This document shows positions 1 through 41,766 of a stretch of DNA of 41,766 nt, piece after piece. How positions within the stretch are numbered: the first letter of the stretch is position 1; each line of letters starts with the position of its first letter. The stretch spans positions 1-41,766 of the forward strand of contig NZ_BCWD01000019.1 in assembly GCF_001592085.1 (NCBI RefSeq). Reading direction: 5' to 3'. Origin of the DNA: Levilactobacillus senmaizukei DSM 21775 = NBRC 103853. GTDB lineage: Bacteria > Bacillota > Bacilli > Lactobacillales > Lactobacillaceae. Below the pieces are notes generated by a model, which saw nothing but the letters and a program-made list of their open reading frames with translations, had not been told where the DNA came from and searched no databases. The translations under genes were made by a program, and so were the position numbers.

Positions 1-18
1 CGGTGACCACGGTCACCG
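1..18. repeat. Inverted repeat at the window edge
   Basis: CGGTGACC and GGTCACCG flank two bases. It lies just downstream of the HAD gene on the minus strand and may be part of a terminator or an operator cut by the window end. Confidence 0.4.
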
Positions 19-31
19 CCAATCTTATCGG

Positions 32-844
32 TTAAGCTAAAAGTTGCGATTGAATGGTTTTTAGAACGCCATCCTGTTCATTATCCCAGGCCGTTACCTG
101 ATCGGCCAAGGCCTGAATCTTGGCTGGAGCATTTTGCATGGCAATCCCGGTTCCCGCGTAGGCCAACAGCGGCCCATCATTGGCACCATCACCAAAGGCC
201 ATAATTTCAGCGGCCTCAAGTTGCCACTCTTTAGCAAGCCACTGGACAGCTGGGAGCTTTCCAACATTGGCTGCGACTACGTCAACCACCCCATAACCAC
301 TGTCGTGAGCGCGCATTCGACCAGCCAGCAACTCATTGAGCGCCTCAACTGTTTGACCGGTCGCACCCGGCAGAACGGACACACTAATCTTCTTAATTTG
401 GTCGGTCACCGTGGTTAAGTCATCAACCAACTGCAAATGATCATAGAACTTTTCAGCGGCCTCAATGAGGGGTTGCGGGGCCCCCTTCTCGGTGTAAGAC
501 CCATGTGCTCCGGTCAAAATGATATAGGCTTCCTGCAAACAATCGGCCTGGCGATCAACCGTCAGAAAATGGTTTAACGCTTCCGCGGACAGACTACCAT
601 CAAACAACAACCGGTCACGCCAATAAATTGAGGCGCCATTCTCAGCGATCACAGCCAGGTTGTCCGCCATCACATCCTTAAACAGCGACCGTAGATGGTC
701 GTACTGATTGCCGGAGGATAGCACTACCCGGACACCATCCTGATCGAGTGCCGCTAGCGTGGTTTGAAACAATGACCGATTGAAACTCTGATCATTGTGT
801 AATAAGGTGCCGTTCAGATCAACGGCGATTAATTTAATTGCCAA
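32..844 (-). CDS. HAD superfamily hydrolase, Cof-type sugar-phosphate/FMN phosphatase-like
   Basis: This is a cytosolic HAD IIB (Cof-like) phosphatase that probably dephosphorylates small phosphorylated metabolites; the substrate cannot be read from the sequence. Motif I is IAVDLNGTLL, in which the usual second Asp (DxDGT) is Asn (DLNGT). A motif near the C-terminus, GDGANDGPLL, supplies the Mg-binding acidic residues. Length (270 aa) is normal for the family. I chose a TTG start because AGGAG at 852-856 lies 7 nt upstream of it; an in-frame TTG at 859 lacks such a site. The gene is monocistronic, reads toward the window edge and has a TATAAT -10 upstream. Asn at the acid/base position is unusual and could lower phosphatase activity. 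Confidence 0.85.
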   Translation of the reverse strand: MAIKLIAVDLNGTLLHNDQSFNRSLFQTTLAALDQDGVRVVLSSGNQYDHLRSLFKDVMADNLAVIAENGASIYWRDRLLFDGSLSAEALNHFLTVDRQADCLQEAYIILTGAHGSYTEKGAPQPLIEAAEKFYDHLQLVDDLTTVTDQIKKISVSVLPGATGQTVEALNELLAGRMRAHDSGYGVVDVVAANVGKLPAVQWLAKEWQLEAAEIMAFGDGANDGPLLAYAGTGIAMQNAPAKIQALADQVTAWDNEQDGVLKTIQSQLLA

Positions 845-876
845 AATTTCACTCCTCAATTCTCTGTGTGGCCTTC

Positions 877-882
877 ATTATA
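877..882 (-). promoter_or_regulatory. -10 element for the HAD hydrolase gene
   Basis: On the minus strand this reads TATAAT, 33 nt ahead of the TTG start and after the rpmF terminator. No convincing -35 hexamer is visible 17 nt upstream, so the assignment rests on the -10 and position. Confidence 0.45.
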
Positions 883-905
883 CGTGAGAAATGGCGATGA
901 CACAC

Positions 906-945
906 AAAAAAACTCCCAGAAGCCGCGGACTTCGTGAGAGTTTTT
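906..945 (-). terminator. Intrinsic terminator after rpmF
   Basis: On the minus strand an imperfect hairpin (ACTCTCA-GAAG pairing with CTTC-TGGGAGT) is followed directly by a run of seven T. It separates rpmF from the HAD gene. Confidence 0.8.
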
Positions 946-959
946 CGACTAATTACAAA

Positions 960-1154
960 TTAGTTGTTGTTGCTTGCGTTGTTAACCGTAACGACCTGAC
1001 GGCCATCGTAGAAACCGCAACTTGGGCAAACCATGTGTGACTTACGTAATTCACCACAGTTAGGGCAAGCAGTTAAATTAGGCGTGGTTAACTTGATGTG
1101 ACCACGGCGCATAGCTTTTTTCGTCTTAGACGTTTTCCGTGCTGGTACAGCCAA
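960..1154 (-). CDS. rpmF: 50S ribosomal protein L32
   Basis: Small basic component of the large ribosomal subunit, 64 aa. The N-terminus AVPARKTSKTKKAMRRGH is the L32 signature. A zinc ribbon follows with two CxxC pairs (CPNC and CPSC, about residues 30-46), so this is the zinc-binding type. I chose the TTG at 1152-1154 because AGGAGG lies 8 nt upstream and the product then begins like other L32 proteins; an upstream GTG in the same frame overlaps the ribosome binding site. The gene is co-transcribed with yceD upstream, the classical yceD-rpmF pair. Confidence 0.95.
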   Translation of the reverse strand: MAVPARKTSKTKKAMRRGHIKLTTPNLTACPNCGELRKSHMVCPSCGFYDGRQVVTVNNASNNN

Positions 1155-1220
1155 AGAAAACACCTCCTTTAAATAAAATTATATCCACTAGTGAAAAAAT
1201 TTTTAAGGCTTACAAAGGGA

Positions 1221-1775
1221 TTATTGATCATCCTGATCAGGGAAGAAATCCTTTAACTTTGCAAGACGTGGATCAACTGGTTTATTTTCCTTCTCGACAG
1301 CGGCTAGGTCGGCTTCCGCAACAACTTGCCAGTCTTGGCCAGTTGGCATAGCAGCGCCCTTCCGTTCGTCTTCAGAAAGAATGTGCATCGGAATCTGTAA
1401 CAGAATGTTATCCCCAACCGACTTATCAAAATCGATTACGTCATCGGTGATAACCATGACAACGTCAGTCTTCTCAAACCGTTGCGTTGCCGTTGGATCT
1501 GAAACATAGAATTCCGTCATTGTGAAATCTACGGGTAAGTGAACCGGTGTTAAGGAACGACTAGACGGAACGGTTAGGTCCGCCGTCACCGTTGCATCAA
1601 CGACCACGTCGCCGCCAGACACAATGGAAACCATGCCTTTTGCGTGGACGGGACTTAAATCTAACACTTCATTACCATAACGTTCCATCAGATCCGCCTT
1701 CAAGTCCAGCGTTTCATCGAACATCATGGGTTCGCTTCGGTAATTCTTGCGGAGCTCGGTCATCGACCATTTCAT
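1221..1775 (-). CDS. yceD: YceD/DUF177 family large-subunit rRNA accumulation protein
   Basis: Member of the YceD (DUF177) family, known from bacteria and plants to be needed for normal 23S rRNA accumulation; it is nearly always beside rpmF, as here. The product is 184 aa, starting MKWSMTELRKN, with an acidic C-terminus (FFPDQDDQ). The start at 1775 follows a GGAGGG site 7 nt upstream; an in-frame extension to 1862 would run through the promoter and is rejected. Transcription probably begins at the consensus promoter at 1803-1831. Function is inferred from family and neighbourhood, not from catalytic motifs. Confidence 0.85.
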   Translation of the reverse strand: MKWSMTELRKNYRSEPMMFDETLDLKADLMERYGNEVLDLSPVHAKGMVSIVSGGDVVVDATVTADLTVPSSRSLTPVHLPVDFTMTEFYVSDPTATQRFEKTDVVMVITDDVIDFDKSVGDNILLQIPMHILSEDERKGAAMPTGQDWQVVAEADLAAVEKENKPVDPRLAKLKDFFPDQDDQ

Positions 1776-1802
1776 CGCAATCCCTCCAATGCAACGAGAT
1801 AA

Positions 1803-1831
1803 ATTATACCTGTCTAAAATTATGATGTCAA
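1803..1831 (-). promoter_or_regulatory. Consensus sigma-A promoter for yceD-rpmF
   Basis: TTGACA (1826-1831) and TATAAT (1803-1808) are separated by exactly 17 nt on the minus strand. Both hexamers match consensus perfectly, which suits strong expression of a ribosomal protein gene. It lies between the tmcAL stop and the yceD start. Confidence 0.9.
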
Positions 1832-1848
1832 GGTAAATTCCTTGATAG

Positions 1849-2991
1849 TCACTCAGAATCACTGGGTTTTACGGGAATCCGGCCATCATCCTGGGGAATT
1901 CCCGTCAGTAGCGTTCGCAACTGCCCAGCTCGTGTGTCTAAAGCGCCAACGCCCGTTTGCCAATCCCGGTTAGCCCGGCTGACCAACGGCAAACTGACCT
2001 GCTTTTTTATCGTGTGTAAATAACGCTGGCCACCAGTGGAGTAACCTAGAACCCGCAAATACTGCGGGCGCTGTAACATCTCGGCCGGATGAACCTGATT
2101 ATAGAGATAACCGGCCTGACGTTGTAACCGCGTATAGGTGTACCGCTTGGTCTTAACGGTTCGCATAAAGGTGGCAAAGGTGGCACTGGCCACCGCGGAT
2201 CGTTTCAGCCGATACTCGATTCCCTCCGTAATTTGATACATTTTTGCCAAATCGGTGGGCGCTGACGTCATCAACAAATAACGTAATTGGGGCCACAATT
2301 GTTCCCAATCCAGTAGCGGACCTTGTCTCAGAGTAGCCAGCGTCGTTGATGGGACGACTGGCACCACTTGAGCCCAGTCCCCGGCCAAAATTGCCTGACG
2401 AATCGCCGTCGCACTGGCGAATCTTTCCCCAGCCACGATCGTCGAGTCGTTATGGTTGCTGCCTTTTCGGGCCAAGGGAACTAATTGCAATGAACGACCC
2501 ATGAGCCGGTTCGCCAAAGCATAGAAGAATCCCAAGATATCATTTCCGGTATTCAATGTAATCCCAGTTTGTTCTCGAAGATAGCCCTGAAAAAGCGACG
2601 CATAGGTTTGGTCGAAGCGCTTGAAGGTGGTCGGATCAGTCGGTAAATGGGCCATCAGGCGCTGATAGTCCATCCCCGGATGTTCGGTTCCGAATGCCAG
2701 CCACTGGCACCGTAGCGCCGTCAAGATGGCCACACCCCCCTGAGCAAACAGATGAGCCGGCTGCATCGCACTAGCCATCGGCAGTTCAACCACCAGGTCG
2801 GCCCCACCGGCGATCGCCGTCTGGGCCCGTTGCCACTTATCCAGCAGCGCCGGTTCACCGCGTTGTACCCAGTTGCCACTCATGGCGACCACCACGATAT
2901 CGGCCCCAGTCTGTTGTTTGGCCTGCCGGATTTGATAGGCATGCCCATTATGAAACGGATTATACTCCGCAATAATTCCGACTGCCTGCAA
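1849..2991 (-). CDS. tmcAL: tRNA(Met) cytidine acetate ligase (YlbM family)
   Basis: TmcAL makes N4-acetylcytidine at the wobble position of elongator tRNA-Met, using acetate and ATP through acetyl-AMP. The nucleotidyltransferase-like core opens with VGIIAEYNPFHNGH, containing the HNGH ATP-binding motif. Next comes SGNWVQRGEPALLDKW, the conserved family block. Length (380 aa) is typical. The start is TTG at 2991, giving the usual M-x-AVGxIxEYNP N-terminus, with GGGAGG 10 nt upstream inside the end of the preceding methyltransferase gene. It is the last gene of the yqeG-to-tmcAL operon and translationally close to the gene before it. The tRNA target is inferred from the Bacillus YlbM orthologue. 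Confidence 0.9.
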   Translation of the reverse strand: MQAVGIIAEYNPFHNGHAYQIRQAKQQTGADIVVVAMSGNWVQRGEPALLDKWQRAQTAIAGGADLVVELPMASAMQPAHLFAQGGVAILTALRCQWLAFGTEHPGMDYQRLMAHLPTDPTTFKRFDQTYASLFQGYLREQTGITLNTGNDILGFFYALANRLMGRSLQLVPLARKGSNHNDSTIVAGERFASATAIRQAILAGDWAQVVPVVPSTTLATLRQGPLLDWEQLWPQLRYLLMTSAPTDLAKMYQITEGIEYRLKRSAVASATFATFMRTVKTKRYTYTRLQRQAGYLYNQVHPAEMLQRPQYLRVLGYSTGGQRYLHTIKKQVSLPLVSRANRDWQTGVGALDTRAGQLRTLLTGIPQDDGRIPVKPSDSE

Positions 2992-2996
2992 CCGCC

Positions 2997-3740
2997 TTAC
3001 GCCTCCCGTTTAACTTCGAAGAACCACCGTGTCGTCTTATCGCTAATCTCTTCGTTACCAAAGTCTGCGCTGACCCGTTCAAGCGTCAAACCAGCAGCTT
3101 GTAACGCCCGTTGGTAATCGGCTAAAACATAGGTCCGTTCATGATGCAGTTCGGTCACCTTACGGTATTGGCCGGTCTGTTCATCCAAGGTAAAGAAGGC
3201 CAAGTCATGCTCGGCAGCATGATCATCATCCTCCGTCCCGTAGCTGGTCCAGACAAAGGCCCGTGTGTCATCCACGTAATTATACATATACCCGGGGTAA
3301 ACCTCATCCGTTTGATAGGGCGTGATGACGTCGAATAGAAACTTACCGCCAATCGCCAGGTGATCGTGAACCTCACGAAAGGCCTGGGTCACTGCGTCTA
3401 GATCCGGTAAGTAACAGAACGAGTCGGCAAAACAGGTCACCGTCTGATATGACCCCAACACCGTCAGATCCAGCATGTCCCCCGCCATCAATGGCATCGT
3501 GACATCGGCATCTGTTGCGTGTTGTGCGGCCAACGCCAGCATCTCCTCGGAAAGATCCAACCCACTGACGTCGTAACCTCTTTTAGCTAACTGAACGCCT
3601 AAGCGACCACTCCCACAGGCCAAATCCAGTAAGGGCCCGCTGGTTGGGGCCACCCTTTGGGCGACAAAATCCAGCCATTGGTCATACATGGCTGGATCGA
3701 ACAACTCGTCGTAAAGCTCAGCAAATGATTGATAAATCAT
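2997..3740 (-). CDS. Class I SAM-dependent methyltransferase of unknown target (YqeM-like)
   Basis: A 247-aa Rossmann-fold methyltransferase. The SAM-binding motif I is LLDLACGSGRLG (about residues 38-49), followed by an acidic motif II (SGLDLS) and a typical C-terminal beta hairpin ending WFFEVKREA. It matches the yqeM position in the Bacillus yqeK-rsfS-yqeM cluster. The start ATG at 3740 overlaps the rsfS stop (ATGA), indicating coupled translation; the longer frame start at 3752 lies within rsfS and has no ribosome binding site. The substrate is unknown; the operon suggests RNA or ribosome maturation, but small-molecule methylation is equally possible. Confidence 0.85.
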   Translation of the reverse strand: MIYQSFAELYDELFDPAMYDQWLDFVAQRVAPTSGPLLDLACGSGRLGVQLAKRGYDVSGLDLSEEMLALAAQHATDADVTMPLMAGDMLDLTVLGSYQTVTCFADSFCYLPDLDAVTQAFREVHDHLAIGGKFLFDVITPYQTDEVYPGYMYNYVDDTRAFVWTSYGTEDDDHAAEHDLAFFTLDEQTGQYRKVTELHHERTYVLADYQRALQAAGLTLERVSADFGNEEISDKTTRWFFEVKREA

Positions 3741-4093
3741 GCTTCTACCCATTGGTGTAAATCAACTTCAGGAGCTGAGGACCACAGCTTTTCCAAGTTG
3801 TAGTGTGCGCGTTGTTCCTTTTGGAAAACGTGCACAATGACATCCCCCAGGTCGATTAAGATCCAGGTTGCGCCATCCTTACCTTCAACATCCTTGATAT
3901 CAACACCGTTAACGGCCATTTGATCCGTAATTTCATCGGCAATCGCTTGAACTTGCCGATTCGAGCCAGCCTCCATGATGAGGAAATAATCCGCCATCAG
4001 GCTAACCTTGGTCATATCTAAAGCGATTAGATCTTCCGCCCGCTTACTATCCGCAGCCTTAACCGCGATTTCTAGAATTGCTTTGCTGTCCAT
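3737..4093 (-). CDS. rsfS: Ribosome silencing factor RsfS
   Basis: RsfS binds L14 on the 50S subunit and blocks joining with 30S, lowering translation when nutrients are short. The 118-aa product has the whole Iojap/RsfS domain: KAADSKRAEDLIALDM, then MADYFLIMEAGSNRQVQAIA, then VEGKDGATWILIDLGDVIVH and a C-terminal YNLEKLW. The start MDSKAILEIA at 4093 has AGGAG 7 nt upstream; the extended frame to 4150 overlaps yqeK and is rejected. It sits between yqeK and the methyltransferase and overlaps the latter by four bases. Confidence 0.95.
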   Translation of the reverse strand: MDSKAILEIAVKAADSKRAEDLIALDMTKVSLMADYFLIMEAGSNRQVQAIADEITDQMAVNGVDIKDVEGKDGATWILIDLGDVIVHVFQKEQRAHYNLEKLWSSAPEVDLHQWVEA

Positions 4094-4106
4094 GCATGTT
4101 CTCCTC

Positions 4107-4712
4107 TCAAATGCCAGGGTGCTGTGGCACCCAAGCGTTGTACGTCTCAATTGATTTCGGATAAACTGGTTTGTTCTTATCGACTAAATAAGCCAGTGTA
4201 TGTTTTGCCTGAAAGGCCACCCCAGCCGCTAAGTCATGATGCGTGATACGTCGAGCCTCTTCAACGCCCGGAAAGTCCCGGGCCGGTTCAATATAGTCGG
4301 CCATATAGACAATCTGCTCCAACGGCGTCATGTAGACGGCCCCCGTCGTGTGATGACGAATGGCATTTAAAACATCCTCGTCCGTGATGCCCAGTTCGCG
4401 CTTAACTAATTCTGCCCCAACGACGCCATGCCAAATCGCATTACCATACTTCAGCAAGACCGGATTCAAGCAATAATAGTGAATCGCTTGGATAAAATCT
4501 TCATCCGGTCGTTGCTTGGCATAGTCATGAGTCAAGCCAGCGATACTGGCCTTTTCAACATCGACTTGGTTTTCACGCGCCAACTCAATCGCAGTTGCTT
4601 CCACACGTTGAACGTGTTTAAAACGCTTGGGCTTAAGTTGTTCTGCGATACGGTCCAACAAATCTTGGCGCGTTCCCGCAAAAATATTTTCTTTGTATTC
4701 GAGCTCAGTCAC
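4107..4712 (-). CDS. yqeK: HD-domain phosphohydrolase YqeK (symmetrical Ap4A hydrolase family)
   Basis: YqeK proteins are di-iron HD enzymes; the Bacillus member hydrolyses diadenosine tetraphosphate to two ADP. Visible metal ligands are H in RFKHVQRVE, the HD pair in GLTHDYAKQ, HG in AIWHGVVGAE and HH in AIRHHTTGA. Length is 201 aa. The start is a GTG that overlaps the end of nadD by eight bases. The best ribosome binding site (AAGGAG) is about 13 nt upstream, longer than usual, so translation may depend on coupling with nadD. The order nadD-yqeK-rsfS is conserved in Firmicutes. Confidence 0.9.
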   Translation of the reverse strand: MTELEYKENIFAGTRQDLLDRIAEQLKPKRFKHVQRVEATAIELARENQVDVEKASIAGLTHDYAKQRPDEDFIQAIHYYCLNPVLLKYGNAIWHGVVGAELVKRELGITDEDVLNAIRHHTTGAVYMTPLEQIVYMADYIEPARDFPGVEEARRITHHDLAAGVAFQAKHTLAYLVDKNKPVYPKSIETYNAWVPQHPGI

Positions 4713-5337
4713 GATATAACAGATGCTCCTTTATATAAAGATCCACTAGCGTTGGAACTAGATAACGGATAGATTGTCCTCTACGGACCTGTTCTCTAAC
4801 CATGGTAGAACTGATCCCAATTTGTGGCATATCGACCCAGAGAACCGGATACGGCGTCTCACGAGCATACCCCGCACGACATACACCAACAAACTGAACG
4901 AGTTTTTCAAGTTCTTCAATACGGTACCACTTTGGCAGGTAAGCCACCATATCACCACCGATGATGAAGTAGTACTGATTCTCGGGATGAGCCCGGGTCA
5001 ACTGCACCATCGTGTCATACGTATAACTCCGCCCACCCCGTTCAACCTCAGCCAGTTCCAGCTTAAACAGCGGATTATCGGCAATGGCCGCCTTGACCAT
5101 CGCCACTCGCTGTTCAGCCGGAATGGCTAGCTTGCGGTCCACGTGCGGTGGCTCGGCGTCTGGCATGAAGCGAACTTCATCCAAACCTAACTGTGTCGCG
5201 ACCTGGTCTGCAATGACCAGGTGTCCTAGATGCGGCGGGTTAAAAGTGCCACCCAAGATCCCAACTCGACGTTTCTTAGCGGTAGCCGCCATTTCGGTGG
5301 CTACCAATGGGCTGGTCCGTTCTAAAATCTTAACCAC
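4705..5337 (-). CDS. nadD: Nicotinate-mononucleotide adenylyltransferase
   Basis: NadD joins nicotinate mononucleotide to AMP from ATP, giving deamido-NAD in NAD synthesis. The nucleotidyltransferase signature GILGGTFNPPHLGHLVIAD (with its HxGH motif) starts near residue 26, and the C-terminal ISSTMVREQVRRG motif is present. The product is 210 aa. The start is a GTG with GGAGG about 10 nt upstream, leaving an N-terminal extension of about 24 residues (ERTSPLVATEMAATAKKRR) before the fold; a start at the internal ATG (residue 16) lacks a ribosome binding site. It lies in the yqeG operon, directly after yhbY. Confidence 0.93.
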   Translation of the reverse strand: MVKILERTSPLVATEMAATAKKRRVGILGGTFNPPHLGHLVIADQVATQLGLDEVRFMPDAEPPHVDRKLAIPAEQRVAMVKAAIADNPLFKLELAEVERGGRSYTYDTMVQLTRAHPENQYYFIIGGDMVAYLPKWYRIEELEKLVQFVGVCRAGYARETPYPVLWVDMPQIGISSTMVREQVRRGQSIRYLVPTLVDLYIKEHLLYRD

Positions 5338-5351
5338 GACTAACCGACCTC

Positions 5352-5660
5352 CTAGATGTTCTCAACAATCACTGAAATCTTTTGATTCTCTTCGTTAGTA
5401 GCTGGTCGATACAAGACCAATACCCGGCCAATGGTTTGGACAACTTGAATGTCCGTATTGTCCTCGATGTAGGCCTTGGTATCCATCACATCGACATCGG
5501 CACTCTGTTGTAAATTAATTTTGATTAATTCACGGTTTTCTAAGGCACCCGTCAACTGAGTCAACCAAGCCTCGGTTAGCCCATTTTTCCCTACGGAAAA
5601 TAATGGCCGCATTGAATGAGCGTGTGCGCGTAAATAACGTTTCTGTTTCCCTCGTAACAA
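5352..5660 (-). CDS. yhbY: YhbY family CRM-domain RNA-binding ribosome assembly protein
   Basis: YhbY is a small CRM-domain protein that binds pre-50S particles. The product contains the family GxxG loop in SVGKNGLTEAW and the block LRGKQKRYLRAHAHSMRPLF. I chose a TTG start at 5660 (102 aa): GGAGG lies 8 nt upstream and the protein then begins MLRGKQKRYLR, close to the Bacillus form as I remember it. The in-frame ATG at 5675 is possible but has only a poor ribosome binding site. It lies between yqeH and nadD, its usual place. Confidence 0.9.
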   Translation of the reverse strand: MLRGKQKRYLRAHAHSMRPLFSVGKNGLTEAWLTQLTGALENRELIKINLQQSADVDVMDTKAYIEDNTDIQVVQTIGRVLVLYRPATNEENQKISVIVENI

Positions 5661-5677
5661 ATTATCGTCCTCCATGT

Positions 5678-6820
5678 CTAGATCATTGCCCGTCGTACCA
5701 AGACACCCACACCTGCGGGTGCCCAGCCTGTCACGTGTGTTCCAGCCGGAACGGTAATCCAGCCCAAGCCTTCAAAGACCAAATCACTTTTCTCAGTGAC
5801 CTTGAACTCATGGCTAACCAAGGCTGGAAAATCATCCTTGTCGGCCGCATGTGGTGGGGTTAACAGTTCCCCTAGTTGCCGAGCATAGAAGTCATCAGCA
5901 TTTTCAAGCTTCGTCCGATGGATGTACAAATTATTTTCAAAGTACGCCGTGAACCCACTCTTAGGCCCCTTGGTGTAGTCAAACCGGGCAATCCCACCCA
6001 GGAACAACGTTTGATTGTCTTGAAGTTGGTAAACCTTGGGCTTGATTGGTTTTTGCGGCGTCACCAGCTTGAGGTCCTTCCCCGTCAGATAGTGTGCCAT
6101 TTGGGCATTCTGAATAATCCCGGGCGTATCAACCAGTACATGGTCATCATCCAGAGGCAATTCAATCTTATCCAACGTGGTCCCCGGGAACCGGGACGTC
6201 GTGATCAAGTCCTTCACACCCGTATTTTGACGAACGATCTGGTTAATTAATGTCGATTTACCCACGTTGGTGACCCCAACAACATACACATCCCGGTTGC
6301 CCCGGTGCTTATCGATTAATTTCAACAAATCATCAACCGATTGGTTCGTTTTTGCACTTAACAATGCCACGTCGATCGGCCGCAAACCAGCTTCATTAGC
6401 CCGCTGCCGCAACCAATCCTTGAGTTTACTACGCTTCAATGAACGTGGCAAAATGTCTTCCTTGTTCCCAACCAACAGGATGGGGTTATCCCCAACGAAC
6501 CGGTGGAGACCAGGAATCACACTCCCATTAAAATCAAAAATATCGACAACGTAAACAATCAACGCGTTAGCGTCACGAATCTGTGTTAACAGCCGTAAGA
6601 AATCATCGTCGGTTAAGCCCACGGGAACGATTTCGTTGTAATGCCGTAAACGGAAGCAACGTTGACAGTAGACCTCTTGGTTCTCGAGGCCCTTGTCCAA
6701 CGCCGATTGCGGCGTGTAGCCTGGCGCCGTCTTGTCCGTTGTCTGAATCTCCGCCCCACAGCCAATGCAGTGTAGCGGTTCACCATCAATTAAAATGGGT
6801 TCAGTGTGTTGTTCGTTCAT
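5678..6820 (-). CDS. yqeH: Circularly permuted ribosome-biogenesis GTPase YqeH
   Basis: YqeH is a cytosolic GTPase needed for 30S subunit assembly. An N-terminal zinc finger (CIGCG...CQRC, residues about 18-55) precedes a permuted G domain: G4 (NKED) and G5 (SAKT) come before G1 (GVTNVGKSTLIN), then switch sequences and G3 (DTPG). The C-terminal domain (about residues 220-380) is a treble-clef-like RNA-binding region in relatives. Length 380 aa is typical. The ATG has AGGAGG 6 nt upstream and overlaps the end of yqeG by 20 bases, so the two are translationally coupled. Confidence 0.95.
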   Translation of the reverse strand: MNEQHTEPILIDGEPLHCIGCGAEIQTTDKTAPGYTPQSALDKGLENQEVYCQRCFRLRHYNEIVPVGLTDDDFLRLLTQIRDANALIVYVVDIFDFNGSVIPGLHRFVGDNPILLVGNKEDILPRSLKRSKLKDWLRQRANEAGLRPIDVALLSAKTNQSVDDLLKLIDKHRGNRDVYVVGVTNVGKSTLINQIVRQNTGVKDLITTSRFPGTTLDKIELPLDDDHVLVDTPGIIQNAQMAHYLTGKDLKLVTPQKPIKPKVYQLQDNQTLFLGGIARFDYTKGPKSGFTAYFENNLYIHRTKLENADDFYARQLGELLTPPHAADKDDFPALVSHEFKVTEKSDLVFEGLGWITVPAGTHVTGWAPAGVGVLVRRAMI

Positions 6821-7343
6821 TAAGATCCTCCTGCCAAGTTAGTTCTGGATAACGACGTCGTAATTCCCACATAACCCCTTTTTCTAACAAGCGGTTACCC
6901 TTGGTAATCCAGGCGTCTGACTTTAAAATTGGTCGTACTAGAACGCTACGGATACGACTATGGTTAGCCGCCCAAATATCCGTTAACAATTGGTCGCCGA
7001 CCATGACGACCTCTGATTTTTGAAGATGCCACCGCCGTAACGCCCGTTTCAGTCCCCAAGTCAGTGGCTTTAAAGCCCGATGAATATAAGGCAAATCAAA
7101 TGGCGCGACGGCGCGATCAACACGTTTGCGACTATTATTTGATACCACAATGACCTGAATACCTGCTAATTCTAGCAAGGTCAGCCAGTGTCGTAACTCG
7201 GGAGTCCCATCCGGATTATTCCAGGCAATCAAGGTGTTATCCAAATCGGTCAACACCGCCTTGATACCATTTGCCTTTAGTTGCGCGGGTGTCAAATCAT
7301 AGATATTGGTCACCATCCAGGTTGGTTTGAATCCAGAAACCAT
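6801..7343 (-). CDS. yqeG: YqeG family HAD IIIA-type phosphatase
   Basis: HAD-superfamily phosphatase of subfamily IIIA; Bacillus YqeG and relatives head the same ribosome/NAD operon, but the physiological substrate is not settled. Motif I is LTDLDNTLIAWN, motif II is VVSNNSRKRV, and MVGDQLLTDIWAAN carries the Mg-binding Asp. Length is 180 aa. The ATG at 7343 has GGGGGAG about 8 nt upstream. It is the first gene of the operon running through yqeH, yhbY, nadD, yqeK, rsfS, the methyltransferase and tmcAL. Confidence 0.92.
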   Translation of the reverse strand: MVSGFKPTWMVTNIYDLTPAQLKANGIKAVLTDLDNTLIAWNNPDGTPELRHWLTLLELAGIQVIVVSNNSRKRVDRAVAPFDLPYIHRALKPLTWGLKRALRRWHLQKSEVVMVGDQLLTDIWAANHSRIRSVLVRPILKSDAWITKGNRLLEKGVMWELRRRYPELTWQEDLNERTTH

Positions 7344-7396
7344 ATGGGTGACTCCCCCCTTCGTTCTTTTGCCGTTACCGACATTTCTAGCTTTTA

Positions 7397-7402
7397 ATTA
7401 TA
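7397..7402 (-). promoter_or_regulatory. -10 element of the yqeG operon
   Basis: Minus-strand TATAAT, about 53 nt upstream of the yqeG start and downstream of the rplT terminator. The hexamer 17 nt upstream (TGGTAA) is a weak -35. Confidence 0.5.
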
Positions 7403-7478
7403 CGCAATCTCAGTGTAATTTACCACTCTGGACGGTTGGGATTCCCTGTTTTTATCCGCCAGTACGGTTGGTACTAAT

Positions 7479-7504
7479 AAAAAAGACTCCGCCTAAGCGA
7501 AGTC
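7479..7504 (-). terminator. Intrinsic terminator after rplT
   Basis: Minus strand GACTTCGC, loop TTAG, GCGGAGTC, then six T. Eight base pairs including one G-T pair. Confidence 0.9.
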
Positions 7505-7519
7505 CCCTCATTAACTGAA

Positions 7520-7879
7520 TTAAGCAGCCAATGCTTCCTTAGCCTGGTCAGCTAAGGCAGTGAATGCAGCAGCATCACTAACTGCTAAGTCTGCTAACAT
7601 CTTCCGGTTAACATCGATGTTGGCTAACTTCAAACCGTGCATCAACTTGCTGTAGCTCAGACCATTCATCCGGGCTGCGGCGTTGATCCGGGCAATCCAA
7701 AGTTTCCGGAAGTTACGCTTAGTGGCTTTACGGTCACGGAAGGCGTATTGACGACCCTTCATGACTTGGTCCTTAGCAACCTTAAACAAACGGTGCTTTG
7801 AACCACGGTAACCCTTAGCTAACTTTAAAACCTTTTTACGACGTGCGCGTGTAACAGTACCGCCTTTAACTCGTGGCAT
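7520..7879 (-). CDS. rplT: 50S ribosomal protein L20
   Basis: L20 is an early 23S rRNA-binding protein needed to start 50S assembly. It also represses its own operon by binding the leader mRNA in Firmicutes. The 119-aa product shows the basic N-terminal extension ([19 protein letters not shown]) and the conserved [20 protein letters not shown] block. It is last in infC-rpmI-rplT and is followed by a strong terminator. The ATG has AGGAGG upstream. Confidence 0.97.
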
Positions 7880-7949
7880 AATCTTTTCCTCCTAAATCAA
7901 TTCAAACATTATGTCGACATTTCGTCGACCCGAAAAATTAGTGACCGGC

Positions 7950-8144
7950 TTACTTTTGTAACAGAGAACGGTAAGTCTTCAAGGTCGTATCGTTCATCAT
8001 CCGGGTACCACGAAGGTTCCGGCGTTGCTTCTTGGTCTTACCGTGGAAACGGTGAGACGTGTAAGCGTTGGCACTCTTGATACCGCCCTTAGCAGTTACT
8101 TTAAAACGCTTAGCTGCGGCGCGATTGGTCTTCATCTTTGGCAT
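7950..8144 (-). CDS. rpmI: 50S ribosomal protein L35
   Basis: Small basic large-subunit protein, 64 aa, with the L35 signature [20 protein letters not shown] and the central [16 protein letters not shown] segment. It lies between infC and rplT, its universal Firmicutes position, and shares their regulation. Confidence 0.97.
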
Positions 8145-8194
8145 AATACGAAATATCCTCCTTAAATCGGTAGCTCAGCTACCACAATCAATTC

Positions 8195-8713
8195 TTACTT
8201 ATTCTCAGTAATGGGTGAAAGCATGAGGAACATGCTCCGTCCATCCATCTTAGGCCGTTGTTCAACCGTAGCGACATCAGACGTTTCCTGAGCCATGCGG
8301 TTAAGCACTTCACGACCAATGTCTTTATGGGTGATTGCCCGGCCCTTAAAACGAATTGATACTCGAACTTTTTCACCTTTGGCTAAGAACTTCTTAGCGT
8401 TCTTAAGCTTGGTGTTAAAGTCATTAGTATCAATGGTTGGGCTAAGACGAACTTCCTTAACACTGATCACTTTTTGCTTCTTACGAGCTTCACGTTGCTT
8501 TTTCTGCAACTCGAAGCGATACTTCCCGTAGTCCATGATGCGGGCTACTGGAGGTTTTGCTTTCGGTGCAACCAAAACTAAATCGAGGCTGGCGTCTTCA
8601 GCAATCTGTAAAGCTTCACTCTTAGACTTAATGCCAAGTTGCTCACCGTCGCCGGCAATCAACCGAACCTCACGTGCGCGAATCCCCTCGTTGACAATCG
8701 TGTCGTTTGCTAT
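8195..8713 (-). CDS. infC: Translation initiation factor IF-3 (non-canonical start codon)
   Basis: IF-3 binds the 30S subunit, checks the start codon and initiator tRNA, and prevents early subunit joining. Both domains are intact: [20 protein letters not shown] with the linker in the N-half, and [15 protein letters not shown] and [15 protein letters not shown] in the C-half. The only ATG in frame (8756-8758) lies inside the leader, just after the attenuator, with no ribosome binding site. A strong GGAGG at 8723-8727 instead points to ATA at 8711-8713 (9 nt away) or ATT at 8717-8719 (3 nt away). The ATA start gives a 172-aa protein that aligns with the start of the Geobacillus factor as I recall it. 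A rare start codon fits IF-3 autoregulation. Confidence 0.9.
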
Positions 8714-8719
8714 GGTAAT

Positions 8720-8727
8720 CCACCTCC
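8720..8727 (-). promoter_or_regulatory. Shine-Dalgarno site deciding the infC start
   Basis: GGAGGTGG on the minus strand, nearly a full match to the 16S rRNA 3' end. It is followed by ATTACCATA, so the usable start codons are ATT or, with better spacing, ATA. Confidence 0.75.
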
Positions 8728-8759
8728 AAAAAAATCTCGAGAACTGCAGAAATCTCATT

Positions 8760-8900
8760 CATAAAAAATGCGGGAACCTTTGATCAATAATCAAACGGCT
8801 CCCGCATGAAATCCAATCGAAAGATTGAACTAACGTGCATATCCAGCCCAGCAGCGTTAGCCACAGGGCGAGAAGCGGAAGCCTCTGCTTAATTTCTCAA
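8760..8900 (-). ncRNA. L20-type autoregulatory leader of infC-rpmI-rplT
   Basis: The transcript from the promoter at 8908-8936 begins with about 140 untranslated bases containing segments rich in potential pairing (for example CUUCCGCUUCUCGCCCUGUG, then UAACGCUGCUGGGCUGG). It ends in a strong terminator. Position and layout match the Firmicutes L20 leader, in which free L20 binds the mRNA and promotes termination. The family assignment comes from position and remembered consensus; a covariance search would settle it. Confidence 0.8.
8763..8807 (-). terminator. Leader attenuator hairpin upstream of infC
   Basis: Minus strand ATGCGGGA pairs with TCCCGCAT around an inner ATCAAA/TTTGAT-type stem and is followed by six T. 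It lies just upstream of infC, so it acts before the first gene and must be conditional. Confidence 0.85.
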
Positions 8901-8907
8901 CTTAACC

Positions 8908-8936
8908 ATCATACCAGCCTCGAAAGGCCATGTCAA
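8908..8936 (-). promoter_or_regulatory. Sigma-A promoter of infC-rpmI-rplT
   Basis: TTGACA (8931-8936) and TATGAT (8908-8913), spacer 17 nt, with TGG before the -10 adding an extended -10 character. It is the only strong promoter between thrS and infC. Confidence 0.9.
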
Positions 8937-9019
8937 CGCCGGATTCTGAAAAGTTTCCGGGGCCAACGACTATCATGGCGTTCCATCATTAATTAAACCA
9001 TCTTTGGCTTATGAACACA

Positions 9020-9058
9020 AGTAGCCCAACCATTTCTACTCAAAATGGTTGGGCTACT
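9020..9058 (-). terminator. Long hairpin after thrS, probable terminator
   Basis: AGTAGCCCAACCATTT and AAATGGTTGGGCTACT form a perfect 16-bp stem around a 7-nt loop. The T content downstream on the minus strand is poor (TTGTGTT), so termination may be Rho-like or partial. Apart from this hairpin and the infC promoter, I see nothing in the 200 bases before thrS ends. Confidence 0.65.
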
Positions 9059-9140
9059 CTTATAGGAAGAAAGACCAAGCCGTCTCACTCCCCGGACATT
9101 TAGTTCAAACCGTCACGCTTTTACCAATTAGCGAACAAGA

Positions 9141-11081
9141 TTAGTTTTCGCGACTGTAAGAGGCAATATCACTCAGAATTTCCTTAACGAAGGCATCGCT
9201 GCTCATTGATTCGCTGTCTTCTTCACCATACTTACGAACGGAGACGGATCCATTCTTCATTTCATCCTCACCAACAACCAAGGTGTATGGAATCTTGTGA
9301 GTTTGGGCATCTCGAATCAGGTAACCCATCTTTTCACCACGTTTGTCCACATCAACCCGTACATCGGCGGCCTTTAATTCGGCAGCTAACTTGTCGGCGT
9401 AAGCCCCATGCTTCTCTTCAGAAACAGGAATGATCGTGACTTGCTTAGGGGCTAACCAAGTTGGGAAGGCACCCTTGTAAATTTCGGTCAGGTAAGCGGT
9501 GAACCGTTCCATCGTTGAAACCAAACCACGGTGAATCATAACTGGACGATGTTCTTCACCATCGGCGCCCACGTAGTGCAGGTCAAACCGTTCTGGCAAC
9601 ATGAAGTCCAATTGGATAGTTGACAACGTTTCTTCATTCCCAAGGGCCGTCTTGGTTTGGACGTCCAACTTAGGACCGTAGAAGGCAGCTTCCCCTTCGG
9701 CTTCAACGTATGGTAAGCCAAGGTCATCCATGGCACCCTTTAACATCCTTTGCGCGTTGTTCCACATTTCATCGTCATCGAAATACTTTTCGGTATTCTT
9801 AGGATCCCGGTAACTCAAGCGGAACGTGTAATCCTTGATGTCGAAGTCATTGTAAACCTTAACCATCAGGTCCAAAATACTCTTGAATTCGTCTTGGATT
9901 TGTTCTGGGGCAACGAACGTGTGACCATCATTCAAGGTCATTTCACGAACACGTTGCAAACCACTTAAGGCACCAGACTTTTCGTAACGGTGCATCATCC
10001 CTAATTCAGCGATCCGCAATGGTAATTCACGGTAAGACCGGATGTGGTGGTTGTAAATTTGAATGTGACTTGGGCAGTTCATTGGGCGTAATTCAAGTTG
10101 TTCGCCATCACCCATGTCCATTGGTGGGAACATGTCATCACGATAGTGGGCCCAGTGACCCGATTGTTTGTACAGATCCAGGTTAGCTAAGACTGGGGTG
10201 TAAACGTGTTGGTAACCGTTATTAACTTCCTTGTCGATAATGTAACGTTCAATCGTACGACGAATGGTTGCCCCATTTGGCATCCAGTAAGGTAAGCCGG
10301 CACCGACCTTAGGGTCGACGAAGAACAGATCCAATTGGTTCCCGATAACCCGGTGATCACGTTCACGAGCTTCTTGACGCTTAGCCAAATCGGCATCCAA
10401 GTCGGCTTGCTTGTAGAAGGCCGTCCCATAAATCCGTTGTAGCATTGGGTTAGAGGACTTCCCTTGCCAGTAAGCACCAGCAACGGAGAGCAACTTGAAC
10501 TTCTTAACATCACCGGTGTTAACTAATTGGGCACCATCGCTCAAGACTTGGTAGTCACCAATCTTCAGGAATGGAACGGCATCACCATCGATGGCATTAA
10601 CTAATTCAGTGCTGAATGGGTCACCCTTAACAGCCGCTAAGGCGTCAGCCTTGCTCAATGAGATCCGGTCAATGGCTAACTTGTCGCTAACCAACTTTTC
10701 AACCACAACGGCCAAGGCATCGAGTTCGTCGACACTAACTTGTTGGTCGTCCTTGTCGGTGTCAACGAAGAAACCGTCGGCGTCGGCACTAACTTCCCCT
10801 AAGCGAATAGCTGGGAATTCCTTCTTCAGAGCAATCCGTAACAATGCGGCCACCGTGTTCCGCAGAACCGCCAAGCCATCATCACTGTCCTTAGTGACGA
10901 TTTCGATACTACCATCGCCAGCCAGTGGTGCCAGGTAGTCGACTAATTTGCCGTCTAACTTAGCTGCAACGGCCTTTTTAGCCAAGCTAATTGAAATAGA
11001 TTTAGCGACATCTTCTGCCGTCGTGTCTGCTGGAAAAGCCTTAACTTTGCCATCAGGGAACTTAATTGAAATATCTGCCAT
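9141..11081 (-). CDS. thrS: Threonyl-tRNA synthetase with degenerate editing site
   Basis: Class II synthetase charging tRNA-Thr; 646 aa. Domains in order: TGS (about 1-62), N2 editing domain (about 65-240), catalytic core (about 240-535) and anticodon-binding domain (about 540-646). The core is intact: RPMNCPSH supplies the zinc Cys, and FYGPKLD and [12 protein letters not shown] are present. In the editing domain the usual HSxAH motif reads N75-T-V-A-A79, and the usual CRGPH motif reads S181-D-G-A-Q185. All four residues used to hydrolyse Ser-tRNA-Thr are therefore replaced. The gene stands alone behind a T-box leader and its own promoter, so it responds to uncharged tRNA-Thr. Confidence 0.97.
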
Positions 11082-11121
11082 AATACAAGATCTCCCTCAC
11101 TGAATTTCTGGGCTACCAACG

Positions 11122-11156
11122 AAAAAAGTCCCCAGTGTCATCTAGACACTGGGGAC
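11122..11156 (-). terminator. T-box terminator of the thrS leader
   Basis: GTCCCCAGTGTC, loop TAGAT-like, GACACTGGGGAC, then six T on the minus strand: a perfect 12-bp stem. Confidence 0.9.
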
Positions 11157-11372
11157 GTCAATAACGTGGTTCCACCCGATATTTATCACGAGACTATGCC
11201 CGTGAACTCAACTCGTTGATAACGGAACGAACCGGCCAAGAATTTCCTCTCGACAGCTAAGAAAGTGGTAATGTCGGTGGCTGCTAAGTCGGCTTCCAAG
11301 CTAGGCCAACTCTTCCTGTAAACAGACTCACTAACATTGTGTCTTTCGTCTAAGCTCTTACTAAGTTTCTAC
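11122..11372 (-). ncRNA. T-box leader of thrS
   Basis: The roughly 250-nt leader between the promoter and thrS ends with the T-box sequence GGTGGAACCACG (minus strand, around 11165-11176), then a terminator. This is the standard arrangement in which uncharged tRNA stabilises an antiterminator. Threonine specificity is inferred from the downstream gene; I could not place the specifier codon with confidence. Confidence 0.9.
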
Positions 11373-11377
11373 AGACT

Positions 11378-11406
11378 ATTAAACACTTGCCGTAAACGGA
11401 TGTCAA
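11378..11406 (-). promoter_or_regulatory. Sigma-A promoter of thrS
   Basis: TTGACA (11401-11406) and TTTAAT (11378-11383) with a 17-nt spacer on the minus strand, immediately upstream of the T-box leader. Confidence 0.85.
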
Positions 11407-11426
11407 GGGTCAGGCCACCAAAAGAT

Positions 11427-11471
11427 TAAAAAAAGATGAGAATTCGGCCAGAAATCAAGTCGTCACTCATC
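11427..11471 (-). terminator. Probable terminator after dnaI
   Basis: Minus strand GATGAG and CTCATC pair across a 25-nt loop, followed by seven T. The stem is short, so confidence is moderate. It would separate the polA-dnaI operon from thrS. Confidence 0.55.
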
Positions 11472-11488
11472 CAAAAAAATTCAATGCT

Positions 11489-12415
11489 TTATTGTGGCCG
11501 CCGATTGGCGCCAACCATCGTAATCTCTCGGGCCAGGAAGCGAATCCGTTGCATTAACCGTTGGGCCTTCAAGGGTTCATCGTCTCCACGCGTTGAGATC
11601 CGTAGATGCTCCGTCTCTAACTGTTCCATCGAGAAATTTGAACTGAAGAAAGTTGGTAACTCTTCCTGCATCCGATACTCCAGGATAACCCCCAATACGT
11701 CGTCGCGAACCCATGCGGACATGGCATCCGCACCAATATCGTCGATCATCAGGACTGGTGCGCGTTTCAAGGCATCGAGCTTCTCTGCCACCCCATTTTG
11801 AGCAATGGCATTCTTCATTTCCACCGCAAAGCTTGGGAAGTGAACCAACGTCGTGGAGAAGCCATCGGTCGCCAGTTGGTTGGCCACGGCCGCCAACAGA
11901 TAGGTCTTGCCGACGCCAAAGCTCCCCGCCAAGTACAGCGCCTGATGTCGGCGTTGGGGACTGGCTTCGTAAGCGTCGATAAAGTCCAAAGCCGCCATCA
12001 AAGCTTCTGCCCGATCGGCATCGCGATCGAAATTGTCCAGCTGTGCCTCGCGAATACTCTTAGGCATTGCGATCGACTTGACCCGTTGTCGCAGTTGCTG
12101 TTGCGCCTGCTTCTCTTGGGTCGCCGCGGTTGGTACGTAGGCCACATCGATCAGATGATTGGCCACAATCAGTTGCGGTTCATAACCGGTCGCAAAGGTG
12201 GCGTTCCCCTTAGCCGCCTTCTCTCGTTCGGTGACATATTCGTACAGCTTGGCTGCCGAACGGGTCAGCACGTCTTCTGCCAACTCCGCCTGATGGTCAT
12301 GATAAAAGGCCGTCACTTTAGGGTCCGCATAGACCTTAGCCATCAGTTGCCGATAGTTATCATTCAAGTGTCGTTGATTCATCAGGTCCCGCATGGTTTT
12401 ACTTAAGTCTTCCAT
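11489..12415 (-). CDS. dnaI: Primosomal helicase loader DnaI
   Basis: AAA+ ATPase that loads the replicative helicase onto DNA in Firmicutes. The N-terminal part (about 1-130) is the helicase-interaction domain. The AAA+ core has Walker A LAGSFGVGKTYLL (about residue 170) and Walker B VLMIDDIGAD. Length 308 aa agrees with Bacillus DnaI. The ATG has AAGGAGG upstream and lies 3 nt after the dnaB stop, so translation is coupled. The helical loader DnaB precedes it, as in Bacillus and most lactobacilli. No cysteine-based zinc motif is obvious in its N-terminus. Confidence 0.95.
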   Translation of the reverse strand: MEDLSKTMRDLMNQRHLNDNYRQLMAKVYADPKVTAFYHDHQAELAEDVLTRSAAKLYEYVTEREKAAKGNATFATGYEPQLIVANHLIDVAYVPTAATQEKQAQQQLRQRVKSIAMPKSIREAQLDNFDRDADRAEALMAALDFIDAYEASPQRRHQALYLAGSFGVGKTYLLAAVANQLATDGFSTTLVHFPSFAVEMKNAIAQNGVAEKLDALKRAPVLMIDDIGADAMSAWVRDDVLGVILEYRMQEELPTFFSSNFSMEQLETEHLRISTRGDDEPLKAQRLMQRIRFLAREITMVGANRRPQ

Positions 12416-12418
12416 GAG

Positions 12419-13789
12419 TTAGTCCTCCTTTCCGGTGTTTGATCGCGCTTTTAATTTAGCAATTCGTTCGGCCAATTTGGCCTGCTGCTCGGCACTTAAC
12501 TTCGGTGCCTGCTCAACCGGCTTCGTTCCCTTAGCCGGTGTGCTAGGTTTCTTGGCCCATTCGGGCAAGGTTTCCTTCACCGTTACCCCGCGCTTGGAAG
12601 ACCGGCGGGGTTGCCGAGCGGTTCGCTGCCGTTCACGAATCTTATCGATGGCCGCCGCCGCCGAGTTCACGTTAGCCTTGGACCAATCATTCGCGATCGT
12701 GTCCAGCAGGTTTTTGTTCAGGGTCGGTCGATCTTCATCCACCAACACATGATAAATCATGAGATTCAGGACCACCGAAGGAAACAGCTGCCGACTAACC
12801 AGATCACGGATAATACGTTGCTCACCATCGGTCACAAACCCGCCATTCTTTTGCTTAATCGCTTGCAGAAAGACGGCCGGAGCCGTGGTACTGGCAACCT
12901 TTACCAAGGCCTGTTCTGCGCTATTGCCCTTAATGGTTGCATTGGTGGCGCTAGCCACCGGTGCCGGCTCGGCTGACACGGGGGTTGGTCGGCCAAAGCT
13001 TTTAGCAATCACCCGTTTAAACTGTTCGGCATCGAACTGGTTGGTCGCTAAGTCAACGGCCTCCCCGATGTAACGGGCCATGGTGACCTCGTCAATGCCA
13101 TAGGTGGTGTGTTCGGTCATAATCAGTTGCCGTTGGCCTCTTAAGGCCTGAGTATCCACGAACGAGTGGGTCAAGATGTCGCCCAACAGTTTGAAGTCAA
13201 AGTCATCGGTCGCCGTCACTTCCGGCGCCGCCTTGGCGGCTGGCAACTGCTCACGACCAGTGGTAATCGCCGCTGGCAAATCGCTTAACTCCTGACCATC
13301 GACGTGAAAGACCTCGAGAAAATTCTTAGTGATGTCCTGTTCATCCTGAGCAATCACGGGTTGCGGGGTGCAAGTTGCCACTAACATCTGATAGAAGGTC
13401 TCGCCAACGGCCCCAAGTAGTTGAACACTCAGTAGATCATCCTTGAAGAATTCGACGGGTAATAGCGGCGCATGGAGTTCATAGACAAAGCTCGTCAAGC
13501 CATCGGTAGTCTTAACCATCGTCGTCAGGAGTCCGGCCGCTTCCAGCCGAGTTCTTGCAGCATACAAGTGTGCCAGGTCCATCCCCAATAGGGCCAATAA
13601 AGTAGCGTGGCGTTTGTAAGTTGACCGTTTAGGTAGCCAAAAAAGGGCCGAGAATAGCCCTGCGGCACTCGGTCCAATGACGGGCTGATAGAGCTGTGTC
13701 AGCGTTTGCCAACTCTCGTCAGTTAACCGGTCCGTCAACCGCACAACAAAACCCGTCTTCGGTTGTAATTGGTGCCAGGAATCCTCCAT
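12419..13789 (-). CDS. dnaB: Replication initiation/membrane attachment protein DnaB (Firmicutes type)
   Basis: Firmicutes DnaB acts with DnaD and DnaI to load the replicative helicase at the origin and at stalled forks; it is not the helicase itself. The 456-aa product has an N-terminal winged-helix domain (GFVVRLTDRLTDESWQTLTQ, AAGLFSALFW) and DnaB/DnaD-type helical repeats in the second half (SRQLFPSVVLNLMIYHVL, WSKANVNSAAAAIDKIRE). A basic, Pro/Lys-rich tail ends it. The ATG lies 3 nt beyond the nrdR stop, so it is expressed in the polA-nrdR-dnaB-dnaI operon. Confidence 0.93.
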   Translation of the reverse strand: MEDSWHQLQPKTGFVVRLTDRLTDESWQTLTQLYQPVIGPSAAGLFSALFWLPKRSTYKRHATLLALLGMDLAHLYAARTRLEAAGLLTTMVKTTDGLTSFVYELHAPLLPVEFFKDDLLSVQLLGAVGETFYQMLVATCTPQPVIAQDEQDITKNFLEVFHVDGQELSDLPAAITTGREQLPAAKAAPEVTATDDFDFKLLGDILTHSFVDTQALRGQRQLIMTEHTTYGIDEVTMARYIGEAVDLATNQFDAEQFKRVIAKSFGRPTPVSAEPAPVASATNATIKGNSAEQALVKVASTTAPAVFLQAIKQKNGGFVTDGEQRIIRDLVSRQLFPSVVLNLMIYHVLVDEDRPTLNKNLLDTIANDWSKANVNSAAAAIDKIRERQRTARQPRRSSKRGVTVKETLPEWAKKPSTPAKGTKPVEQAPKLSAEQQAKLAERIAKLKARSNTGKED

Positions 13790-13792
13790 GAC

Positions 13793-14290
13793 CTATTTCC
13801 CCTCGCTCTGGTGCTTGGCCTGCTGTGCCTTAGTCTTATCTTTATCTAGCATATCCTTTAACTCATTAAAGAAAACGCCGGTATCCTTGAATTGCTTGTA
13901 GACACTGGCAAACCGAATGTAGGCGATCTCGTCCACATCGGCCAGCCGGGTCATCACATATTCCCCAATCAATTGACTCGAGATTTCGTTGACCCCTAAT
14001 GCCCGAATTTTATTTTCAACTTCATCGACCAGGTTGGTCATTTCATCCATACCCACCGGTCGCTTCTCTGCGGAACGAATAATTCCCCGCAAAATTTTTT
14101 CACGATTGAACTCTTCTCGCGTCCCGTTTTTCTTAATTACTAGTAACGGTGTTACTTCGACTCGCTCAAACGTCGTAAACCGAAAGCCGCAGCTTTCGCA
14201 CTCCCGCCGCCGCCGAATAACTCGGCCATCGTCGGTCGGTCGACTATCGACGACCCGTGAGCCGTTATGATGACAGTGCGGACACTGCAT
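13793..14290 (-). CDS. nrdR: Transcriptional repressor NrdR of ribonucleotide reductase genes
   Basis: NrdR senses ATP/dATP through an ATP-cone and represses nrd operons by binding NrdR boxes. The N-terminal zinc ribbon has CPHC (residue 3 onward) and CESC; the ATP-cone starts at [19 protein letters not shown]. Length 165 aa is slightly longer than usual because of a charged tail ([14 protein letters not shown]). It follows coaE and precedes dnaB, the conserved Firmicutes order. No nrd genes lie in the window. Confidence 0.95.
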
Positions 14291-14301
14291 TTTTGGTCAC
14301 C

Positions 14302-14919
14302 TCATTTTAATGGGTTCCGTTGCCCCAAATTAGTCATGTCAAGCCATTTTACCACTTGTGCCCGGGTTTCGGCAATTGTCCCCCCATTGTCAATGACCAG
14401 CGTGGCCAGAGCGGTCTTACGCTCAATCGGCCACTGACTGTTAATTCGCCGCTGTGCATCTCCCGCAGACAATTGATCACGCCGTCGCAACCGGTGCAAC
14501 TGCTCAGCGGCCGTTGTTGCCACCACCGCCACGTGATCGACCAGCGTGACTAGATACCCCACCTCATAAAGAGTCGGGGCATCAATCACGACCAATGGTT
14601 GCCGGTCCTGCCGATATTGTGCCAACTGGCGAATAATTTCCGCCTTGATTAATGGCGTAGTAATGGCCTCCAACTGTTTCAGCGCCGTGGGGTCTTTGAA
14701 GACGGACTGCCCAAGCAGGCGCCGGTTGAGTGCGGTTCCTTGCAGGTATTTGGTGCCAAAAGTTGTGATCACTGATTTCAGACCGGGAGTCCCTGGCGCC
14801 AAAATCTCGTGAGCAATGGCATCCGCATCAATGACGGGGATCCACGCTTCCTTTAGCCAACCGCTAACGGTCGACTTACCGGTGGCAATGCCGCCGGTTA
14901 ATCCCCAAACTTCAGTCAT
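14302..14919 (-). CDS. coaE: Dephospho-CoA kinase
   Basis: CoaE phosphorylates the 3'-hydroxyl of dephospho-CoA, the last step of coenzyme A synthesis. The P-loop is GLTGGIATGKST at the N-terminus; VIDADAIAHEIL follows and VVIDAPTLYEVG matches the usual VxDxPLLxE block with slight divergence. The product is 205 aa. The start at 14919 places the P-loop at the N-terminus and overlaps the mutM stop by eight bases; the longer frame to 15126 runs deep into mutM and is rejected. Confidence 0.95.
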   Translation of the reverse strand: MTEVWGLTGGIATGKSTVSGWLKEAWIPVIDADAIAHEILAPGTPGLKSVITTFGTKYLQGTALNRRLLGQSVFKDPTALKQLEAITTPLIKAEIIRQLAQYRQDRQPLVVIDAPTLYEVGYLVTLVDHVAVVATTAAEQLHRLRRRDQLSAGDAQRRINSQWPIERKTALATLVIDNGGTIAETRAQVVKWLDMTNLGQRNPLK

Positions 14920-15772
14920 TGCCAAGTGCCTCGATGGCCGCTGCCGGTAACGGCTGACACTTGGGACAGAAGTGAGTCCCCCGTTGCGCCACCTTGATTT
15001 TCTCGATGATCGTTCCACAACGCTCGCAGGGTTCCCCCTCGCGACCGTAAACGTGCAGGTGATTCTGGAATTGACCAGCCTCTCCAAACGCCGTCGAGAA
15101 CGAATGCACCGTGGTGCCATGGCCATGAATAGCCATTTTAATCTCTTCGATGATATTTTTCCGTAATGTTATCAACTGCTCACGGCTCAGATCGTCGGCC
15201 GGCGTTAAGGGATTAATCTTCGACAACCATAGGACCTCATCAACATAAATATTGCCCAGACCCGCTATCTTAGTTTGATCCAACAGAAAAGGCTTGACCA
15301 CTTTATGCGATTTACCAAAAATCGTGACCATGTAATCCAGGGTTAAGGTGTCCTCGGTTGGTTCTGGTCCTAGTTTTCCCAACGACGGCATCAACCGATC
15401 CTCCTCACCAGTTGGCACCAACTGCATTCGCCCAAACTTACGGGTATCGGTGTACCGTAACTCACGATCATCGGTCAGATGAAAAATCACGTGAGTATGT
15501 TTCGTGACCGGGCTGCCTTCCGGTTGCACGTCGTATTTGCCTTCCATCCGTAAGTGCGAAACCATCGTAACGCCACCGCTGAACCGGAATAGTAAATACT
15601 TCCCCCGCCGATCAATCGCATCAATGTGACGGCCAATCAACTCCGCCGTAAACTCATCGCTATCAGGAGTGACCATCTTGGGGTAACGAACCTCCACATG
15701 ATCAATCGTAGCGTCCTTAACCAGGCGGGTTAGGCCCCGCCGGACCGTTTCAACTTCGGGTAATTCTGGCAT
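14912..15772 (-). CDS. mutM: Formamidopyrimidine-DNA glycosylase
   Basis: Fpg/MutM removes 8-oxoguanine and formamidopyrimidines from DNA. The catalytic proline and glutamate are at the N-terminus (PELPEVETVRRGL), Lys lies in HLRMEGKYDV, and the C-terminal zinc finger is CERC...CPKC. Length is 286 aa. The start must be 15772, because the proline after the initiator Met is the nucleophile; AAAGGAG lies 9 nt upstream. The in-frame GTG two codons earlier is rejected for the same reason. It follows polA and precedes coaE. Confidence 0.97.
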   Translation of the reverse strand: MPELPEVETVRRGLTRLVKDATIDHVEVRYPKMVTPDSDEFTAELIGRHIDAIDRRGKYLLFRFSGGVTMVSHLRMEGKYDVQPEGSPVTKHTHVIFHLTDDRELRYTDTRKFGRMQLVPTGEEDRLMPSLGKLGPEPTEDTLTLDYMVTIFGKSHKVVKPFLLDQTKIAGLGNIYVDEVLWLSKINPLTPADDLSREQLITLRKNIIEEIKMAIHGHGTTVHSFSTAFGEAGQFQNHLHVYGREGEPCERCGTIIEKIKVAQRGTHFCPKCQPLPAAAIEALGND

Positions 15773-15793
15773 ATTCACCGACTCCTTTTGCTT

Positions 15794-18454
15794 CTACTTG
15801 GCCTCATACCAGGTCGGCCCATAGTGACTTTCAACCTTAAGCGGGATCTCCAAATCGATAGCGGAATCCATCACGCTTGGCACCAATTTGGCCAACGTTT
15901 CGATCTCCTCTGCCGGCGCTTCGAAGATCAACTCATCATGCACCTGCAAGAGCATGGTGGCTTGCAAATCCTTCAAAGCATCCTCCATGTGAATCATGGC
16001 AATCTTGATAATATCCGCCGCGCTACCCTGGATCGGCGTATTCATCGCCGTCCGTTCGGCAAATGACCGTTGATTAAAGTTCCGGGAGTTAATGTCCGGT
16101 AAATACCGCCGTCGGTGAGCAATGGTCTCGACATACCCCAACTCATGGGCTTGTTGCACCATGCGATCCGTATAGGCCTTAACCCCTGGATATTCTTCAA
16201 AGTAGGTGTCGATAAAGTTCTTGGCCTGCTTACGAGAAATACCGATATTTTGTGAGAGGCCAAAGTCACTGATTCCATAAACAATTCCGAAGTTAACAGC
16301 CTTCGCCTGACGCCGAATGTTGGGCGTAACCTCTTCATCCGGTCCCATCTTGAAGATTCGCCGGGCGGTCGCCGCGTGAATGTCTTCACCCTCACGGAAC
16401 GCCTCCTGCATATTGGCGTCATGACTCATATGGGCCAGCACCCGCAGTTCAATTTGTGAATAGTCAGAGGAGAAGATTTGCCAACCCGGGTGTCGTGGCA
16501 CGAAGGCCTTACGAATCGCCCGCCCCTCTTCCGTCCGGACAGGGATGTTTTGCAGGTTAGGATCAACCGAGGATAATCGTCCCGTCTGCGTTAACGTTTG
16601 CAGGTAACGCGTGTGAACCTTATGGTCATCGGGATGAATCACCTTCAGCAAGCCCTCAACATACGTTGATTGAATCTTGGCAATCTTACGGTAGGTCAGA
16701 ATATTCTTGGCAATGGGCGCATCTGCCGCGAGCTTCTCCAACACGCCAACCGCTGTGGAGTATCCCGTCTTAGTCTTCTTAATCACCGGCAAACCCATCT
16801 TCTCAAATAAAATATGCCCTAATTGCTTCGGCGATCCGATGTTAAATTCTTCCCCCGCCTCTTGATAAATGGTCTGCTCAATCTCAGCCAATTGTTCGGT
16901 AAACTTACTGCCCATGGCCTCTAACTCACTCGCCTGGACCGTAATCCCAGCGATTTCCATGCGAGCCAAAACGAAAGCCATTGGTAGTTCAATCTCATGA
17001 TAAAGCTGGGTTTGCTCGTGTTCTTTGAGACCGTCGAAAATCGTTGTTCGCAGACTTTCCAGGGCCCGCGCCTTACGCGCCAGATGCTTGAAAAAGACCC
17101 CATCATCGTCCGGGATGGCTTCTTTCGCACCCTTTCCATAAACATCTTCATCGGTAGCCACCTGGTCATAACCATGTTCCATGGCCACTCGACCCAAGTC
17201 GTTGCTGTTATCATAAGTATTTAATAAATAAGATCCCAGCAATAGGTCGCAATCTACCCCCGCTAAAGTAATGCCTAAGCGATGTAAGGCCACATACGTC
17301 CGCTTGGCGTCAAAGACCTGTTTGGCGACTGTAGGCGACTCCAGAAGCCCTTTAAGTGGTGCCTGAGTCAATAGCGTCACGTCTCGACTGACCCACCACT
17401 GGTCGGCATGGCCAATCACGAATCCCGCCATGTCAGCCAGGTGATAATTGTCACCTAACATCTCAAGATGGAACTCACAGCCATTTGCAAAGGTCGGCAG
17501 CTGACTTAAACTAGCCGTCGTCAGTTCGTGGTAACTAATAGCCTTCAGGCCTGGTGTGGCGGTTGGTGTCTCACCATCAACGCTCATCTTGCTGAGAAAC
17601 GTCCGGAAATTCATTTGTTGGTAGAAAGCCACCAGATCATCGGTCTGATCACCCGCGTAGGTTAACTCGTCGAGTGTCTTCTCTACCGGTGCATCCCGCT
17701 TGATTGTCGCCAATTGCTTGGCTAACAGTGCCTGATCGTGATCTGCCACCAAGTGTTCCTTAAGCTTCTTGGCCGTGATGTCATCGATATGGTCATAAAT
17801 GCCCTCGATACTGCCATACTTGCCCACCAGATCAACGGCGCGTTTGGGCCCAACGCCGGTAACCCCCGGATAGTTGTCGGAATTATCGCCTTGCAGCCCT
17901 TTAATATCAATAATCTGCCGCGGAGTCACACCCATCTTCTCCTCCACGTAAGCCGGGGTATAGTGCTCGATGTCGCTAACCCCTTTTTTCGAGATGGAGA
18001 CCGTCGTATGGTCGTCCGCCAGCTGAGTCAGGTCCCGGTCACCGGTCACAATCGTGGTGGTAAAACCGGCTTCCTCTGCCTGCTTGGCTAACGTGCCAAT
18101 GATGTCGTCCGCTTCGTAGTTAGGCAGTTCGTAGGTCTGAATGCCGCGTGCCGCCAGTAATTTTTTTACATAAGGAAATTGTTCGGCGAGTTCCGGAGCC
18201 GTCTTCGCCCGGCCCCCCTTATAGTCATCATACATTTTCGTCCGAAAGGTGGTCTTCCCGGCATCAAAAGCAACCAGTGCATGGGTTGGTTTAACCGTGT
18301 TTAACATCGTTTCCAACATCGTGTTGAAACCATAAACCGCGTTGGTATGCAATCCATCACTGTTGGTGAATTTACCTAAGGCGGTGTAAAGTGCGAAAAA
18401 GGCCTTAAAGGTGACACTATTCCCGTCAATTAATAATAATCGTTTCTCCGCCAT
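15794..18454 (-). CDS. polA: DNA polymerase I (5'-3' exonuclease plus polymerase; proofreading residues absent)
   Basis: PolA fills gaps in repair and removes RNA primers. Domains: 5'-3' exonuclease (about 1-290, with LLLIDGNS and KGLQGDNSDNYPGV), a 3'-5' exonuclease-like region (about 310-500), and family A polymerase (about 510-886) with motif A DYSQIELR, motif B RRQAKAVNFGIVYG and motif C VHDELIFE. The DxE, NxKYD and YAxxD proofreading residues are not recognisable (CEFHLEM, DAKRTY, LARKA), as in other Firmicutes enzymes. The start MAEKRLLLIDGN at 18454 has AGGAG upstream; the longer frame to 18508 reaches the promoter. First gene of a six-gene operon ending with dnaI. Confidence 0.97.
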   Translation of the reverse strand: MAEKRLLLIDGNSVTFKAFFALYTALGKFTNSDGLHTNAVYGFNTMLETMLNTVKPTHALVAFDAGKTTFRTKMYDDYKGGRAKTAPELAEQFPYVKKLLAARGIQTYELPNYEADDIIGTLAKQAEEAGFTTTIVTGDRDLTQLADDHTTVSISKKGVSDIEHYTPAYVEEKMGVTPRQIIDIKGLQGDNSDNYPGVTGVGPKRAVDLVGKYGSIEGIYDHIDDITAKKLKEHLVADHDQALLAKQLATIKRDAPVEKTLDELTYAGDQTDDLVAFYQQMNFRTFLSKMSVDGETPTATPGLKAISYHELTTASLSQLPTFANGCEFHLEMLGDNYHLADMAGFVIGHADQWWVSRDVTLLTQAPLKGLLESPTVAKQVFDAKRTYVALHRLGITLAGVDCDLLLGSYLLNTYDNSNDLGRVAMEHGYDQVATDEDVYGKGAKEAIPDDDGVFFKHLARKARALESLRTTIFDGLKEHEQTQLYHEIELPMAFVLARMEIAGITVQASELEAMGSKFTEQLAEIEQTIYQEAGEEFNIGSPKQLGHILFEKMGLPVIKKTKTGYSTAVGVLEKLAADAPIAKNILTYRKIAKIQSTYVEGLLKVIHPDDHKVHTRYLQTLTQTGRLSSVDPNLQNIPVRTEEGRAIRKAFVPRHPGWQIFSSDYSQIELRVLAHMSHDANMQEAFREGEDIHAATARRIFKMGPDEEVTPNIRRQAKAVNFGIVYGISDFGLSQNIGISRKQAKNFIDTYFEEYPGVKAYTDRMVQQAHELGYVETIAHRRRYLPDINSRNFNQRSFAERTAMNTPIQGSAADIIKIAMIHMEDALKDLQATMLLQVHDELIFEAPAEEIETLAKLVPSVMDSAIDLEIPLKVESHYGPTWYEAK

Positions 18455-18506
18455 GTTCCGCTCCTTTCGAGTCACAGTTGTACTGGGCTCGAGTATTTCT
18501 GGTTCC

Positions 18507-18538
18507 ATTCTACCAAAAAAGTCCGCAAACCCGAAACA
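18507..18538 (-). promoter_or_regulatory. Putative polA promoter with a shared 15-nt motif
   Basis: Minus strand -10 TAGAAT (18507-18512) lies 17 nt downstream of a poor -35 (TTCGGG) embedded in TGTTTCGGGTTTGCG (18524-18538). The same 15 bases sit in the same position upstream of the ABM-domain gene at 39570-39584. A weak -35 with a conserved sequence suggests a bound regulator or an alternative sigma factor. Confidence 0.5.
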
Positions 18539-18582
18539 ATAAAAGAAGGACCCACCGTTTGGCGAGTCCTTCTTTTATTGTT
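18536..18582 (-). terminator. Terminator after the BI-1 family gene
   Basis: AACAATAAAAGAAGGACTCGCC, loop, GGTGGGTCCTTCTTTTATTGTT: a long stem with flanking A and T tracts that can act in both directions. It isolates polA from the upstream gene and overlaps the polA promoter motif by three bases. Confidence 0.85.
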
Positions 18583-18595
18583 GTTAACGGCTAGA

Positions 18596-19297
18596 TTAAT
18601 CGTTGTCACTAAACAGGCCAAAGATCCGCAACATGTATAGGAATAGGTTAACGAAGTCCAAGTACAATTGTAAGGCCCCGTTTACAGCTAGTCCGGTTGT
18701 AGAAACCTGATCGCCATACTTTAAATACATGTTCTGCATCCGCTGGGTGTCCCAGGCGGTTAACACTGAGAAAATAATCACGGCGATAAAGGAAAAGACA
18801 ATCATAACCATGTTGCTTCTCAGAAAGAGGTTAATCACCAGGGCCACTAGTAACCCAATCAAGGCTGCAGTTGCCTGTGTCCCCGCTCGAGTCAAGTCAC
18901 GCTTCGTGAACAAGCCGAACGCAGCCATCGAAACGAAGACGGCGGCACTCGCAACAAAGGCCCCGAACATGGTCTGTTGTGAATAAACCAGCGAGTAGGT
19001 CGACATGACCGCACCGGTAATTGCCGCATACACAAAGAGTCCGATTAGAGCAGCGGTGGGCCGTTTCATGGATTGACCGCTGATGATAAAGGGAAAAATG
19101 CCCCAGATAATCAAGGGAATCCAGAGACTACCGCCACTTAAATGCGCAACAACTTTCAATTGACTCATCATAAGAAATGATGTCACTGCGGAAATCAAGA
19201 CTGCCGCGGCCATCCAACCAAACATTCTGGTTAGAAAGGCATTAAGCCCGACCTCGGCGTTGATGGTTGTCCGGGGTTGCTGATCATAGTTGTTCAT
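18596..19297 (-). CDS. Bax inhibitor-1/YccA family integral membrane protein
   Basis: A 233-aa protein with about seven hydrophobic segments, starting after an N-terminal cytosolic stretch (MNNYDQQPRTTINAEVGLNA). It shows the family patterns FLTRMFGWMAAAVLISA, VFVSMAAFGLFTKRDLTRAG and a C-terminal YLDFVNLFLYMLRIFG. Bacterial members include the pH-sensitive calcium leak channel YetJ of Bacillus and E. coli YccA, a modulator of FtsH. Which role applies here cannot be decided. It has its own promoter region and terminator and is transcribed alone. Confidence 0.9.
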   Translation of the reverse strand: MNNYDQQPRTTINAEVGLNAFLTRMFGWMAAAVLISAVTSFLMMSQLKVVAHLSGGSLWIPLIIWGIFPFIISGQSMKRPTAALIGLFVYAAITGAVMSTYSLVYSQQTMFGAFVASAAVFVSMAAFGLFTKRDLTRAGTQATAALIGLLVALVINLFLRSNMVMIVFSFIAVIIFSVLTAWDTQRMQNMYLKYGDQVSTTGLAVNGALQLYLDFVNLFLYMLRIFGLFSDND

Positions 19298-19377
19298 TGA
19301 AACGCTCCTTCTTTGTCAAATCAATTCCCGACTCAGTGGTTTTAATCACCAGCTGGCCATCGGGGTTATTAGAAACC

Positions 19378-19417
19378 ATTCTACCAAAATGGCGCCTAAA
19401 CACAAGTAACCTGTGTT
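19378..19417 (-). promoter_or_regulatory. Promoter and inverted repeat upstream of the BI-1 family gene
   Basis: Minus strand -10 TAGAAT (19378-19383) in the context TTTTGGTAGAATGG, identical over 14 nt to the polA -10 context. The -35 region carries AACACA-N7-TGTGTT (19399-19417), a 6-bp inverted repeat that could be an operator. Confidence 0.45.
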
Positions 19418-19453
19418 GATTTTCAGATGGAGCCCGGTCAATAACTCACTCGG

Positions 19454-20176
19454 CTATTCGGCACCACCCTCATGATCGGCCTCACCACTGGCCCAAACTT
19501 TGTTGGCGTAGGCCGCATTAAAGAGCAAGGCAGCTTGCAACGCCACTTGCGACAAGTTTGCTCCCAAGGTCCCCACGTTCGTGGCCCCACTCAGAAATTG
19601 CACACTGAGCGTTCCCCAGTAGACGAGGTTGACGGCATTGACAAAAATCCAGAGTGACCAATTTTCCTTGTACTTCGTGATATATAGCACTTGAGCGATC
19701 AGACTAATGACGAGATTAATCGAATCGAAGTAAGGCAGCTGACTGTGAAAGCGACTCAGGATCAGCGACCCAATGGCCCAAGCAATGAGGGAACCCAGAA
19801 AGACCAAGTTACGCGTTGACTTCTTGAGCGAATGGATGGCCTCATCTTGGCCCCACATGACCCAACCAATGGGTTGTGAAATGACATAGATAATCCCCAT
19901 GGCAAACGCCCCATAGGCGTGACTAATCCAAGCCACATAGGTCATTGCCACACATTGGACAAATCCAAAAATGAAGGAAATCTTGCGTCCCTTCATGCCG
20001 TATATCAAACAAATAACCCCCGCAACCCCAGACACCATCCCCACAAGACTGTCTGGTGCAATGGCATAGACCCCAACCTGCAAGGCAATTAGGATGGCCA
20101 CATAGATGACCTCAAACCGTTTCCAATTTGTAAATAATTGCCGATACCACCAATTATGTTGTTCTACTGAATTCAC
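19454..20176 (-). CDS. pnuC: PnuC-family nicotinamide riboside transporter
   Basis: PnuC proteins import nicotinamide riboside (some relatives carry thiamine or riboflavin) by facilitated diffusion. The 240-aa product has seven or eight hydrophobic segments and the C-terminal signature ENWSLWIFVNAVNLVYWG, resembling the conserved WxxW and N/V-rich helices of the family. The start is GTG with GGGGAG 9 nt upstream. Substrate choice is inferred; the leader contains no recognisable TPP or FMN riboswitch, which leaves nicotinamide riboside most likely. No NAD salvage kinase lies beside it. Confidence 0.85.
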   Translation of the reverse strand: MNSVEQHNWWYRQLFTNWKRFEVIYVAILIALQVGVYAIAPDSLVGMVSGVAGVICLIYGMKGRKISFIFGFVQCVAMTYVAWISHAYGAFAMGIIYVISQPIGWVMWGQDEAIHSLKKSTRNLVFLGSLIAWAIGSLILSRFHSQLPYFDSINLVISLIAQVLYITKYKENWSLWIFVNAVNLVYWGTLSVQFLSGATNVGTLGANLSQVALQAALLFNAAYANKVWASGEADHEGGAE

Positions 20177-20201
20177 TTACAAACACTCCCCTAAAGTAAA
20201 T

Positions 20202-20227
20202 GGGATTAAAATCCCTTGATTATCAAG
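20202..20227. promoter_or_regulatory. Tandem perfect palindromes in the pnuC leader
   Basis: GGGATTAAAATCCC (20202-20215) is directly joined to CTTGATTATCAAG (20215-20227), sharing one base. They lie just upstream of the pnuC ribosome binding site. They could be a repressor site or small mRNA hairpins. The rest of the 189-nt gap holds the murC terminator but no clear promoter. Confidence 0.5.
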
Positions 20228-20318
20228 CTTACCGATTATCTGGGAGAGTGCAACTCATATCTAACTAAGCAACTAAGTCGATTCACTACTCTATCCGAGG
20301 AATGTTCGTGGTCTAGAC

Positions 20319-20350
20319 AAAAAAACCGGCTACTCTGCTGAGCAACCGGC
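20319..20350 (-). terminator. Intrinsic terminator after murC
   Basis: CCGGTTGCTC, loop AGCA, GAGTAGCCGG (two G-T pairs), then seven T on the minus strand. Confidence 0.9.
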
Positions 20351-20365
20351 GATTTAAGCTTTAAT

Positions 20366-21697
20366 TTAGTTGTCCTTCAAGGATAAATGACTCAAGAGTT
20401 CTTCGTAAGCCCGTTCGTACTTTTGAACATCTCCAGCACCCATGAAAACCACGACAGCGTCATGGAAGTCCAATAACGGCGACATGTTGTCCACCGTCAG
20501 AATTTCGCCACCCTTAGCAATCTTGGCAGCTAAATCCTTGCTGGAAACCTTTCCTTGCGTCTCACGAGCTGAACTGAAGATGTCGGTCAAGAAGACCTTA
20601 TCTGCCATGTTCAGACTCTTAGCAAAGTCGTCCATCAGAGCAATCGTCCGGCTGAAAGTATGTGGTTGGAATACCGCAATAATTTCTTTGTCCGGATACT
20701 TTTGCCGCGCAGCATCCAACGTTGCTTTGATTTCGGATGGATGGTGCGCGTAGTCATCAATGATGGTCATGTCGGCTAGCTTACGTTCCGTAAACCGTCG
20801 CTTAACCCCTTTGAAGTCGGCCAATTCATGTTTGATTTCATCCATGTCAACCTTTTCAAAGTAGGCCACAGCGATGACGGCCAAGCTGTTAAGCACGTTG
20901 TGTTCACCGTACAAGTGAATTTCAAAGTTTCCGAGATCTTCACCGTCATGATAAACATCAAAGGTTGACCCAGTTGTTGAACGCTTGATGTTCTTAGCTT
21001 GGAAATCATCCGTATCGTTAGTCCCATAATAATAAACGGGGACGTCGGTCTTTAGTTTCCGCAACTCTGGATCGTCACCCCAGGCAAAGATCCCCTTCTT
21101 AACCTGGTTAGACCAAGTCTCGAAGGCATCGTAAACATCATCGATTCCGGTATAGTAATCCGGATGGTCGAAGTCAATGTTGGTCATGATGGCATAGTCG
21201 GGCTTCGTTGCCAAGAAGTGACGACGGTATTCGTCAGCTTCGTAGACAAAGAACCGTGCATTAGGCGTCCCCTTACCAGTACCGTCACCAATCAGGTAAG
21301 ACGTTGGGGCAACCCCACTCAAGACGTGAGATAACAGGCCAGTCGTACTGGTCTTCCCATGCGCACCAGCAACCCCAATACTCGTGTAACCCTCAATTAA
21401 GTGGCCCAGGAATTCATGGTATCGGTAGACGGGCAAGCCCATGGCCCGAGCCTTTTTAATTTCAGGATGGTCATCCGTGAAGGAGTTGCCGGCAATCACC
21501 GTCAACCCCTCATGAATATTAGCTTCATCAAAGTCTAACACCTTGATGCCTGCCTGTTCCAACCCACGTTGGGTGAACGTGTATTGTTTGATATCTGACC
21601 CCTGAACCTTAAACCCTTTATCATGTAAAATCAGGGCAAGGGCACTCATCCCTGATCCTTTAATGCCGACAAAATAATACACCGTAGCGTTATCCAT
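20366..21697 (-). CDS. murC: UDP-N-acetylmuramate--L-alanine ligase
   Basis: MurC adds L-alanine to UDP-MurNAc, the first amino acid of the peptidoglycan stem peptide. Domain order: Rossmann-like UDP-binding part with [13 protein letters not shown], central Mur ligase domain with the P-loop [12 protein letters not shown], and C-terminal domain with [15 protein letters not shown]. Length is 443 aa. The start is the ATG at 21697 (GAGG 8 nt upstream) rather than an adjacent TTG. It follows sftA, as in Bacillus. Confidence 0.97.
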
Positions 21698-21772
21698 CAA
21701 ATGTTCCTCTTTTCTACTCTGTTCGGTGAGGAACCCACTCCCCCAACCGTGCGAGCGACTCTGTTCTCTCTC

Positions 21773-21778
21773 ATTTTA
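21773..21778 (-). promoter_or_regulatory. Extended -10 for murC
   Basis: Minus strand TATGCTAAAAT, that is TGC followed by TAAAAT; the same 11 bases precede pepV. It lies about 75 nt before the murC start, in the gap after sftA. No good -35 is seen. Confidence 0.5.
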
Positions 21779-21838
21779 GCATAACCCCCAGGCCCATAAA
21801 AGCACTGGCGGAATAATGGAGGATGACGACTATTCAAG

Positions 21839-24451
21839 CTAGGATGAGAAGGGCGCACCTTGATCGTGTGCTTCTGGTAACTGTTTATCGAGGTCTTCTG
21901 GTTTCAGATAAACCTCCCGGGGCTTAGACCCCCGTTGTGGCGAAACATAACGATGTTGTTCAAGATCATCAATCAGGTTAGCCGCACGATTATAGCCAAT
22001 CGAAAAGACTCGTTGTAACTTAGAGGTTGAAACCGTGTCCTCCTGAGCGACATAGGCTAATACACGGGGCATTAATTCATCTTGGTTCTCCTCGGCCGTC
22101 TCGCGACGCAGGAGACCTTGAGGCTCAAAAGCATACTGTGGTTCTCCCTGAGTCCGGACAAAGTCCGTCACGGCATCCACTTCGTTTTCGACAAAGGCCC
22201 CTTGCAGCCGTAATGGCTGACTGGCCCCATTTCCTAGGTAGAGCATATCACCCTTCCCTAACAGGTTTTCGGCCCCCGCCGTATCCAAAATTGTTCGCGA
22301 ATCAATCTGACTAGAGACCATGAAGGCAATCCGCGTTGGAATATTATTCTTGATGGTCCCGGTCACGATATCTACACTAGGCCGTTGAGTTGCCACAAGC
22401 AAATGAATTCCGGCCGCTCGGGCCTTCTGAGTAATCCGGACAATATAATCTTGAACTTCACTAGCTGCCATCATCATCAAATCCGCGAGTTCATCAATGA
22501 TAATCACGATGTACGGCATCTTCAAGCCTGGTTCATCGTTGGCATCCGCTCGGTCATTAAATTGCTCAACATTACGCACACCGGCAGCCGCCAGCTTTTC
22601 ATAGCGTTGATCCATTTCAGTCACAACCCACTTCAGTGCCGCAGCCGCAGCCTTAGGATCAGAGATCACGGGTGCAAGCAAATGAGGTAACCCATCATAT
22701 GGCGCCATTTCAACGGCCTTCGGGTCAATTAAGAGTAACTTAACTTGCTGTGGTGTGGCCTTGTAGAGTAAGGACAATAACAACGAGTTGATGAAAACAC
22801 TCTTCCCGGAACCGGTTGCTCCGGCAATTAAGCCATGCGGCATCTTCCGTAAATCCGTGACCTGTGGCTGGCCAAACAAGTCAACCCCTAGGGCAACGGT
22901 CAATGGCGATTCACTCTTTTGAAAGGCGGGTGAATTCAAAATCTCTGCCAACATGACTGGTCGTGACTTCCGGTTGGGAATCTCAATCCCAACGGTGGAT
23001 TTTCCGGGGATCGGTGCTTCAATTCTAATATCCTTAGCCGCTAACGCGAGTTTTAGGTCATCGGTAAGGTTGGTGATCTTATTAACTTTAACACCCAAAG
23101 CCAGACTAATCTGAAACTGAGTCACCGTTGGCCCGACCGTCCAGTCGGTCACATGGGCATCAACATGAAACGCCCCTAACGTTTCGTCAAGGACCTCTGC
23201 CTGATGCTCAATCCATTCGTCAAGTTCCGCTTCATCTGGTACCACCGGATCGGGTAAAAGATTCACGTCCGGGAAGTGATACCCCCGTTCAGCTGCCTCA
23301 TTAGTGGCAGGAGCCGCCGGCGTGGGCCGATCAAATAAGGCCAGATCGCGCTGATCGTTGCCTTCTTCTTGCATGATCTCGCCCAATGAATGACCGAGGC
23401 TCTTGGCCGGTTTAGGCTTGGCCTTGCGAGTCACTGGTGTTGGCGTAACCTGAGTCTCAGGCTCATCCGTTTCCGCGGCATCCGCTGCCTCTGATTCAAC
23501 CGGTTCTGCCGCCGTGGGTTCAGCAGCATCGGCACTAGACGGCATGATCGGCTCCGTGACATCCTCAGCATTTAAGTCGTCTTTCTTAGCGAGTGAACTG
23601 GCAAAATCCTCATCGGCTTCGTTCACACGCTCCAGAAGCGCTGCCACTTCACTTGGACGACTGCCCGCAATCGTTTCATCCGGCTCATCGAGATCGGCTC
23701 CTGAATCGTTTACCGTAACCGCATCCGAGCTGGTCGACTCGGTATCCTGGTCGGCTCGTTTCGTGGGTGTCCCAACCGGTAAATATTTATCTTCTGCTTG
23801 ATTGCCAGTAGACTGGTCACTGGCTCCTTCACTAGCGTCGGCCGCCCCCTGAACGGACTGGCTAGGCTTCTCAGCATTCTCGACGGCCGAGGTCTCATTT
23901 GGTTCAACGGTAGCCGAGGCGATCGCTTTAGCAGCTGGTCTCTCATCAGGTTCCTGAACGTTTGGCTCACCGGCGATCACCGGCGGTTCAACGACAGGTG
24001 CCACTGAGGTCAAATCAGCATCAACACTGGTCGACTCCCGATTGGCGTCCGTTTCATCTGCCTCATTTGTCCCATACAAAAAGAAGCTATCATCAGGCTT
24101 TTTCAATTCATTAATCAATCGTTGATAGCGCTGCCGAGCCGCCGCATGACGTCGAGACCAGTGCAGTTGCTTAGGCACTTGGGTGACCTGAAAAGGCCGA
24201 TAGCTCTGGCTCACAGTTGGCTGTTCAATATCGGTTGGTTGTGGCTGCTTTTTAGTCGTTGATTGATCGATCGTCGATGGCGCCACCGGCGTCGGTTTAT
24301 GTTCATTTTTTTCGGGATGTTCAGGACGAAGCCGACGCTGCCGATGTCGAACCTGACGTTCTGCCCGGTCTGCAGCCGAATCATCTAATTCCCCTGGCTT
24401 CGGTTTCACCGGAAATTTCCGGAAAAAGGCGGGCCCATCATAATGTTCCAT
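21839..24451 (-). CDS. sftA: FtsK/SpoIIIE-family DNA translocase, soluble SftA type
   Basis: SftA is a septum-associated hexameric DNA pump that moves chromosome ends away from the closing septum. This 870-aa protein has no N-terminal membrane segments. The first roughly 430 residues are basic at the start and then a long acidic, Ala/Asp/Glu/Ser/Thr-rich, low-complexity linker. The motor follows: Walker A GLIAGATGSGKSVF (about residue 540), Walker B VIIIDELADLMM (about 655), and a C-terminal gamma winged helix (YVAQEDTVSTSKLQRVFSIG). The missing membrane anchor and the ytpP-ytpR-sftA-murC order both point to SftA rather than SpoIIIE. The start at 24451 has AGGAGG upstream; the extension to 24529 is rejected. 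Confidence 0.9.
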   Translation of the reverse strand: MEHYDGPAFFRKFPVKPKPGELDDSAADRAERQVRHRQRRLRPEHPEKNEHKPTPVAPSTIDQSTTKKQPQPTDIEQPTVSQSYRPFQVTQVPKQLHWSRRHAAARQRYQRLINELKKPDDSFFLYGTNEADETDANRESTSVDADLTSVAPVVEPPVIAGEPNVQEPDERPAAKAIASATVEPNETSAVENAEKPSQSVQGAADASEGASDQSTGNQAEDKYLPVGTPTKRADQDTESTSSDAVTVNDSGADLDEPDETIAGSRPSEVAALLERVNEADEDFASSLAKKDDLNAEDVTEPIMPSSADAAEPTAAEPVESEAADAAETDEPETQVTPTPVTRKAKPKPAKSLGHSLGEIMQEEGNDQRDLALFDRPTPAAPATNEAAERGYHFPDVNLLPDPVVPDEAELDEWIEHQAEVLDETLGAFHVDAHVTDWTVGPTVTQFQISLALGVKVNKITNLTDDLKLALAAKDIRIEAPIPGKSTVGIEIPNRKSRPVMLAEILNSPAFQKSESPLTVALGVDLFGQPQVTDLRKMPHGLIAGATGSGKSVFINSLLLSLLYKATPQQVKLLLIDPKAVEMAPYDGLPHLLAPVISDPKAAAAALKWVVTEMDQRYEKLAAAGVRNVEQFNDRADANDEPGLKMPYIVIIIDELADLMMMAASEVQDYIVRITQKARAAGIHLLVATQRPSVDIVTGTIKNNIPTRIAFMVSSQIDSRTILDTAGAENLLGKGDMLYLGNGASQPLRLQGAFVENEVDAVTDFVRTQGEPQYAFEPQGLLRRETAEENQDELMPRVLAYVAQEDTVSTSKLQRVFSIGYNRAANLIDDLEQHRYVSPQRGSKPREVYLKPEDLDKQLPEAHDQGAPFSS

Positions 24452-24596
24452 GATTCTTCCTCCTTGACGGTCCTTAAGCACCGTATCATTACTTGGGAGG
24501 AGACGCCGTGTTAGCGGCCACTTGCTCATTCCCGTGTTAGCTTTTTTATTAACAAGTCAATTATTACCCAAAATGGGCATCATGGTTATTGTACAC

Positions 24597-24632
24597 AAAA
24601 AAGTAGGCTGCCGACAAGGGCTGACCTACTTT
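24597..24632 (-). terminator. Terminator after ytpR
   Basis: Minus strand AAGTAGGTCAGCC, loop, GGCAGCCTACTT and a T run. It implies that sftA can be transcribed separately, although the 192-nt gap shows no strong promoter. Confidence 0.8.
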
Positions 24633-24643
24633 CACATGATTTC

Positions 24644-25279
24644 TTAAGCTTTAAAAAGCTGATTGCCACGGTCAAAATCGAAGGCGGACCCAACTTCAAA
24701 GTCATCGCCTAGAATCAAGCAGCCGGGCTTGGTTGGCGCGTTGTCCAAACCAAGCTCGCGACCGGTACAGATCATGCCAGCACTGGGAACTCCACGTAGA
24801 ACACCTGGCCAAATAATCTTACCATCGGCCATCATGGCACCTGGTTTAGCAACCACGACCCGAATACCTTCCCGCATGTTAGGCGAACCACAAACAATTT
24901 GCAACGTTTGGTCATCGTCAACGACCGTTTGGGTAATAAACATGTGGTCAGAATCTGGATGCGGTTCGGCACTCTTCACATAACCCACGACAAATGGTGA
25001 GCTCGGCACCTCAAGTTCGCTGGCAAAACCTGCGGCCTCTAAGGCTTGGTTCAGGGCCGCCACATCGTCTGCCGACAATGTTACCTGGCCCTGGCCCGCA
25101 ACGTTTGGTAGGATATCGGAAGCCTTAAGAAAATTATATCCCAAAGTCTTTTCCGTCGCTGGATCATAGATCCGGGCAATCCCATCCCGAACAGTATGCG
25201 CTTGTTTCTCTGTATCTTGTGCCAAAATAACAATTAGTGCATCCCCCAGTTCTTGGGGATTGTAGCTAGCAATTAACAT
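24644..25279 (-). CDS. ytpR: YtpR family tRNA-binding-domain protein
   Basis: A 211-aa protein with an N-terminal DUF4479-like part (about 1-85) and a C-terminal OB-fold tRNA-binding domain (about 90-205; VVGYVKSAEPHPDSDHMFIT, IVCGSPNMREGIRVVVAKPG). This domain also occurs in the PheRS beta subunit and Arc1p. The exact function is unknown; a role as a free-standing tRNA-binding or trans-editing-like factor is conjecture. The ATG has GAGGG upstream, and it is co-transcribed with ytpP 23 nt upstream. Confidence 0.88.
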   Translation of the reverse strand: MLIASYNPQELGDALIVILAQDTEKQAHTVRDGIARIYDPATEKTLGYNFLKASDILPNVAGQGQVTLSADDVAALNQALEAAGFASELEVPSSPFVVGYVKSAEPHPDSDHMFITQTVVDDDQTLQIVCGSPNMREGIRVVVAKPGAMMADGKIIWPGVLRGVPSAGMICTGRELGLDNAPTKPGCLILGDDFEVGSAFDFDRGNQLFKA

Positions 25280-25302
25280 GTCTGAACCCTCTTCAACAAT
25301 TT

Positions 25303-25635
25303 TTAGTCGGCATTCGTCGTCAAAGAATTGATGAATTCTTCCACTTCAGCCTTAGTTTTCCGGTCTTTGTTTACTAACCGACCAATTTCTTCACCATCTG
25401 AATAGGCGATGAAACTAGGAATGCCAAAGACATTCAATTCGGCTGCTAGGTCAATGTTTTCATCACGATCGACCGTCATGAACTTAAAATCAGGATATTC
25501 CGCTTCAATGGCGGGCATAGCTGGTTTGATGAAACGGCAATCAGGGCACCAATCTGCGGTGAAGAATAGCATCGTTTTACCGTCCTTGACCTGATCTTTT
25601 AACTCAGTTGCTGACATCTTAGGTAACTGTTCCAT
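25303..25635 (-). CDS. ytpP: Thioredoxin-like protein YtpP
   Basis: A 110-aa thioredoxin-fold protein with the active site TADWCPDCRFIKP, a CPDC variant of the usual CGPC, and the cis-Pro loop FGIPSFIAY. CPDC sites are typical of YtpP and may favour a non-classical partner, possibly bacillithiol/coenzyme A-type thiols, though that is inferred. It is cytosolic (no signal peptide) and the first gene of ytpP-ytpR. An extended -10 promoter lies 44 nt upstream. Confidence 0.92.
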   Translation of the reverse strand: MEQLPKMSATELKDQVKDGKTMLFFTADWCPDCRFIKPAMPAIEAEYPDFKFMTVDRDENIDLAAELNVFGIPSFIAYSDGEEIGRLVNKDRKTKAEVEEFINSLTTNAD

Positions 25636-25678
25636 GGGAATACACTCCTTTATCTAAGTCTGAATGAACACAAGAACC

Positions 25679-25687
25679 ATTATAACA
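25679..25687 (-). promoter_or_regulatory. Extended -10 promoter of ytpP-ytpR
   Basis: Minus strand TGTTATAAT: TG dinucleotide plus a perfect TATAAT. A TTGATG hexamer 19 nt upstream is a possible -35. Confidence 0.65.
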
Positions 25688-25744
25688 GAGTCTAACGAAT
25701 TTTCATCAAATTTGGCATTTTACGGGAACTTCCAGACAAACATT

Positions 25745-25752
25745 GCTATACT
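25745..25752 (+). promoter_or_regulatory. Extended -10 promoter of the small PepSY-like gene
   Basis: TGCTATACT ends at 25752, 57 nt before the start. The same TGCTATACT element precedes the NAD(P)HX dehydratase and PAP2 genes. The gene's ribosome binding site is AAGGAGG. Confidence 0.6.
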
Positions 25753-25809
25753 AGAGCCATAGATGTGATGGGGATATTGCCCAGCTAGACTGTTTAAGGA
25801 GGCGGTAGC

Positions 25810-26136
25810 ATGACTGCTAAAAACGGACAATTGTATCAACTGAGTCTCACCGGTGTTCTCGGGGGGATCATGGGCATTTTCATCACTCGGCTCCTTGGTG
25901 GTTTCTCACGGTTAGACCCGGATACGATTTTGAATCAGGTTAAGCATCAGTTCCGCCAAGAATCCCCGATTGAGGGCGCCTGGATTGAAAAACACGCCGT
26001 GCCTTTTCAAAAGTTTGCGGTCAAAACGCAAGTTTACTACGGTGGAATCACCCGCTATGAAGATGAACAATTGGTCCAATACCAATTCATCGCCGATGCT
26101 AATACGGGTAGTGTCCTCGATATTCATCGTCTTTAA
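25810..26136 (+). CDS. Small membrane-anchored PepSY-like protein of unknown function
   Basis: The 108-aa product has a hydrophobic N-terminal segment (about residues 11-28, LSLTGVLGGIMGIFITRLLG) that would anchor it in the membrane. The rest resembles one PepSY unit: a helix (DTILNQVKHQF), then strands ending VQYQFIADANTGSVLDI, close to the Y.V..D..TG.VL pattern. PepSY modules often inhibit proteases or act at the cell surface, but no function is assigned here. It is transcribed alone with its own promoter and terminator. Confidence 0.7.
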   Translation: MTAKNGQLYQLSLTGVLGGIMGIFITRLLGGFSRLDPDTILNQVKHQFRQESPIEGAWIEKHAVPFQKFAVKTQVYYGGITRYEDEQLVQYQFIADANTGSVLDIHRL

Positions 26137-26151
26137 TTCAATATAAATGCG

Positions 26152-26184
26152 AAACGGCCGGGACAAAGTCCCAGCCGTTTTTTT
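26152..26184 (+). terminator. Terminator after the PepSY-like gene
   Basis: AAACGGC-C-GGGAC, loop AAA, GTCCC-A-GCCGTTT, then T7. It overlaps the stop codon of the convergent usp gene and may weakly serve that gene too. Confidence 0.85.
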
Positions 26185-26686
26185 ATGATGGTAAATGTTT
26201 TAAACTGATCGCTTGGTTATGAACGTCAGTCCGAACGATGAGAACGTCGCAGACGGCATTGGCTACCACAAAGCTGGCAGTCGACCCCATCAGCATTCGT
26301 TCAACCACGTTAACCCCAGTCGATCCCAACATGATCAGGTCCGCGGAAAACTCTTTGGGTAGCGTTCGGGCAAGGTCCACCTTGGCGTGGCCGTAGAAAA
26401 CCGACGTGACAACTTCTTTGACGCCTGCATCTTCAGCCCGTTTCCGATAACCATCGACGGCGTCCGTCAGCTCTTGGCGAACATCATCCATCACTGACTG
26501 ATCGACATAACCAAAGCCCACCCGGGTATTGCTTCCGACGCCAACATAGTCGCCACCGCTCATGACCGTCACAATGATTAATTGAGCCTCGTTGCGTACG
26601 GCTACCGCGATCGCCTTATCCAAGGCGCGCTTGGCTTGCCGTGACCCATCAACTCCCACGAGAATTTTTTTATATTCTTGAATCAT
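26183..26686 (-). CDS. Universal stress protein (UspA family)
   Basis: A 167-aa single-domain Usp. The N-terminus YKKILVGVDGSRQAKRALD and the nucleotide-binding loop LGSTGVNVVERMLMGSTASF (G-x2-G-x9-G-S/T type) indicate an ATP-binding member. I prefer the ATG at 26686, which has AGAGGG 8 nt upstream, over an in-frame GTG three codons earlier. It lies 32 nt downstream of the pepV stop with no terminator, so the two are probably co-transcribed. The physiological role is not defined. Confidence 0.9.
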   Translation of the reverse strand: MIQEYKKILVGVDGSRQAKRALDKAIAVAVRNEAQLIIVTVMSGGDYVGVGSNTRVGFGYVDQSVMDDVRQELTDAVDGYRKRAEDAGVKEVVTSVFYGHAKVDLARTLPKEFSADLIMLGSTGVNVVERMLMGSTASFVVANAVCDVLIVRTDVHNQAISLKHLPS

Positions 26687-26718
26687 CTCGACCACCCTCT
26701 CGTCCGAGGTGTCCCGGA

Positions 26719-28125
26719 CTATTTCGTCAGATCATAGGTAGCCTGGCCATAAATGGCCATGGCCTTCAGTAAGTCTGCTTCTGGCTGGAATTCATCGGCT
26801 TGGTGCATGGTGTCTTCAGTACCTGGGAATAAGGCCCCAAAGGCTACACCACGCTTCATCAACCGACCATAGGTGCCACCACCGACAACTTCTGGTTCCG
26901 CAGTGGTATCCCCGGTTTGTTCACGGTAAACATTCATTAATGTTGCCACAATTGGATCATCTGGGTCCACGTAGTGTGGCACCATTTCTCGACCTTGCTC
27001 CAAGGTGACCTTCATGTCGGCCGTGGCCGTGGCCTTGGCCAGTCCGGCCTTGATTTGGTCGGCGCCAGTTCCCGTTGGGTAACGGAAGTTCGTGTTAACC
27101 AAGCCTTTGTCCCCGGCGTTAAAGGTCATTACCCCAACGTTCATGGTCAAATCACCCATGACAGGATCGGTGTGCGCAATGCCCAATTTGTTGGCACGGG
27201 AGTCATCGTGGAGATCCTTGGCTAAGAAGCTCAGGAAATTAGCGGCATCCCCACCAAAGGCGTAGCCCGTCAGGAAGGTGGCCAAGTAAGTCCCGGCGTT
27301 AATCCCATTCTTAGGCTCCATCCCATGGGCGGCCTTGCCAATCACGTGGAACCGCAAACCGCTATCCGTCACGTCGACATCCCCGGTAACGGGTGCTTCA
27401 TCCAAGAAGGCAGTGAAATCACTAGCCAGTTGTTCGTTGTCACCTGCTTCAACCACGGCTTCTGCATCCCGTGGCACCATGTTTTCTCGCAAGCCGGCAT
27501 CAAATTCATGCAACGTTAAGTCGCCGCCATTCGTTCCACCAAAATGGCTTAAGAACGTCACATTCCCCTTTTCACCGTTAATCAAAGGGAACTCAGCGTC
27601 GGGTGAAAAGCCAAAGGTTGGGGCTGGTTCGACGTCCATGTAATGATTCATTCCCGTCCAATTGCTTTCTTCATCGGTTCCAATGATGAAACGAATCTTG
27701 ATCTTGGGCTGGATCCCTTGGTCCTTCATCATCTTTAAGCCGTAATAGGCCGCTAATGAGGGCCCCTTGTCGTCAGAAGTTCCCCGACCGAATAATTTAC
27801 CGTCCTTAGCGGTCAACGTGAAGGGATCGGTATGCCAACCCTTACCGGCAGGCATCACATCGGCGTGGCCTAGAATGGCCAATGTCTCGTCGCCTTCACC
27901 ATATTCCACGTAACCAACGAGGTTATCAAGATTCTTGGTCTTGAAGCCATCGCGTTCCGCCAATCCTAAGAAAGCGTTGAGCGCTTTGGCTGGGCCAGGT
28001 CCTAAGGGAAAATCGTCCGTTGCCAAACTATCATCCCGTGAGCTGTCAATTCCCACCAACGTTGTTAAATCTGCCAAATAATCTTTACGATACTCTTGAG
28101 CAAGCTTTTGCCAATCAATTGCCAT
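26719..28125 (-). CDS. pepV: Dipeptidase PepV (M20 family)
   Basis: PepV is a cytosolic zinc dipeptidase that releases amino acids from dipeptides taken up during growth on protein-rich media, important in lactic acid bacteria. Zinc ligands and the catalytic Glu appear in ILGHADVMPAGKGW, GTSDDKGP and IIGTDEESNWTG; a further ligand region is FSPDAEFPLINGEKG. Length 468 aa is typical. The ATG has GGAGG upstream and an extended -10 promoter lies before it, divergent from the NAD(P)HX dehydratase gene. Confidence 0.96.
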   Translation of the reverse strand: MAIDWQKLAQEYRKDYLADLTTLVGIDSSRDDSLATDDFPLGPGPAKALNAFLGLAERDGFKTKNLDNLVGYVEYGEGDETLAILGHADVMPAGKGWHTDPFTLTAKDGKLFGRGTSDDKGPSLAAYYGLKMMKDQGIQPKIKIRFIIGTDEESNWTGMNHYMDVEPAPTFGFSPDAEFPLINGEKGNVTFLSHFGGTNGGDLTLHEFDAGLRENMVPRDAEAVVEAGDNEQLASDFTAFLDEAPVTGDVDVTDSGLRFHVIGKAAHGMEPKNGINAGTYLATFLTGYAFGGDAANFLSFLAKDLHDDSRANKLGIAHTDPVMGDLTMNVGVMTFNAGDKGLVNTNFRYPTGTGADQIKAGLAKATATADMKVTLEQGREMVPHYVDPDDPIVATLMNVYREQTGDTTAEPEVVGGGTYGRLMKRGVAFGALFPGTEDTMHQADEFQPEADLLKAMAIYGQATYDLTK

Positions 28126-28145
28126 GATTGGACCTCCTTCAACTT

Positions 28146-28167
28146 ATTCGGACCGGTCGTCCGGAAT
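28146..28167. repeat. Inverted repeat in the pepV 5' untranslated region
   Basis: ATTCGGAC and GTCCGGAAT flank CGGTC: an 8-bp arm with one bulged base. It lies between the pepV -10 and its ribosome binding site and would form a hairpin in the mRNA. Confidence 0.45.
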
Positions 28168-28178
28168 TACTAAGGTCA

Positions 28179-28206
28179 ATTTTAGCATATCCCTCGCTAA
28201 TTGTAA
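28179..28206 (-). promoter_or_regulatory. Promoter of pepV
   Basis: TTACAA (28201-28206), 16-nt spacer ending TGC, TAAAAT (28179-28184) on the minus strand. Confidence 0.7.
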
Positions 28207-28228
28207 GCCGATTTTCCCTTGTGAACAT

Positions 28229-28236
28229 GCTATACT
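28229..28236 (+). promoter_or_regulatory. Extended -10 promoter of nnrD
   Basis: TGCTATACT ending at 28236; no good -35. It lies divergent from the pepV promoter, with the two -10 elements about 47 nt apart. Confidence 0.6.
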
Positions 28237-28264
28237 GAAATTGATCGCAAGGAGGTTTTGCATT

Positions 28265-29092
28265 ATGGAAACATTAACAGCTGCTATCCTGCCACAAACA
28301 ATTCGAAAACGTCCGGCCAATAGTCATAAGGGCACTTACGGCCGAGTTGTTTTGATTGGTGGCAACGACAACTTTGGCGGCGCCATCATCATGGCCAGTG
28401 CTGCTGCAATTTACTCTGGTGCCGGACTGGTAACGACTGTCACGGCCCAAAGCAATCAAACTAGCCTACATGATCGCGTGCCCGAAGCGATGTTTGCGGA
28501 TATCACGGACACTAATCTGATGGCGAGCTTGATTACCGCAGCTGACACCGTTGTCATTGGTCCCGGTCTCGGGACGACTGATCACTCACGAACCGTCCTA
28601 ATCACGGCTTTCAAAAACATCTGCCCAGACCAGCGCGTGGTCATCGATGGGTCCGCGATCACTTTGATCGCCACAGATCAGGTAACCTTACCCAAGGCCC
28701 ATCTGATTTTTACCCCGCATCAGATGGAGTGGCAACGGCTCAGCGGCATTGCCATCGCCGACCAAACGCCCGACCGAAACCGTCAGATCGTCGATCGCCT
28801 CCCTGGAATTGTCGTGCTAAAGTCGCACCATACCGAAATCTACACGGCCACCGGGTCCTATCGCAATCCACTAGGTACCCCAGCACAAGCGACGGGTGGC
28901 ATGGGTGACACCCTGGCCGGCATGGTCGGCGGTTTCGTTGCGCAATTTGCGGATGAGTCCCAGGCTGTTTTAGCCGCCGTCTACACCCATAGTGCCATCG
29001 CCGAAGAACTGGCTACCACGCAATACGTCGTCTTACCCCACCAAATCATCACCGAAATTCCACGATTTATGAAAACGCACTCCGAAAAATAA
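28265..29092 (+). CDS. nnrD: ADP-dependent NAD(P)H-hydrate dehydratase
   Basis: NnrD repairs damaged, hydrated NAD(P)H. The 275-aa product is the YjeF C-terminal (ribokinase-like) domain only; the epimerase domain NnrE is not fused. Motifs: SHKGTYGRVVLIGGNDNFGG near the N-terminus, IGPGLGT in the middle and the catalytic block GTPAQATGGMGDTLAGM. The start at 28265 has AAGGAGG upstream; the longer frame begins inside the pepV region and is rejected. It is monocistronic. Confidence 0.93.
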   Translation: METLTAAILPQTIRKRPANSHKGTYGRVVLIGGNDNFGGAIIMASAAAIYSGAGLVTTVTAQSNQTSLHDRVPEAMFADITDTNLMASLITAADTVVIGPGLGTTDHSRTVLITAFKNICPDQRVVIDGSAITLIATDQVTLPKAHLIFTPHQMEWQRLSGIAIADQTPDRNRQIVDRLPGIVVLKSHHTEIYTATGSYRNPLGTPAQATGGMGDTLAGMVGGFVAQFADESQAVLAAVYTHSAIAEELATTQYVVLPHQIITEIPRFMKTHSEK

Positions 29093-29095
29093 CGA

Positions 29096-29126
29096 CAAAA
29101 AAGGCCAAGAAAAATCTTGGCCTTTT
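29096..29126 (+). terminator. Bidirectional terminator between nnrD and the pseudouridine synthase gene
   Basis: AAAAGGCCAAGA, loop AAAA, TCTTGGCCTTTT, with A and T tracts on both sides. Convergent genes on each side share it. Confidence 0.9.
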
Positions 29127-29135
29127 ACTTTACAT

Positions 29136-29807
29136 TTATTCACCTTCGTCGGCGAGATCGAGTTGTTTTTCGAGTTCTTCAATCTCAGATGCAAATAACC
29201 CTCGATAGGTGCCAATGGCTAAGTCAATTGGCAAACCAATGGGACCTAAACCAATACGAGCCACAGCACCCACCTGATTAGGGACGGTGCTTAACGGATT
29301 CTCGACCGTCGTCCACCCCGTGATAGTCGTCACATCACGGAGGCGGTCGTACGTCCGGTCAACGCGTTGCCAATTCGGCAAGCTAGCAGATATCGCCTCA
29401 CCCTTAACCTGAACCTGGAGGTGGCTTAACCAATCTTGACTGGCAATATCGGCGACAAACGGCTGATCGTCACTCGCTAAGACTAGTCCTGACTGCTCAC
29501 GTAGTAAATCATCAAATGCCTCTAATGGCCGCGACCGATCCAATGTGTTCAGCAGACTGCCAAGTCCCGGTTGCGCATCGGGCGCAAAGCTCGTTAGCAT
29601 ACCAGCCGGCTTATTGAATAAAAGGTACTGCGGGTTGCGGCCGGTCACAGCAAGGCCATCGATAGCAACCTGATCGGCATCCGTTAACTTCAATAACGGG
29701 GAGTCCACCACTTGCTGGTTAACGGTCACACGCCCCTGTCGCAGCAAGCGAAAGATTTGCCGTGGTGTCCCTTGCTGATGCTCCGTCAAATACCGTTCGA
29801 TCGTCAT
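29136..29807 (-). CDS. RsuA/RluB-type (YtzG-like) pseudouridine synthase, probably degenerate
   Basis: The 223-aa product has an S4 domain (about 1-60; QIFRLLRQGRVTVNQQVVDS) and an RsuA-type core: NPQYLLFNKPAGMLTSF, then the end of the fold VARIGLGPIGLPIDLAIGTYRGL. The catalytic block, normally GRLDxxTxGLLLLTxD, reads EAFDDLLREQSGLVLASDD, so the GRLD motif is missing and an Asp at the right spacing is not clear. The NRQIRRM substrate motif is also absent. It precedes the flippase gene by position and is expressed with it, as ytzG and ytgP are in Bacillus. It may bind rRNA without modifying it, or use a shifted Asp. Confidence 0.8.
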   Translation of the reverse strand: MTIERYLTEHQQGTPRQIFRLLRQGRVTVNQQVVDSPLLKLTDADQVAIDGLAVTGRNPQYLLFNKPAGMLTSFAPDAQPGLGSLLNTLDRSRPLEAFDDLLREQSGLVLASDDQPFVADIASQDWLSHLQVQVKGEAISASLPNWQRVDRTYDRLRDVTTITGWTTVENPLSTVPNQVGAVARIGLGPIGLPIDLAIGTYRGLFASEIEELEKQLDLADEGE

Positions 29808-29816
29808 AACAGCCTC

Positions 29817-31457
29817 CTAATGAATGTGCAGGCGCCGCCGTAATCCAGCAATGCGGGGCCCCAGAATCGTGTCTGCTAACCGGGTTTTCAAGACCGTATA
29901 GACGTAGAAGTAACCCGCGATCACCACTGCCACCATGACAATGAGGAAGTTTGTGACCCGGCCTTCGCTGCCTAGGAAAGTCCCTAACCAGGCAATTAGC
30001 TTGGCTAAGGCGAAGGTTCCCAGAGACGTGAGTAAGATCCCATTGGTCTTCTTGGCAATATGGGCAAAATTGATACTAAATTGTTGATCAAGCGAATGAA
30101 TAATCAAATAGCACGTGACCGTGAACCCGAATGCCGTGGCGATCAGCGGACCAAAGGCCCCCAAGAAGTAGACCAAGGGCCATTGCAAAATAAATTTGAC
30201 AATCGTTCCGACCACAAAGTACCGGACGGCCCGTTTGTTCTGAGAAATTCCTTGCATCAAGGCCGCAACCACCGTGTACAATCCCAAAAGAATCGAGAGA
30301 TACGATGAAAATGCCAGCAGTGATGCCGCTAAGGCCTCATGGGAGCGACCATAGAAGACTAGGTTTAATGGTCGAGCGATAGCTGCCATCCCCAGAGCAC
30401 TGGGGATCATCACAAATTCAAACATCAAAAATGCATTAGACAGTTGTGTGGAAATTTCCTGTTTATTCCCACGCGTGTATGATTCCGAAAGAAGTGGCAC
30501 CACTGTTACGGCCAAAGCCGAGGCCAATGAAATGGTGATCATGATGAGCTTATTGGCATTAACGCCGAACAGCGCGAACAAGTCGTTCAGATGAGCATCC
30601 GTATAGGTCCCTGCCATGTGCATGATCGGTGCAAAAGTGTATTGGTCAATCAATTGGAAAATGGTAATCCCCGCACCCAAGACAATGAACGGTACCGCTT
30701 GGGCAATAATTTCCCGATATAATTGGTTAGCTGGTACGATGAGATCATTGTTACTGTTAGCAACCAATGCCCGGAAATGATGCCGTCGACGCCAGTAATA
30801 AACACCCAGGACTAACAGCCCGCCCATTGCCCCGATTGCAGCAGCAAAGGTCGATTGGGAAACGGCTGTCACCCAGTTACCATGCAGGACACGCATGATG
30901 ATAAAGGCCGTCGCCAACATGTAGACCACGCGAATAAGTTGCTCAGCAAATTGGGAAAGCGCGGAGGGAGCCATTTGTTGGAAGCCTTGGAAATACCCCC
31001 GCGTCAGACTCATCGTGGGAATAATCAGGATGGCCCAAGCCAATGAATGAAGCACTGGGATCAAGTGCGCATCGCCACCGGTAAAGAGTGGTGCCCCAAA
31101 GTACATGAGCAGGGCAATGGAGATCCCGGTGATCACCGCAATTTCTAGGCCACGTTTATAGAGTCGCACACTGACCCCGTATTCATTCAGAGCGTTGTAG
31201 TGGGCCACTTGCTTGGCAATTGCCGAAGGAACCCCAGCAATCGCAGCAATCAGGAAGAAACTGTAGATGTTGTATCCCTTCCCGTATAAAGCGTTCCCTT
31301 GCAGATAAAAGGCTCCAAACCAAATATTCCAAGGAATAATGTAAACTGCACCGAGAATCCGGGAAAAGATACTCCCCGCCGTCATCCACGCCGATCCAGC
31401 AACCATTTGGTCTTGCGCATTGACTTGATTCCCAGTCTGATCTGACCTTGCCGCCAT
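29817..31457 (-). CDS. murJ: MOP-family lipid II flippase, MurJ/YtgP type
   Basis: A 546-aa polytopic membrane protein of the MOP (multidrug/oligosaccharidyl-lipid/polysaccharide) superfamily with about 14 membrane segments. It matches Bacillus YtgP (MurJ) rather than a teichoic acid exporter: AGSAWMTAGSIFSRILGAVYIIPW near the N-terminus and a long basic C-terminal tail. Its job is to move lipid II across the membrane for peptidoglycan synthesis. The start MAARSDQTGNQ at 31457 has a TAGGGTG site upstream; longer frames extend into the promoter. The pseudouridine synthase gene follows 9 nt downstream. Confidence 0.88.
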   Translation of the reverse strand: MAARSDQTGNQVNAQDQMVAGSAWMTAGSIFSRILGAVYIIPWNIWFGAFYLQGNALYGKGYNIYSFFLIAAIAGVPSAIAKQVAHYNALNEYGVSVRLYKRGLEIAVITGISIALLMYFGAPLFTGGDAHLIPVLHSLAWAILIIPTMSLTRGYFQGFQQMAPSALSQFAEQLIRVVYMLATAFIIMRVLHGNWVTAVSQSTFAAAIGAMGGLLVLGVYYWRRRHHFRALVANSNNDLIVPANQLYREIIAQAVPFIVLGAGITIFQLIDQYTFAPIMHMAGTYTDAHLNDLFALFGVNANKLIMITISLASALAVTVVPLLSESYTRGNKQEISTQLSNAFLMFEFVMIPSALGMAAIARPLNLVFYGRSHEALAASLLAFSSYLSILLGLYTVVAALMQGISQNKRAVRYFVVGTIVKFILQWPLVYFLGAFGPLIATAFGFTVTCYLIIHSLDQQFSINFAHIAKKTNGILLTSLGTFALAKLIAWLGTFLGSEGRVTNFLIVMVAVVIAGYFYVYTVLKTRLADTILGPRIAGLRRRLHIH

Positions 31458-31529
31458 TTGACACCCTACTTTCACTTCAATAATTTCAAAATCCCGTTGC
31501 CCGACAGCTGTCAGGCCAATCAAACCAAC

Positions 31530-31538
31530 ATTATACCA
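31530..31538 (-). promoter_or_regulatory. Extended -10 promoter of murJ
   Basis: Minus strand TGGTATAAT, 72 nt upstream of the chosen start; no good -35 is seen. Confidence 0.6.
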
Positions 31539-31642
31539 TAGCTTTTCTGTCCGAACATTTTGAATTCCGTTAAGATTTTGGTAACAAAGCCTTTCAAGCG
31601 TCGACTTTTATCGCACTTTTCTTACCGGATCCCGGGAACAGT

Positions 31643-31650
31643 GGTATGCT
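31643..31650 (+). promoter_or_regulatory. Extended -10 promoter of the 106-aa gene
   Basis: TGGTATGCT with a weak -35 (TTACCG, 31622-31627) 17 nt upstream. The 238-nt gap between the divergent murJ and this gene holds only the two promoters and ribosome binding sites. Confidence 0.5.
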
Positions 31651-31695
31651 GGAAGTAGGTTAAGTATAGTTATTAATTCAAGGAGGAATGCCAAA

Positions 31696-32016
31696 ATGAC
31701 GCAGGCAACAGCTGGTTCCACTTCCGCACCCCGGATGGAAATGTCCCCGGAACGGGCAACACAAGTGGTGAAGATGACGAAGACCATTCGACAACACTTC
31801 CCAGAGTTAGCGGCGCTCTCCGATGCTAAAGTTCTTTACGCGACCTGGCGTAGTTTCAAGCGAATTGATCAAACCAATGATAGCGACTATCACACAATGG
31901 CAAAAGTTTTCTTCCAAGAATTCGATAAGAATGTCATGGAATATCAACTATCTAAGAACGGTCACGAAGATGAAATGCGACAGCGATTCTTCGCAATTCT
32001 CACCGAAATCCTTTAA
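31696..32016 (+). CDS. Conserved-looking hypothetical protein, 106 aa
   Basis: I do not recognise this family. The product is soluble, mainly helical, with no Cys or signal peptide. After a Thr/Ser/Ala-rich leader (about 1-15) come MSPERATQVVKMTKTIRQHF, a Trp/Arg-rich middle (YATWRSFKRID) and an amphipathic end (FFAILTEIL). A strong AAGGAGG lies 8 nt upstream of the ATG, and the gene has a promoter and a terminator, so it is a real transcription unit. The fold might be a small helical bundle; nothing in the neighbourhood suggests a role. Confidence 0.7.
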   Translation: MTQATAGSTSAPRMEMSPERATQVVKMTKTIRQHFPELAALSDAKVLYATWRSFKRIDQTNDSDYHTMAKVFFQEFDKNVMEYQLSKNGHEDEMRQRFFAILTEIL

Positions 32017-32021
32017 CAAAC

Positions 32022-32060
32022 GAGTCCTCGAAGCCCACCGGCTGCGAGGGCTTATTTTTT
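32022..32060 (+). terminator. Terminator after the 106-aa gene
   Basis: AGTCCTCG-AAGCCCACCGGCT-G-CGAGGGCTT with an inner AGCC/GGCT stem, followed by ATTTTTT. Confidence 0.8.
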
Positions 32061-32080
32061 GGTTAATCACGCTTCTGCGC

Positions 32081-32086
32081 TATACT
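32081..32086 (+). promoter_or_regulatory. Possible -10 of the flavodoxin-membrane gene
   Basis: TATACT, directly after the preceding terminator, leaving a leader of roughly 80 nt with short self-complementary stretches. The -35 is weak. Confidence 0.4.
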
Positions 32087-32176
32087 TAACCTGTAGAACT
32101 AGTTCATAGATGAACGTGTTGGACGGTAATTTGCTTCGCTCAACACCGTGTCAATAGATACTGTGAGGTGTTTTAT

Positions 32177-32941
32177 TTGCAATACTTAGCACTATTAGGT
32201 AGTCATGAACAATCGGGCATTACGGCTCAGTACTTAGCGGCTGTTTTGGCCGAGTTGCCCGCGGATGCCACCGTCGAAACCGTCTTTTTACGAGACTACG
32301 ATATCTACCCGGATACGAAGGAACAGTCCTGTCCCGCCCTCGACAAAATTGAAGCCAAAATGGCGGCCGCCGATCTTTGGATCATCTGTGCCCCAACCTA
32401 TTGGGGCGGCATGGCCGGTGTGATGAAACAATTCTTTGACTGCATGCGTTTTCGTTTAGTTCGAATGAATTCGATTGGCGACACCCTACCGGGACGCTAC
32501 CAAAATAAGCATTATCTCAGTATGACGACTTGCTTCATCAGTAGTCTCGACAACTTCTTTACGGGGATCACTGATCAAACCTTTGTGACAATTGACCGCA
32601 TCATGACCGGTGCCGGACTCATCAAAGTTGGGGAATTTGTTGGGACCGGCACTTGGGGCACGCAGGCGCCCCGTCCAAATAAGCTGGCCGAATGTCAACG
32701 ACTGGGCCGTAGAATTATTCATCGACCACGAAAGGATGATAACACCGTGAAACGCTACATAGAATTATTCGCCATGATCGCCGTGATGGCGCTCATCACC
32801 ATGGGGCTACAAGCCTGGTGGTTTGGGGTCTTCGCCGCAGGTAAGTTCTGGTTAACCTACGCCACCTTCGTCGTCATCTTCTATGTCCTCCTAGCCAGTA
32901 TTCTCCACTTCTTCACCTTTGTTCGACATCGTCGCCGTTAG
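32177..32941 (+). CDS. Flavodoxin-like (NADPH-dependent FMN reductase) domain fused to a two-helix membrane segment
   Basis: The 254-aa product starts with a flavodoxin-like fold: LALLGSHEQSGITAQYL (phosphate-binding loop region) and CAPTYWGGMAGVMKQFFD, the typical flavin-binding stretch of NADPH-dependent FMN reductases and WrbA-like proteins. After about residue 190 a basic stretch (RRIIHRPRKDD) leads into two hydrophobic helices (ELFAMIAVMALITMGLQAWW and WLTYATFVVIFYVLLASILH) and a basic tail. The soluble domain would face the cytosol. I chose TTG at 32177, with GAGGTG 6 nt upstream, over the GTG inside that site. The fused membrane part is unusual; partners and electron acceptor are unknown. 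Confidence 0.8.
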   Translation: MQYLALLGSHEQSGITAQYLAAVLAELPADATVETVFLRDYDIYPDTKEQSCPALDKIEAKMAAADLWIICAPTYWGGMAGVMKQFFDCMRFRLVRMNSIGDTLPGRYQNKHYLSMTTCFISSLDNFFTGITDQTFVTIDRIMTGAGLIKVGEFVGTGTWGTQAPRPNKLAECQRLGRRIIHRPRKDDNTVKRYIELFAMIAVMALITMGLQAWWFGVFAAGKFWLTYATFVVIFYVLLASILHFFTFVRHRRR

Positions 32942-32999
32942 TCCCCTGAAGAGACGGACACCTGCCTGTAACCCCCCTATTGTAAGCAGCCTGGCATCA

Positions 33000-33054
33000 A
33001 CTAGTGTCATTATCCCGGCCAGCTTCATCCGTGGCCGGTGGCATAACCACTAGT
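33000..33054. repeat. Nested inverted repeat downstream of the flavodoxin-membrane gene
   Basis: Outer arms ACTAGTG (33000-33006) and CACTAGT (33048-33054) enclose inner arms CCGGCCA (33015-33021) and TGGCCGG (33032-33038). The structure has no T run, so it is not a classical terminator. It might be a mobile-repeat remnant or an RNA-stabilising hairpin. The remainder of the 232-nt gap is the leuS terminator and featureless sequence. Confidence 0.55.
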
Positions 33055-33121
33055 CACATTCCGACTGGGCGGCACCGTCAATTAAACGAAGCAGCCCCTT
33101 TAAAGCGGATCATGTATACTC

Positions 33122-33160
33122 AAAAAGGTCGCCATCTCTTGGTTGAGATGGCGACCTTTT
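33122..33160 (-). terminator. Terminator after leuS (bidirectional)
   Basis: GGTCGCCATCTC and GAGATGGCGACC form a perfect 12-bp stem around a 6-nt loop, extended by flanking A and T tracts. Confidence 0.92.
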
Positions 33161-33173
33161 CGTTTAATTTGTT

Positions 33174-35603
33174 TTAGTTAGCAACAATGTTAACCAATTT
33201 ACCAGGCACCACAATCACCTTACGAACGGTCTTGCCCTCAGTGTGGGTTTGAACCGTTTCGTCAGCTAATGCGGTCGCTTCGATTTCGTCCTTGGCAGCA
33301 TCCTTGGCAACCTTCAGGTGAGCTCGAACCTTACCGTTAACCTGAACCACCATCTCAACCACGTCTTCGACTAATTGCTTTTCGTCGTAAGTTGGCCATT
33401 TAGCGTAGGCGATACTGTCATCATGGCCCATTAATGACCAGAGTTCTTCGGCAATATGGGGCACGATTGGTGAGATCATCTTGACGAAGCCTTCCATGTA
33501 AATTAACGGCAGACTATCAGCCTTATATGCTTCGTTCACGAAGACCATCAATTGTGAAATGGCCACGTTAAACCGCATGCCTTCCAGGTCTTCGCTCACG
33601 GTCTTAACGGTCTGGTTGTAAATCTTATCCAGTGACCCATCGTTAATCATTGTCACCCGATCACGTAAATGGTTGTTATCGTCGATCAAGAGCCGCCATA
33701 CCCGGTCTAACCAACGCCGAGAACCATTGATTCCTTCGGTACTCCAGGGTTTCGAAGCTTCCAAAGGCCCCATGAACATTTCGTAGAGACGCAGCGTGTC
33801 GGCCCCATCCTTTTCAACAATTTCATCGGGATTAATGACATTCCCCTTAGACTTGGACATCTTTTCATGGTTCGTTCCCAAGATCATCCCTTGGTTAACC
33901 AACTTCTGGAAAGGCTCCTTGGTAGGAACAACGCCAAGATCGTAGAGGAACTTGTGCCAGAACCGCGCGTACAGCAGATGCAAAACGGCATGTTCCGCCC
34001 CACCAATGTATAGGTCAACTGGCATCCAGTACTTCAGTTTGTCGGCATCGGCAATGGCGTCAGGATTGTGGGGATCAATGTAACGCAAGAAGTACCAAGA
34101 ACTTCCGGCCCATTGTGGCATGGTGTTCGTTTCACGCTTTCCTTTACGCCCGTTCTCATCGACAACGTTGACCCAGTCATCCAGGTTCGCTAATGGACTC
34201 TCACCGGTACCAGAGGGCTCCAATTGCTTAGCTGCTGGTAGCTTCAAAGGTAATTGGTCTTCGGGAACCAGTGTGGTTTCACCATCTTCCCAGTGAATAA
34301 CGGGAATGGGTTCACCCCAGTAACGTTGACGAGAGAAGATCCAGTCACGCAAGCGGAAGTTAACTTGCTTGTGGCCAGCATCGTGTTCTTCTAACCAGTC
34401 GATGGCCTTCTTGATGGCATCCTGCTTATTCAATCCGTTAAGGAAGTCAGAGTTGATATGTTCCCCGTCTTCGGTATACGCAGCTGTTTGAACATCCGTA
34501 TCATCATCGCCGGCAATCACTTGGACGATTGGTAAATGAAACTTCTGCGCAAATTCGTTGTCACGGTCGTCATGACCTGGAACCGCCATGATGGCACCAG
34601 TCCCGTACGAAGCCAAGACGTAATCACCAATCCAAATCGGTAATTTCTTCCCATTAATTGGGTTAATCCCGTAGGCCCCGGTGAAGACCCCAGTCTTGTC
34701 CTTGTTCAAATCGGTCCGTTCCAGATCCGACTTGCTCTCGATAGCTGCTTGGTAAGCCTTGACGGCATCGGCCTGTTCTGGCGTGGTAATGGTCTTAACC
34801 GCCGCATGCTCGGGTGCCAGAACCATGTAGGTTGCCCCATATAACGTATCGGGACGCGTCGTGTAAACCTCGATCTTGGTATCCTCTTGCCCAGCGACCG
34901 GGAAGAAGACACTAGCGCCTTCGGAACGACCGATCCAGTTACGTTGCATTTCTTTGATACTTTCGGGCCAGTCCAGATCATCCAGGTCATCAATCAACCG
35001 GTCGGCGTAGGCCGTGATCCGTAGAACCCACTGTCGCATTGGGACACGGTATACGGGGTAACCCCCACGTTCGGTCTTACCATCAACAACTTCTTCGTTA
35101 GCCACAACGGTCCCACCCATGAAGTCGGGGGCCCAGTTAACCATGATTTTGTCTTCGTAGGCCAAGCCCTTTTTGTAAAGCTGTTCGAAGATCCATTGCG
35201 TCCATTTGTAATAAGATTCATCAGTCGTGTTAACCTCACGACTCCAGTCATAGGAAAAACCCAGTGACTTAATTTGCCGCTTAAAGTTCTTGATATTATG
35301 CGCGGTAAAGTCCTTAGGGTTGTGTCCCGTCTTCAAGGCGTACTGTTCGGCTGGTAAACCGAAGGCATCCCACCCCATTGGGTGTAAGACGTTGAACCCT
35401 TGCATTCGCTTCAAACGGGCCATGATATCGGTTGCCGTGTAGCCTTCTGGGTGTCCCACGTGAAGCCCCTGTCCAGATGGGTAAGGGAACATGTCTAAGA
35501 CGTAATACTTAGGTTTGCTCTGGGAATCGCTGGTCTTGAAGGTTTCATTTACCCGCCAGAAATGTTGCCATTTACGTTCAATTATGTCGTGATTATAGGC
35601 CAA
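33174..35603 (-). CDS. leuS: Leucyl-tRNA synthetase
   Basis: Class I synthetase charging tRNA-Leu, 809 aa. The HIGH-type motif is [17 protein letters not shown] and the KMSKS loop is [12 protein letters not shown]. The CP1 editing domain keeps its Thr-rich motif ([19 protein letters not shown]) and the catalytic Asp block ([15 protein letters not shown]), so editing looks intact, unlike thrS. The gene is monocistronic, with a T-box leader and its own promoter. The ATG has an AAGGAGCGATG-type ribosome binding site. Confidence 0.97.
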
Positions 35604-35640
35604 AAGTCATCGCTCCTTCATATTTTTCAAGTCAAGCCAC

Positions 35641-35886
35641 AAAAAAAGCCCCCAGAAGTCCAAAATTCGACTTCTGCAGGGCGTCGTGACGCGGTACCAC
35701 CTACATTTCCCTAGTCGTATCCTAGGGCTCATTCCAGCTGATAACGTCGCCAAACGCCCACCTTGCGGCAGAAAAGGCTCCAAGACAAGTTCGTGAGCTA
35801 GGATAACGGATTCACAGCAACCATCCGCTTACTGAATACCTTCGCACACTACTACTTCTTATCAACGCCTTAAACTTAATTAGATG
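35641..35886 (-). ncRNA. T-box leader of leuS
   Basis: The leader ends with GGTGGTACCGCG (35690-35701, minus strand), the canonical T-box sequence, followed by a terminator with loop and seven T (35641-35682). Leucine specificity is inferred from leuS; I did not fix the specifier codon. The roughly 400-nt gap upstream of leuS is filled by this leader and by the divergent promoters for leuS and the PAP2 gene. Confidence 0.9.
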
Positions 35887-35892
35887 TTTCTC

Positions 35893-35921
35893 ATCTTAGC
35901 AAATCCCACCATTAAAAGCAA
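35893..35921 (-). promoter_or_regulatory. Promoter of leuS
   Basis: TTGCTT (35916-35921), 17-nt spacer ending TGC, TAAGAT (35893-35898) on the minus strand; an extended -10 type. Confidence 0.75.
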
Positions 35922-35959
35922 GGGCCCGTATCTAAAAAAGGTCGGAAGTCAACCATTGT

Positions 35960-35967
35960 GCTATACT
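35960..35967 (+). promoter_or_regulatory. Extended -10 promoter of the PAP2-mnmM unit
   Basis: TGCTATACT ending at 35967, 35 nt before the PAP2 start, with ribosome binding site AAGGGGG. Confidence 0.6.
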
Positions 35968-36001
35968 AAATTCTATCATTAACTGTTTAAGGGGGCAGAC
36001 T

Positions 36002-36640
36002 ATGCCAACTATTTCCAAACGCCGCTGGCAGCTCACCGTTTTCGCGGCTGCCATTTTCATACTGCTGTTACTAGGAGTCAGCTGTCAGCAGGCTTGGGTG
36101 GGGAAACTGGATCAGGCGATCATTCATCTGGTCCGGCAGCCCTTACCACATGCGATTCAACAGCTCATCATCACCGTGACCAAATCGGGAAATCCACACC
36201 CCGTTACCTGGGTCACGCTCATCCTAGCCGCAGGTTTAGTCATCATTCAGCGCTACCGCGGCGCCCTGTTTCTCACCTTCAACGTCTTAATTTGGGCGGG
36301 ACTCGGCAATAGTTTCATAAAACACCTGGTCCAACGACCACGGCCCACGGTGGAACGATTAGTCGCCGCCAGTTCGTTTAGTTTTCCTAGCGGTCATTCC
36401 ATCACGGCAATGCTGCTTTGGGGAACGCTAATGGTGATCCTGCCCCAAATCCTCATTCGCCATCCTCGCGCCCTGGTGGTCGTTCAGGTTTTACTGGGTA
36501 TCTGGATCTTTCTGATCGGAGTCTCTCGCATCTACGTCGGGGTCCATTACCCATCCGATGTCCTAGCTGGTTGGTCCCTGGGTTTTGTTCTATTGACGGT
36601 GACCCAATGGTTTCTTACCCGTTATGGAGATGAACTATAA
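36002..36640 (+). CDS. PAP2 family membrane phosphatase
   Basis: The 212-aa product has about six hydrophobic segments. The three phosphatase motifs are KHLVQRPRP, SFPSGHS and SRIYVGVHYPSDVLAG. Such enzymes dephosphorylate lipid phosphates such as undecaprenyl pyrophosphate, phosphatidate or phosphatidylglycerophosphate on the outer face of the membrane; the substrate is not decidable here. Its stop is adjacent to the mnmM start, so the two genes are co-transcribed. Confidence 0.9.
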   Translation: MPTISKRRWQLTVFAAAIFILLLLGVSCQQAWVGKLDQAIIHLVRQPLPHAIQQLIITVTKSGNPHPVTWVTLILAAGLVIIQRYRGALFLTFNVLIWAGLGNSFIKHLVQRPRPTVERLVAASSFSFPSGHSITAMLLWGTLMVILPQILIRHPRALVVVQVLLGIWIFLIGVSRIYVGVHYPSDVLAGWSLGFVLLTVTQWFLTRYGDEL

Positions 36641-37207
36641 ATGAATCTACCCAATGCTTTAACCTATAGCCATTATCTATTGTCCGAATGCGTGGGACCA
36701 GGCGCCACCGTGGTCGACGCCACCGTTGGTCATGGTAACGACACCATCTTCTTAGCCAATCTGGTCGGGCCCAGTGGCCGAGTCATCGGTTTTGATGTAC
36801 AGGCAACGGCCATCGCCGCCACGCAACAGCAATTGCTGCTCACCGGCCTCGGCCCTCAGGTAACCCTGCATCAAACTGGGCATGAACACGTGGCGGATTT
36901 CCTTACAGATACAACTTCAGTCACGGCGGCAATTTTCAATCTAGGCTATCTTCCTGGTGGCGATAAAAATCTAACGACAAAACCAGCGACAACCTTAACG
37001 GCAGTTCGTGCAATCTTGCCCCACCTCCCCCGCGGCGGCCGAATCATCCTAGTTGTCTATGCCGGTCATCCGAGTGGAAAGCTAGAACGCTCGGCCCTCC
37101 TAGACTTTTGCCAGCAATTGCCACAAAACGATTATCAAGTTTTGCGGTACGGGTTTATCAATCAGATTCACACACCACCGTTCTTATTGGCAATTGAACG
37201 CCGATAA
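36641..37207 (+). CDS. mnmM: tRNA 5-(aminomethyl)uridine methyltransferase MnmM (YtqB family)
   Basis: YtqB (MnmM) completes 5-methylaminomethyl-2-thiouridine synthesis at tRNA position 34 in Gram-positive bacteria that lack MnmC. The 188-aa Rossmann methyltransferase has motif I TVVDATVGHGNDT, an acidic GRVIGFDVQ and the family block AAIFNLGYLPGGDKNLTTKP. The ATG follows the upstream stop directly, and it has no internal terminator before it. The assignment relies on family motifs. Confidence 0.88.
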   Translation: MNLPNALTYSHYLLSECVGPGATVVDATVGHGNDTIFLANLVGPSGRVIGFDVQATAIAATQQQLLLTGLGPQVTLHQTGHEHVADFLTDTTSVTAAIFNLGYLPGGDKNLTTKPATTLTAVRAILPHLPRGGRIILVVYAGHPSGKLERSALLDFCQQLPQNDYQVLRYGFINQIHTPPFLLAIERR

Positions 37208-37210
37208 GCC

Positions 37211-37237
37211 CAGTCATCCCCTAGCGGATGGCTTTTT
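37211..37237 (+). terminator. Terminator after mnmM
   Basis: AGTCATCC, loop CCTAGC, GGATGGCT, then six T. A separate terminator for the convergent mecA gene begins five bases later. Confidence 0.85.
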
Positions 37238-37241
37238 TGAT

Positions 37242-37269
37242 CAAAAAAAGCGTCCCCCACTTGGGAACG
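37242..37269 (-). terminator. Terminator after mecA
   Basis: Minus strand GCGTTCCC, loop AAGT(G), GGGGACGC, then seven T. Confidence 0.85.
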
Positions 37270-37292
37270 CCTCAAAAACTGACAAACTTAAA

Positions 37293-38018
37293 TTAGTCAC
37301 TCAAGAAATGATAGCGCGTCAATTCCAACGCGGAGTTGTCCATCAATAATTTACCGTGTTCAGCTAACACCGCCGCAGCGGTCTTCGTCCGATCGGCATA
37401 TTCATAAACAATGGCCATATCATCCTTGATTGATTCCGGTGAGGTCTCATTGACAAAGAAGACCAGCTCCAGGTAGTAATCACCATTATATTGATAAAGA
37501 TTGGAAGCGGCGTTCTCAACGTGAAGAACCCGCGCCAAACTAATCATATCTTCAAACGAGTGTAAGCGGGCTACCCGCGTCGCCGTTGGTTGACCACTAT
37601 CACTCAGATAGTCTTCGATGTCATTAGAGTTACCAGCTGTTGATTTAACTTCGGTGAAGAAGTCCTTTTGATCATCTTTTTCCAATAAGTGCTCCTTAAT
37701 CTGATCCGAAACTTGATCGGGGTGATCACTATCGACACTGGCATCTGGTTGTTGGTCATCAGTTGCGTCGGCATCGTCGTCCGCATTTTTACTAATGAAC
37801 AATTCCAGACCATTTCGATTAGGTAAGACTTGGAAAGTTACCGCATCGTTGTCTTGAAATTGATGGTCAACATCAACCTCTTCCAGAATACTATAGAAGA
37901 AGCCTTCAATCTGCTTATGATTCCCGAGCAAGTCTAAAACGGTAATCCCCCGCTCACTCAGGTCATCATTACCAATGACCACTCGAATCGTATTCTCATT
38001 GATTCGTTCCATTTCCAT
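37293..38018 (-). CDS. mecA: Adaptor protein MecA
   Basis: MecA delivers substrates such as ComK in Bacillus to the ClpC/ClpP protease. The 241-aa product has the N-terminal substrate domain (MEMERINENTIRVVIGNDDL), a highly acidic linker (about 85-130), and a C-terminal ClpC-binding domain with repeated strand/helix units. The start at 38018 has AAAGGGG upstream; an earlier in-frame codon is rejected. It follows spx in the same direction, a conserved neighbour, but with its own promoter. Confidence 0.94.
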   Translation of the reverse strand: MEMERINENTIRVVIGNDDLSERGITVLDLLGNHKQIEGFFYSILEEVDVDHQFQDNDAVTFQVLPNRNGLELFISKNADDDADATDDQQPDASVDSDHPDQVSDQIKEHLLEKDDQKDFFTEVKSTAGNSNDIEDYLSDSGQPTATRVARLHSFEDMISLARVLHVENAASNLYQYNGDYYLELVFFVNETSPESIKDDMAIVYEYADRTKTAAAVLAEHGKLLMDNSALELTRYHFLSD

Positions 38019-38065
38019 GAATAACACCCCTTTCTCTTGGGTTTTGGGTATCGTCCTTGATATTT

Positions 38066-38093
38066 ATTCTAGTCGATTTTATCTAGTTGTAAA
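38066..38093 (-). promoter_or_regulatory. Promoter of mecA
   Basis: TTTACA (38088-38093), 16-nt spacer, TAGAAT (38066-38071) on the minus strand. Confidence 0.75.
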
Positions 38094-38104
38094 GTAATCA
38101 TACC

Positions 38105-38145
38105 AAAAAACTGGACTGCAAGTAACATTCTCTCACAAATCCAGT
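38105..38145 (-). terminator. Terminator after spx
   Basis: ACTGGA and TCCAGT pair across a large loop and are followed by six T on the minus strand. Confidence 0.65.
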
Positions 38146-38158
38146 CAGATGCAACTAA

Positions 38159-38572
38159 TTAGACTGCAGTTCCACCATTCGCAAGTCGTTGGGCCCGTTG
38201 CAATTCGAGTGCCCGAACGTCTCTAGGTAGGAACCGACGAATTTCTTCTTCATTGAACCCTACTTGCAGACGCTTGTCATCGACCATAATCGGTCGGCGC
38301 AAGATTCCTGGGTGTGCTTGAATCAGCTTATACAGATCCTTCAATGGCATATCATTGAGGTCCTGAGTAAGTCCTTGATAGACCTTTGAACGGGTTGAAA
38401 CAATTTCTTCCGTACCATCTTCCGTTAATCGGAGAATGGACTTAATCTCATCGACCGTCAAAGGGTCAGTAAAGATATTCTTTTCATGATAAGCGATCCC
38501 ATGCGCTTCAAACCAGAGCCGCGCTTTGCGGCATGAGGTACAACTAGGTGACGTATACAACATGACTGTCAT
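38159..38572 (-). CDS. spx: Transcriptional regulator Spx
   Basis: Spx binds the RNA polymerase alpha C-terminal domain and redirects transcription under thiol and envelope stress. The 137-aa ArsC-like protein keeps the redox CxxC ([14 protein letters not shown]) and Gly53, equivalent to Bacillus Gly52 that contacts RNA polymerase. [25 protein letters not shown] is the conserved C-terminal block. It has one extra residue at the N-terminus relative to the Bacillus form. It is followed by mecA; MecA and related adaptors may limit Spx levels. Confidence 0.96.
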
Positions 38573-38613
38573 ATTTTCCCTTCCCTTCGTGGTATAAATG
38601 ATTTAATAACCCC

Positions 38614-38619
38614 ATTATA
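38614..38619 (-). promoter_or_regulatory. -10 element of spx
   Basis: A perfect TATAAT 41 nt upstream of the spx start. The -35 position (38637-38642) is not consensus and overlaps the 3' arm of the upstream terminator hairpin. Confidence 0.65.
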
Positions 38620-38631
38620 CCTGAAAATCAG

Positions 38632-38691
38632 AAAAAAGATAGTCAAAATGAGCAAAAAACTTGATAAACAATTTCATCCAATATGACTATC
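38632..38691 (-). terminator. Terminator-like hairpin after the MBL gene, overlapping the spx promoter
   Basis: Minus strand GATAGTCA and TGACTATC pair across a 38-nt loop that holds a smaller ATGA/TCAT stem, then six T. The 200-nt gap from 38573 to 38772 is unusually A+T-rich and otherwise contains only the spx promoter. Confidence 0.55.
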
Positions 38692-38772
38692 AGTTGACAT
38701 ATATGCGTCATATGAACATCGTTTTGCCAATCAATCTTTTGCACATCATTTATTAATTGCTAATTATAACTA

Positions 38773-39513
38773 TTAGATTTTATATACTTTACCAGGCCGA
38801 ACGACTGCCACTGGCAGGTCATGACCCGCGACACTCGCTGCCTCATCTCGTAGTTCACCCAAGTACCCGGTCTGCGGTAAGTGAGTCAGCAATAATTGGT
38901 TAACCTGCGCCTTCCGGGCCAACTTTCCTGCTTGAATCGACGTTAAATGCCAGGCCGGGCCCTCATGGTCGGCAAAGAAGTTCGTATCAGCCAATAAACA
39001 ATCCGCCTCGTGGGCCCACGGAATCAGACCGGCAAAATCACGCGTATCTGCTGTAAACGCTAACGAATGGCCGGTTGATCGCTCTGTTATGCGCGGTGCA
39101 TAGGCTGGCACTGGGTGTTCCGTCATGAGAAACTCGATGCGAAATGGGCCCAGATTCAGTGGCTTTGTCGGATCATAGGCGATCCCCGTGGTTGCATTTG
39201 GCCAGGTTAAGCTGCCAAAATTTAGGGGATCGGCCGCGTGACCATAGATTGGTAACATGGGCTCACGACGAACACCTGATTTGAGTTGCCACAGATATTG
39301 CAGCACACCCACGTCCGCCGTATGGTCATGATGATAGTGTGTGAGTAACACCGCATCCAGTTGCAGTGGATCCAGGACTTTCTCTAACGCCATTAAAGCC
39401 CCACTACCACAATCAAGCAACAAATGATAATCCCCACTGGTTAGTAAGTAACTACTGGTTCCAATACCATTAGCCGGATAACCACCGTAGCAGCCTAAAA
39501 TAGTCAATTCCAT
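38773..39513 (-). CDS. MBL-fold metallo-hydrolase (YhfI/RNase Z-like)
   Basis: A 246-aa metallo-beta-lactamase-fold hydrolase with the metal motif LTHYHHDHTADVG, a second Asp ligand in FTADTRDF and a further His in LLLTHLPQTG. It most resembles the YhfI/RNase Z-like subfamily. Actual substrate is unknown; RNA 3' processing or small phosphodiester hydrolysis are possibilities. It lacks the extended exosite arm of true RNase Z. It is divergent from the ABM gene, with overlapping promoter regions. Confidence 0.85.
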   Translation of the reverse strand: MELTILGCYGGYPANGIGTSSYLLTSGDYHLLLDCGSGALMALEKVLDPLQLDAVLLTHYHHDHTADVGVLQYLWQLKSGVRREPMLPIYGHAADPLNFGSLTWPNATTGIAYDPTKPLNLGPFRIEFLMTEHPVPAYAPRITERSTGHSLAFTADTRDFAGLIPWAHEADCLLADTNFFADHEGPAWHLTSIQAGKLARKAQVNQLLLTHLPQTGYLGELRDEAASVAGHDLPVAVVRPGKVYKI

Positions 39514-39540
39514 CCAATCACCCTTTCTATCAATAGGTTA

Positions 39541-39569
39541 AGTGTAGCGCCCGACCCGTCACGTGTAAA
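39541..39569 (-). promoter_or_regulatory. Promoter of the MBL-fold hydrolase gene
   Basis: TTTACA (39564-39569), 17-nt spacer, TACACT (39541-39546) on the minus strand. The -35 abuts the motif shared with polA. Confidence 0.75.
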
Positions 39570-39601
39570 TGTTTCGGGTTTGCGCATTAATCTCGTATAA
39601 T
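39570..39601 (+). promoter_or_regulatory. Promoter of the ABM gene with the motif shared with polA
   Basis: TATAAT (39596-39601) lies 17 nt after TTCGGG, which is within TGTTTCGGGTTTGCG (39570-39584). The same 15-mer precedes polA at an identical distance from its -10. Confidence 0.55.
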
Positions 39602-39632
39602 AGATGTAAACATTCAAAAGGAAGTGGTCCAC

Positions 39633-40220
39633 TTGCGGCGCCAATTTTCTGTAACCTACGGCAGTGAGTCGTTATTAACTCACTTAATTGATGTGTATAG
39701 CAAACGACACATGGTTCTATTTACCCGTGGCCCGGGCGAAGACGATCTACAGTTAGTTGACTTGTCCGACCGACGTAGTGTCTTCGTGAGTCCCTTTACC
39801 TACCGAGTCCTGGCACAGCAAGGTACGCTAGACGAACAGGACTACTTCGCGTACTGTTTCTTCACCCTAGACGCCGACCAGGCCAAAGTCTTCACGGCCA
39901 AACTTGGTCAGCGGCTCAAGAAAGTCTTACCGATTGGTATGACCGCCATGCTACTCATGCAAAAGAAAAAACCAGCTACGGATTATGTGGTCCTGACAAC
40001 CTGGGTCGCTGAGGACGACTATGAACGTTGGCGCAAGTCGAATGACTTCGACCTCTTGCGAGAGTACGCCACGACGAACAACCAATTTCATTTCGCTGTC
40101 TACCATGTTCCCGTCGAAGAAGATGAAGATGAGGATACAGCGGAGGAAGACTCAGATGCTCAAAAAAATGCGGCCGACAACGAGTCGTCCGACCATTCTA
40201 ATCCCCACCATTCAGATTAA
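39633..40220 (+). CDS. ABM-domain protein (heme-degrading monooxygenase/TRAP-like) with acidic tail
   Basis: The 195-aa product has an N-terminal part of unknown fold (about 1-95) and an antibiotic biosynthesis monooxygenase (ABM)-like domain (about 95-165: DYVVLTTWVAEDDYERWRKS, then FHFAVYHVP). This two-part layout is similar to HmoB/TRAP-type proteins, some of which bind or break down heme. Whether the heme ligands are kept is unclear. The last about 30 residues are very acidic and Ser/Asp/His-rich, probably disordered. I prefer TTG at 39633 over GTG at 39624, because AAAGGA lies about 10 nt from the TTG and overlaps the GTG. Confidence 0.78.
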   Translation: MRRQFSVTYGSESLLTHLIDVYSKRHMVLFTRGPGEDDLQLVDLSDRRSVFVSPFTYRVLAQQGTLDEQDYFAYCFFTLDADQAKVFTAKLGQRLKKVLPIGMTAMLLMQKKKPATDYVVLTTWVAEDDYERWRKSNDFDLLREYATTNNQFHFAVYHVPVEEDEDEDTAEEDSDAQKNAADNESSDHSNPHHSD

Positions 40221-40246
40221 GTCTACCCACTCACGGTAGACTTTTT
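40220..40246 (+). terminator. Terminator after the ABM gene
   Basis: AGTCTACC, loop CACTCAC, GGTAGACT, then TTTT. The next promoter starts within four bases. Confidence 0.88.
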
Positions 40247-40249
40247 AAT

Positions 40250-40277
40250 TTGACACCTTTTGAGTTACAATTAGAAT
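40250..40277 (+). promoter_or_regulatory. Promoter of the DUF2075 gene
   Basis: TTGACA (40250-40255), 16-nt spacer, TAGAAT (40272-40277); a perfect -35. Confidence 0.8.
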
Positions 40278-40304
40278 ATTCATTAAATGAAAGGTGGCTG
40301 TAAC

Positions 40305-41519
40305 TTGCCAAGAAGAGCTTCAAATGCAGCAATCCACAAAGTGTCTCCCGATCTGCCACTCACAGACGAACAGGCTCGACTGGTCCAAAATATTGAACAA
40401 TTCGTAACGACCCATATCAATGAGTCACAACCCGCCATTTTTACGGTCTATGGAGACGCGGGTACCGGTAAGAGTGTCGTCTTGACTCACCTCTTCAAAC
40501 GAATCCAACAAGCCGCACGAATTGACCCTACCAGTCCATTGAAGGGCACTCAGAATTACTTCTTAGTTAATCATCCAGAAATCTTGAAGGTCTATCGGGA
40601 AATTGCAGGAAACCAGCCCCACTTATTGAAGAAGGACTTTCAGCGGCCAACCAGCCTAATTAACCAACTCGAACACGGGAAAACTCATGCCGATATTTTG
40701 GTGATTGATGAAGCACACCTACTATTGTCACAGGCCGATCACTATAATAATTTCTATGGTACAAATCAATTACAGTCCCTGCTATCCCAGGCCAAGGTCA
40801 TCATCCTAGTCTTCGACGAGACACAGGTTCTGCGTTTTAAGAGTTTCTGGACGGAGAGTCGGTTAGAAAGACTCCTAGCCCCTTATCCTCACGTTAGTTA
40901 TCGTCTGACACATCAATTTCGAATGCACGCCAGCGATGACTTGGTCCAATGGATCAACGACTTTACACATGGACACGTGCACCCCCTGCCTGATGGCGGG
41001 AACCACTACGACTTACGGGTCTTTGCCGATGCCGAGCAGATGCGTCAGCAAGTGGTTGATCGCAATCGTTCCGTCGGCCTATCGCGAGTCGTGGCAACCT
41101 CTGGTTATCCGTCAACCTTGGACGGTGGTCGCCATTATATCAATGAAGGTCACTTCCACCTTCCGTGGGACCAATACAATTTTACGCACACCCCGTGGGC
41201 CGAACTACCCGAAACGGTCAACGAAGTCGGGTCCATTTACACCTGCCAGGGCTTCGACCTTAATTACGTGGGGGTCATTTTAGGCCCACCCATTAGTCTG
41301 TCAAATACCGGACAACTAGCCATCCATCTGGACCGGTATACGGACATTGAAGCATTCAAGAAGCGTCCAGACCTAACCGATCCCACCGAAATTAAACGGA
41401 TCAAACAACAGCTTATTCTCAATTCCATTAACGTTTTAATGAAGCGTGGTGTCAAAGGCCTCTATCTCTTTGCCCATGATGCCAAGCTAAGCCACTACCT
41501 GCAAACTGGTCACCTTTAG
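40305..41519 (+). CDS. DUF2075 (Schlafen group 3-like) P-loop ATPase/helicase domain protein
   Basis: The 404-aa product is a superfamily 1-like helicase-fold ATPase. Walker A is TVYGDAGTGKSVVL (about residue 50), Walker B is LVIDEAHLLLS, followed by ILVFDETQVL and THQFRMHASDD. The C-terminal end VGSIYTCQGFDLNYVGVILG and LMKRGVKGLYLFAHD matches the DUF2075 end, although the usual LTRG reads MKRG. Biological role is unknown; relatives occur in phage-defence contexts and as lone genes. TTG at 40305 is chosen as start: AAAGGTGG lies 6-7 nt upstream, whereas the ATG at 40287 overlaps it. Own promoter and terminator. Confidence 0.85.
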   Translation: MPRRASNAAIHKVSPDLPLTDEQARLVQNIEQFVTTHINESQPAIFTVYGDAGTGKSVVLTHLFKRIQQAARIDPTSPLKGTQNYFLVNHPEILKVYREIAGNQPHLLKKDFQRPTSLINQLEHGKTHADILVIDEAHLLLSQADHYNNFYGTNQLQSLLSQAKVIILVFDETQVLRFKSFWTESRLERLLAPYPHVSYRLTHQFRMHASDDLVQWINDFTHGHVHPLPDGGNHYDLRVFADAEQMRQQVVDRNRSVGLSRVVATSGYPSTLDGGRHYINEGHFHLPWDQYNFTHTPWAELPETVNEVGSIYTCQGFDLNYVGVILGPPISLSNTGQLAIHLDRYTDIEAFKKRPDLTDPTEIKRIKQQLILNSINVLMKRGVKGLYLFAHDAKLSHYLQTGHL

Positions 41520-41530
41520 GGATCGCCAAA

Positions 41531-41564
41531 GCCCCCATCACAGTTTTGTGATGAGGGCCTTTAA
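41531..41564 (+). terminator. Terminator after the DUF2075 gene
   Basis: GCCCCCATCACA, loop GTTT, TGTGATGAGGGC, then CTTT; one mismatch in the stem. Confidence 0.8.
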
Positions 41565-41568
41565 GCAC

Positions 41569-41597
41569 AAAAAAGAGCCATCCAGTCTGGATGGCTC
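41569..41597 (-). terminator. Terminator after the tRNA pair
   Basis: Minus strand GAGCCATCC and GGATGGCTC around loop AGACT-like bases, then six T. Confidence 0.9.
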
Positions 41598-41604
41598 CAA
41601 ATGA

Positions 41605-41678
41605 CGGTCTGTACGAGACTCGAACTCGTGATCTCCTCCGTGACAGGGAGGCGTCCTAACCAACTAGACCAACAGACC
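41605..41678 (-). tRNA. tRNA-Asp (anticodon GTC)
   Basis: Full cloverleaf: acceptor GGTCTGT/ACAGACC, anticodon arm CCTCC-CTGTCAC-GGAGG giving GTC, and T arm with GTTCGAG. The discriminator is G. CCA is not encoded (the next bases are TCA) and is added after transcription. It is 5 nt downstream of tRNA-fMet in the same transcript. Confidence 0.97.
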
Positions 41679-41683
41679 AAAAA

Positions 41684-41757
<74 letters not shown>

Positions 41758-41766
41758 ATAATATAA

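Follow-up and report, generated by a model that had tools for sequence, protein, structure and literature searches.

The threonyl-tRNA synthetase (ThrRS) encoded in the window, by which we mean the whole 41,766-nucleotide stretch of Levilactobacillus senmaizukei DNA analysed here, has lost all four residues on which bacterial ThrRS rely to edit Ser-tRNA(Thr). Judged from sequence, its N2 domain would be a folded pseudo-editing domain, catalytically dead and kept for structure or tRNA binding, a reading to which we assign a probability of about 0.8. Most of the family Lactobacillaceae shares this loss of the editing site, which is not peculiar to the window enzyme.

The thrS product scored 648.7 bits against the NCBIfam model TIGR00418 (curated cut-off 383.65), which identifies it as a bacterial ThrRS, and the nearest named relative, among the best 80 of 571 confirmed ones, is Levilactobacillus tangyuanensis (99%). 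The features of the window that matter here are the following:

9141..11081, minus strand: thrS, threonyl-tRNA synthetase, 646 aa (open reading frame and TIGR00418)
10893..11069, minus strand: TGS (N1) domain, aa 5-63 (Pfam PF02824)
10413..10886, minus strand: N2 (editing-type) domain, aa 66-223, approximate limits (fold predicted, catalytic residues gone)
10845..10859, minus strand: N75-T-V-A-A79, at the position of HSxxH (E. coli H73, H77; alignment)
10527..10541, minus strand: S181-D-G-A-Q185, at the position of CRGPH (E. coli C182, H186; alignment)
9477..10355, minus strand: class II catalytic core, aa 243-535 (approximate), zinc ligands C336, H387 and H517 (Pfam PF00587 and column table)
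9159..9476, minus strand: anticodon-binding domain, aa 536-641 (approximate; Pfam PF03129)
11148..11361, minus strand: T-box-like leader upstream of thrS (60.6 bits, below the Rfam gathering score of 93)
33174..35603, minus strand: leuS, internal control, CP1 editing motifs retained (TIGR00396 and motifs)

A T-box leader was also detected upstream of leuS (35674-35874, minus strand, 96.7 bits).

The initial annotation had proposed that the four editing residues were replaced between 10520 and 10870, and both altered motifs indeed lie within this interval. N75, A79, S181 and Q185 align to the His, His, Cys and His of the S. aureus (1nyq) and E. coli (1qf6) ThrRS sequences; the alignment is gapless around the first motif and from the second motif to GAYW. 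An editing-competent ThrRS carries residues of the HSxxH and CxGxH types, where the window enzyme reads NTVAA and SDGAQ. Counting from the N-terminus, His appears for the first time at residue 243 and Cys at residue 336; residues 1-242 hold neither, and no shifted register can therefore bring a His or Cys to the four positions. In E. coli, H73, H77, C182 and H186 are reported to be critical to editing, with kcat decreased 7000-fold in H73A, 70-fold in H186A and more than 500-fold in C182A/S, and the C182A/S enzyme mischarges Ser (PMC4041444).

The alignment was extended to 225 rows, of which 215 were distinct after 10 identical ones had been dropped; ThrRS rows added late stand outside the conservation and rate counts. 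At the four editing columns, 79 distinct rows have His, His, Cys and His (intact), 118 have lost the site and 18 have His, His, Asp and Leu (hereafter HHDL). The first His is retained in 4 of the 118 lost rows, and the second His, the Cys and the last His in none. Seven further positions of the pocket (G97, P98, I100, Y106, K157, Q174 and D179) hardly vary among intact rows but are occupied by diverse residues in lost rows.

Despite these changes, the N2 fold is present in the predicted structure of the window enzyme, whose modelled N-terminal part is 43% identical to S. aureus 1nyq and 30% to E. coli 1qf6, and N2 hardly varies in length across the lost rows: none of the 118 lacks more than 3 positions or has more than 6 inserted when compared with the window. 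TGS is mostly missing in seven of these rows, from Limosilactobacillus, Paucilactobacillus and close genomes (L069, L072, L077, L078, L106, L118, L122). At equal core distance, the ratio of N2 to core distance was 4.87, 3.57 and 2.89 for lost rows compared to 2.17, 1.84 and 1.67 for intact Bacilli; scaled to the core, the rate of N2 in lost rows is about double that in intact relatives. The median dN/dS of N2 in lost pairs was 0.244 and the maximum 0.640, below 1. For core distances of 0.05-0.12, lost and intact values were respectively 0.476 and 0.189 for N2, 0.440 and 0.306 for TGS, and 0.383 and 0.297 for the anticodon domain; dN relative to core dN was 4.36 and 1.60 for N2, 4.58 and 2.50 for TGS, and 3.48 and 2.58 for the anticodon domain, all these rates coming from pairs that are not independent, with saturated pairs dropped. 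Relaxation thus reaches beyond N2, the TGS and anticodon domains being raised as well. The window ThrRS combines the loss of editing residues with relaxed constraint on N2, the pairing that characterizes naturally editing-deficient synthetases. Its N2 would accordingly still fold and stay under purifying selection but should not hydrolyse Ser-tRNA(Thr); it may have been retained because it assists folding of the enzyme and keeps the acceptor end of the tRNA in place during aminoacylation, and evidence from yeast indicates that the N-terminal part of ThrRS supports aminoacylation (PMC4267643).

The initial annotation had also suggested counting the loss among relatives. In an order-wide draw of 295 genomes (50 Lactobacillaceae and 245 from eight other families), all 50 Lactobacillaceae could be read: 42 have lost the site (41 lack all four residues and one retains the first His), seven are HHDL and one, which groups with the named Periweissella fabalis, is intact. 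By contrast, all genes read outside the family are intact, namely 42 of 42 in the eight other families (from 42 of the 245 genomes, every family being covered) and 48 of 48 in the rest of the phylum (from 47 of the 168 other genomes of the phylum draw). The phylum genes came from the matches listed; six genomes with weak matches were tried, one of which gave a readable, intact gene and five (G420, G464, G476, G524, G533) only fragments or paralogues. In the named set, made of the best 80 of the 571 confirmed relatives, the site is lost in 79, with all four residues absent from 75 and the first His retained in four (three Furfurilactobacillus and one Dellaglioa); these 79 include Levilactobacillus, Lactiplantibacillus, Lacticaseibacillus, Lentilactobacillus, Limosilactobacillus, Ligilactobacillus, Pediococcus and Companilactobacillus, and the sole intact member is the ThrRS of P. 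fabalis. Seventeen further ThrRS, picked by genus and hence not a random sample, comprised 12 HHDL, two lost and three intact enzymes. The loss, found in every lactobacillus and pediococcus read, would date from the root of Lactobacillus sensu lato or close to it, and the remaining pocket would have decayed afterwards.

Ser-tRNA(Thr) would then not be cleared by the window ThrRS, and serine at threonine codons would depend on the synthetic site, EF-Tu and other factors. Threonine identity would now rest on the zinc-based synthetic site and on whatever pre-transfer hydrolysis it has, so that threonine codons would be expected to carry serine at a raised background level. Serine mischarging by the window enzyme is a prediction; pre-transfer editing, tighter rejection of serine by the synthetic site or a further hydrolase may forestall or correct it. 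In yeast, the editing-dead ths1-C268A allele is reported to raise serine misincorporation more than 15-fold and to cause heat sensitivity, and its authors conclude that a defect in editing does not suffice for the latter unless aminoacylation is reduced too (PMC10602869). By analogy, this result fits with the tolerance of editing loss when aminoacylation is retained.

That fidelity was kept in spite of the loss, the synthetic site rejecting serine or destroying Ser-AMP so that little Ser-tRNA(Thr) forms and no mistranslation phenotype appears, is possible, but we hold it to be on the unlikely side. Precedents exist: the yeast mitochondrial ThrRS, which has no editing domain, shows tRNA-dependent pre-transfer editing, yet it is reported to mischarge serine nonetheless (PMC4267643), and a 2024 review describes ProRS and mitochondrial PheRS in which loss of the editing domain accompanies higher specificity (PMC11415595). 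In the synthetic site, the zinc ligands C336, H387 and H517 do not vary among the tabulated rows. M334, R365, E367, D385, Y468, Q490 and R526 are shared by every one of the 118 lost and the 75 intact rows, and K471 by every lost row and 73 of the 75 intact ones, whereas position 383 is Leu in every lost row and Leu or Gln in intact rows. The tabulated positions presumably include threonine-contacting residues, and their near identity in lost and intact rows counts against this reading of retained fidelity. It should be noted, however, that 12 core columns are fixed differently in Lactobacillaceae compared to 35 intact Bacilli rows, and that six of them cluster in residues 330-348 (10038-10094, minus strand), around the zinc ligand C336. 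These changes could tighten serine rejection, and one may speculate that they made the loss of editing tolerable. Five of the six are, however, shared with the editing-intact Periweissella; the changes in 330-348 therefore preceded the loss of editing or arose without it.

We consider it improbable that a hydrolase acting in trans (a YbaK-type protein, DTD, AlaRS or a member of another family) clears Ser-tRNA(Thr). The genome does encode candidates. It has a YbaK-type protein, which together with the ProRS insertion makes up its tRNA_edit family, and one DTD-family protein with SQFTL and GP, which we take to be the functional motifs of that family; moreover, deacylases of the INS family are reported to act on errors of several synthetases, ThrRS included (PMC11415595). 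But by TIGR00011 the YbaK-type protein is a Cys-tRNA(Pro) deacylase, and exactly two tRNA_edit matches were found in 38 of 46 Lactobacillaceae genomes, as in the Periweissella-type genome G270 whose ThrRS is intact; three or four were found in the other eight. Free-standing AlaX-like proteins are encoded in at least three Lactobacillaceae genomes (L185, 502-975; L186, 160-870; L187, 796-1905), and none was found in the window genome. The search for a free-standing homologue of the ThrRS editing domain, also suggested initially, was carried out in this genome and returned none: tRNA_SAD occurs in AlaRS and ThrRS only, and the archaeal-type ThrRS-ed model (PF08915), which matched 3 of 14 controls, gave no match. 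Among the matches listed for 111 Lactobacillaceae genomes, no genome had more than two to tRNA_SAD. A second ThrRS as supplier of editing was rejected for the window genome, the thrS model search yielding the window gene as the single match above cut-off and no other ThrRS; among those listed for the 111 family genomes there was no extra intact ThrRS.

A general decay of fidelity was rejected for four other synthetases of the same genome, which retain what we take to be their editing motifs: TTTPWT and GTGLVHTAPGLGEDD in IleRS, TTRPET and GTGMVKITPAHDPND in ValRS, TTRPDT and the second motif in LeuRS, and HTATH and CGGNH in AlaRS. PheRS is full length. The LeuRS of the window thus keeps its editing site, as first observed. 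Taken together, the residues missing in the right register, the fold predicted to be retained and the absence of the hydrolases sought in this genome support the initial interpretation of a lost editing site.

The window enzyme resembles the E. coli and S. aureus ThrRS by its TGS-N2-core-anticodon domain order, its fold, its zinc site and its conserved core, and differs from them by the absence of the four catalytic residues and of much of the pocket. The family is largely free-living and industrially used. Natural editing deficiency has been described for synthetases of Mycoplasma, microsporidia and mitochondria (PMC7373986, PMC10057733, PMC11415595, PMC4267643), and according to reviews free-living bacteria retain editing, its loss being found mainly in bacteria that are host-restricted or parasitic (PMC10057733, PMC11415595). 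The ThrRS, PheRS and LeuRS of Mycoplasma, whose degenerate editing domains were described by Li et al. 2011 (via the reviews PMC7373986 and PMC10057733), likewise lost editing residues naturally in otherwise working synthetases. However, these are host parasites with reduced genomes, whereas the 42 lost Lactobacillaceae genomes of the order draw, many of them of food or plant origin, measure 1.3-3.0 Mb and the loss extends across most of a family. The yeast mitochondrial enzyme MST1 also threonylates without post-transfer editing, with pre-transfer editing of its own (PMC4267643), but there the whole domain is absent, whereas the window ThrRS keeps it near full length. In contrast to the archaeal split ThrRS with a free ThrRS-ed, no free-standing editing protein was found in the window genome. 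The mitoribosomal protein that resembles the N-terminal half of ThrRS, presumably mL39, differs in being no longer part of a synthetase. Among the literature matches listed, titles and abstract openings gave no precedent for the loss of ThrRS editing in lactobacilli; the survey of editing domains published by Melnikov et al. in PNAS in 2018 may already include these genomes. If the proposed loss of activity is true, lactobacilli would be a clear exception to the rule that free-living bacteria keep editing, with the LeuRS, IleRS, ValRS and AlaRS motifs retained, and free-living life with a noisy codon family would be directly testable in species that are harmless and genetically tractable. The sequence fidelity of recombinant proteins produced in lactobacilli would be concerned as well.

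The HHDL enzymes form a different case. Both His of the first motif and most of the pocket are retained in 18 of 18 distinct rows, including the equivalent of E. coli H73, whose loss costs editing most. In all 18, Cys is replaced by Asp, the last His by Leu and Tyr172 by Ala, and Asp179 is Glu in 16 of 19 rows (identical rows included). The second motif reads D[RK]GGL in place of CRGxH in six genera (L126, L133, L135-L139, L170-L179, L188, L189), which by elimination would include Leuconostoc, Weissella, Oenococcus and Fructobacillus. The N2 to core distance ratio of these enzymes (2.40, 1.49 and 1.33) corresponds to the normal rate, which suggests a working or repurposed editing site, and such an altered but conserved site would test whether the editing Cys is replaceable. 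It makes editing with a different set of residues conceivable in this clade. For the window enzyme we regard that as very improbable, its N2 containing no His or Cys and evolving under relaxed constraint, and the four positions as well as the seven further pocket positions varying among genera of its clade. An error of register that overlooked a nearby His and Cys found no support, has a practically negligible probability and was rejected on the positions of the first His and Cys and on the gapless flanks of both motifs, the structural match being read as ranges and the gene start and assembly being taken as correct.

Hydrogen peroxide is made by lactic acid bacteria, and the other families of the order include further members of this group. 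It is reported to inactivate C182 of E. coli ThrRS (PMC4041444); a carboxylate, Asp, in place of the editing Cys would resist it. One could thus imagine two independent answers to an oxidant-sensitive Cys, Lactobacillus sensu lato having dropped proofreading and accepted a proteome 'statistical' for Thr and Ser, and the HHDL clade having rebuilt a Cys-free, peroxide-proof and still-editing site, but we find this scenario distinctly doubtful. In particular, the link of both fates to one oxidant cause is weak, since the other families of the order keep the Cys in 42 of 42 genes read.

In a quick tree of the core only, the family was supported at 100, a clade A joining Periweissella and the HHDL rows at 92 and a clade B of all lost rows at 96, and parsimony on the core tree required two changes. 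In a more careful tree of 42 rows, clade A was recovered (96/90), the HHDL rows formed one poorly supported branch (37/3), and the lost rows were not resolved as one clade, leaving the base of B open. The N2 of Periweissella is nearest to that of the HHDL clade (mean identity 0.705, and 0.645 to other families of the order). The intact site of Periweissella is therefore probably its own, and horizontal replacement of that N2 is not favoured. The HHDL change and the loss in clade B were therefore probably separate events, although an AU test did not reject the grouping of all non-intact rows in one clade (p 0.234), and hence a single loss. Genus g84, with the HHDL rows L176 and L177, has a very long ThrRS core branch (1.21 and 0.93 changes per column in these trees), and a genome of the same genus (G306) has four tRNA_edit matches.
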